Positions 1 through 41,568 of a DNA stretch of 41,568 bases are shown here, piece by piece (within the stretch, counting starts at the first letter, position 1; the number at the start of each line of letters is the position of its first letter). Position numbers and translations under genes: made by a program. Under the pieces are notes generated by a model. The model was given only the letters and a program-made list of their open reading frames with translations. It did not search any database and was not told the origin of the DNA. The stretch spans positions 1 to 41,568 of the forward strand of contig JAJFFW010000128.1 of the NCBI GenBank assembly GCA_021776435.1, in the 5' to 3' direction. The stretch comes from Parvularculaceae bacterium. GTDB lineage: Bacteria > Pseudomonadota > Alphaproteobacteria > Caulobacterales > Parvularculaceae.

Positions 1-442
1 CCGCCGTACGGAACGAAATGATCTTAGTCGGCGTGCGTGGAGGTTCACCGCGTTCGGCCGCATCAACAGCATCCATTCCTTCAACGACTTTACCCCAAGC
101 CGTATACTGGCCATCAAGAAACGACGCGTCATCGAAACATATGAAAAACTGGCTGTCACCGCTATTAGGATCTTGAGCGCGCGCCATGGAGCAAATGCCG
201 CGTTGATGACTTTCATCGTTGAATTCGGCCTTAAGTTTCTTACCCGATCCTCCCGTCCCGTCGCCGCGCGGACAGCCGGCCTGAGCCATAAAACCTTCAA
301 TGACGCGATGAAGTGTTAGCCCATCATAAAAGCCTTCGTCGGCAAGCTCGGCAATACGCGCGACATGCACCGGCGCTTTGTCGGAAAAGGTTTCGATCGT
401 GACGTCACCCGTATCCAATTTCAAAATAAGTTTGTCATTCAC
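1..442 (-). CDS. Cyclophilin-type peptidyl-prolyl isomerase, probably cytoplasmic, 3' end outside window
   Basis: PpiB-like cyclophilin that would isomerise Xaa-Pro bonds. About 147 codons are visible and no stop is reached, but the frame has passed the last conserved block (ERGEPPRTPTKI), so only a few C-terminal residues should be missing. The cyclophilin core is intact: FHRVIEGFMAQ-like, GTGGSG, SMARAQDPNSGDSQFFI and AWGKVVEG segments. No signal peptide is seen, in contrast to the gene before it. The start is GTG at 442-440, overlapping the TGA of the upstream cyclophilin as GTGA, so translation is probably coupled. The reading frame and family are seen directly; cytoplasmic location is inferred from the missing leader. 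Confidence 0.92.
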   Translation of the reverse strand, partial: MNDKLILKLDTGDVTIETFSDKAPVHVARIAELADEGFYDGLTLHRVIEGFMAQAGCPRGDGTGGSGKKLKAEFNDESHQRGICSMARAQDPNSGDSQFFICFDDASFLDGQYTAWGKVVEGMDAVDAAERGEPPRTPTKIISFRTA

Positions 443-1347
443 AGTCGTAATTCTCCATCAACGCGTACAGGAACCTTGATTCCACAAAAATCTCGAATCA
501 ACCCATCGCGCACCTGGCCCGATGCGGTCAGGAACTCCATAAATTCAGCGCTGTCGGTGCGCATCACCTGAATGTCAGATCGTTCGTCTTCAGGCACGTC
601 CGCCATAATTCGGACGCGAACGATTGGCGTCGGACGCACCGGTGGTTCACCGCGCTCAATTCTACGAGAATGCTTAAATCCATCAACAATCCATCCCCAG
701 GTCGTATACCGTTTATCGAGATTGAGACGAGAATCTCCAATCATCAAAAAGAATTGGCTATTCGCACTGTTGGGGTTTGTCGCTCGAGCCATGGACATCA
801 CACCTGGGCAATGCGTACCCCATACTTTCACCTTACGATCAAGCCTGAAAATCCTCAACAATTCTGGCTGCGCCGCCACAGGCATGCCATCGACGAATCC
901 CACACGCGCTGCGATACGATCCCGACCGACAACAGTAAAGTTATCGACCTCCGTGGTATCGCGGGCGAATTCTTCGTCCAGATCAGGTTTATCGGACCCA
1001 CCGGTGCCATCCTCATTCGGATCTCCGCCCTGAGCCATGAAGCCTTCGATCACTCGGTGAAAATGGAGTCCATTGTAAAACCCCTCTCTCACAAGACCTC
1101 TGATACGCTCAACATGTCGCGGCGCGAAATCCGATCGCAATTCAATCACGACGCGCCCAGTCGGCAAATCCATATATATTATATTTTCCGGATCCAATGA
1201 CCGCCAAGCTTCATCAGGAGCGTCTGTCAGAATCTGGCTAGGGCGAACAATTTCTTGGTCTTTTTTCTTATTGCGAGCACTAACCTCTGTTGCGGCCCCA
1301 GCCATACACATCGCGGCTACAACCATTACAATGGGGCGAAACTTCAT
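439..1347 (-). CDS. Exported cyclophilin-type peptidyl-prolyl cis-trans isomerase
   Basis: 302 aa. Residues 1-24 look like a Sec signal peptide (MKFRPIVMVVAAMCMAGA, then EVSA), so it should fold proteins in the periplasm. The cyclophilin domain spans about 53-250, with FHRVIEGFMAQGGDP, GTGGSDKP, SMARATNPNSANSQFF and a WGWIVDG segment. Between GTGGSD and SMARA there is an extra loop of roughly 45 residues (about 125-180) compared with plain PpiB, and about 50 further residues follow the domain. It lies 72 bp after coaD and overlaps the next cyclophilin by 4 nt. A GGGAG ribosome-binding site lies about 10 nt upstream of the ATG. Substrate is unknown. Confidence 0.92.
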   Translation of the reverse strand: MKFRPIVMVVAAMCMAGAATEVSARNKKKDQEIVRPSQILTDAPDEAWRSLDPENIIYMDLPTGRVVIELRSDFAPRHVERIRGLVREGFYNGLHFHRVIEGFMAQGGDPNEDGTGGSDKPDLDEEFARDTTEVDNFTVVGRDRIAARVGFVDGMPVAAQPELLRIFRLDRKVKVWGTHCPGVMSMARATNPNSANSQFFLMIGDSRLNLDKRYTTWGWIVDGFKHSRRIERGEPPVRPTPIVRVRIMADVPEDERSDIQVMRTDSAEFMEFLTASGQVRDGLIRDFCGIKVPVRVDGELRL

Positions 1348-1419
1348 ACACTCTTACTCCCTAATCCTTGCCCTATTTTTCATTGGCTAGGCATTCATAT
1401 CGCATATGACGGGCAGACG

Positions 1420-1923
1420 TTAAACCGTCGGAAATTTTTCCAGAAGTTTACCAACTACATTTTCCGGTACAAATGACGAAATATTACCACCTAAGCGCGC
1501 CACTTCCTTCACCAACCGTGAGGCAATCGCCTGATAACGAGCCCCGGCCATCAGAAAAACGGTCTCGATCTCGTCATTGAGCGCTGCATTCATTCCGACC
1601 ATTTGGAATTCATACTCAAAATCTGAGACAGCGCGCAGGCCACGAATGATGATGTCAGCCTTCACCTCCTCGGCGAACCGCATCAGCAATGTATCAAAAG
1701 GCTTCACGATAATGCTTACGCCGCTTGTTTGGGCGATCTCACTCATTTCAACGCTTACCATCTCCACGCGCTCTTCAAGACTAAACACGGGAGTCTTGTT
1801 TGCATTGACAGCAACACCGATCACCAACTCATCAACCAGTTTAATGGCGCGCTTGATAATATCAATATGACCCAATGTGAGAGGGTCGAACGTTCCCGGA
1901 TAAATACCGACGAGCTTTGTCAT
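1420..1923 (-). CDS. coaD: Pantetheine-phosphate adenylyltransferase
   Basis: Penultimate enzyme of coenzyme A synthesis, transferring AMP from ATP to 4'-phosphopantetheine. 167 aa, the normal length. Near the N-terminus it has the nucleotidyltransferase signature YPGTFDPLTLGHIDII (T/HxGH-type). Later it has the IIRGLRAVSDFEYEFQM segment and a C-terminal ISSFVPENVV motif, all typical of CoaD. The frame is open further upstream inside gyrA, but the ATG at 1923 is chosen because it opens the conserved MTKLVGIYPGTFDP sequence and follows the gyrA stop by 1 nt. Cytoplasmic and very likely co-transcribed with gyrA. The gyrA-coaD-cyclophilin order is usual in alphaproteobacteria. Confidence 0.97.
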   Translation of the reverse strand: MTKLVGIYPGTFDPLTLGHIDIIKRAIKLVDELVIGVAVNANKTPVFSLEERVEMVSVEMSEIAQTSGVSIIVKPFDTLLMRFAEEVKADIIIRGLRAVSDFEYEFQMVGMNAALNDEIETVFLMAGARYQAIASRLVKEVARLGGNISSFVPENVVGKLLEKFPTV

Positions 1924-1924
1924 T

Positions 1925-4720
1925 CTAGTCGTCTCCCTCGTCATTCTCTTCGTTTTCATCCGTAATGTCTTCGATGCACCCAACAGAAACAACATTCTCT
2001 TTTTCGCGTGTACGGAATATAGTCACACCCTGAGTGTTACGACCCGCAATTCGAATGCCTTCGATTGGTGTTCGGATCAATTGTCCGCCGTCGGTAACCA
2101 GCATAATTTGATCAGCATTTTCTGCGGGGAAAGAGGCTACCACTCGCCCATTTCGGGCGCTGGTTGAAATTGCGATAATGCCTTTGCCGCCGCGGCCGGA
2201 GGTTCGGTATTCATAAGAAGACGTTCGTTTACCGTATCCGTTTTCAGTCACCGTAAGAACAAACTGTTCCGCCGCACCGAGCTGCGCAAGCCGTTCTTGA
2301 CTTAGAGCAGCAGCGGGGGTGCTATCGTCTTCTAATTCATCGGCGTCCGCCTCCCCGGCAGCACGTCGCATCGCAGCCGAGTGCTTTAGATAGGAGCGCG
2401 CTTCGTCGGGTATGACATCCATATGACGCAACACAGCCATAGAAATAACATTATCGTCCGAATCCAGACGAATACCGCGAACCCCTGTCGACGTGCGCCC
2501 TGAGAACACGCGCACTTCGTCCACTGGGAAACGGATACACATGCCGGCAGCCGTAGTCAGCAGAATATCATTGACTGATCGGCAAATCTGCACACCGACG
2601 ATAGAATCTCCCGGGTCCAGTTTCATGGCAATTTTGCCATTGCGGTTTACGCGCTGGAAGTCCGAGAGTTTATTCCGACGCACCCCTCCGGAACGGGTCG
2701 CGAACATCACATGAAGATTGGCCCATTCTTCTTCGTTATCAGGCAGAGGAAGTATGTTGGTAACGCGCTCGTCGGGAGCGAGAGGCAGAAGATTGACGAA
2801 AGCCTTGCCTCTTGAATGCGGCGCGCCCTCCGGAAGGCGCCAAAGTTTCATTTTATACGCCATGCCCGTCGAGGTGAAAAACAATAGCGGTGTATGAGTG
2901 TGGCCGACAAAAAGCTGGGCGACAAAGTCTTCGTCTTTGGGGCGCATACCCGCGCGCCCCTTTCCGCCCCGCTTTTGGGCTCGGTAAGTCGACAGTGTGG
3001 TACGCTTTACATAGCCGGAATGTGTGACCGTCACGACCATGTCTTCTTGCGCGATCAGATCTTCGTCCTCGACTTCACCTTCTGATTCGATGATCTCAGT
3101 CCGCCTTGGTGTAGAAAATTCTTCCCGGACATCCGTTAGCTCGTCCCGGATAATGCCCATCACACGGTCGCGGCGGCGAAGAATATCGAGGTAGTCGGAA
3201 ATTTTACCGGCGAGACCCTTAAGTTCATCGCCGATTTCATCTCGACCAAGTGCTGTGAGGCGCTGCAAACGCAGATCTAGAATCGCACGCGCCTGCTCTT
3301 CCGAAAGCTTTAATGTGTTCTCTTCGGAAAGCATGTGTCGCGGATCAGCAACGAGCGCAACCAGCGGCGCCAAATCTTTGGCTGGCCAGTCGCGAGCCAT
3401 CAATTCAGAACGTGCGGAAGCCGGATCGGGCGCGGCGCGTATGAGCGCCACCACTTCATCGATATTTGCTACCGCAATCGCGAGGCCAACCAAAATATGC
3501 GCGCGGTCACGCGCTTTGTTGAGCTCGTACTTCGTCCGGCGCGTAACAACTTCCTCTCGGAAATCAATAAACGACACCAAAACATCGCGCAGCGACATTT
3601 GCTTTGGTTGACCGCCATTCAGCGCCAACGTGTTGACCCCAAATGAAGTTTGCAGCTGCGAATGCCTGTAGAGTTGATTCAAGACGACGTCAGCCGTGGC
3701 GTCGCGGCGCAATTCGATCACGACACGTATGCCATGCCTGTTTGATTCGTCACGTATGTCGGCAATGCCTTCGATTTTCTTTTCGCGCACAAGACCGGCG
3801 ATGCGCTCAATCATGACCGACTTATTCACCTGGTACGGGATTTCAGTGACAATGATGGCGTATCGGTCTTTGCGAATCTCTTCGACACTCGCCCGACCAC
3901 GAGTTACGACGGAACCTCGCCCCGACAGAAGAGCAGCCTTCGCACCGGCACGCCCTAATATAATGCCGCCGGTCGGGAAATCCGGGCCGGGCACAATTTC
4001 CAACAGGCTCTGATCGGTGATCTCAGGATCGTCGATCATCGCAATTGTTGCATCGACAATTTCGCCAAGATTATGAGGCGGAATGTTCGTCGCCATGCCC
4101 ACGGCTATACCGCCAGCGCCGTTTACGAGAAGGTTGGGAAACCGTGCAGGCAAAACCTTGGGCTCATGTTCGGAGCCGTCATAATTCGCCTGAAATGCGA
4201 CGGTGTCTTTTTCAATATCTTCGAGCAGTGCGTGGGCGGACTTCCCCATCCGTACTTCAGTGTATCGCATGGCCGCTGGAGGGTCGCCATCGATCGACCC
4301 AAAATTCCCCTGACCATCAAGAAGCGGCAACCGCAAGGAAAAATTTTGCGCCATACGGGCCAGAGCATCATACACAGCTTGATCGCCATGCGGGTGATAC
4401 TTACCGATGACGTCGCCGACGACCCGCGCCGATTTCTTATATGGCTTGTTCCAAGCATAATTGCTTACATGCATGGACCACAAAATACGTCGATGCACCG
4501 GTTTTAAGCCATCACGCGCGTCCGGAATAGCGCGGCTGACAATCACGCTCATCGCGTAATCGAGGTAGGAACGGCGCATCTCATCTTCGATCGAGATCGC
4601 CGCTACACCTTCCTGATGATCGCCTTTACCTGCGCCGGGCTCATCGTCGAAAATGTCGTTTTTATCACTCAAGGGGGAACCGCGCTGAATCAGATGAAAT
4701 TTATAGGCACCGCTTAGCAT
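1925..4720 (-). CDS. gyrA: DNA gyrase subunit A
   Basis: 931-aa cleaving and religating subunit of gyrase, which introduces negative supercoils. The winged-helix/tower region starts near residue 45 ([29 protein letters not shown]). The catalytic Tyr is about residue 153 in [10 protein letters not shown]. The GyrA box QKRGGKGR, diagnostic of gyrase rather than topoisomerase IV, lies in the C-terminal half, followed by the beta-pinwheel repeats. An acidic insert ([10 protein letters not shown]-like, about 815-835) and an acidic C-terminus ([11 protein letters not shown]) are present. The quinolone-pocket residue normally Ser is Gln (Q114, CAA at 4381-4379). The ATG at 4720 has no clear ribosome-binding site; a TTG at residue 18 is an alternative start. 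Confidence 0.97.
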
Positions 4721-4817
4721 CCAGTCGGTGATAGCGGCAAGTACGGTCTCGCGCTGATTGGTTTATTCCTGACCTTCTTTCAGTTAGTCTCTCTTATATG
4801 AGCGAAAGGATCAGGGC

Positions 4818-5435
4818 GTGGGTATAGGCCGTTTGACATTACTTTGTATCACTTTGGCTGCAGTCGCAGGGTGTAGTAGCGAGGCGCCTGCCCCGTTGCT
4901 CGAAAACCTGGCGCCAGCCGACTGGGCCGATGCCGCCGGCCGATTCCGGTCTCCGACAGGTGAGGAAATTGGCCATGTTGTACTGACTGACGGGCCAAAC
5001 GGCGTGCTTCTAAGGGTTGATCTGAAGGAACTCACACCAGGCTGGCACGCAATTCACCTTCACCAGACGGGGGATTGCTCCGACGGATTGGCTGGATTTA
5101 AAGCGTCCGGCAGTCACATCGATCCCGATGATCGCTCCCATGGCCTGTTGAATTCTGATGGCGCCGAGCGCGCCGACCTACCCAATTTATATGCCGGCGC
5201 TGACGGTCGCGCGACAGCGGAATTCTTCCAATCAGGTGTCGCCCTTTACCCAAGCGAGGAAAGCGCCGCCGAAAATGGCCCCTATCCGCTGCTTGACGAT
5301 GACGGATTCGCCCTCATCATTCATGAAAGTCACGACAATCATATGGACCAACCAATCGGCAATGCGGGTGGGCGCGTTGCTTGCGCCGCTCTTGGCGGAC
5401 CAGCCGACGGGGAGCAAACGAGCCTCAAAGACTAG
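4818..5435 (+). CDS. Cu,Zn superoxide dismutase-like lipoprotein with altered zinc site
   Basis: 205 aa. The leader ends in a lipobox (LAAVAGC, Cys19), so it is probably an envelope lipoprotein that removes superoxide. The SOD core shows the copper ligands HAIHLH, SHIDP and ALIIHES, the two disulfide Cys (GDCS and VACAAL) and the active-site Arg in GGRVAC. Two zinc ligands are kept (SHGLLN and the Asp before LPNL), but the third His (bovine SOD1 His80 position) is Glu in the GAERADLPNL stretch. The start is GTG, with AAAGGA about 8 nt upstream; an ATG at 4798 is out of frame. A Tat-exported kelch gene follows after 21 bp. Family is sure; enzymatic activity is not. Confidence 0.88.
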   Translation: MGIGRLTLLCITLAAVAGCSSEAPAPLLENLAPADWADAAGRFRSPTGEEIGHVVLTDGPNGVLLRVDLKELTPGWHAIHLHQTGDCSDGLAGFKASGSHIDPDDRSHGLLNSDGAERADLPNLYAGADGRATAEFFQSGVALYPSEESAAENGPYPLLDDDGFALIIHESHDNHMDQPIGNAGGRVACAALGGPADGEQTSLKD

Positions 5436-5456
5436 CAGTCGCGTGGGGAGGTAGAA

Positions 5457-6509
5457 TTGTCAGCGTATAATCGGCGAGCGTTTCTATTAGGAGGCGGGGC
5501 ATCGCTCACTATGGCGGCTCCCTGTCTGGCGCATCCGCATACCATCCCCGGAATCTGGACGCCGCTATCACCGATGCCGTCAGCAGTACTGGATATTTAT
5601 GCTGCGCCCTTCTTTGATCGTCATGTTGGCGCGCAGACCGACAAGCCAAAACCGTTCAATGTCATAGTCACCGCTGGCGGAGCCTCATCGCACGCGCGTG
5701 ACGAGATCACTAATCAAGTTAACGCTTACGACCCGGTCGCAAATCTCTGGCTCCATGCAACACCGCTACCTGAAGCGCGACGGCAACTTGCCCTCGTAGC
5801 GCATAATGGTTTTTTGTACGCAATTGGCGGTTACTCCATGTCGGAAGAGGCAAGTTGGAGAATGCAAACAAACTGCTGGCGGCTTGAGACGCTTAATGAT
5901 GTCTGGAGGCCAATGCGCCCCCTCGATGGACCGAGAGCAGAAGGGGTATGTCATTCGTTCGATACGTTAATCCATATTATCGGCGGTCGGGCGCCCTTTG
6001 GCAGCGCCAATTATAGTCGGCGCGATCATTTGGATACGGATCAGCATTGGGCGTATGACGCACGTGAAAACCGATGGTTTCAATTAGCGCCAATGCCGAC
6101 TTCACGAAGCAGTAGCGCTGGCGCCGTTTTAGGTAAGGTTTTGCATGTGATTGGCGGGAGGAGCAACGGCAGCGGAGCCTTAACAGCTCACGAAACCTAT
6201 GATCCGCTCGCTGACCGGTGGTCGACCGCCGCACCTTTACCGGAAGCCCTCAGCGGCCTTACAGCATCAACGTTAGAAGGAAAGATTTTCATCTTTGGCG
6301 GCGCTCAATCCACCGATCACTCAACTATTGTCAGCGACGTGTGGGCCTATGATGACAATGAAGATAAATGGCGACCGGCGGCGCCAATGAAACAACCCCG
6401 CCGCTATCACGCTGCAGTCGCGCTCGAAAAGGCGATCTATCTATTAGGCGGCGAAGGGCGTTCAATTGAAGGCGCCGCTAGCAATGTGCTTGATAGGTTT
6501 GAAGCATAA
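5457..6509 (+). CDS. Tat-exported kelch-repeat beta-propeller protein
   Basis: 350 aa. The N-terminus SAYNRRAFLLGGGASLTMA matches a twin-arginine signal (RRxFL), followed by a cleavage-like region ending CLAHPH. The rest is built of about five or six kelch units, seen as repeated Y/WAIGG-, IHIIGG-, LHVIGG-, IFIFGG- and IYLLGG-type strands, each about 45-55 residues apart and paired with a W plus AP(L/M)P segment. It should form a periplasmic beta-propeller; ligand unknown. The start is TTG at 5457, supported by a strong GGGGAGGT site 5 nt upstream, just 21 bp after the superoxide dismutase gene, so the two are probably one operon. Tat export suggests folding or cofactor loading before export (inference). 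Confidence 0.88.
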   Translation: MSAYNRRAFLLGGGASLTMAAPCLAHPHTIPGIWTPLSPMPSAVLDIYAAPFFDRHVGAQTDKPKPFNVIVTAGGASSHARDEITNQVNAYDPVANLWLHATPLPEARRQLALVAHNGFLYAIGGYSMSEEASWRMQTNCWRLETLNDVWRPMRPLDGPRAEGVCHSFDTLIHIIGGRAPFGSANYSRRDHLDTDQHWAYDARENRWFQLAPMPTSRSSSAGAVLGKVLHVIGGRSNGSGALTAHETYDPLADRWSTAAPLPEALSGLTASTLEGKIFIFGGAQSTDHSTIVSDVWAYDDNEDKWRPAAPMKQPRRYHAAVALEKAIYLLGGEGRSIEGAASNVLDRFEA

Positions 6510-6529
6510 TCAAAACGATGAACTGTCAT

Positions 6530-7573
6530 CTAAAGTCTGTAACCCGGCGTTGTTTGGGAAATTGTCAGCTCCTCTTCATTCATGTCCGCCTCGACATCAC
6601 CGAAAAGAGGCGTTGATAGATAACGTTCGCCAGTGTCCGGTAACATGCAGAGAATATTGGCGCCTGGCTCGGCTCTTTTGGCGACTTCCAGTGCACAGTG
6701 AAAAGTGGCTCCAGAAGAAATGCCGACAAAAATACCTTCTTTTTGAGCCAACTCTTTACTCGCCCGCATAGCGTCTGCGCCGGAAACTGTCATTAAACGG
6801 TCGATCACATTCAGCGCTATTACATCTTCAGTTATCTTCGGAATGAAGTCGGGACTCCATCCTTGAATCGGATGAGGCGTCCATGCAGGATGGCTATTTT
6901 TAGGAGAGCCGTCCGCATAGCGCGCTTGATCTCCACCGTCACTTAGAATGGCTGCGATATCCGGTTCACAAACAACAATCTTTGTTTCCGGGCGTTCCTT
7001 CACCAACACGCGCGCAACGCCGCTCAACGTGCCACCGGTACCGAAACCGGTCACCCAGTAATCGAGTCGGTCACCCTCAAAGTCGCGAATAATCTCGCGT
7101 GCAGTTGTAAGTTCATGAATTGCCGGATTGGCTTCGTTCTCGAACTGGCGCGTCATGAACCAGCCATGAGCTTCGGCCAGTTCTTTCGCTTTTTCAACCA
7201 TGCCGACGCCCTTTTCTTTTGCCGGGGTTAGAATGACGCGGGCCCCAAGAAAACGCATCAGTTTGCGGCGCTCGACGCTGAAACTTTCAGACATCGTAAT
7301 CACAAGTGGATACTTTTTTTGGGCGCAAACCATGGCCAGACCTATGCCGGTATTGCCACTTGTCGCCTCAATAACCGTCTGCCTTGGTTTTAACGCACCC
7401 GTCTTCTCGGCAGCTTCGATAACGCCCAGCGCCAAGCGGTCTTTAACCGAGCCTAAAGGGTTAAACGCTTCCACCTTTACGAACACATTAACGCCTGCTG
7501 GCGCTAAATTGTTGATCGAGACAACGGGTGTATTTCCAATCGTTTCGAGAATATTTCTAAAACGGCGCTTCAT
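6530..7573 (-). CDS. cysK: Cysteine synthase A (O-acetylserine sulfhydrylase)
   Basis: 347 aa, PLP fold type II, making cysteine from O-acetylserine and sulfide. Seen: the PLP Lys in GSVKDR (about residue 44), the substrate loop TSGNTGIGLA (about 69-78), the PLP phosphate loop TGFGTGGTLSG (about 176) and GISSGAT with its pyridine-contacting Ser (about 273). The length is slightly above the 310-325 typical of CysK because of a C-terminal extension ending TISQTTPGYRL. A GGAG site is well spaced before the ATG. It lies 42 bp downstream of a small lipoprotein gene, so the two may be co-transcribed. The stop faces the convergent kelch gene 20 bp away. Confidence 0.95.
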   Translation of the reverse strand: MKRRFRNILETIGNTPVVSINNLAPAGVNVFVKVEAFNPLGSVKDRLALGVIEAAEKTGALKPRQTVIEATSGNTGIGLAMVCAQKKYPLVITMSESFSVERRKLMRFLGARVILTPAKEKGVGMVEKAKELAEAHGWFMTRQFENEANPAIHELTTAREIIRDFEGDRLDYWVTGFGTGGTLSGVARVLVKERPETKIVVCEPDIAAILSDGGDQARYADGSPKNSHPAWTPHPIQGWSPDFIPKITEDVIALNVIDRLMTVSGADAMRASKELAQKEGIFVGISSGATFHCALEVAKRAEPGANILCMLPDTGERYLSTPLFGDVEADMNEEELTISQTTPGYRL

Positions 7574-7615
7574 GTTTTCTCCAGGTCTTATAGTCGAGGA
7601 AAAGGGGCTCGATCT

Positions 7616-7897
7616 CTAATGAGAGTCTATCGGAAGACATTCACCGGAGATCGGATTACCGACAACCTGACGGCTCAACCAATCATCGATCGCTTTTTCA
7701 CAGGCGTTTTTTGTTAAATAAAGGCCTATGATCTCAGGCTCGCTCGAAGGCCCTGGTGTGAGATATCCGTTCGCCGCCCACTGCGGAGTGCGTTGACCAA
7801 GTTCATCAACGCTATTTCCTGTCGCGCACGACGAAACGAAAAGAATGCCGACCATAATAATCGATTTTCTTACGCTTCGTGCAATCAAGATCCTCAT
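7616..7897 (-). CDS. Small putative lipoprotein, unknown function
   Basis: 93 aa when started at the ATG at 7897, which has a GGGGAGGG ribosome-binding site a few bases upstream; an ATG 33 nt further upstream is less likely. The leader RILIARSVRKSIIMVGILFVSSC ends in a Cys in a plausible lipobox. The mature part has two more Cys (NACEKA and GECLP) about 22 residues apart that could form a disulfide, and no domain I recognise. It sits 42 bp before cysK on the same strand; no functional link is evident. Confidence 0.7.
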   Translation of the reverse strand: MRILIARSVRKSIIMVGILFVSSCATGNSVDELGQRTPQWAANGYLTPGPSSEPEIIGLYLTKNACEKAIDDWLSRQVVGNPISGECLPIDSH

Positions 7898-8057
7898 GAG
7901 AAGCCCTCCCCAACATCGATTCTGATCCAATCAACCAGCTTTTAGAACAACACTCTACGCTGTTAGCGGCAAAAAACGATGGTGAGGAGGTAAAATCCGA
8001 AGCGCGTCGGTAATATTGGTTTATTTTCGATCATCTGCTGGAGTTATTGCAACCGCA

Positions 8058-8090
8058 AAAAACCCGACACACAGAGTGCATCGGGTTTTT
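8058..8090 (-). terminator. Hairpin with A/T-tract arms, likely bidirectional terminator
   Basis: Arms AAAAACCCGA (8058-8067) and TCGGGTTTTT (8081-8090) are perfectly complementary around a 13-nt loop, giving U-runs on both strands. It lies about 170 bp beyond the stop of the H1-like gene (minus strand) and upstream of the small lipoprotein gene, so its main use is probably to end minus-strand transcripts. Confidence 0.65.
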
Positions 8091-8126
8091 GAGGTCTCGG
8101 CCCGAGGGTCGACCCATATTGATTCG

Positions 8127-8162
8127 GGTTTTCCCCGAAAAACCATCGGCGATCTTCGCCGA
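8127..8162. other. Two adjacent hairpins in the 3' region of the H1-like gene
   Basis: In the 365-bp gap 7898-8262 two further inverted repeats adjoin each other: GGTTTT/AAAACC (8127-8132 with 8139-8144) and a 7-bp stem TCGGCGA/TCGCCGA (8146-8152 with 8156-8162) with a 3-nt loop. They lie between the H1-like stop and the terminator-like hairpin, so they may form a structured 3' untranslated region. No gene is visible in this gap. Confidence 0.4.
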
Positions 8163-8262
8163 CAATCATCCCCTCATGCAAACTCCGTAATTTTGGTAAC
8201 TTTCACGGAGTTTCGGCGTTTCAAGACACAACTAAACGCCTGAGCGCATCGATTCGTTAGGC

Positions 8263-8625
8263 TTATCTAGCCTTTTTCTTGGTGGCTTTGCGCTTAGTCG
8301 CCTTTTTCTTGGTGGCTTTGCGCTTAGTCGCCTTCTTCTTGGTGGCTTTGCGCTTAGTCGCCTTTTTCTTGGTAGCTTTGCGCTTAGTCGCCTTCTTCTT
8401 GGTGGCTTTGCGCTTAGTCGCCTTTTTCTTGGTAGCTTTGCGCTTAGTCGCCTTCTTCTTGGTGGCTTTGCGCTTAGTCGTTTTCTTAGCAGCTTTCCGC
8501 TTTACGGTACGCTTGGCAGTTTTCTTCGCTGCCTTTTTCTTAGTCGTGCGCTTTGTAGCCGCTTTCTTCTTTGTAGCTTTTTTCTTGGTAGCTTTTTTCT
8601 TAGTCGATTTGCGTTTGACCGCCAT
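8263..8625 (-). CDS. Lysine-rich histone H1-like (AlgP/Hc-type) DNA-binding protein
   Basis: 120 aa made almost only of Lys, Ala, Thr and Arg, with no globular domain. Residues 1-50 are irregular KKKATKKKAA runs; residues about 49-118 are seven copies of the decapeptide KRKATKKKAT. Such tails resemble eukaryotic H1 C-termini and bacterial AlgP/Hc proteins, and are expected to bind and condense DNA nonspecifically. The ATG at 8625 has a strong GGAGGT site 6 nt upstream. The next gene on this strand upstream is ssb, and uvrA nearby carries a similar tail, suggesting a local theme of DNA handling (inference). Low complexity means its length probably varies between strains. Confidence 0.85.
   Translation of the reverse strand: MAVKRKSTKKKATKKKATKKKAATKRTTKKKAAKKTAKRTVKRKAAKKTTKRKATKKKATKRKATKKKATKRKATKKKATKRKATKKKATKRKATKKKATKRKATKKKATKRKATKKKAR
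8271..8480. repeat. Seven 30-bp tandem repeats inside the H1-like gene
   Basis: Seven contiguous 30-bp units (8271-8300 to 8451-8480) encode the decapeptide repeat. Units 3-7 alternate two variants at two positions (CTTCTT/TTTTTC and GGTGGC/GGTAGC), which shows a 60-bp higher-order unit and thus recent expansion by slippage or unequal recombination. Confidence 0.95.
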
Positions 8626-8748
8626 GGTCTTACCTCCGAATCACGATTCGAAAGTCTAATCATAAATCAATTTAATAAAAAAGTATTGCATATGCAGAGA
8701 TCAGAGCGTCCGCATCCGCATTTTTTTCACTTTTTAGCTTTTTTATGA
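8626..8748 (-). promoter_or_regulatory. AT-rich promoter region of the H1-like gene with paired GANTC sites
   Basis: The 123-bp gap between ssb and the H1-like gene is strongly AT-rich around 8655-8690 and carries two GANTC sites (GAATC 8638-8642 and GATTC 8645-8649) just upstream of the ribosome-binding site. GANTC is the CcrM methylation motif of many alphaproteobacteria and is enriched in GcrA-dependent promoters. Exact -35/-10 boxes are not assignable by eye. Confidence 0.35.
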
Positions 8749-9195
8749 TCAAAAAGGTATGTCATCATCCAGTTCGAACGATTGTCCGCCCGCCGAATCA
8801 CCTTGTTCAGACATTCCGCCTGGGTCGCGATTGGCGCCATCACGTTTTCCATCGAGCATTGTCAGCGTCGAATTGAATCCCTGCAACACGACCTCAGTCG
8901 AATATCGGTCATTGCCAGATTGATCCTGCCATTTACGTGTTTGAAGTTGACCTTCCAGGTAAACCTTTGACCCTTTGCGCAAATATTTCTCCGCAATCCG
9001 CGCAAGACCTTCGCTGAAAATAACAACACGGTGCCATTCAGTGCGTTCGCGCCGTTCCCCTGTGTTCTTATCTTTCCAATTTTCCGATGTCGCGATGCGC
9101 AAGTTAACGATCGGGCGCCCATCCTGGGTTTGCTTAACTTCCGGATCTGCGCCCAAATTGCCGATAAGAATAACTTTGTTGATACTGCCTGCCAT
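8749..9195 (-). CDS. ssb: Single-stranded DNA-binding protein
   Basis: 148 aa. The OB fold covers about residues 1-110 ([42 protein letters not shown]), followed by a short Gly/Ser/Asp-rich linker and the canonical acidic tip DDDIPF that docks repair and replication partners. The frame is open for 40 codons upstream, but the ATG at 9195 is preferred: it starts the conserved [15 protein letters not shown] and has GGGAG 6-7 nt upstream. It is divergent from uvrA, with a LexA box between them, so at least one of the two promoters is probably SOS-controlled, as known for the ssb/uvrA pair in related bacteria. Confidence 0.97.
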
Positions 9196-9290
9196 TGTTT
9201 TCTCCCGAATATCCCGTTTGCCGAACCATTCCCTCAAAGCCAGCCTTATATTGAGTCTGCGCGCAGTCGAGGTGAATTTCGCGCACAAAC

Positions 9291-9305
9291 GTTCACATCT
9301 TGTTC
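9291..9305. promoter_or_regulatory. LexA operator (SOS box) between ssb and uvrA
   Basis: Direct repeat GTTC (9291-9294), 7-nt spacer, GTTC (9302-9305), the alphaproteobacterial LexA consensus GTTC-N7-GTTC. It lies 76 bp upstream of the uvrA ATG and 95 bp upstream of the ssb ATG, inside the divergent promoter region, which fits SOS induction of excision repair and SSB. Confidence 0.85.
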
Positions 9306-9381
9306 TTGCTGTCAATGCGGATTTGCGTTTCTATAGCCCGCGTTTCATATCACCAGCCATTGTTTAACCCGTAGAGTTATT

Positions 9382-12300
9382 ATGAGCCTCAAATTCATCA
9401 GCATTATTGGTGCACGCGAACACAACTTGAAAAATGTCGCGCTGGATATCCCACGCGACAAACTCGTCGTCATGACGGGACTGTCTGGATCCGGCAAGTC
9501 GTCGCTTGCGTTCGACACGATCTACGCAGAGGGGCAGCGTCGCTATGTCGAATCCCTATCGGCATACGCTCGCCAGTTTCTTGAGTTGATGCAAAAACCC
9601 GATGTTGATCAGATAGAGGGCTTGAGCCCCGCCATTTCTATCGAACAAAAGACAACATCGCGCAATCCACGCTCAACAGTCGGGACCGTTACAGAAATAT
9701 ACGACTATATGCGCTTGTTGTGGGCGCGCATTGGCGTTCCCTATTCGCCTGCGACCGGTTTGCCGATTACATCGCAGACAATTTCCGAAATGGTCGATCG
9801 TTTAATGTGTGAGGCGGAAAAGTCGCGCTTCTATCTCCTCGCGCCGATCATCCGCAAGCGCAAAGGCGAATATCGCAAAGAATTCGCCGATCTTTTAAAG
9901 CGCGGCTTTCAACGCGTTAAGGTCGATGGAGAATTTTACGAAATCGCTGACGTACCGCCGTTAAACAAGAAGATTAAGCATGACATCGACGTCGTCGTAG
10001 ACCGGATCATCATTAAAAGCGGCGTTGAAAGCCGTCTCGCAGAGTCTTTCGAAACCGCACTCGAACTCGCCGACGGTATTGCGATCGCGGAGAGCGCGGA
10101 TGCCAGAGCGCGCCCTCATCCTGAGGAGCGCCCATCCGCCGTCCTTCGAGACGCCGCGCGCAAGCGCGCGGCTCCTCAAGATGAGGCGGATGGGCGCGTC
10201 GCGAAGGACGGGGGCGCGCCGGAGAGAATAATCTTCTCGGCGAAATTCGCCTGCCCGGTCTCCGGTTTCTCAATTGACGAAATCGAACCCCGTTTGTTTT
10301 CTTTTAATGCGCCGGCTGGCGCATGTCCGGCTTGCGACGGGTTAGGTACTGAGATGATGTTCGATCCTGATCTTGTTGTTCCGAATAGACAATTGCCGCT
10401 TACAAAAGGGGCTATCGCACCTTGGTCTAAGGGGACATCACCCTATTACGGACAGACGCTCGACGCGCTTGCGGATCATTTCAAATTTTCAGTCAAAGTC
10501 GCCTGGGCTGACCTCGACGAAAGGGCGAAAGATGTCATTCTCTATGGTACAAGCGATGAAGACGTACGCTTTGTCTATCAGGACGGGGCGCGCAAATTCG
10601 AAACGGTCAAACCGTTCGAAGGCGTTATTCCTAATCTTGAACGACGCTGGCGTGAAACAGACTCTTCATGGGTGCGCGAAGATCTTTCGCGTTTTCAAAC
10701 AATTACCTGTTGTGACACTTGCAACGGATTGAGACTGAAGCCGGAAGCTCTTGCCGTAAAACTCGGTGGTTGCAACATTTCCGAAACGACAGCTTTATCG
10801 ATCCGCGCCGCAGTCAATTGGTTCAATACCCTTGAAAAGCAACTGAGCCGCAAAGATACTGAAATCGCAGCACGCATATTAAAAGAGATCCGCGAACGTC
10901 TCCACTTTCTAAATAATGTCGGGCTCGATTATCTGACATTATCGCGCGCATCAGGCACGCTTTCGGGCGGCGAAAGCCAACGTATACGCCTCGCCTCGCA
11001 GATTGGCTCGGGTCTGACAGGTGTTCTTTATGTTCTCGATGAGCCATCAATTGGATTGCATCAGCGCGATAATGAACGCTTGCTGGTCACGTTGAAGCGC
11101 CTGCGCGACCTCGGCAACTCCGTGATCGTTGTCGAACATGACGAGGAAGCGATCCGCGCTGCTGATCATGTTATCGATATTGGTCCGGGCGCAGGGATTC
11201 ATGGCGGTGAAATCATCGCGCAGGGAAGCGTTGAGAGCATCATTGCATCGAAGAATAGCCTGACGGGCGATTACCTGGCAGGCCGGCGCGAAGTGCCGGT
11301 TCCCGCGCAATGCCGGCCATTTAATCCCAAACGCGCGCTGAAAGTCATTGGCGCCCGCGCTAACAATCTGCAAAACGTCACAGCGGAAATACCTTTGGGG
11401 CTTTTAACCTGCGTGACCGGCGTATCGGGCGGAGGTAAATCGACCCTTGTCATCGAGACATTATATAAAGCCGCCGTGCGAAGGCTTTTCGCCGCAAAAA
11501 GCGCACCTGGCGCCCATGACCGCATCGAAGGTCTCGAGCATCTCGACAAGGTCATCGACATTGATCAATCGCCGATTGGGCGTACGCCGCGTTCCAACCC
11601 GGCGACGTATACCGGCGCCTTCACGCCGATCCGCGAATGGTTCGCCGGATTGCCAGAGTCAAAAGCGCGCGGATACAAGCCCGGTCGGTTTTCTTTCAAC
11701 GTCAAAGGCGGACGCTGCGAGGCGTGTCATGGCGACGGATTGATCAAGATCGAGATGCATTTCCTGCCCGATGTTTATGTCACCTGCGACACTTGCAAGG
11801 GCAAACGCTATAACCGTGAGACCCTTGAAGTGACCTTCAAAGGCAAATCTATCGCCGACGTGCTCGACATGACCGTCGAGGAAGGGGCCGAGTTTTTCAA
11901 AGCCGTGCCATCGATCCGCGAAAAGATGGATACGCTGAACCGGGTCGGCCTCAGTTACATTCACATCGGCCAGCAAGCGACGACGCTGTCGGGCGGCGAG
12001 GCGCAGCGCGTGAAGCTTTCGAAGGAGCTTTCAAAGCGCGCAACCGGGCGCACTTTATATATACTCGATGAACCAACGACGGGATTGCACTTCGAGGACG
12101 TTCGAAAGCTTCTCGAAGTCATTCAGGAACTCGTCGAGGGCGGCAATACGGTTATTATCATTGAGCATAATCTTGATGTCATCAAACAGGCCGACTGGAT
12201 CATCGATCTCGGCCCCGAAGGCGGCGACGACGGCGGCAGGATCGTCGCCGCCGGCCCGCCCGAAGACGTCGCGCGGTCCGCGAAAAGCTATACCGGACAG

Positions 12301-12531
12301 TTTTTGAAAGCCGTCCTCGCCGCCACGAATTCGAAAACCGCCCGCCCCAAACCCCCGGCGAAGAAAAAACGGGCAGTGAAGACGGCGGCGCTCAGGAAAA
12401 AGACGGTGGCGAAGAAAAAGGCGGCAAAGAAAAAAGCGACGAAATCGTCAACGAAGAAACCCGCCAAGACCAAGGCAAAAACTACGACGAAGAAGAAGGC
12501 TGCGAAAGGACGGAAGCGGAGAGCGGCTTGA
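9382..12531 (+). CDS. uvrA: Excinuclease ABC subunit A with in-frame insert and Lys-rich tail
   Basis: 1049-aa damage-recognition ATPase of nucleotide excision repair. It has two ABC modules: Walker [14 protein letters not shown] near residue 33 and [10 protein letters not shown] near 678, each with an LSGGE signature ([11 protein letters not shown] and [10 protein letters not shown]) and Walker B (YVLDEP and YILDEP). The zinc modules are CPVSGF...CPACDG and CEACHG...CDTCKG. It exceeds the roughly 950 aa usual for UvrA for two reasons: a palindromic insert at about residues 243-279, and about 65 residues of Lys/Ala/Thr-rich sequence from about 985. Both ends of the reading frame are otherwise normal. 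It is divergent from ssb under a LexA box. A weak AGAG precedes the ATG. Confidence 0.97.
10108..10215. repeat. Palindromic element inserted in frame in uvrA (family C)
   Basis: About 108 bp keeping the reading frame open. CTCATCCTGAGGAGC (10114-10128) is complementary to 10171-10185 with one mismatch. GCGCCCATCCGC matches inversely 10186-10197, and CTTCG/GTCC recurs inverted near 10200-10210. The centre is a 9-bp GC hairpin (10153-10161 with 10164-10172). It encodes the extra peptide [18 protein letters not shown] and on. Related palindromes lie at 15868-15910 and 38058-38169. This resembles in principle the palindromic elements found inside Rickettsia genes. Confidence 0.85.
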
Positions 12532-12534
12532 ACC

Positions 12535-12670
12535 GTAGGGCGGGCGGAGCCCGGCGAAAGCCGGGCGATACCCGCCAATGCGGCGTTTGCAACGGACACG
12601 GAATGGCGGGTATCGGCCTCATGGCCTCCACCCGCCCTACAATTTTCAATCAACCCGGGCTACGCTTGCT
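12535..12670. repeat. Palindromic intergenic repeat, family A, between uvrA and the channel gene
   Basis: Starts GTAGGGCGGG (12535-12544) and closes with the inverse CCCGCCCTAC (12631-12640), with inner hairpins GCCCGGC/GCCGGGC and ATACCCGCCA/TGGCGGGTAT. A trailing segment to 12670 (ending CTACGCTTGCT) is repeated after the channel gene. It fills the 189-bp gap after uvrA together with about 50 bp of leader for the next gene. Confidence 0.85.
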
Positions 12671-12720
12671 CAAAACAAAATCCACCCGACGGATGGTCCT
12701 GCTCCACGCATGGGGACGAA

Positions 12721-13572
12721 TTGAGGCAAAAGATTTACGATATCTTGGAAGGTAACACACCGTTTGGACGGTGGGTCAATGCCTTCATCATGCTAGTTAT
12801 TGTACTGAGCTTTCTTTCGCTTGTCTTAGAGTCCATCGATCCGCTTGGGGATAAATACGGCTTCCTCTTTTACGTCTTTGAGGTCGGAGCCATTGCGATT
12901 TTCACCGTCGAATACGTCTTTCGCCTCTGGTCCTGCACCGCAGATAAGCGGTTCGCTCACCCCATTAAAGGGCGGCTGAAGTTTGCGATTAAATTCTTCA
13001 GTGCCATTGATCTGCTTGCGATTCTCCCGTTTTATCTTTCCTTTTTGGTTCCTGGCTTGGATCTGCGCGCGCTGCGCTTGTTTCGGCTGCTCAGAGTCTT
13101 CAAGCTTTTGCGTCACTTCGAGGCTGCAGCGATTTTGCCGGAGGTGGTCAGTCGTAAGCGGCAGGAACTCATCATGACCTTCAGCCTCGTGCTCGTTTTG
13201 CTGCTGATTTCGGCAAGCCTCGTCTTCATGGCTGAGCATGGGAAACAGCCTGACAAATTTTCGAACATCCCGGCGGCTATGTGGTGGGCCGTCGCGACAT
13301 TGTCTACGGTGGGCTATGGCGACATGGCTCCGATCACGCCCTTAGGGCGCATATTGGGCAGTGTGGTTGCGCTGCTCGGAATTGGCTTCTTTGCCCTACC
13401 GGCCGGCATTCTAGCTCAAGGCCTGAACGAACTCGTTGAGGAACGAGCAGCTCAGAAAAAAATAAACCCGGAGGCTGAGACAGCTTCGCTCAAAGGACCC
13501 TCGGCGGCTGAACGCCGATGTCCCCACTGCGGTCGCACCTTGCAGGGAGACGAAAGCAAAAGCAAATCGTAG
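12721..13572 (+). CDS. Voltage-gated potassium channel-type ion transporter
   Basis: 283 aa, six membrane segments. S1-S3 lie at about 18-40, 50-70 and 90-113. S4 is the Arg/Lys ladder in DLRALRLFRLLRVFKLLR (about 118-135). S5 is about 150-172, then the pore helix and K+ selectivity filter TLSTVGYGD (about 193-201), and S6 about 210-235. This is a Kv-like subunit acting as a tetramer in the inner membrane. The C-terminus carries a CPHCG pair (half a zinc-ribbon) after a charged stretch. The start is TTG at 12721 with GGGGA upstream; a nearby ATG frame closes at once. The gene is bracketed by 92-bp near-identical direct repeats. Gating stimulus is not predictable. Confidence 0.92.
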   Translation: MRQKIYDILEGNTPFGRWVNAFIMLVIVLSFLSLVLESIDPLGDKYGFLFYVFEVGAIAIFTVEYVFRLWSCTADKRFAHPIKGRLKFAIKFFSAIDLLAILPFYLSFLVPGLDLRALRLFRLLRVFKLLRHFEAAAILPEVVSRKRQELIMTFSLVLVLLLISASLVFMAEHGKQPDKFSNIPAAMWWAVATLSTVGYGDMAPITPLGRILGSVVALLGIGFFALPAGILAQGLNELVEERAAQKKINPEAETASLKGPSAAERRCPHCGRTLQGDESKSKS

Positions 13573-13576
13573 CCAT

Positions 13577-13668
13577 TGCGGCGTTTGCAACGGACACGGA
13601 ATGGCGGGTATCGGCCTCGCGGCCTCCACCCGCCCTACAATTTCGAATCAACCCGGGCTACGCTTGCT
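13577..13668. repeat. Second copy of the 92-bp repeat flanking the channel gene
   Basis: 88 of 92 positions match 12579-12670 in the same orientation (by-eye count), starting 4 bp after the channel stop codon. It contains the right half of family A (TGGCGGGTATCGGC through CCCGCCCTAC). Confidence 0.9.
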
Positions 13669-13670
13669 TT

Positions 13671-13815
13671 GTCAAACGGGGACGTGCCGTGCATCGGCTT
13701 TATGGCCTCCGTATGCTCAACAAACCATCCCTGTCATTCCGGGGCGATCTGTAGGATCGAACCCGGAAACCAGCAAGCGTAGGGCGGGTTGAGCGCCAGC
13801 GATACCCGTCGCCTT
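13671..13815. repeat. Composite repeat: 103-bp unit copy 1 plus family A half
   Basis: 13671-13773 is the first of three copies of a unit beginning GTCAAACGGGGACGTGCCG and ending in the left half of family B (GTCATTCCGGGGCGATCTG, CCCGGAAACCAG). It is followed by a half family A copy (GTAGGGCGGG at 13779, then ATACCCG). The right half of family B is missing here. Confidence 0.85.
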
Positions 13816-13816
13816 T

Positions 13817-13975
13817 GTCAAACGGGGACGTGCCGTGCATCGGCTTTATGGCCTCCGTATGCTCTACAAACCATCCCTGTCATTCCGGGGCGCCGCGCAG
13901 CAGCGAACCCGGAAACCAGAAGCTGAGTCAGCAGGCTGGATCCCGGGTTCCGCCTCACGGCGGTCCCGGAATGAC
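13817..13975. repeat. Composite repeat: unit copy 2 with complete family B palindrome
   Basis: 13817-13919 repeats the 103-bp unit. The family B palindrome is complete at 13879-13975: GTCATTCCGGGG opens and CCCGGAATGAC closes it, with a central CTGGATCCCGGGTTCC. Confidence 0.85.
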
Positions 13976-14006
13976 AATGGGCGTTGGTGAAAAACAGAAG
14001 CTCGCG

Positions 14007-14212
14007 CTGGATTCCGGGTTCCTTGCTTCGCGCGGCCCCGGAATGACAACGGGTGTCGCTTAAGGAAAGTCAGCGGGCTGGATCCCGGGTTCGGCCTTCG
14101 GCCGCCCCGGGATGACAAGCCACCGCTTCGCCGTAGGGCGGGCCTTGGCCCGCCAATGATTTACAGGCGGCAATGTGTTGGAAATGGCGGGCTCCACCCT
14201 CCCCGCAAACCA
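14007..14212. repeat. Partial family B copies and a family A variant
   Basis: 14007-14049 and 14072-14118 are right halves of family B (CTGGATTCCGGGTTCC ... CCCCGGAATGAC and CTGGATCCCGGGTTCGG ... CCCGGGATGACA). 14131-14212 is a family A variant (GTAGGGCGGGCC ... GGCCCGCCA, then GGCGGGCTCCACCC). No coding frame is supported here. Confidence 0.75.
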
Positions 14213-14215
14213 TTT

Positions 14216-14313
14216 GTCATTCCGGGGCGATCTGTAGGATCGAACCCGGAAACCAGAAACGGAGTCATCAAGGCTGGATCCCGGGTCCCGCCTAATGGCG
14301 GCCCCGGAATGAC
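14216..14313. repeat. Family B palindrome immediately 3' of the GIY-YIG gene
   Basis: Complete copy, GTCATTCCGGGGCGATCTG to CCCCGGAATGAC. The conserved trailing AATGGGCGT reaches 14322, the last base of the GIY-YIG stop codon, so repeat and gene abut. The hairpin may also act as a 3' stabiliser or terminator for that gene (inference). Confidence 0.85.
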
Positions 14314-14321
14314 AATGGGCG

Positions 14322-14615
14322 TCACTGATTGAGCGTCAGATAGAGATCGTTCCAGTCCGGATTAACGGATTCGATCAGTTCAAGCTTCCACTTGCGCCGC
14401 CATTTCTTGAGCTCCTTTTCGCGCGCGATGGCGTATCGCACGTCGTCGAAGGTTTCGTAATAGACGAGCGTCCTGATGCCGTATTTGCTCGTGAACATGG
14501 AGCCGCGGCCTTCCCTGTGTGCAAATGTGCGGTCGCCGATGTCATTTGTGACGCCGATATAGAGCGTGCCGTTTCGTTTGCTTGCAAGAATGTAGACGTA
14601 ATAGGTCTTCCGCAT
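14322..14615 (-). CDS. Small GIY-YIG domain nuclease-like protein
   Basis: 97 aa, one GIY-YIG domain. The two strands YYVYILAS and LYIGVT at about 5-22 form the GIY-YIG pair, followed by the catalytic Arg region TNDIGDRTFAHREG and the metal-binding Glu in AIAREKELKKWRRKWK. The tail NPDWNDLYLTL is typical of the stand-alone YhbQ/UPF0213-like group, which includes many small proteins without known function. There is no DNA-specificity module. The ribosome-binding site is weak. The gene is enclosed on both sides by family B palindromes, 2 bp and 40 bp away, inside a 1.5-kb repeat cluster; it could be the nuclease that spreads them or only a passenger. Confidence 0.88.
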   Translation of the reverse strand: MRKTYYVYILASKRNGTLYIGVTNDIGDRTFAHREGRGSMFTSKYGIRTLVYYETFDDVRYAIAREKELKKWRRKWKLELIESVNPDWNDLYLTLNQ

Positions 14616-14655
14616 CCGGCTGTCTTAGCGATTCCTATCTTCATTGCACAGTATT

Positions 14656-14751
14656 GTCATTCCGGGGCGATCTGTAGGATCGAACCCGGAAACCAGAAGC
14701 TGAGTCAGCAGGCTGGATCCCGGGTTCCGGCTTCGCCGGCCCCGGAATGAC
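14656..14751. repeat. Family B palindrome 5' of the GIY-YIG gene
   Basis: Complete copy in the same orientation as 14216-14313, differing mainly in the central and right-hand loop. It starts 40 bp upstream of the GIY-YIG ATG and ends with the same AATGGGCGT tail. Confidence 0.85.
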
Positions 14752-14780
14752 AATGGGCGTTGGGGAAAAACCGAAGCAAG

Positions 14781-15127
14781 CGTAGGGCGGGTTGAGCGCA
14801 AGCGATACCCGCCGCCTTTGTCAAACGGGGACGTGCCGTGCATCGGCTTTATGGCCTCCGTATGCTCAACAAACCATCCCTGTCATTCCGGGGCGATCTG
14901 TAGGATCGAACCCGGAAACCAGAAGCTGAGTCAGCAGGCTGGATCCCGGGTTCCGACTTCGTCAGCCCCGGGATGACACGTGAAGTGGGTTCCGGTTTTC
15001 GACCGGCCCCGGAATGACAATGTGGGAGGATTCCGGCTGCGCGGGCCCCCGGGATGGCAACGGGCCCAGTTGGAGGAAAGTCAGCAGCCATGGTTATCGC
15101 CGTAGGGCGGGCCTTGGCCCGCCATTC
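14781..15127. repeat. Repeat block: family A half, unit copy 3, family B, partial copies
   Basis: 14781-14817 is a family A half (GTAGGGCGGGTTGAGCG). 14820-14922 is the third copy of the 103-bp unit, nearly identical to 13671-13773. 14882-14977 is a full family B. 14980-15060 holds two right-half remnants (CCCCGGAATGACAATG, CCCCCGGGATGG). 15100-15127 is a short family A hairpin (GTAGGGCGGGCCTTGGCCCGCC). The 526-bp gap 14616-15141 contains nothing else. Confidence 0.8.
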
Positions 15128-15141
15128 AAACACTCAAGCTA

Positions 15142-15702
15142 TTAAGAGACGACTTTCTCCGTCGCAATCTCGAACGTCGCCTCGGCGGCATTGTCGGTCT
15201 CATCGCATTCTTCGACTTCGTCATCGACATCGACCTTGACGCGGATGACGATGGTGGCGGCGATTTCACCGGTTGGCTGCAAGCACACCGCAAGCTCGCT
15301 CACCATGATGGAAATCAGCGCGTGTTCGACGCCGCCGGCGGGCACGCCGAAAATATTCGCCACGTTGCTGGTTTTCTCCACGAGCTTGCCGGCGGTCGTG
15401 TACACCTCCGCTTCGTAGCGCAGCCTCGAATGGGGCGCATCGGCTGCGCCGACGTTCTCGACCGCCACGTCGAAATCGACCATGAGAACGTCGTCGCTGA
15501 CAATTTCAGGATCAAAGCCGGCGAGATAGTCGACCCGGTCGAGCGTCGTAACGGGAGCGGTCAGGTTCGGCTTGCCCTGACACTGAGCGACAGCGTTTTG
15601 GGCGATAGCGTCTTCTCCCGCCTGGGGCTGCGCCACAACCATCACCGGCGCTGCAAGCAGCGCGCATAAAGCCGCAGCCGTCCAGTCGATCGCCCGTCGC
15701 AC
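15142..15702 (-). CDS. Exported protein with CARDB-like domain
   Basis: 186 aa. The leader WTAAALCALLAAPVMVVAQPQ is a likely Sec signal peptide. The remainder resembles one Ig-like CARDB unit: a strand-rich region with DVAVENVGAADA, then a long strand VIRVKVDVDD and the hallmark ECDETDNAAEATFEI (acidic, then DN). CARDB domains are extracellular beta-sandwiches often found in adhesins. The GTG at 15702 is preferred because GGGAGG lies 5 nt upstream; a TTG 24 nt earlier is possible. It stands between the repeat cluster and parC with no obvious partner. Domain call is from pattern only. Confidence 0.7.
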   Translation of the reverse strand: MRRAIDWTAAALCALLAAPVMVVAQPQAGEDAIAQNAVAQCQGKPNLTAPVTTLDRVDYLAGFDPEIVSDDVLMVDFDVAVENVGAADAPHSRLRYEAEVYTTAGKLVEKTSNVANIFGVPAGGVEHALISIMVSELAVCLQPTGEIAATIVIRVKVDVDDEVEECDETDNAAEATFEIATEKVVS

Positions 15703-15867
15703 GCGCGCCTCCCGACGTTGATCCAAGCCTACGCCCGTAACTTGCGCCTGTCATCTCATATCTCCCGCCCTTGCACGCGCCGCTTGCTTCGCCGCACCGT
15801 CAATCTCATGGCAAGGCAGGGCGGGATGAAATCCCGCCGTATTGGCTTTCCTGTTATTTGGGGGCGA

Positions 15868-15910
15868 TCCATCCTTCGAGGGCCGCTGCGCGGCCACCTT
15901 AGGATGAGGG
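15868..15910. repeat. Family C palindrome fragment near the parC 3' end
   Basis: CCATCCTTCGAGG, a GGCCGCTGCGCGGCC core and TTAGGATGAGG align with the centre and right arm of the element inside uvrA. It lies in the 238-bp gap 15703-15940, which shows no gene. Confidence 0.65.
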
Positions 15911-15940
15911 CTGAAGTTTTTTGAAAAGCCGACCCAGCCC

Positions 15941-18181
15941 CTAATCACGCCCGAATTTTTTCGAGGTCGGAAAGCCGCGCGGCGCGATCCGGCCGGCCTG
16001 CGCGCGCTTGCCGGTGAACGCCTTCCAGTCGTCAACGGTCTGGGTGCGTCCGGAACGATCCGTCCAGGTCAGGCCCTCTTTTTTGAAGAAGAGTTTCGCG
16101 TCGGAGAGGTCACCGGCATGATATTTCTGCAGGACAACGCCCTTGCCGCGCGACATTTCCGGTAATTCCCCGGCCGGGAACACCAGAAATTTTTTGTTGT
16201 CGCCAACACATGCGATCATGTCGCCTTTCGCCGGACGGCAAACGATAGCCTCCGCCCCTGACGGCACATTCAGCACTTGCTTGCCTTTGCGGGTCGTGCC
16301 GAGGCAATCCTCTTCATTAACCAGGAACCCGTGTCCGGAAGAGGACGCGACGAGAAACTTGCGCGCCCCTTCAAAAAGAAAAGCCGAGATCACCGCCTGA
16401 TCGTTTTCAAGATCGACCGTCAGGCGGATCGGCTCGCCATGACCGCGCCCGCCGGGCAGATCATTCACATCGAGCGTATAGAATTTACCATTGGTGCAAA
16501 ACAGCATCAGCTTGTCGGTCGTTTGCGCCGGAACAACAAACCCTTCGCGATCTCCATCCTTGTATTTTACGCCCTTTAAATCTTCAGGATGGCCTTTGAT
16601 GGTCCGTACCCAACCCTTCTCGGACAGAATGACAGTGACCGGCTCCTTCTCGATGAGGATATCGAGATCGATATCTTCAGCCTCAGGCGCCAATGAAAAG
16701 CCAGTGCGCCGACGCCCCAACAGGGTCTTCGGGTCAAAGATTTTGCGTACGTGCTTGAGTTCCTCAGTGATGCGTTTCCACTGTAAATCATCCGACTTCA
16801 GCAACACCTTCAATTCTTTTTGCTCTTTCTTGAGCGCAGAATGCTCGGTCTTGATCTCCATTTCTTCAAGCTTACGCAAAGCCCGCAAGCGCATATTGAG
16901 GATCGCCTCAGCCTGGACGTCATTCAGCTTGAACGTTTTGATCAGCTTTGCTTTCGGCTCATCTTCGAAGCGGATGATCCGTATCACCTCATCAAGGTTG
17001 AGATAGGCAATGAGAAAGCCGTCGAGAATTTCCAACCGCTTCGCGATCTTATCGAGACGGAAGCCGGTGCGTCGCACCAACACATCTTTGCGGTGATCGA
17101 GATAGGCTTGCAGCACATCACGCAGCCCCATTACCCGCGGCGCACCATCGGCCCCTAAGACATTCATGTTCAGCGAAAAGCGGTTTTCCAGCTCGGTGAG
17201 TTTATAGACGCTTTCCATCAATGCAGCCGGATCGATATTTTGCGACCGCGGCTCCAGCACCAGTCGGATATCCTCGGCGCTTTCGTCGCGAACGTCGGCG
17301 ACGACATGCAGCTTTTTGTTTTGAATAAGATCGGCGATTTTCTCTATCAGTCTCGACTTTTGAACCTGATAGGGAATTTCGGTAATCACGATCTGATAGC
17401 GCCCGCGCTGCAAATCCTCGCGCACCCAGTGCGCGCGCACGCGAAAGCCGCCGCGCCCCGTCGCATAGGCTTCTTCCATCGCCTCCGGTGTTTCGACGCA
17501 GACGCCGCCGGTTGGAAAGTCCGGACCCTTCACATATTTCAGCAAGGTGGCCGTCAGCGCGTTCGGCGATTTGATGAGGTGGAGCGCCGCGTCAATCAAC
17601 TCGGCGACATTATGGGGAGGTATTGATGTGGCCATACCCACCGCAATACCAGCAGCGCCATTGGCGAGCAGGTTCGGGAAGGCCGCTGGTAAAACGATCG
17701 GTTCGCGATCACCGCCGTCATAAGTTTCGCGGAAATCAACCGCATCTTCATCGATACCGTCAAGCAGCAGCGACGCCGCCTCAGTCAACCGGCTTTCGGT
17801 GTAACGCATCGCGGCGGCGTTATCGCCATCGATATTGCCGAAATTACCCTGCCCGTCGACCAGCGGCACGCGCACTGAAAAGTCCTGAACAAGGCGCACC
17901 ATCGCATCATAAATCGCCTGATCGCCATGGGGATGGTAATTCCCCATCACCTCGCCGACGACCTTTGCGGATTTTTTGAAGCCGCCACTCGGGTTGAGCT
18001 TCATCTGGCGCATCGCGTAAAGAATACGCCGATGCACAGGCTTCAGTCCGTCCCGCACATCGGGCAAGGCCCGTGCGGTGATGGTCGACAGCGCATAGGC
18101 GAGATAGCGTCGCGACAGCGCTTCATCGAGCGGCTCGAGGAAAATATCTTCTGGTTTCGGGGTCTTGGTTTTAGAGGCCAT
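15941..18181 (-). CDS. parC: DNA topoisomerase IV subunit A
   Basis: 746-aa decatenating subunit; it pairs with ParE, not encoded here. The N-terminal breakage-reunion domain has [31 protein letters not shown] and catalytic Tyr about 127 in [11 protein letters not shown]. The C-terminal pinwheel is shorter than in gyrA, without the QRGGKG box ([10 protein letters not shown] and [11 protein letters not shown] are degenerate blades), which separates it from GyrA. The quinolone-pocket residue is Gln88 (CAG, 17920-17918), as in the GyrA of this window. The ATG at 18181 lacks a strong ribosome-binding site. It lies downstream of recO across a 228-bp gap. Confidence 0.96.
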
Positions 18182-18293
18182 GGGATGAGGAAATAGCAGA
18201 GTCTGCGCGCGGCGCCAGTAGGCCGGAAGGTGCTAAGTGCGGAGTTTCACCAAGTTGTTCCACTTCAGATCGAGATGGCTGATCGTTTTCCAC

Positions 18294-18329
18294 CTCCGCA
18301 CATCCCCGCTTGCGCGAGGATGTGCGGAG
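18294..18329. repeat. Perfect 12-bp stem hairpin between recO and parC
   Basis: CTCCGCACATCC (18294-18305) and GGATGTGCGGAG (18318-18329) flank a 12-nt GC-rich loop. No U-run follows on either strand, so it is more likely a palindromic repeat or RNA-processing structure than an intrinsic terminator. The gap 18182-18409 holds no gene. Confidence 0.6.
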
Positions 18330-18409
18330 TAAAATGCATAAATGTGTACAAACCAGAACATCCTTTTGAAAGGCAATGGCCAGGCGATTCAATCACACCA
18401 CGAGACGTT

Positions 18410-19174
18410 TTAAGCCGGGTTGTCGTCTTCCTCGTCTTCGGCGGCTTTAGACGCGCGCGCCTGCAAAAGGGCCATCAACCGCAATCTGGCTTCCGGCAGT
18501 GGCCGGTTGGCAAGGTGCAAGATGCGCGTTTCGATGAAATATCCGGTCAACGTCAAGGCGTCGAGCACATCGGCGGCGCTCGCGCTGGCGGTTCCGTCAC
18601 ATAAGAAAGCCGGCAGCGGCAAAAGCTTATCTTTATAAGGCTCACCGGCTTGCGCAGACACCGCACATGCTGACCGGGGTGAAACATAGATCAGATTTTC
18701 ACATCCGCCTGTCGCCGCACACCGATCGAGCGTCAAACCAAACCCGACTTCCGCGAGCAAGCCCAGTTCCCAGCGCGCCATCAAGGCCGGCCAGATTTCA
18801 ACCGCATCAAAATTGTCGAAAACGACAGCCATCGCGTGAAAAGCGCGCGCATGCGCCTCTCTTTCCGGCAGACAGGCTGAGGCGATCGCACAGGTAGAAG
18901 AAAGACCGGCGAGCGCCAATCTGTCATGCATCACTTCGGCAGCGCGCGGATGCGACATCTCCAGGGAAAAATGGCCAAGGCTCTCAGATAGACGCCCCTT
19001 CCAATCCACACTCACGCTATTGCCAGCCTGCAGAACCGGTTGCATCCGGCGCCCCTGCCCGCCATAGACAAGCGCCGCCCAGCGTCCCTGCTCCCGTGTA
19101 AACACCTCAACGACCGAATGGGTTTCACCATGCGGCTTGGCGTTCAGAACTATTCCGAGATCAGACCATTCCAT
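18410..19174 (-). CDS. recO: DNA repair protein RecO
   Basis: 254-aa RecF-pathway mediator that helps load RecA on SSB-coated DNA. It has an N-terminal OB fold (MEWSDLGIVLNAKPHGETHSV, then a barrel to about residue 80) and a helical C-terminal half with the zinc-finger-like region DRCAATG-CENLIYVSPRSACAVS. The tail ends in an acidic EDEEDDNPA. The frame is open 9 codons further upstream, but the ATG at 19174 begins the conserved MEW...GIVL block. In related genomes recO directly follows era; here a plus-strand gene and a repeat lie between. Confidence 0.93.
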   Translation of the reverse strand: MEWSDLGIVLNAKPHGETHSVVEVFTREQGRWAALVYGGQGRRMQPVLQAGNSVSVDWKGRLSESLGHFSLEMSHPRAAEVMHDRLALAGLSSTCAIASACLPEREAHARAFHAMAVVFDNFDAVEIWPALMARWELGLLAEVGFGLTLDRCAATGGCENLIYVSPRSACAVSAQAGEPYKDKLLPLPAFLCDGTASASAADVLDALTLTGYFIETRILHLANRPLPEARLRLMALLQARASKAAEDEEDDNPA

Positions 19175-19279
19175 AAGAGATCCATCAGACTCAACGCGCA
19201 ATCGTGAAGCACGCCGGTATACTCAATCGTCAGGTTTGAGCTATCCTTACCGTCGCCGCAAGCCGGGAGAATACCTATC

Positions 19280-20215
19280 ATGCGCTTCTTTCTTTCCATT
19301 ATCGCCAGCAACCTCATATTTGCTGGTCTCATTCCTTCTTTTGCCGCAGCGCAATGCCCCGGCGCCTTCGCTGTCGAGGTCTTGGGCTCCGGCGGGCCGC
19401 GAGCCGATGATGGACGCGCCAGCGCCGGATATATCATCTGGGCTGACGGCGAAGCGAAATTCCTGATCGACGCGGGCGGCGGCGTATTTTTACGCTTCGC
19501 AGAAGCGGGCGCCAAGGTCACAGACCTCAACGGTATTTTCATCAGTCATTTTCACGCGGATCATTCGGGCGATCTTGTTACGATCTTAAAATCCGGGTTT
19601 TTCGAACGTCGCCCTACACCGCTTGCAATTGCCGGTCCGTCTGGCGGCGCGGTTTTTCCAGGCCTTAATGACTGGCTAAAAGCAAATTTCGACCCGGAGC
19701 ACGGCGCTTACCGTTATCTCTCAGGGTATTTGACCGGAAGCGGCGGTCTTCCAAAGCTCGAAACCACCGAAGTTGACGCCAGCAAGGACGAAGCGATCCA
19801 TGTCTATAAAGACGAAAATTTTTCCGTCATGGCGATTCCGGTCGTCCACGGCCCGGTCCCGGCATTGGGATTTGCAGTGACAGGCAAAAACGCCAGCGTC
19901 ATCTTTGCGGGCGATCAAGGTATCGAAACGGAGTTCTTTGATGCAGCGCTTGAAGGCTCAAAACCCGATATTTTAATCGCTCATCACGCCATACCCGAAG
20001 CGGATGGAGGGCAACCTATTGGTCTGCACCGGCCTCCCTCTTCGATCGGGAAAATGGCGGCGACGCTCGGAGCAAAAAAACTGGTTCTTTCCCATAATAT
20101 GGTGCGAGCGCTCGACGAACTTGATGAGGGGATCGCCGCGATCAGTAAGAATTATGACGGCCCGGTGGACGTCGCGGAGGATCATTCCTGCTACACGGTC
20201 GGCGCTGCGGATTAG
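19280..20215 (+). CDS. Exported metallo-beta-lactamase-fold hydrolase
   Basis: 311 aa. Residues 1-24 form a Sec signal peptide (FFLSIIASNLIFAGLIPSFAAAQ). The mature protein has the metal motif SHFHADHSGD (about 89-98), further candidate ligands VVHGP (His about 196) and the Asp in FAGDQG (about 213), and a late His in LVLSHN (about 272). This pattern fits the RNase Z/arylsulfatase-like branch of the fold, with a periplasmic location; substrate unknown. Two Cys (QCPG and HSCYT) may form a disulfide. It is transcribed opposite to its core neighbours, era and recO. Confidence 0.88.
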   Translation: MRFFLSIIASNLIFAGLIPSFAAAQCPGAFAVEVLGSGGPRADDGRASAGYIIWADGEAKFLIDAGGGVFLRFAEAGAKVTDLNGIFISHFHADHSGDLVTILKSGFFERRPTPLAIAGPSGGAVFPGLNDWLKANFDPEHGAYRYLSGYLTGSGGLPKLETTEVDASKDEAIHVYKDENFSVMAIPVVHGPVPALGFAVTGKNASVIFAGDQGIETEFFDAALEGSKPDILIAHHAIPEADGGQPIGLHRPPSSIGKMAATLGAKKLVLSHNMVRALDELDEGIAAISKNYDGPVDVAEDHSCYTVGAAD

Positions 20216-20286
20216 GTCGTTTTGTGTTTTGGATGAAACGTATCGCCGTCATCCCGACCGCGTCCGATCCTCGGCTTCCTACATTT

Positions 20287-20409
20287 GTCATTCCGGGGCG
20301 ACCGTCAGGTCGAACCCGGAATCTATTCCGCCCTCCTCACCGCTTGCGCCTGCGGCAGTATCAGCGGAGTGGATTCCGGATCGGCGCATTCCGCGCCGTC
20401 CGGAATGAC
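20287..20409. repeat. Diverged family B palindrome between the MBL gene and era
   Basis: Opens GTCATTCCGGGGCGACC and closes GTCCGGAATGAC, about 123 bp, with an inner GGTCGAACCCGG. It is longer and more diverged in the middle than the copies near 14 kb. A stray CCGGGATGAC lies at about 20437. The 249-bp gap has no gene. Confidence 0.75.
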
Positions 20410-20464
20410 AGGAACGAAAGCCGTCATTTCGTGCTTCCGGGATGACGGTTAATGGGTATGTGAC

Positions 20465-21427
20465 CTAGTCCACAATATCGAGGCCCATGACGCGAAAACG
20501 CGCAGGATCCTCCACCCAGTTCTCACGCACTTTTACGTGTAAAAACAAGTGAACGGGTTCGCCGAGAAGCTCCGCCATTTCTTCACGCGCAGCGGCGCCA
20601 ATAACTTTCAAGGTTTGCCCGCCCTTGCCTAGGACGATGCCCTTTTGAGACTCGCGCGATACGAAGATTGTTTGTTCGATGCGGAGTTCTTTCTTCTTTG
20701 TGCGGGCCCAATCCGTCGTCTCAACCATCGTTTCGTAAGGAAGCTCTTGATGCAGGCGCAGATAGATTTTCTCTCGCGTGACTTCCGCCGCCATCAGGCG
20801 GTCTGAAATATCCGAGAGCTGGTCTTCCGGATACATCCATGGCCCTTCCGGCATCCGTGCAGAGAGATGATCTTTAAGATCCAAAATCCCGTCCCCTGTC
20901 AGGGCAGATATGAAGAATGTTTCTTCTACAACACCATGATCGGAGAACGTGTTGACCAGGGCGAGCAGTTTCTGCCGAGCAATTTTGTCGATCTTATTGA
21001 TCACAAGAATCACGTTGGCGCCTTTTGCTTTCAAGGCGTCAAAAATCATATCCGTATCAGCCGCAGATTTTCGCGCCGCCGCATCGGCTTTTTCCGCACC
21101 CGTCGCGGCAATATAACTCGGCGCATCCACAATAAGGAGTGTTGCGTCCGCGCCGACACGGCCTTCCCACGCAGCAGCAACCATTGCGCGGTCAAGGCGT
21201 CGTCGAGGTGAGAAAATGCCGGGCGTATCGATAAACACCAATTGCGTCTCATTTTCTATGGCAACGCCGCGCACCCGTGTTCGGGTGGTCTGAACTTTGT
21301 GAGTGACAATCGAGACTTTTGTTCCGACCATCGCGTTCACAAATGTCGACTTGCCAGCATTCGGTGCGCCAATTACAGCTATAAAACCACATTTTTTCAT
21401 ACTGGGTATTTGACTTTCTTTCGTCAT
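20465..21427 (-). CDS. era: GTPase Era
   Basis: 320 aa. Binds 16S rRNA near its 3' end to complete 30S assembly. G1 GAPNAGKST (about 20-28), switch region with TTRTRVRG, G3 DTPGI, G4 NKID (about 145) and the C-terminal KH domain with KGIVLGKGGQTLKVIGAAAR. It is slightly longer than E. coli Era (301 aa), with an insert rich in Lys/Ala near 105-125. It follows rnc after 86 bp; lepB-rnc-era is a typical operon. An internal ATG at residue 10 is an alternative start. Confidence 0.96.
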   Translation of the reverse strand: MTKESQIPSMKKCGFIAVIGAPNAGKSTFVNAMVGTKVSIVTHKVQTTRTRVRGVAIENETQLVFIDTPGIFSPRRRLDRAMVAAAWEGRVGADATLLIVDAPSYIAATGAEKADAAARKSAADTDMIFDALKAKGANVILVINKIDKIARQKLLALVNTFSDHGVVEETFFISALTGDGILDLKDHLSARMPEGPWMYPEDQLSDISDRLMAAEVTREKIYLRLHQELPYETMVETTDWARTKKKELRIEQTIFVSRESQKGIVLGKGGQTLKVIGAAAREEMAELLGEPVHLFLHVKVRENWVEDPARFRVMGLDIVD

Positions 21428-21513
21428 GAGAAAATACGCACGGAGCCCGAAAGGCGCGACTGAATCAGGCGGAATGCGACCAGAAGATATTCAAGAATAC
21501 TCGAAGATATCCG

Positions 21514-22215
21514 TCACAAATCATGCTCGGTCCAGATTCCTTCGCGCAAGAGTAATTTTTCGGCCGCCGCCATCTCCGAGCTGCGCTTGGAGCGACCCTC
21601 TCCACGCGCGGGTTCGAATCCTCTCACTGTTACTTCAACAGTGAAAGCCGGAGCATGAGCCGGCCCTTCCGATTCAACAACCTTGTACTTGGGGGCGCCG
21701 AGTTTGCGCTCCTGACTCCATTCCTGAAGGGCTGTTTTGGCGTCACGGTGTCGTCTGGAAAGCGCTTCAAAGTTTGGCAACCAATAATACGCGAACGCGG
21801 TCCGCGCCGCACAAAGCCCCCCATCAATATAGAGCGCGCCCAAGATTGCCTCACAGGCATCACCGAGAATGGCAGTCTTCTTTCTTCCTCCGGACTCATC
21901 TTCGTGTACAGACATCCGTATTAGCTCGTCGAGTTCGAAGGCCAACGCCGCTTTCGCACAGGTTTCTTTACGCACCAACGCATTGAGTCTCGGCGCCAGT
22001 TCCCCTTCTTCAAGGTTAGGATAGCGTCGCCACAATTCCTCCGCCACCAATAGGCCGAGAACGCGGTCTCCCAAAAACTCTAGTCTCTCCAGATCGCGTT
22101 CGTTCTTATCGTGGCCTGAAAGACTCGAATGCGTAAGCGCTCGCTTCAGGAGTTTAGCGTCCTTAAAACGGTAACCGATCCGTTTTTGAAACGCATCTTG
22201 ATCTTTAGAATTCAT
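21514..22215 (-). CDS. rnc: Ribonuclease III
   Basis: 233-aa double-stranded-RNA endonuclease for rRNA and mRNA processing. The catalytic signature ERLEFLGDRVLGL is at about 42-54, a second acidic cluster DACEAILGALYIDGG at about 115-130, and the dsRNA-binding domain occupies about 155-228 (LQEWSQ, APKYKV, GEGRSKRSSEMAAAEKLL). The ATG overlaps the lepB stop as ATGA, so translation is probably coupled. Confidence 0.97.
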   Translation of the reverse strand: MNSKDQDAFQKRIGYRFKDAKLLKRALTHSSLSGHDKNERDLERLEFLGDRVLGLLVAEELWRRYPNLEEGELAPRLNALVRKETCAKAALAFELDELIRMSVHEDESGGRKKTAILGDACEAILGALYIDGGLCAARTAFAYYWLPNFEALSRRHRDAKTALQEWSQERKLGAPKYKVVESEGPAHAPAFTVEVTVRGFEPARGEGRSKRSSEMAAAEKLLLREGIWTEHDL

Positions 22216-23027
22216 TGGACCCGATCAAGAACGCGTTCGTAACGCACAGCGATCGGCCAATTCCAGACCTGCCAGATTTTTGATTTTTCTCCGTTGACCG
22301 AGAAAAATAACCGTTCTGCTCTTCCGACGATGTCATCAATAGGAACATAACTCACCTGAGGCGTCCGACTGTCTTGAGACTGGTCTCGATTATCACCCAT
22401 CATAAAATAATGGCCCGCCGGCACGAGATACGGCCCTCTATTATCAAGCCGGCCTTCATCGCCATCACATTCTGAAACTTTATACCTGACATTATTGGGG
22501 AGGGTCTCAATATAAGAAGGCGCCTCCTGAATATTGCCGTAACATTTAACTGTCTTCATACCAACGAATTCTTTGTTTACGGGTTGACCGTTAATGTGTA
22601 GATGACCTCCGATCATCTGCACTTCATCCCCCGGCAACCCGATCACCCGTTTGATATAATCCTTGTTTCCGTCCTTGCGGTTTTTGAACACAGCGACATC
22701 GCCACGCTCAGGCGCATGACCTAAAATACGTCCCTCGATCGGCAAGCGGGTCAGCGGCCAGATCAGCGACGCGCGCGAATAACCATAAGTCGGCTTAGAG
22801 ACGATCAGGAAGTCACCAATAAGAAGGTTTGGTTTCATCGAGCCAGAAGGAATGTTGAACGGCTGAAAAACAATAACCCGCAACACAAGTGCGATCCCGA
22901 CAGCATAAAAGACGGTCTTTACCAGATCCCATGCTTCTTCCGCTGGAGTCATGGGCACGGTCTTCGCCGCGATTTCGCCCCCCTCGACGTCTCGATTACC
23001 CGACCGCCACTTCCAAGAAAACGCCAT
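22212..23027 (-). CDS. lepB: Signal peptidase I
   Basis: 271-aa membrane serine protease that removes Sec and Tat signal peptides. One N-terminal membrane segment lies at about 34-52 (LVKTVFYAVGIALVLRVIVF). Catalytic Ser is in NIPSGSMKPNL (about residue 61), Lys in DYIKRVIGLPGD (about 125), and box E is GDNRDQSQDSR. A cytoplasmic leader of about 30 residues precedes the membrane segment. It lies 27 bp after acpS and overlaps rnc by 4 bp. Confidence 0.96.
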   Translation of the reverse strand: MAFSWKWRSGNRDVEGGEIAAKTVPMTPAEEAWDLVKTVFYAVGIALVLRVIVFQPFNIPSGSMKPNLLIGDFLIVSKPTYGYSRASLIWPLTRLPIEGRILGHAPERGDVAVFKNRKDGNKDYIKRVIGLPGDEVQMIGGHLHINGQPVNKEFVGMKTVKCYGNIQEAPSYIETLPNNVRYKVSECDGDEGRLDNRGPYLVPAGHYFMMGDNRDQSQDSRTPQVSYVPIDDIVGRAERLFFSVNGEKSKIWQVWNWPIAVRYERVLDRVQ

Positions 23028-23054
23028 ACCTCAAAACCCTTACATTCTAGTTTT

Positions 23055-23459
23055 TCACTCAACCGCCAACTTAGCGTAAATGATCACAATCGCTTGGGCC
23101 AACGGGAAATCATCGGTGATGGTCAGGTGTATCTCAGCCTCATGGCCCGCCGGCGTGATTTCCGCAAGCCTTATAGCGGCTCCTCCCGATAGCGCCAGCG
23201 TCGGCTTGCCGCTCGCCAGATTGACAACGCCCATATCGCGCCAGAAAACCCCGCGAGAAAGCCCCGTGCCCAATGCCTTGGCGCACGCCTCCTTAGCAGC
23301 AAACCGCTTGGCGTAAGATGCGGCGCGGTTCAGACGACGGTCGGATTTGGCGCATTCAATTTCCGTAAACACGCGATTGGTGAACCGCTCACCGTGTCGA
23401 TTCAGTGTTTTTTCGACTCTGCGAATGTCGATTAGATCATTTCCAAGGCCGATAATCAT
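23055..23459 (-). CDS. acpS: Holo-[acyl-carrier-protein] synthase
   Basis: 134 aa. Transfers 4'-phosphopantetheine from CoA to ACP. The Mg-binding motif is [13 protein letters not shown] (about 4-16), the second motif [15 protein letters not shown] (about 52-66), and the C-terminal HLTITDD strand is as expected. It uses the CoA whose synthesis involves coaD in this same window. The gap to pdxJ upstream contains two palindromic repeats. Confidence 0.94.
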
Positions 23460-23493
23460 CGCAACAGCGCCCTATTGGGCCGCAGCAACACCA

Positions 23494-23601
23494 CTCTAGA
23501 GCGTTTCCGAGGAAAAGTGGTTCGCGGTTTTCCGATTAAGGAAACGCGCAAAAAAGACTCTAGCGCTATTCCTGATTCAGTTGAAACCGGAATGGCGCTA
23601 G
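23494..23601. repeat. Two linked palindromic repeats between pdxJ and acpS
   Basis: GCGTTTCC (23501-23508) is the inverse of GGAAACGC (23540-23547), with flanking CTCTAGA/GACTCTAG. A second stem pairs TAGCGCTATTCC (23561-23572) with GGAATGGCGCTA (23589-23600), allowing one G-T pair. They occupy the middle of the 287-bp gap; no gene is supported there. Confidence 0.75.
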
Positions 23602-23746
23602 TGGGCCGTCGAAGGGCGCACTCAGACTGGCCAAGCCAAGCCCACGCGAACATTTGCGATGTTGAGCATGATCGGCATTTCAATGAGGGTGCAGCTTGGT
23701 TCGCCAAAACATTCCCTTAATTTTGTGCGCCATTTATGTGCGCCAT

Positions 23747-24505
23747 TTAATAGTGAGCGCCGGTGCGGGCATCGGCCATCAGGCGTTTCATTTCCTTCAC
23801 CGATTCCGCTAACCCCATAAATACTGCCTCACCCACCAGAAAATGACCAATATTGAGTTCGACGATCTGAGGGATTGCTGCGACTGGTTGAACGTTATGG
23901 AATGTCAGGCCGTGGCCCGCATGCACCTCGAGCCCCAATTCAGCGGCAAACTGGGCGGCTTCTTGAATAAGCTTGAATTCCTTCTCGATCCGATCGGGCT
24001 GGGTCGCTGCACAGGCTTCGTAATAGGCGCCGGTGTGAATTTCGATGACCGGCGCACCAGTCAGTTTCGCTTTCTCAATCTGTCCTTGATCCGGGTCGAC
24101 GAACAGAGAAACCCGGACGCCAAAATCGGTTAGCTCTCGCACAAAGGGCGCAAGAAAATTGTGTTGTCCGGCAACATCCAGCCCCCCCTCGGTCGTTCTC
24201 TCATTGCGGTTTTCCGGGACAAGACAACACGCATGGGGGCGTATCTCGGAGGCAAGCATCAACATTTCCGCCGTCGCCGCCATTTCGAAGTTTAGCGGAA
24301 TATCGATTTCTTCTTTCAGTCTTCGAATATCGTTATCGCGGATATGACGGCGGTCTTCACGCAAATGTGCAGTAATGCTGTCGGCACCGGCTGAAGCCAC
24401 CAGGTTGGCCGCTCGGACCGGGTCAGGATGATCGTCGCCGCGCGCATTTCTGATCGTCGCGATATGGTCGATATTCACACCGAGACGCAAAGGCGGTTTT
24501 TTCAT
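23747..24505 (-). CDS. pdxJ: Pyridoxine 5'-phosphate synthase
   Basis: 252-aa TIM-barrel enzyme condensing 1-deoxyxylulose 5-phosphate with 3-amino-2-oxopropyl phosphate. Seen: [16 protein letters not shown] (about 7-22), [11 protein letters not shown] (about 44-54), [10 protein letters not shown], and the HAGHGLTF and [16 protein letters not shown] phosphate-binding end. It overlaps the pyrE stop as ATGA. Cofactor made: pyridoxal phosphate, used for example by CysK here. Confidence 0.97.
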
Positions 24506-25089
24506 TGGCTCACTCCCCTGCTGCCGGGTTTCACGGGAGGAATTTCAGCAAGCCCGCTCGGCACTTCGTCCGGCGCATAAACAGCAACGTCCATTTCTGC
24601 GAGCGCGATCATCGGCACGCCCACACTGACTTTTCCGCCCGACCGGTCAATCAGACAAGCGAGCGCCAATACTTCGCCGCCGTAGCGATGCACTGCGTCG
24701 ATGCATTCTCGCGCCGAGAGACCTGTCGAAACAATGTCTTCAACGACGAGGACCGAGGCGCCGGGAGGCAGGTGAAATCCACGGCGTAACTCGAACTGGC
24801 CATCAACACGTTCAGCGAACATAAACGGAATATCGAGATGCCGCGCCGTCTCATAACCATAAATGATCGCGCCCATCGCCGGCGACACCACATACTGTAT
24901 TTGTTTATCGAGCTGGCTGCGCGCCTTTTCCGCCAAAGCCTTGCAAAGACGTTCCGTGCGTTGAGGATACATCGAAACGATCGATTTATTGAGATAAGTA
25001 TCGCTATGCAGGCCTGAGGAGAGGACAAAATGCCCTTTCAAAAGAGCCCCTGTTTCCTCGAACTCTTTCAATACATCAGAGCTGTTCAT
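24502..25089 (-). CDS. pyrE: Orotate phosphoribosyltransferase
   Basis: 195-aa enzyme of pyrimidine synthesis: orotate + PRPP to OMP. The PRPP signature is [14 protein letters not shown] (about 112-125). The N-terminal [17 protein letters not shown] is typical of the group. The ATG at 25089 lies inside the end of spoT (14-nt overlap) and has GGGAGAGA upstream; a farther start inside spoT is less likely. It ends in the 4-nt overlap with pdxJ. Confidence 0.95.
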
Positions 25090-27445
25090 TCTCTCCCGCC
25101 TCAATTCTGTTCGCCGCAATCACGCTCGCCGACGCCCGCAGACCTGCAAGCGTTTGGGCGAGTTGCTTGGCGTCGCTGACTTCAACATCCATAATGAGCT
25201 CAATGAAGTCCTCAGACCGATTTCGCATTTTCATGTTGGCGACGGAAACGTCATATCGCGCAATAATGCCGGCGATTTCACTGAGAATGCCCACACCATT
25301 TCTGACCATCACGCTAATTTGTGCGAAAGCGGACACGGCCTCCTTTTCGTTACGCCATTTGAGGTCAAGCCATCGATCTTGAGGCGGGTCTATGCGCGCT
25401 AAAGTTTCACAATGGATGGTATGAACCTTAATGGATCCGTCATTTTCGCGAATGCCGACGATACGCTCGCCCGGTAGCGGCGTACAACAGCGCGCAATGT
25501 TCACCGAGACACCCGGTGTTAGCCCCTCAATAGCCACCCGTGGCTTGAACGGCTTCAATCCCGCAGGGCGTATCTCGCCTTCGCTTGAATGGGTGACGCC
25601 CGGATAGGCCGCCTCAATAACTTCATTGACGGAGAGTTCACCGCAACCGATAGCAGCGAGCACATCCTCAACTGTTTTTCTGCCAAGCCGCGCCAGTGCT
25701 GCACGGACTGCTTTTCTCGAAAATTCAAGATGCGCGCCCGAGAATACGCTCTCCGCGATCGACCGGCCCAAGGCCACATGTTCAGCGTGTAGCATTTTTT
25801 TTATGCGACGACGGATAGCAGAGCGCGCTTTTCCAGTGACTGCAATGCTTTCCCACTCTGCCGGCGGCGGTGCGGATTCCGAACGCAGGATCTGAACAAC
25901 ATCCCCATTATTCAAGGCCGTACGCAGGGGCTTGGAGAGGCCGTTGACCTTTACGCCAATACAACTATCACCGACGTCAGTGTGCACGGCATAGGCGAAA
26001 TCGATACCGGTCGCCCCCTTCGGCATCGCAATAACTCTGCCCTTTGGTGTAAAACAAAACACCTGATCTTGAAATAATTCGAGCTTGGCATAGCGCAACG
26101 CTTCATCAGGATCATCGCCATGCTGGAACATTTCCACAAGGCGACGGGGTGTTTCATAAGGGTCATAATGACCTGGCGTAACGATTTCGACGCTCGAACC
26201 ATTGCCCCCGTTCGCATCTTTATACTGCCAGTGAGCGGCGACGCCGCGTTGCGCAGTCTCATGCATCTGCCGGGTACGGATTTGTATCTCAATACGCTGA
26301 CGCCCACCATCATCGCGCGGCGGTCCGATTACAGCCGTATGGATCGATCTGTAATTGTTAGGCTTCGGCGCTGAAATGTAATCGTCAAATTCTGACGGTA
26401 TCATTCGCCAACTTCTGTGAATGATGCCAAGCGCGCGGTAGCAATCATCGACGGACTCAACCAATACGCGGAAAGCATATATATCGGCGAGTTCATCAAA
26501 TGAAACATCCTTGGTGGCCATTTTGCGCCAGATCGAATACGGTCGCTTTTCGCGACTAAAAACTTCCGCTTGAACACCAGCGTCTTTCAATTTATCGCGC
26601 AAAGCATGCGCAAGATCAACTACGCCGTGGACTGTGCTTTTTTGAAGGTCCGATAGACGCGTGCTGATTGTATCAAAAGCGTCGGGGCTTACTTCTTTAA
26701 AAGACAGGTCTTCCAGTTCCTCACGAAACCTCTGCACACCGATGCGCCCAGCTAATGGCGCGTATATCTCCATCGTTTCAAGCGCTATGCGGCGACGCTT
26801 GTCGGTACTCTCGTGATGATAAAGGGTACGCATATTGTGAAGCCGATCTGCGAGCTTGACCAATAAGACGCGAACATCATCAGCCATCGCGACAACCAGC
26901 TTTCGAAAATTTTCAGCCTGCTTGCTCGCGTCGGACCGTAATTCAATTTTCGAAAGCTTTGTCACGCCGTCAACGAGGCGAGCGATCTCATCGCCAAAGC
27001 CTTTTCGGATATCATCAACGGTCATTGACGTATCTTCGACGACATCATGAAGGAGCGCAGTGGCTACGGTGGCAGGGTCCGCGCGAAGCTCCGTCAAGAT
27101 TGCCGCCACCGATAACGGATGTGTAAAATACGGGTCACCAGATTTACGTGTCTGGCCTCCATGGGCCTTCATCGCAAATACATAAGCCCGGTTCAGGAGA
27201 TCTTCGTCAGCGTGGGCGTCATACGCCTTAACGCGCTCTACAAGTTCATATTGCCGGATAAACCCAACAGGTTGAGACACCGTCATCGACGTCTCGGAAT
27301 TCACAGAAGGCTCAATCTTCTTTTGAACTCTTTTTGTCGCATCAGGGCGCGCTTTCGCGGAGTCCCCACCAGCTTTCAATGCTTGTGGCTTACCATCCAC
27401 GTCCGGAATTTCGGTTTTGCCCGTCTCGCCTTTGGGGTCGGCCAT
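25076..27445 (-). CDS. spoT: Bifunctional (p)ppGpp synthetase/hydrolase (Rsh/SpoT)
   Basis: 789 aa. HD hydrolase domain about 80-235 (HPLSVAAIL, ALLHDVVEDT, KLADRLHNMRTL). Synthetase domain about 280-420 with KRPYSIWRKM, DIYAFRVLV and NYRSIHTAVIGP. TGS about 450-515 (FTPKGRVIAMPKGATGIDFAYAVH), then helical and zinc-like region (IARCCTPLPGERIVG) and C-terminal ACT domain. Both catalytic halves look intact, so it should make and degrade the alarmone. A Lys-rich N-terminal extension of about 53 residues precedes the usual start of the family; an internal ATG at 27286 is the alternative start. It lies 27 bp after rpoZ. Confidence 0.95.
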   Translation of the reverse strand: MADPKGETGKTEIPDVDGKPQALKAGGDSAKARPDATKRVQKKIEPSVNSETSMTVSQPVGFIRQYELVERVKAYDAHADEDLLNRAYVFAMKAHGGQTRKSGDPYFTHPLSVAAILTELRADPATVATALLHDVVEDTSMTVDDIRKGFGDEIARLVDGVTKLSKIELRSDASKQAENFRKLVVAMADDVRVLLVKLADRLHNMRTLYHHESTDKRRRIALETMEIYAPLAGRIGVQRFREELEDLSFKEVSPDAFDTISTRLSDLQKSTVHGVVDLAHALRDKLKDAGVQAEVFSREKRPYSIWRKMATKDVSFDELADIYAFRVLVESVDDCYRALGIIHRSWRMIPSEFDDYISAPKPNNYRSIHTAVIGPPRDDGGRQRIEIQIRTRQMHETAQRGVAAHWQYKDANGGNGSSVEIVTPGHYDPYETPRRLVEMFQHGDDPDEALRYAKLELFQDQVFCFTPKGRVIAMPKGATGIDFAYAVHTDVGDSCIGVKVNGLSKPLRTALNNGDVVQILRSESAPPPAEWESIAVTGKARSAIRRRIKKMLHAEHVALGRSIAESVFSGAHLEFSRKAVRAALARLGRKTVEDVLAAIGCGELSVNEVIEAAYPGVTHSSEGEIRPAGLKPFKPRVAIEGLTPGVSVNIARCCTPLPGERIVGIRENDGSIKVHTIHCETLARIDPPQDRWLDLKWRNEKEAVSAFAQISVMVRNGVGILSEIAGIIARYDVSVANMKMRNRSEDFIELIMDVEVSDAKQLAQTLAGLRASASVIAANRIEAGENEQL

Positions 27446-27472
27446 GTCGCCCGAAGGCGCCTCCTTAAGCGC

Positions 27473-27838
27473 TTAGCCTTTTGGCAGTGTTTGCTGTGTC
27501 GTCATACCCGACGCCTGTAACGCCTTAAGGTACTCATCCTGGTCCATTTTGTCGAACTCAGGGGCATCCGCTTTTTCAGACGCTGCTTCGCCTTCATCCG
27601 CGTCATCGAGCTCAGCCTGTTTTTGAAGAGATTGCACAAGGTCCTCTTCCAGAATGGGCGGTTCAAGTTCTCCGTCGGCAATTTCCCGAAGAGCAATGAC
27701 TGGATTCTTATCATTGTCGCGCTCGACGAGCAGCGGCGCGCCCGATGACAAGATGCGCGCCCGATGGGCTGACAGCAACACAAGGTCGAAACGGTTTTTT
27801 ACTTTATCGACACAATCTTCGACGGTAACGCGAGCCAT
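27473..27838 (-). CDS. rpoZ: RNA polymerase omega subunit
   Basis: 121 aa. Stabilises beta-prime and takes part in one ppGpp site in many proteobacteria, which fits its place before spoT. The conserved core is [30 protein letters not shown], then [12 protein letters not shown]. An acidic tail of about 50 residues exceeds the E. coli protein (91 aa), which is common in alphaproteobacteria. Of two near ATGs, 27838 is chosen because AGGAG lies 6 nt upstream; the ATG at 27844 would directly abut that site. Confidence 0.95.
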
Positions 27839-27928
27839 TGACATCTCCTAATCTCGGGCGAGCCCGCTCACTTAGCGCCGACGCGCCTCTAAGACAACCT
27901 TTGATCCCTCAAATTTCACACTAGGGGT

Positions 27929-28420
27929 TTAATCAATCCTCCTAGCCGTCCGATTGGGGATGCGGGCGAGCATTATTTCCACGGTCTCACCAGATACCGG
28001 GTGGCGCCAACCCGGAGCGATTTCCGCCAAAGGCGCCAGTACGAAATCACGTTCAAAGAAGCGTGGATGCGGCAAAACGAGGGCGGAGGCCCTGTCCGCA
28101 TCGCGTAATCGGTCACCGTAAACGATCAAATCCAGGTCCAGAGTCCGTGGGCTATTCACCCTTCGGCGCCGCCGGCCAAATGCCGCTTCAATCGCGTGCA
28201 GGGATTGAAGGAGACCATCCGGATCGATTCCAGTCTCGACACGAGCTACGGCATTGATAAAAGGGGGGTCTAAGGAATCCGGCCAAGCCGGTGATTGGTA
28301 AAGCCCTGAGACAGCACAAACGCGCAGGATTCGATCCATCGCCGCCAACGCGCCGCCAATAATCTCTTGCGGACAACGACCACAGAATGAAATGTTAGAT
28401 CCCAATGCAACGAGAATCAT
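27929..28420 (-). CDS. folK: 2-amino-4-hydroxy-6-hydroxymethyldihydropteridine pyrophosphokinase
   Basis: 163-aa folate-pathway enzyme transferring pyrophosphate from ATP to the pterin. It begins MILVALGSNI, and contains SGLYQSPAW, PPFINAVARVETG and the signature RRRRVNSPRTLDLDLIVYGD, then LPHPRFFERDFVLAPLAEIAP. The start ATG has no strong ribosome-binding site. It is divergent from the NYN gene at 28490 across 69 bp. Confidence 0.93.
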   Translation of the reverse strand: MILVALGSNISFCGRCPQEIIGGALAAMDRILRVCAVSGLYQSPAWPDSLDPPFINAVARVETGIDPDGLLQSLHAIEAAFGRRRRRVNSPRTLDLDLIVYGDRLRDADRASALVLPHPRFFERDFVLAPLAEIAPGWRHPVSGETVEIMLARIPNRTARRID

Positions 28421-28489
28421 GTCTTTAAAGTCAAAAAATTAGTTGAAGATCCGAAATTATTGACAAAAGCGATAGTGAATGAGGCCACA

Positions 28490-29128
28490 ATGACAGAATT
28501 TCTTGGACTACGCGAGGGGGAGAAAACTGCCCTCTTCATCGATGGCGCCAACCTATATAAAGCAGCGCGGAATCTCGGCTTTGATATTGATTACAAGAAC
28601 TTACTCGCCAAAGCGCAGAAGCATTGCAAGCTTGTCAGGGCCTATTATTATACAGCCATTCAAGAAGACCGTGACCAAGATTATTCTCCCCTAAGACCAT
28701 TGGTCGACTGGCTGGATTACAACGGTTACACGATGGTGACGAAGGCTTCGCGCGAATTTACCGACGCACAAGGTCGAAAGCGTTTCAAGGGATCGACCGA
28801 TATCGAGATTGTTGTCGATATGATGGTTCTGGCCCCGAAGCTCGATCACATCGTGCTACTTTCGGGCAATGGCGATTTCCGTCGAGCTATCGAAGCCATC
28901 CAGGCGACTGCGGCGCGCGTCACGATCGTCTCGACGGTTAAATCCTCGCCGCCGATGACTTCGGACGACCTTCGCCGGCAGGCAGACCTTTTCATTGATC
29001 TCGCTGACCTTGAAGGCGTGATTGGTCGAAGAGGCGCCCCACGTAAAACCCTCCCCGTCGAAGAAAATGAGGGTGATTACGAAGACGATTACGAAGACGA
29101 CATTGAAGATTTTGAAGATGTTGACTGA
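28490..29128 (+). CDS. NYN (LabA/DUF88) family putative RNase
   Basis: 212 aa. NYN/PIN-like domain about 10-180: ALFIDGANLYKAARNLGFDIDY with the first Asp, DIEIVVDMMVLAP with an acidic pair, and LLSGNGDFRRAIEA with the last Asp, giving the expected metal-binding acidic set. It has the RQADLFIDL motif of alphaproteobacterial homologues. The tail is acidic and repetitive (YEDDYEDDIEDFEDVD). The ATG at 28490 is preferred over an upstream TTG because GAGG lies 6-7 nt before it. It overlaps the uracil-DNA glycosylase gene by 11 nt. Nuclease activity is known for other family members; the target here is unknown. Confidence 0.85.
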   Translation: MTEFLGLREGEKTALFIDGANLYKAARNLGFDIDYKNLLAKAQKHCKLVRAYYYTAIQEDRDQDYSPLRPLVDWLDYNGYTMVTKASREFTDAQGRKRFKGSTDIEIVVDMMVLAPKLDHIVLLSGNGDFRRAIEAIQATAARVTIVSTVKSSPPMTSDDLRRQADLFIDLADLEGVIGRRGAPRKTLPVEENEGDYEDDYEDDIEDFEDVD

Positions 29129-29801
29129 AACGCTACCCGCCACAACGAATGAAATTTCCGCCCCCCCGGAGGCGGCTCGGAAGTGTACGTTGTGCCCGCG
29201 GCTTGTGGAGTATCGCGCAGCAAACGCACATCAGAATCCAGAATGGTATAACGGCGCAGTCGTCTCTTTTGGCTCAGATCAGGCGCGGCTTCTGGTCGTC
29301 GGACTAGCGCCTGGTGTGAAAGGCGCGAATCGCACAGGCCGTCCGTTCACCGGAGATTTCGCGGGGGATCTTCTTTATGGGACATTGAAAAAATTTGATT
29401 TTGCAAAAGGCAATTTTGACGCCCGCATAGATGATGGTCTCACGCTTAAAAAGACCATGGTCACCAATGCTGTCCGATGCGTCCCACCGCAAAACAAGCC
29501 TATTGGCCCAGAAATTAAACAATGCCGTCAGTTTCTTATCTCACGGATCGCCGCCCTTCCCAGGCTGAAAGCCATTGTCTGTCTCGGGCGCATTTCTCAC
29601 GAGTCCGTGATTGCCGCATTTGGCATAAGGCAAAAGGCTGCGCCGTTTGCGCATGGCGCGACACATGATCTCAGGCGGAACAAAATTCAGTTATTCGACA
29701 GTTATCACTGCTCGAGGTATAATACGAACACGCGTCGGTTAACGCCGGAAATGTTCGAGAGTGTCTTTTCTACGGTGAAAACATACCTAGACTCAGTCTA
29801 A
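29118..29801 (+). CDS. Type-5 uracil-DNA glycosylase (UDGb)
   Basis: 227-aa base-excision enzyme, probably with a 4Fe-4S cluster. Cys pair CTLCPRLVEYR at about 22-25, then motif GLAPGVKGANRTGRPFTGDFAG (about 62), Cys in TNAVRCVPP, and the family-5 motif FDSYHCSRYNTNTRRLT near the C-terminus. Family 5 enzymes remove uracil and other deaminated bases and lack the Asp/Asn water-activating residue of family 1. The ATG at 29118 lies within the end of the NYN gene in another frame; an in-frame GTG/ATG further upstream would add residues that look like shadow translation of the acidic tail, so it is not chosen. Confidence 0.9.
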   Translation: MLTETLPATTNEISAPPEAARKCTLCPRLVEYRAANAHQNPEWYNGAVVSFGSDQARLLVVGLAPGVKGANRTGRPFTGDFAGDLLYGTLKKFDFAKGNFDARIDDGLTLKKTMVTNAVRCVPPQNKPIGPEIKQCRQFLISRIAALPRLKAIVCLGRISHESVIAAFGIRQKAAPFAHGATHDLRRNKIQLFDSYHCSRYNTNTRRLTPEMFESVFSTVKTYLDSV

Positions 29802-29865
29802 CTTCGAAAACAGACCGAATAATAAAACCGTGTGCGCTACTGAAGTTGATTTTGGAGACCACCCT

Positions 29866-30351
29866 ATGAATCGCAATTGGGGCCTTCCTGCGAAACAAGA
29901 ACGTGCTGCTGTACGCAACGCCAAGGAAATGAAACCCTTCGCGACCCTGTCGATCAGTGTCGTTTTCGGCGTATTCGGCGCCGCATTAGCGGCCATTAGT
30001 TTTGGAGATGCAAGGGAACTGTTATCCGGTCTTTTTCATGGTCGATCTTTGATCCCGGCTGTGCTTGCCGCTGGTTTCGGCTGTTGGGCTTATGTCTGGC
30101 TGGCGCGGGCCAAATTCGCCGCTCATTTCGATGGTCGCGGAAATGCTTTTTCAGATTTGCTGAAATTTTATGGTCGTGCGACCTTGGCCCTCATAATATT
30201 ACTTTTTGTGGGACGTTTTAGCGGGCTGATAACAGGCGACTTCATCAGGGTGCTGATTTTATGCGCAACAGGCGGCGCAGGCGCTGCAGCGGCTTTCCAG
30301 ACCGTTCTTGCTTTTGTGCCAAACTATCAAGAAGAAGAAGAGACGACCTGA
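29866..30351 (+). CDS. Small four-helix membrane protein, unknown function
   Basis: 161 aa, about four hydrophobic segments at roughly 22-48, 60-78, 105-123 and 127-150 after a basic N-terminus (MNRNWGLPAKQERAAVRNAKE). No family recognised. The ATG at 29866 has GGAG about 9 nt upstream; a GTG 36 nt earlier is an alternative. It lies 64 bp after the uracil-DNA glycosylase on the same strand and ends near the convergent methyltransferase-like gene. Confidence 0.65.
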   Translation: MNRNWGLPAKQERAAVRNAKEMKPFATLSISVVFGVFGAALAAISFGDARELLSGLFHGRSLIPAVLAAGFGCWAYVWLARAKFAAHFDGRGNAFSDLLKFYGRATLALIILLFVGRFSGLITGDFIRVLILCATGGAGAAAAFQTVLAFVPNYQEEEETT

Positions 30352-30378
30352 CACCATCGCGACAAGATAGATTTGCGA

Positions 30379-30852
30379 TCAAACCCAACGGCGCACTGAC
30401 TTGCAATATGTTTCATATTCATCGCCAAACCGGCGGCGAAGATATTTTTCTTCGGGTTGGATGACGAAGTAATTCAAAACGCCCCCGGAAAGGGCCGTTG
30501 TCAAAAGAACCCAGACATTAGAAGTCGCAAATCCAAAACCTATTCCAAACAACAAAAAACCAAGATAAATCGGGTTACGGGTATATCGATACGGTCCTTT
30601 GGTGAAGAGTTGTTGTGAAGCTGTGGCCGGGGTCAGGGTCTCCCCTCCTGCGACGAATGTCTGCATCGACGCCAACAACAAAACAACGGCTCCGATAAGA
30701 AACGCCCCGCCTATTCCTTCGGCAAGGCCTCGCGGCAAAGGAAGATAACCGCCCGTCAATAACCGAAGGACATACCCGCTCACGAGAGCCGTCAAAAATA
30801 CTGTTGGTGGATGAATTGAGACTTTCGGGCCGTCTTCCTCAGAATCTCTCAT
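30379..30852 (-). CDS. Isoprenylcysteine carboxyl methyltransferase-family membrane protein
   Basis: 157 aa. About four membrane segments and the C-terminal family signature GPYRYTRNPIYLGFLLFGIG followed by EEKYLRRRFGDEYETYCKSVRRW (the PEMT/ICMT SAM-binding end). Bacterial members methylate varied small or lipid substrates; the substrate is unknown. Start at ATG 30852, 1 nt after the smpB stop, so it ends the dapA-smpB operon. The longer upstream reading overlaps smpB and is not supported. Confidence 0.85.
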   Translation of the reverse strand: MRDSEEDGPKVSIHPPTVFLTALVSGYVLRLLTGGYLPLPRGLAEGIGGAFLIGAVVLLLASMQTFVAGGETLTPATASQQLFTKGPYRYTRNPIYLGFLLFGIGFGFATSNVWVLLTTALSGGVLNYFVIQPEEKYLRRRFGDEYETYCKSVRRWV

Positions 30853-30853
30853 C

Positions 30854-31330
30854 TTAACCCCGATCGCGCAGTAAGCGCTGCTTTTGTCGCGACCAATCCC
30901 GGTCTTTTTCAGTGTCGCGTTTATCGTGAATCCTTTTGCCTTTCGCAAGACCGATCTCAAGCTTCACAATCCCTCGAGGATTAAAATACATCCGCAACGG
31001 CGCCAATGTGTAGCCTTTTCGTTCGACCGCCTGGGTGAGACGGTCAATCTCACGGGCGTGCAAAAGTAACTTGCGGGGACGTTTTGGCTCATGATTTTGA
31101 CGATTGCCGGCAGAATATTCAGGGATATTCGCGTTCACAAGCCAGAGCCCCTCTTTTTCTGGCGAAGCATAAGACTCCGCGATGCTGGCTTTGCCTTCCC
31201 GCAACGCCTTCACCTCCGTGCCCATGAGCATGAGCCCGGCTTCAATCACCTCTTCGATGAAATAATCATGGCGGGCGCGACGATTCTCAGCGATCATTTT
31301 ACGCTCGCTACCGTCCTTCGATGCAGCCAT
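30854..31330 (-). CDS. smpB: SsrA-binding protein
   Basis: 158-aa tmRNA partner in trans-translation. Core seen: [60 protein letters not shown] and the basic C-terminal [20 protein letters not shown] that enters the decoding site. ATG overlaps the dapA stop by 1 nt (TAATG). The ssrA gene is not in this window. Confidence 0.97.
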
Positions 31331-32211
31331 TAGTTCAATAACCCTAGGCCATTGAGCGCTGCACGCACTTGTGCTTTCGATGCCGCGCCAGGCGAGGTTA
31401 TCGGCAAACGAACCTCGTCAGAACAGTGACCCAAAAGTGATAATGCATATTTTACAGGCCCGGGGCTGGCGTCGCTAAAAAGTGCGACATGGAGCGGCGC
31501 CAACCGGTCTTGCAGGGACAATGCCTTTACGTAATCGCCCTCAAGGCAGGCGTTCTGCATTTGAGCACAGAGATCAGGAACCACATTCGCCGTCACTGAA
31601 ATACACCCGTTACCACCCATCGCATTATAGCCCACAGCTGTCATATCTTCGCCTGATAGCTGGATGAAGTCATCTCCGCAGGCGATCCGCTGACGCGCGA
31701 CGCGCGCGAGGTCACCGGTTGCATCCTTAACTCCAACGATCCGTGGTAATTTTGACAAGACAGCGAACGACTCAACCGACAGGTCAACGACGGTGCGGGG
31801 GGGAATATTGTAAATGAAAATTGGAAGATCAACCGCCTCATGGAGCGCGGTGAAATGAGCGATCAAGCCCTTTTGATTAGGCTTGTTGTAATAACCCGCA
31901 ACGGCAAGAATCGCCTGAGCCCCTGCTTTTTGAGCAAATCGCGCCATCTCAACCGCTTCACTGGTCGAATTTGACCCCGCGCCAGCAATCACCGGCGCCC
32001 GTCCCGCAACCGCCTCAACACACAACTCAACGACCTGACAATGCTCCTTATAGCTGAGCGTTGCAGACTCTCCCGTGGTCCCCACCGCTACAACCGCTCT
32101 GGTTCCAGCTGAAATCTGGCGATCAATTAATTGTTGAAAACCGTCTTCATCGACTACGCCATCCCTAAACGGTGTGACGAGGGCGGTGATGGACCCGTTG
32201 ATTTTGGTCAT
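31330..32211 (-). CDS. dapA: 4-hydroxy-tetrahydrodipicolinate synthase
   Basis: 293-aa TIM barrel condensing pyruvate with aspartate semialdehyde for lysine and meso-diaminopimelate. Seen: [28 protein letters not shown] (Thr-Thr of the triad region), [10 protein letters not shown] with the catalytic Tyr and the Schiff-base Lys in [11 protein letters not shown]. Start at the ATG 32211; a TTG three codons upstream extends the frame but neither has a strong ribosome-binding site. It precedes smpB and supplies the cell wall, as does slt, divergent across 127 bp. Confidence 0.96.
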
Positions 32212-32338
32212 TTTGGTCAAACCATTGATTTCTACAGTTCGTTACTCTCGTAAGGGCGCCCCCGCAAGTTGGAGTGCATTTCAGACCCCTTACAAATGCG
32301 CTATATTGTAGCCCATTGAACCAGCGACGGGAAAAAAT

Positions 32339-35026
32339 ATGAAGTGGTGGACACTGTCACGATGTTTGGCGCTAAGCCTTGCCTGGCTCATTATCTTTGT
32401 TGCCGGCGCCTCAGCGTATACGACGCCACGCTTGAAACCACCCCCTCCCCCTCCGGCCTATCTTACCCCTGCGGACCACGAACGGCTTGAAGCTGTTCTC
32501 GATGCTATCGATCACAGAGACTGGCGGCGCGCTGAAAAAGTTGCAGCGACTGTCGATGATCCAATTGCCGGAAGTCTCGCCAACTGGTTTTACTTCAACG
32601 CTGAAGATCCCTCGGTTGACATTACGCAAGCCGATGAATTCCTTGATACCCACCCCGACTGGCCGTCAGTCAGTAAGATACAGTCGCATGTCGAACAACG
32701 CATACCAAATACCGCATCGCCAGATCTCATTCTTGCTTTCTTTGATACGCGTGAACCGATTACGGGTGACGGCAAGCTTCAAATGACTCGTGCATTGTTT
32801 GCGAAGGGAGAACGAGAAGCTGCGGTTATTCATTTGCGTGACGCTTGGATCAATCATACCTTTTCAGTATCTGACGAGAAAAGACTACTGGCGCGGTACG
32901 GTGACCATTTACGCCCAAGCGATCACACCTCACGTGTTGATCGATTGCTATGGGCTCGTCAGGTTACCAATGCCCGGCGCGTATTTTCACGCCTGAAATC
33001 GCAAGATCGTCGTAAGGCGGAGGCGCGGTCCGCGCTGTTGCTTAGAGCATCTTCCGGGCCAAGACTTTATAACGCATTACCGAAAGACGACAGGCTTGAT
33101 TCTGGCGTTCTTCTGGCCGCAGTCAGATATTATCGTCGAACCGGCGATGAAGAACGGGCAATTTCTCTCGCTCTACAGGCCCCTGCCACACCGGACGCGT
33201 TGCGCAACCCGGCGCGGTGGTGGAGCGAGCGTCAGCTTTTGATGAGATGGGCGTTAAAAAATGGCCGTTTCACTGACGCTTATTCTATGGCGGCGGGTCA
33301 TGGTTTGGCTCCTGACAGTAATTATGCGGAAGCCGAATTTGACGCCGGATGGATTGCGTTTCGTTTCTTGAACGCGCCAGAAAGAGCTGAAGTCCATTTC
33401 AAAGCACTTTCAACCGCAGTATCCTCCCCCATCTCCACAGCGCGCGCCTATTACTGGTTAGGACGAACGGCTGAAGCGCGAGGCGCCCCGGAGCTCGCAA
33501 CCGTACGCTACAATCGAGCCGCTGAACACATTTATACCTATTACGGACAAATTGCGGCTGAAAAACTCGGCGGCGTCTCCGTCGAAGCCAAATTCGCTCC
33601 TCCAACACTGACATCGCCGATGGATAGTGCACGCTTCTCGTCTCGCCCCGTCGTAGCTGCGTTACGCATGCTTTCCGATCTCGACCGTGACCAGAACTTC
33701 CTCGTTTTTGCTTACAAAGCAGATGACCAGCTCGAAACGCCAGGTGAATATGTAGAGTTAGCGAAACTCGCTGACCGCAGCGGCGCAACACATGTCTCGG
33801 TGCGCGCAGGCAAGGCCGGAATAATGCGGGGGGCCTTCGCTCCCGATGTCGCCTATCCGTTGATTTTCGTACCCGAAGAAGTCAAAAATTTTACAGCCCC
33901 GGAAGTCGTGCTGGGTTTGTCACGCCAGGAAAGTGAATTTAATCCCCGCGCCTATAGCAGCGCCGGTGCGCGCGGTCTCATGCAACTTATTCCGTCAACA
34001 GCACAGTTAACAGCACGCAAAGTTGGTATTCGCTATTCACGTTCTGCACTTTTGGACGACCCGACATACAATATGATGCTTGGCTCTGCACATCTGTCTG
34101 ATCTTCTGGAACGCTTCGATGACTCTTTTGTGATGACATTTGCCGCCTATAATGCCGGGCCGAACAGGGTCGATCGTTGGGTGGAGGAATATGGCGACCC
34201 TCGTGATCCGAATATTGATCCACTCGATTGGGTCGAGCTGATCCCTTTTTCCGAAACCCGCAATTACGTTCAACGGGTTCTTGAAAATACTCAGATTTAT
34301 CGCGCCCGTCTGGGTGACCAACCAATCGCCGGAAGGCTGACCGCTGACCTAGAACGCGGTGGCCCCCGCGGACGTACTGGCGGTGATACTCAGGTCTCCC
34401 CTGTGTTGCTTCTTGCCGCTGCTGAAATCGGGCCGCAGACTCTGCCGCCTCTTCCTGTTCGAACGCAACCTTTCGTCACCAAATCAAATCAGAGCACCCC
34501 CACCCCCTCGATCTTGCCCACGGTGAAACCGTCGCCATTCAAAACACCCGAGGCGACTCTTGCGCCTGCCCAAAACCCTGAAAGTAAATTATTTCAAATC
34601 GACAACGCCCAACCGAACGACGCTCCCAATCGCCCGCGCCAGCCTTTGATCGAGGAGAATCCAGTCACCCCTCAAAACGTTGAGCAAAGCCCCTCATCCA
34701 CAAGCGCCGAAATCCTTCCCGGCATCTCTGGAACTGCCAGCGAATCCGTTCAATCCAGCATTAACAACGCGCCAAATGTAAAACGTCCTCAACCCATTAT
34801 CGTCAAGCCAACCCCCGCAACGATGACTTCCAGCGCGCTTCCCATTTCTGCACCACCCGAACAACCCGTAACAGACAACATCAGTGGCCCCGATATTGCG
34901 ATGACACAACCTTGCCAGACCTATCGAGATTTCATCATCGAAAACGCAGAAGGCGAACCCTCAGCCGCAGACCTTAACGCCAGCTCATTTGCCGAATTGC
35001 TCGGCGGCGGCTCTTCTTGTAATTAA
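32339..35026 (+). CDS. Soluble lytic transglycosylase with long C-terminal extension
   Basis: 895 aa. Signal peptide about 1-26 (LALSLAWLIIFVAGASA). Long helical superhelix region (Slt70 U/L-like), then the C-type lysozyme-like domain about 520-670, with catalytic Glu in LSRQESEFNPRA, then GARGLMQLIPSTA and the AAYNAGPNRVDRW motif typical of family 1A. Cleaves peptidoglycan to 1,6-anhydro products in the periplasm. After about residue 680 come some 210 residues of Pro/Thr/Ser/Gln-rich low-complexity sequence, unlike E. coli Slt (645 aa), ending CQTYRDFII...GGGSSCN. The role of this tail is unknown; it might span the envelope or bind partners. Confidence 0.93.
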   Translation: MKWWTLSRCLALSLAWLIIFVAGASAYTTPRLKPPPPPPAYLTPADHERLEAVLDAIDHRDWRRAEKVAATVDDPIAGSLANWFYFNAEDPSVDITQADEFLDTHPDWPSVSKIQSHVEQRIPNTASPDLILAFFDTREPITGDGKLQMTRALFAKGEREAAVIHLRDAWINHTFSVSDEKRLLARYGDHLRPSDHTSRVDRLLWARQVTNARRVFSRLKSQDRRKAEARSALLLRASSGPRLYNALPKDDRLDSGVLLAAVRYYRRTGDEERAISLALQAPATPDALRNPARWWSERQLLMRWALKNGRFTDAYSMAAGHGLAPDSNYAEAEFDAGWIAFRFLNAPERAEVHFKALSTAVSSPISTARAYYWLGRTAEARGAPELATVRYNRAAEHIYTYYGQIAAEKLGGVSVEAKFAPPTLTSPMDSARFSSRPVVAALRMLSDLDRDQNFLVFAYKADDQLETPGEYVELAKLADRSGATHVSVRAGKAGIMRGAFAPDVAYPLIFVPEEVKNFTAPEVVLGLSRQESEFNPRAYSSAGARGLMQLIPSTAQLTARKVGIRYSRSALLDDPTYNMMLGSAHLSDLLERFDDSFVMTFAAYNAGPNRVDRWVEEYGDPRDPNIDPLDWVELIPFSETRNYVQRVLENTQIYRARLGDQPIAGRLTADLERGGPRGRTGGDTQVSPVLLLAAAEIGPQTLPPLPVRTQPFVTKSNQSTPTPSILPTVKPSPFKTPEATLAPAQNPESKLFQIDNAQPNDAPNRPRQPLIEENPVTPQNVEQSPSSTSAEILPGISGTASESVQSSINNAPNVKRPQPIIVKPTPATMTSSALPISAPPEQPVTDNISGPDIAMTQPCQTYRDFIIENAEGEPSAADLNASSFAELLGGGSSCN

Positions 35027-35114
35027 CAGATCCTTCATACCTGCACGCAAAAGAAAAAATCATACGTCTGCCACGCTCTTGCCATCAGCCTAAAAATCGG
35101 GCAATTGCGTCGGT

Positions 35115-35205
35115 GGAGAGGTGGCCGAGTGGTCGAAGGCGCTCCCCTGCTAAGGGAGTAAGGGCCAAAAGCCCTTCGAGGGTTCGAATCCCTTTCTCTC
35201 CGCCA
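35115..35205 (+). tRNA. tRNA-Ser (anticodon GCU)
   Basis: 91 nt with encoded CCA (35203-35205). Acceptor GGAGAGG (35115-35121) pairs with TCTCTCC (35195-35201), including one G-U. The anticodon stem CTCCC/GGGAG (35142-35146 with 35154-35158) encloses loop CTGCTAA, anticodon GCT at 35149-35151. A long variable arm (AAGGGC/GCCCTT) and discriminator G fit serine. It reads AGC/AGU codons. Confidence 0.97.
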
Positions 35206-35480
35206 GAAAATTTCATGACCCGTGTTCCAACGCCTGCACCTCTCCAAAGGGGTCTCTCAACAGTCGTCGTGGTGTGTAACGATCCCTAAATTTACAGAAC
35301 CTATTTTCAAGCCATCAACATTGTGCATTGCATTCGCCATCGGCCAGTCAGGATTCATTAACCACTACATGGCCTTCATTTCGGGAAATGGCGTGCTTAT
35401 TAACTCAATCTTTGCGGTATCCTGCCAAGTTTACTCTCTGGAGGGCGCTATCTCACTAGCGCTTGGGGAGAAGAATCAAG
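35206..35480. other. Gap without supported gene between tRNA-Ser and the hydrolase
   Basis: Open frames across this 275-bp gap have no ribosome-binding site and no family features. Only a good ribosome-binding site GGGGAGAAG (35465-35473) before the hydrolase stands out. Confidence 0.5.
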
Positions 35481-36422
35481 ATGATGCCTATTTATGCCCG
35501 ACGCACAGGCAATGCTTTAAGCTCAGGGGCTAAAACCCGTCTGGCTAACATTAAACCGTACCCGTCTCTTTATGTCTGGCTAAACCCTCTCACGCGCGGA
35601 ATCGCACAGCGAATTGCAAATGAGAACTGGGTGCGGACGTTGGAAGAAATCGACTTCAGCTACAGGATGCAAGACATCACGATCAGTGGGGTTCCCTGCG
35701 TCAAGTATGAGACGGAAGCGACGAGCAAAAACAAAAAACGCATCCTCTACATTCATGGCGGCGCCTTCGTCGCAGGGTCACCGCGCGTTAACGCGTCAAC
35801 AGTCCTTCCGATCTGCCACCTGACAGGGCTGGAAGGCATCGGTGTTGACTACACCTTGCTTCCGGAGGGACGATTCCCAACGGCCATAGATGAAGTCGAT
35901 CGAGTCTATCGCTCGCTGATCACCGATGAACTCGGCGACGATTTCGTCATCGTGGCAGATTCTGCGGGAGGGACAATTGCTCTTTCATGCCTCATGCGTT
36001 GGCGCGACGACGGTGTAAAACTCCCTTGCGCCGCTGTTTTCTTGTCTCCCGTTGTTGATGGAAATGGCGCAAGTGACACGCAGATAACAGTTGATGGCCA
36101 CGACCCGCTTATCAGTTCCAATGGCGGGAAAAACATCCGCCGGTTGTTCGAGTATTATGCCCCTGGAATGAATACCAAAGATCCTCGCATATCGCCGATC
36201 TACGGCGAATTTTCCGACCTGCCGCCATTACTGGTGCATGTGGGTTCGCGCGAAGTCCAACTCGGAGACGCGGCTCGGTTGGCGGAAACCGCCAGACGTG
36301 CAGGTACGGAAAGTCATCTGCGCGTGTTCGACGGGATGTTTCATCTTTTTCATATGCATTGGAAGATGGACGAAGCCAAAGCAGCGCATGAGGATATCGG
36401 CGCATTCATCGCCAGTCACTGA
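35481..36422 (+). CDS. Alpha/beta hydrolase, hormone-sensitive-lipase (GDSAG) type
   Basis: 313 aa. Oxyanion motif IHGGAFVAGSP (about 93-103), nucleophile Ser in VADSAGGTIAL (variant of GDSAGG, about 161), acid in LVHVGSREVQLGDA (about 255-268) and His in GMFHLFHMHW (about 287). Cytoplasmic esterase or lipase of HSL type; substrate unknown. Start: ATG 35481 or the adjacent ATG 35484, both fitting GGGGAGAAG; a TTG at 35463 is less likely. No operon partner. Confidence 0.88.
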   Translation: MMPIYARRTGNALSSGAKTRLANIKPYPSLYVWLNPLTRGIAQRIANENWVRTLEEIDFSYRMQDITISGVPCVKYETEATSKNKKRILYIHGGAFVAGSPRVNASTVLPICHLTGLEGIGVDYTLLPEGRFPTAIDEVDRVYRSLITDELGDDFVIVADSAGGTIALSCLMRWRDDGVKLPCAAVFLSPVVDGNGASDTQITVDGHDPLISSNGGKNIRRLFEYYAPGMNTKDPRISPIYGEFSDLPPLLVHVGSREVQLGDAARLAETARRAGTESHLRVFDGMFHLFHMHWKMDEAKAAHEDIGAFIASH

Positions 36423-36436
36423 TCAGCTTCCGCAGG

Positions 36437-36511
36437 CCTAGTGTCCCGGATCCGAAGTTCGTTGTGAGCAAGCTGCGAATTATGTAACGAACTTCAAATC
36501 CACCACACTGG
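36437..36511. repeat. Inverted-repeat element of about 75 bp
   Basis: CCTAGTGTCCCGGATCCGAA and on (36437-36463) is an imperfect inverse of 36486-36511 (ending CACCACACTGG); the inner GAAGTTCGTT/AACGAACTTC is perfect. A 22-nt loop lies between. It sits 14 bp after the hydrolase stop and could be a miniature mobile element or a transcript-end hairpin. The rest of the gap 36512-36743 shows nothing recognisable. Confidence 0.7.
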
Positions 36512-36743
36512 AAAACCGTATTCAAATACGTTCAATCTATTGGCTGTTTGTCACTTGGCATATGCGATCCTTGGGACGTGAGATGTCGAACACATTATTC
36601 CCCCGTTACATTGTGCGGATACGGGTAATAATGGCGAGAAGGACTTAAATCCAAACAGATAAGATCTGCCAGCGCATCCATAAACAGCTTTCGCCGCACA
36701 CGAGACGTTAACGGGAAAATTCAGCTGGACCTTTTTGAATTTA

Positions 36744-37028
36744 TTAGCTGTGCAGGCGCGGCCGATGCGAGGCTAAATATTCCCGAGCCTGGCGTTGCGC
36801 CTCAGCAACTTCGTCGGCGGACATCTCATGTGCAAGTTCAGACCGGTAAGTCCGCGCCTCAAGGTTTCCCTGCATGGCGGCGAGGTTGAACCACTTATGC
36901 GCCGTGATCAAATCGAATTCACCGCTTTCCCCGCCCGTCGAGGCTTCCAGCCCCAATCTGTACATTTCCTCATCGCTCAAGATTGGCTCCGCCATCTCAA
37001 GCGTTTCTGCTTTGATCGTCGCCGACAT
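36744..37028 (-). CDS. Small Sel1-like repeat protein
   Basis: 94 aa. One Sel1-like (TPR-related) unit: MYRLGLEASTGG...DLITAHKWFNLAAMQGNLEA, where the alternating Ala/Gly/Leu and the HKWFNLAA motif are typical. It is followed by a helical AEAQRQAREYLASH tail. Such proteins are usually adaptors; no partner is evident here. The ATG at 37028 is preferred because GAGAGGG lies about 7 nt upstream; an ATG 15 nt further upstream is possible. Cytoplasmic, no leader. Confidence 0.75.
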   Translation of the reverse strand: MSATIKAETLEMAEPILSDEEMYRLGLEASTGGESGEFDLITAHKWFNLAAMQGNLEARTYRSELAHEMSADEVAEAQRQAREYLASHRPRLHS

Positions 37029-37159
37029 AAACCGCCCTCTCATTCTCCACCCTGGTCACGCGAAAACCCGCGTATTAACCAAGTGAAGGATGAGCGCCTG
37101 TTACCTAAAATCTGGTTAAAGCTGAATTATTCATTCGTTTACGAATTGAAAAGCTTTTG

Positions 37160-37876
37160 TTAAGATTTACGTTCATCGCGCGATTGGCCGAAGAGCGTTC
37201 TTTTTGCTTCTTCGTCCTCGGCAAGCGCCCGTGTCTCCGCGATCTTTTCGGCGCCGACGGCCAATCCGCGTTGAACCGCCTCGCGCCCGCCAATACGCTC
37301 AAACCAATCCTTTACATGCGGAAACTCATCAAAAGAAACGTCATGCCATTCATGAGAAACCGCCCAACCGAAGGCGGCTATGTCAGCAATGGAATAATTT
37401 TTCGCCAGATAATCTCTGTCAGCAAGGCGGCGCTCCATCACACCATAGAGGCGTTTGCACTCGTTCACGTAACGCTCCATCGCATAGGGTAATTTTTCCG
37501 GGGCGTAGCGAACGAAATGGTGCGCCTGCCCCGCCATCGGCCCGAGGCCGCCCATCTGCCAGAAAAGCCATTGCTCGACATCGACGCGGCGGCGTTCATC
37601 GGCAGGATAGAAGCGGTTATGTTTGCGCCCAAAATATTGCAGGATCGCGCCGGACTCAAAGACCGATATCGGCGCGCCACCCGGACCTTGCGGGTCGATT
37701 ATCGCAGGCATTCTATTGTTTGGAGAGATTTTCAGAAATTCCTCTTTGAACTGATCCCCCGCAAGGATGTTGACCATGTTGACATTATACGGTGCACCCA
37801 ATTCTTCGAGCATGATGGTGATTTTCCAACCATTGGGGGTCGGCCAGAAAAACAGCTCTATGGGTGCAACGGACAT
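37160..37876 (-). CDS. Glutathione S-transferase family protein (YghU/YfcG-like)
   Basis: 238 aa. Thioredoxin-like N-terminal domain with FFWPTPNGWKITIMLEE (about 8-24, the active Thr/Asn region of nu-class enzymes), NRMPAIIDP cis-Pro loop (about 55) and FESGAILQY glutathione-binding Ser (about 74). The C-terminal all-helical domain has QWLFWQMGGLGPMAGQ and YSIADIAAFGW. Nu-class members reduce disulfide bonds with glutathione. Start ATG 37876 with GGAG 8 nt upstream; an ATG four codons earlier would overlap that site. Confidence 0.9.
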   Translation of the reverse strand: MSVAPIELFFWPTPNGWKITIMLEELGAPYNVNMVNILAGDQFKEEFLKISPNNRMPAIIDPQGPGGAPISVFESGAILQYFGRKHNRFYPADERRRVDVEQWLFWQMGGLGPMAGQAHHFVRYAPEKLPYAMERYVNECKRLYGVMERRLADRDYLAKNYSIADIAAFGWAVSHEWHDVSFDEFPHVKDWFERIGGREAVQRGLAVGAEKIAETRALAEDEEAKRTLFGQSRDERKS

Positions 37877-37932
37877 ATCAAACTCCATATTGATTTCACT
37901 GCTTAGGGCGACACAGGGATCTATACAGGTCA

Positions 37933-38056
37933 GATTGAGGCGCGACGAGCGCAGCTCTCCACGTTGTGATGCGCTCGCTTTTCGCCTATTGCAGGTGCTC
38001 GGCGCACCTCCAGAGCAAATTGCGACCTGCTCGATTCACTGACGTCCGCCTCAATC
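37933..38056. repeat. Inverted-repeat element upstream of the GST gene
   Basis: GATTGAGGCG (37933-37942) and its perfect inverse CGCCTCAATC (38047-38056) bound about 124 bp, with an internal hairpin AGGTGC/GCACCT (37993-37998 with 38004-38009). Directly followed by the family C palindrome at 38058. No gene in the gap 37877-38233. Confidence 0.6.
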
Positions 38057-38057
38057 T

Positions 38058-38169
38058 CCGCTCATCCCGGCGCCCCTCGAGACGCCGCCTCGCGGCGGCT
38101 CCTCGGGATGAAGAGCCGGGACCCAGGCTGAGTCAGACATGGGTCCCGGCTTCCGCCGGGATGAGCGGA
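38058..38169. repeat. Family C palindrome, intergenic copy
   Basis: Outer arms CCGCTCATCCCGGCG (38058-38072) and CGCCGGGATGAGCGG (38155-38169) are perfect inverses. The inner CCTCGAGACGCCGCC/GGCGGCTCCTCGGGATGA matches the centre of the element inside uvrA, and a GGGACCCAGGC/GTCCCGGCTT pair follows. Confidence 0.75.
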
Positions 38170-38233
38170 TGGAAAAATGGAACAGGACATCGCGTCAAGA
38201 AGTGAACGAGGCGATGATACGCGCAGCGCTGGC

Positions 38234-38662
38234 TCATTCGCCGGCCGTCTCTTCTTTCTTCTTCAGCCGTTCGAAATCGCCAAGCCCGCAGCCCCCGGCT
38301 TCGAAGCCCTGCGAGTTGTCGACGACGCGGATGATCTCGTTTCGGCAAAGCTGCGACAGGGACGTCGTGTATTCGATGCGAGTGAACGCACTCGCCGCCC
38401 GCGAGCAGCGCCCGGACACCATGTTGAGATAGTAATCATTGCCGGCGCGCACCAGAAAGCGATAATCGTCGAGCGGCTTGATCTCGTCGATCTGGCGAAT
38501 GCCGATGCATGACACCGTCTCGCCGGTGCGCTCGAAGGCGGCGAGTTTTTCCTTCACCTTGTCGGAAATCGGCGGTTCGTCGCCTTTTTCAATGGCCGCG
38601 GAAGGCGCGGTCGCTACAAACCCAGCCAGCAATACGAAGCCTAAAAGTTTATTTCGGGTCAT
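38234..38662 (-). CDS. Small exported protein, possibly DUF6491-like
   Basis: 142 aa. Leader MTRNKLLGFVLLAGFVATAPSAA is a Sec signal peptide. The mature part has four Cys (VSCIGI, SGRCSR, SQLCRNE, GGCGLG), the pattern C...RCS...LCR...C.LGDF, which I associate with DUF6491; the role of that family is unknown. The four Cys could make two disulfides in the periplasm. It lies 60 bp downstream of gatB on the same strand; no functional link. Confidence 0.75.
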   Translation of the reverse strand: MTRNKLLGFVLLAGFVATAPSAAIEKGDEPPISDKVKEKLAAFERTGETVSCIGIRQIDEIKPLDDYRFLVRAGNDYYLNMVSGRCSRAASAFTRIEYTTSLSQLCRNEIIRVVDNSQGFEAGGCGLGDFERLKKKEETAGE

Positions 38663-38722
38663 CGTCCTTTCTCCTTTGACGAAAGGCCCCAGCCAGTCTG
38701 AGTCTTCCCCGCCGTCACGGTC

Positions 38723-40192
38723 TTAGTCAATCCCGAGTTTCTTCTTCAAAATCTCGTTGACCGCCTGGGGATTGGCCTTGCCGCCGCTCAGCTTCATGGT
38801 CTGGCCGACGAACCAGCCAAATGTTTTTGGCTTTTCCCTGACCTGTTCAACCTGTTTCGGATTGGCGGCGATAATCTCGTCAATAATTTTTTCGATGGCG
38901 CCGGTATCCGTCACCTGTTTGAGGCCGCGCTTTTCAACAATATCCGCCGGATTGCCCGCTTCCTCGCTGTTAAACATCAGAGCAAAGACATCCTTGGCGA
39001 TCTTGCCAGAAATCGTTTGATCTTTGATCAGATCGATAAGCTGGCCGAGTTGATTTGCGCTGATCGGGCTATCGCCGATTTCTATATTCTCTTTATTGAG
39101 AGCGCCGAACAGCTCGCCCGTAACCCAGTTGGAGGCAAGTTTGCCATCGCGCCCTTTCGCAACATTTTCAAAAAATGCGGCTTTCCTTTTATCCGCAGCA
39201 AGAACAGCGGCGTCATAGAGCGACAATCCATACTCCTCCATGAAGCGATGTTTCTTGGCGTCCGGCAATTCCGGCAAGCTGGCCCTGATCTCTTCAACCC
39301 AGATTGGGTCAAGTTTCAATGGCAACAGATCCGGATCGGGGAAATACCGATAATCATGCGCGTCTTCCTTTGAGCGCATAGTCCGCGTCTCGCCGGTCTC
39401 GGCATTAAACAAGAGCGTTTCCTGATCAATCTTTCCACCCGCCTCCAGCACTTCGATCTGGCGGCGCGCTTCATAGTCAATGACCTGACGGACATAGCGA
39501 AGCGAGTTTACGTTCTTCGTTTCGGTTCTTGTTCCCAATTCCTCACCGGGCCGTCGCACCGATACGTTGACGTCGGCGCGCATCGAGCCTTGGTCCATAT
39601 TGCCGTCGCAAGTCCCGAGATAGCGCACAATGGTGCGCAGTTTGGAAAAATAGGCTGCGCCTTCCTCTGCCGAGCGCATTTCCGGTTTTGAGACGATCTC
39701 CATCAGCGCGACGCCGGATCGATTCAGATCCACATAAGATTCCTTGGGCGCCAAATCGTGGATCGACTTGCCGGCGTCCTGCTCAAGATGCAGCCGCTCA
39801 ATACCGATCGTGATGCTTTCCCCACCATCAAGCTCAATTTCGATCGCACCCTCGCCGACGATCGGGTCCTTGTACTGCGAAATCTGATAGCCTTGCGGCA
39901 GGTCCGGATAGAAATAGTTCTTGCGGTCAAAGCGTGACCACAAATTGATTTGGGCGTTGAGGCCAAGCCCGGTGCGCACTGCCTGCTCGACGCAATAGCG
40001 GTTGATCACCGGCAGCATTCCAGGCATCGCCGCATCAACCAAGGAAACATGCTCGTTCGGCCCGGCCCCGTATTCCGCTGATGCTCCGGAAAACAGCTTG
40101 GACTTTGACGATACCTGCGCGTGGACTTCAAGCCCGACCACGACCTCCCAGTCGCCGGTTTCACCCTTGAGCAGTTTCCGTGGTTCGATCAT
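38723..40192 (-). CDS. gatB: Asp-tRNA(Asn)/Glu-tRNA(Gln) amidotransferase subunit B
   Basis: 489 aa, the tRNA-binding and kinase subunit of GatCAB that amidates Glu-tRNA(Gln) or Asp-tRNA(Asn). Seen: [36 protein letters not shown] (signature), [31 protein letters not shown] and the C-terminal YqeY-like domain ([32 protein letters not shown]). The gene at 41524, if gatA, suggests a gat operon interrupted by a hydrolase and a repeat element; gatC is not seen. Confidence 0.97.
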
Positions 40193-40467
40193 AATCTATC
40201 TCTATTATCTGGCTCAATTCTCTGCTTTCAAAGGGTTTTGCCCGCAGCGCGTCGATCACGCAAGCGTTTAAGGAACGTTTGCGATGAATAAGGCGCCTCA
40301 AGCGGAACGCATCGCCTGGCCGCCTCGGAACTGACCGGAACAGGCGACGAGGCCCGATCCGGATAGCGGTTTCAATTGTCAAAGAGCAAAACTGCATCCC
40401 TCACCCGCACCATCCAATCAAGGTGGGCCAAGCAATGAACGAGGGTATGATAAGGCCGCGCCAAAGG

Positions 40468-40541
40468 TGTCGGATAAGTTTTTTTGAAAACACCCTCCAG
40501 CCCTCGCGCCACACGAGCTGGAGCTGTCGGATAAGTTTTTT
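40468..40541. repeat. Direct repeats around a hairpin upstream of gatB
   Basis: TGTCGGATAAGTTTTTT occurs at 40468-40484 (one more T follows) and again at 40525-40541, 57 bp apart in the same orientation. Between them CTCCAG/CTGGAG and CTCG/CGAG form a hairpin. The 600-bp gap 40193-40792 has no gene; besides these and the element at 40571, 40193-40467 shows nothing recognisable. Confidence 0.7.
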
Positions 40542-40570
40542 AAAAAAGAATTTTTCGCGCCCCGGGAGCC

Positions 40571-40795
40571 TAGAGTCTGTTGAGATTCATCCAATGTGTC
40601 ATCCCGGACATTACAACCGTCCGAATTCCTTACGGAATTCGGCGAACGGTTGTTAGATCCGGGATCCAGTGTCGCTTGCTCCGTACACGCTGCTCTGGAT
40701 CCCGGATAGCTCAATTCGCCAACCAAATCAAAGATTTGGAGCAAATTGGCTTCCGGGATGACATTTCTTGATGCTTTGAATCTCAAGAGACTCTA
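40571..40795. mobile_element. Candidate miniature inverted-repeat element (MITE)
   Basis: 225 bp bounded by 19-nt inverted termini, TAGAGTCTGTTGAGATTCA (40571-40589) and its inverse at 40777-40795, 18 of 19 matching. TA at each extreme may be a TA target duplication, as for IS630/Tc1-type elements. Inside lies a nested palindrome GTCATCCCGG ... CCGGGATGAC (related to family B) and GATCCGGGATCCAG/CTGGATCCCGGAT. No transposase. Its left TIR end provides the last base of the neighbouring hydrolase stop codon. Confidence 0.7.
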
Positions 40796-41536
40796 AGGTA
40801 ACGCCCTGTCAATCACCCGCGCGACCGCCGCATGCAGGCGCTTTGGGTATTGCAGCTCCAGATAATGCGTGCCGCCATTGATATGATGGAACTCAGCATG
40901 CGGGTTGTGTTTGAGCCGCGCCATCAGTGCATGGGCATCGCCGCGAGAAACAAGATTATCGAGATCCCCGTGTACGACTTCAACCGGTGCTGTCAGGTTT
41001 TCAAGTCGGTCCAGCAGCGGGCCGATCTGGGTGCGCCTTGCCTCGATTTCAGCCTTTACGCGTTTAACCTGGCCGGGCAATAGCGCACCCACGGACGGCG
41101 CATCGCCAAGCTTTTCAAGAGCGCGAATATAAGGGCGCGGTTCAGTAATCAGTGCAGCGACGGTCACGACGCCTTTGACCTGATCGGGGAAATCAAGCGC
41201 CGATTTCAGCGCCAATTCGCCGCCATAGCTGACGCCCAGAGTGATAATTTTTTTGTCGCTCAGGAACGGTTTGATCGCCGCCACCTGCTCGTCCCAATCG
41301 GTAATCGCCTCGGTATGTCCTTTTCCGAAACCGGGGCGCGAGATCACCACCACTTCAAGGCCCGGCGGCGCATGGCTTAGAAATCGATGGAACAACCGCT
41401 TACGACACGGCGTACCCGGAAAGACAACCAGCCGCCAGTCCCCATCCGCTCCGGCAACATAGGCGTCAGTCTCTAGCGGCGTCGATAACGGCGCGGTGTA
41501 GGTGATTTCACGATAGGTGCGGGTCACGCCCACCAT
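40793..41536 (-). CDS. Alpha/beta hydrolase fold protein
   Basis: 247 aa. Oxyanion region VVFPGTPC, nucleophile Ser in LGVSYGGELAL (about 98-102), acid in VVHGDLDNLV (about 190) and His in NGGTHYLELQYP (about 223). Cytoplasmic; substrate unknown. The ATG at 41536 overlaps the preceding gene by 13 nt. The stop TAG (40795-40793) is formed by the TA and first G of the adjacent inverted-repeat element, so the original C-terminus may have been slightly different. Confidence 0.88.
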   Translation of the reverse strand: MVGVTRTYREITYTAPLSTPLETDAYVAGADGDWRLVVFPGTPCRKRLFHRFLSHAPPGLEVVVISRPGFGKGHTEAITDWDEQVAAIKPFLSDKKIITLGVSYGGELALKSALDFPDQVKGVVTVAALITEPRPYIRALEKLGDAPSVGALLPGQVKRVKAEIEARRTQIGPLLDRLENLTAPVEVVHGDLDNLVSRGDAHALMARLKHNPHAEFHHINGGTHYLELQYPKRLHAAVARVIDRALP

Positions 41537-41568
41537 TCATCCGGGCGCGCGGTGAAATTCGCCGCCTG
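41524..41568 (-). CDS. C-terminal 14 residues of an upstream gene, possibly gatA
   Basis: An open frame enters from the window edge and reads QAANFTARPDEWWA then TGA at 41526-41524, overlapping the hydrolase start. A Trp-Trp-rich end with a FTARP-like lead and the position before gatB (minus strand, same direction) would suit the C-terminus of GatA, but 14 residues are too few to be sure. Confidence 0.4.
   Translation of the reverse strand, partial: QAANFTARPDEWWA

Follow-up and report, generated by a model that had tools for sequence, protein, structure and literature searches.

A predicted IS5-type miniature element with a CGTC-REP-like palindrome core at the stop codon of an alpha/beta hydrolase gene in a Parvularculaceae genome

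The stop codon of an alpha/beta hydrolase gene in the 41,568-nucleotide stretch of Parvularculaceae DNA analyzed here (hereafter the window) is shared with the terminus of a 225-bp repeat. This arrangement raises the questions of what the element is, how it may have reached the site and whether its insertion changed the protein. An earlier note, made from the letters of the window, had reported the element, its inverted ends and the shared stop codon, all of which were found as described. The element occupies positions 40571–40795 with a TA outermost on both sides. Its 19-nt inverted ends (TIRs; 40571–40589 and 40777–40795, reading TAGAGTCTGTTGAGATTCA and TGAATCTCAAGAGACTCTA) are complementary at 18 of 19 positions, and the hydrolase TAG at 40793–40795 is composed of the TA and the first TIR base (G). 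The features of the locus are the following.

38723–40192, minus strand: gatB, the next gene downstream, which adjoins or overlaps the hydrolase gene in several relatives
40571–40572, no strand: TA target duplication, left copy
40573–40589, plus strand: left TIR GAGTCTGTTGAGATTCA, an IS5-family (IS427-like) insertion sequence end
40777–40793, minus strand: right TIR GAGTCTCTTGAGATTCA
40794–40795, no strand: TA target duplication, right copy, which gives the hydrolase stop codon its first two bases
40793–40795, minus strand: TAG stop of the hydrolase, with the G from the TIR; the empty site also has TAG
40793–41536, minus strand: alpha/beta hydrolase of 247 amino acids, whose C-terminus is unchanged by the insertion

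The 17-nt end pattern, allowing up to three mismatches, has exactly two matches in the 41.6-kb window and both are the ends of the element (0.22 expected by chance; two matches reached in 3 of 100 shuffles). The two TIRs differ by one base. The interior folds much better than shuffled sequences (z = −12 and −13, one value per strand; none of 200 shuffles as good). The element is non-coding, its mechanically called ORFs being short frames that run across the palindromes, and its size below 500 bp and lack of a transposase are those of a MITE. A search of Rfam at the gathering score gave no match for the element, which rules out a known RNA family (the sole match of the window is a tRNA). Nothing similar to the element was found in plasmid and phage collections and an origin from either was dropped.

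The earlier note had proposed that the insertion truncated the hydrolase or changed its end. Such a reading, in which the element now provides a new C-terminus or stop, draws on the physical overlap of the stop codon with the element and on the 9–27 additional residues present in many orthologues. It was confronted with an empty site reconstructed from the flanks that the window itself provides (no natural empty site was seen at this locus in a close relative). The flanks rejoined over one TA read ...GCG TTA CCT TAG GCT CCC, coding for a protein that terminates ...DRALP, and the stop (CCT-TAG) is identical with or without the element. The orthologues (50–67% identity) lack the element. Both hydrolase copies of one related genome (G049) end at the same residue as the window's protein or one earlier, those of three others (G009, G021 and G052) end within a few residues of it, and orthologues outside G049 end 2–27 residues later. 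The comparison of C-termini that the earlier note had suggested thus shows the same end residue reached without any element, and its claim about the protein's end does not stand. Truncation is ruled out by the rebuilt site and the orthologues to the point of being barely conceivable: the insertion left the hydrolase protein unchanged and is therefore neutral at the protein level.

Since the hydrolase gene often adjoins or overlaps gatB in relatives, the element lengthens an ancestral hydrolase–gatB spacer. Its very stable fold and its position between two genes of the same strand that adjoin or overlap in several relatives would suit a regulatory RNA retained for the expression of gatB, be it a terminator, an RNase III site or an mRNA stabiliser. 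This role, predicted from sequence features, is rather unlikely because the genes next to copies of the element are unrelated and it overlaps no T-run terminator; a terminator function was dropped on the latter ground. The spacer between gatB and the element also features two 26-nt direct repeats GTCGGATAAGTTTTTT(T)GAAAA (40465–40490 and 40522–40547), a third and weaker copy of which is found at 15902–15927.

The identity of the ends was addressed by scanning named genomes for TAGRGTCTGTTGAGATTCA; Alphaproteobacteria predominate among the matches listed. Among those matches, the TIR GRGTCTGTTGAGATTCA with a TA outside bounds 820–854 bp elements in several, mostly alphaproteobacterial, genomes including Bradyrhizobium. 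The one such element inspected, from Bradyrhizobium, codes for an IS5-family transposase over two reading frames (NF033580; PF13340 + PF13586/PF01609). Miniature versions of 142–470 bp with unrelated interiors are found in Mesorhizobium, Stappia and others, and TA is present at both ends of most copies in other genomes. As the TIR is common to full-length IS5-family elements, the window's element is assigned, on sequence grounds, to the non-autonomous IS5-family (IS427-like) MITEs. Published IS427-group elements are 832–865 bp long with mostly 2-bp repeats (PMC3281130). Its members IS1248 and ISPpa2 of Paracoccus (832 bp, 2-bp repeats; PMC3281130) are of like length to the autonomous relatives identified here (820–878 bp). 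The group also resembles these elements in the 2-bp TA duplication, in the two-frame coding of an IS5-family transposase and in the TIR of the element, while the window's element differs by the lack of a transposase and by carrying a foreign palindrome pair. Note that another TA-bounded miniature repeat (TAGTGTGGTGGATTTGAAGTTCG...) adjoins these elements or is invaded by them at several loci (left flanks of L002, L010, L011 and L015; L206), resulting in nested insertions and apparent end swaps.

The host draft genome (2.96 Mb in 142 contigs, 98.6% complete) breaks at repeats. Two Pfam searches and an end scan of this draft found no transposase with matching ends; the IS5-type transposase loci identified (C129, C86 and C57) lack these ends and were rejected as partner IS. 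The missing partner weighs little because the assembly is broken by repeats. The exact TIR is absent from the 40 related genomes searched, so the ends are either recent in this lineage or lost elsewhere. Within the host draft, the search for further copies of the terminus, also advised by the earlier note, gave eight TIR matches at six places, while the element core was counted by searches at about 22 places. Complete copies flanked by TA on both sides, a duplication of the target, are found in contigs C33 and C49; contig ends truncate the copies of C66 and C55, and a single TIR end is found at C80:16613. These numbers are undercounts as several contigs break inside the repeat. No two copies of the element are identical, which together with the one-base difference between the TIRs indicates that movement was not recent. 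The earlier note's view of a mobile miniature element is borne out by the TIRs common with autonomous IS5-family elements, the TA duplication and the several copies.

The interior of the element has a distinct architecture, composed of the following features (none assigned to a strand).

40597–40763: putatively captured core, a head-to-head pair of CGTC-type palindromes whose hairpin loops are enlarged; the outer stem is TGTCATCCCGGA/TCCGGGATGACA; a cloverleaf is possible
40613–40653: hairpin 1, the loop of palindrome unit 1
40657–40707: central hairpin ATCCGGGATCCAG ... CTGGATCCCGGAT, formed by the inner stem halves and CCAG tails of both units
40709–40752: hairpin 3, the loop of palindrome unit 2

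The core reads in the order TGTC-ATCCCGGA...TCCGGGAT-CCAG...CTGG-ATCCCGGA...TCCGGGAT-GACA. Both units have the C/TGTC tag, an 8–9 bp stem starting by AT and the CCA tail of CGTC REPs (PMC3733652), and their orientation is head-to-head (HH) with the tags outside, GTC being found at both outer ends. The 4–5 nt loops of CGTC REPs are replaced by nested hairpins of about 40 nt, which is why the core is named CGTC-REP-like and not a strict member of the family. Shorter loop forms are seen in the copies of relatives. In six diverged copies of the core 95% of the cells are paired, and 14 pairs are changed on both sides relative to 7.9 in shuffles (none of 500 as high). There is hardly any variation in the outer and central stems, which could fold equally well as two separate palindromes; the cloverleaf is thus one of two readings.

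A covariance model built on the core finds five further copies in the window (E about 1e-4 to 2e-3), namely the repeats that the earlier note had called family B and one additional site (no strand assigned).

13879–13975: family B repeat, a bare copy of the palindrome-pair architecture
14216–14313: family B repeat, same architecture
14656–14751: family B repeat, same architecture
14882–14977: family B repeat, same architecture
20287–20409: further bare copy of the architecture

The nested palindrome akin to family B that the note had recognized in the element is therefore real. The architecture was found by the same model in 16 of 60 related genomes, and the 18 copies inspected in these relatives are all bare, none being flanked by a matching IS-like end pair. 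Some neighboring repeats deserve mention. Two 97-nt copies that are 95% identical (12574–12670 and 13572–13668) lie beside a cluster of bare palindrome pairs (13732–15084) of the window. A mosaic palindrome (L064/L218; G015:C3:184813-184931) is half a GTCATCCCGG unit and half a GTGGATTCCCGC...GCGGGAATGAG unit, showing that a single element can arise from the pairing of unlike units. The 30-bp tandem repeats at 8240–8628 of the window code, on the minus strand, for the lysine-rich KKATKRKT-type tail of a protein that is probably histone-H1-like.

Most core copies of the host genome are bounded by ends different from those of the window's element (TIR-A). This second end type (TIR-B, TIR GGTCACCGACTCA) is found as TAGGTCACCGACTCA...GTGACCTA; in other genomes from the same class it bounds elements of 871–878 bp that carry IS5-family transposases. 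Two different IS5-type elements thus provide the ends in which one and the same palindrome pair is packaged within one genome. The copy at C88:255-469 (L008) is a hybrid with one IS5 TIR-A end and one decayed TIR-B end, whose core is inverted relative to the TIR-A arm and flipped at the GTCATCCCGGA arm; this suggests recombination at the GTCATCCCGGA arms. The copies of C26 and C55:1192 lost two hairpins between the ATCCCGGA repeats. The palindrome arms appear to serve as recombination joints. In a Hyphomicrobiales MAG, IS5-type MITEs (L087:7220-7383 and L147:3392-3556) carry a different CGTC-type palindrome (CGTCATTCCCGC...GCGGGAATGACG), an apparently independent example of a CGTC palindrome enclosed by IS5 ends.

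The 225-bp unit folds as one nested cruciform and bare forms of the palindrome pair are widespread, as would be expected if the whole unit were a single ancestral palindromic repeat, spread by recombination or by a Y1 (RAYT) transposase, with ends that only resemble those of an IS. This is very improbable in view of the exact match of TIR and TA to autonomous IS5 elements and of the same core being found with a different IS5 end pair elsewhere in the genome. Furthermore, no Y1 (RAYT) transposase (Y1_Tnp) was found in the host genome: mobilisation by RAYT was dropped, and the core shares with CGTC REPs the lack of a dedicated transposase of this type. The alternative of one mobile element carrying another repeat of shared origin with family B, also raised by the earlier note, is supported by the covariance model matches, by the occurrence of two types of end and by bare copies of the core in relatives.

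The explanation that we favor with considerable confidence is that of an IS5-type MITE with a captured palindrome core, inserted into the hydrolase stop without changing the protein. Its 17-bp ends would be recognized in trans, now or formerly, by an IS5-type transposase with CTAG/CTAA as its target, insertion taking place at the TA and duplicating it. The interior would be a pre-existing palindrome-pair module captured between IS ends, rather than a decayed transposase, and the same module would have been captured also by the ends of the second IS5-type element. The insertion site of the MITE would have been the TA within the stop codon of the hydrolase itself, where the G at the start of the TIR rebuilds the TAG so that the protein stays unchanged. 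The insertion may then only alter the mRNA between the hydrolase gene and gatB.

Comparison with known systems places this element between several classes. CGTC REPs are widespread in alphaproteobacteria and were reported to lack a dedicated transposase (PMC3733652). Their HH dimers (Di Nocera et al. 2013, PMC3733652) share with the core the TGTC/CGTC tag outside, the 8-bp stem starting by AT (ATCCCGGA), the CCA tails inside, the head-to-head pairing and the lack of such a transposase. They differ from it by their 4–5 nt loops, as opposed to nested hairpins of about 40 nt, and unlike the described REPs most copies in the host genome are packaged between IS5-type ends. GTAG REPs provide TAG stops to neighboring ORFs (PMC3733652). 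The likeness is that a repeat terminus gives the TAG of the adjoining ORF, but it is made by the GTAG tag in these REPs and by the target TA and the first TIR base here, rebuilding a pre-existing stop. QMITE2 of Coxiella burnetii (PMC5896051) is likewise a strongly folding miniature element, and the gene enhC has a copy of it at the 3′ end; its insertion lengthens the protein by 33 residues whereas the hydrolase C-terminus is unchanged. Rickettsia palindromic elements (RPE) are also alphaproteobacterial palindromes, of which RPE-4 and RPE-6 are related to CGTC REPs (PMC3733652), but they insert in frame within ORFs while the elements studied here are found at stop codons or between genes.

The stop codon is not a landing site of the hydrolase gene alone. 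Among 18 copies with both ends, the target is CTA|TAG in nine and CTA|TAA in five; IS5 also prefers CTAG/CTAA targets (PMC5493358). With such a target and a TIR starting by G, insertion into TAG or TAA leaves TAG. In the host genome, TIR-B elements have their TAG precisely at the end of the genes for an E2 acyltransferase, an acyl-CoA ligase and an exonuclease of RNase_T type. The E2 acyltransferase is complete, its Pfam domain reaching the last residue (profile 232/232), and the rebuilt stops are TAG for this gene and TAA for the acyl-CoA ligase. In a mirror image of elements supplying host stops, the transposase stop of the second IS5-type element (TIR GGTCACCGACTCA) at L234:1500-1928 and L236:1088-1516 is formed by the flanking TA and the next host base; in L236 an ABC-transporter ATPase gene also ends exactly at the TAG of the element.

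At 117 TIR-A element ends of other genomes, an incomplete sample, the longest ORF with 80 codons or more was determined. It ends in the TAG frame at 36 ends and in the other frames at 7 and 9, while background CTAG sites of the same DNA number 101 in the stop frame and 83 and 161 in the other two from a total of 911. The excess of the stop frame (36/117 versus 101/911) corresponds to an odds ratio of 3.6 (p = 1e-7). ORFs with a Pfam match at element ends are 21 in the stop frame, the domain being complete in most (SSB ends DDDIPF; CcmB 215/215; Lactamase_B 196/196), and three in other frames, at least two of which are cut inside the domain.

This excess might reflect survival only, disruptive insertions being purged and CTAG being intrinsically common at stops, with no target preference: the CTAR target covers TAG and TAA, and disrupted frames are rarer at element ends (16/117) than at background CTAG sites (244/911). 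Survival alone may explain much of the excess, and we see this account as evenly balanced between true and false. Against it, the stop frame, when set against ends with no long ORF, is still about three-fold enriched over background CTAG sites (36:65 versus 101:566; p = 4e-6), which suggests more than survival; the incomplete sampling, and a class with no long ORF that only roughly represents intergenic DNA, keep this enrichment from being decisive. No report of a stop codon preference of IS5-type elements was found in the open-access literature, to which the search was confined.

Two results of this work are the most useful: IS5-type ends are found in excess at intact stop codons, and CGTC-type palindromes are packaged in two kinds of end. 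An insertion that seemed to damage a gene turns out harmless, as the choice of target and the first TIR base keep the host stop codon, and this is a simple rule for how a very common insertion sequence group persists in gene-dense genomes. The finding also bears on the open question of CGTC palindromes, widespread in alphaproteobacteria and here packaged in two IS5-type ends; judging from the sequences, they could plausibly spread by being packaged in IS5 ends. More broadly, we propose tentatively, and at somewhat less than even confidence, that IS5/IS427-type elements and their MITEs may use stop codons as safe landing sites, the CTAR target and G-first TIR always leaving TAG, and that by packaging CGTC palindromes they may give the transposase-less CGTC REPs their missing route of spread.
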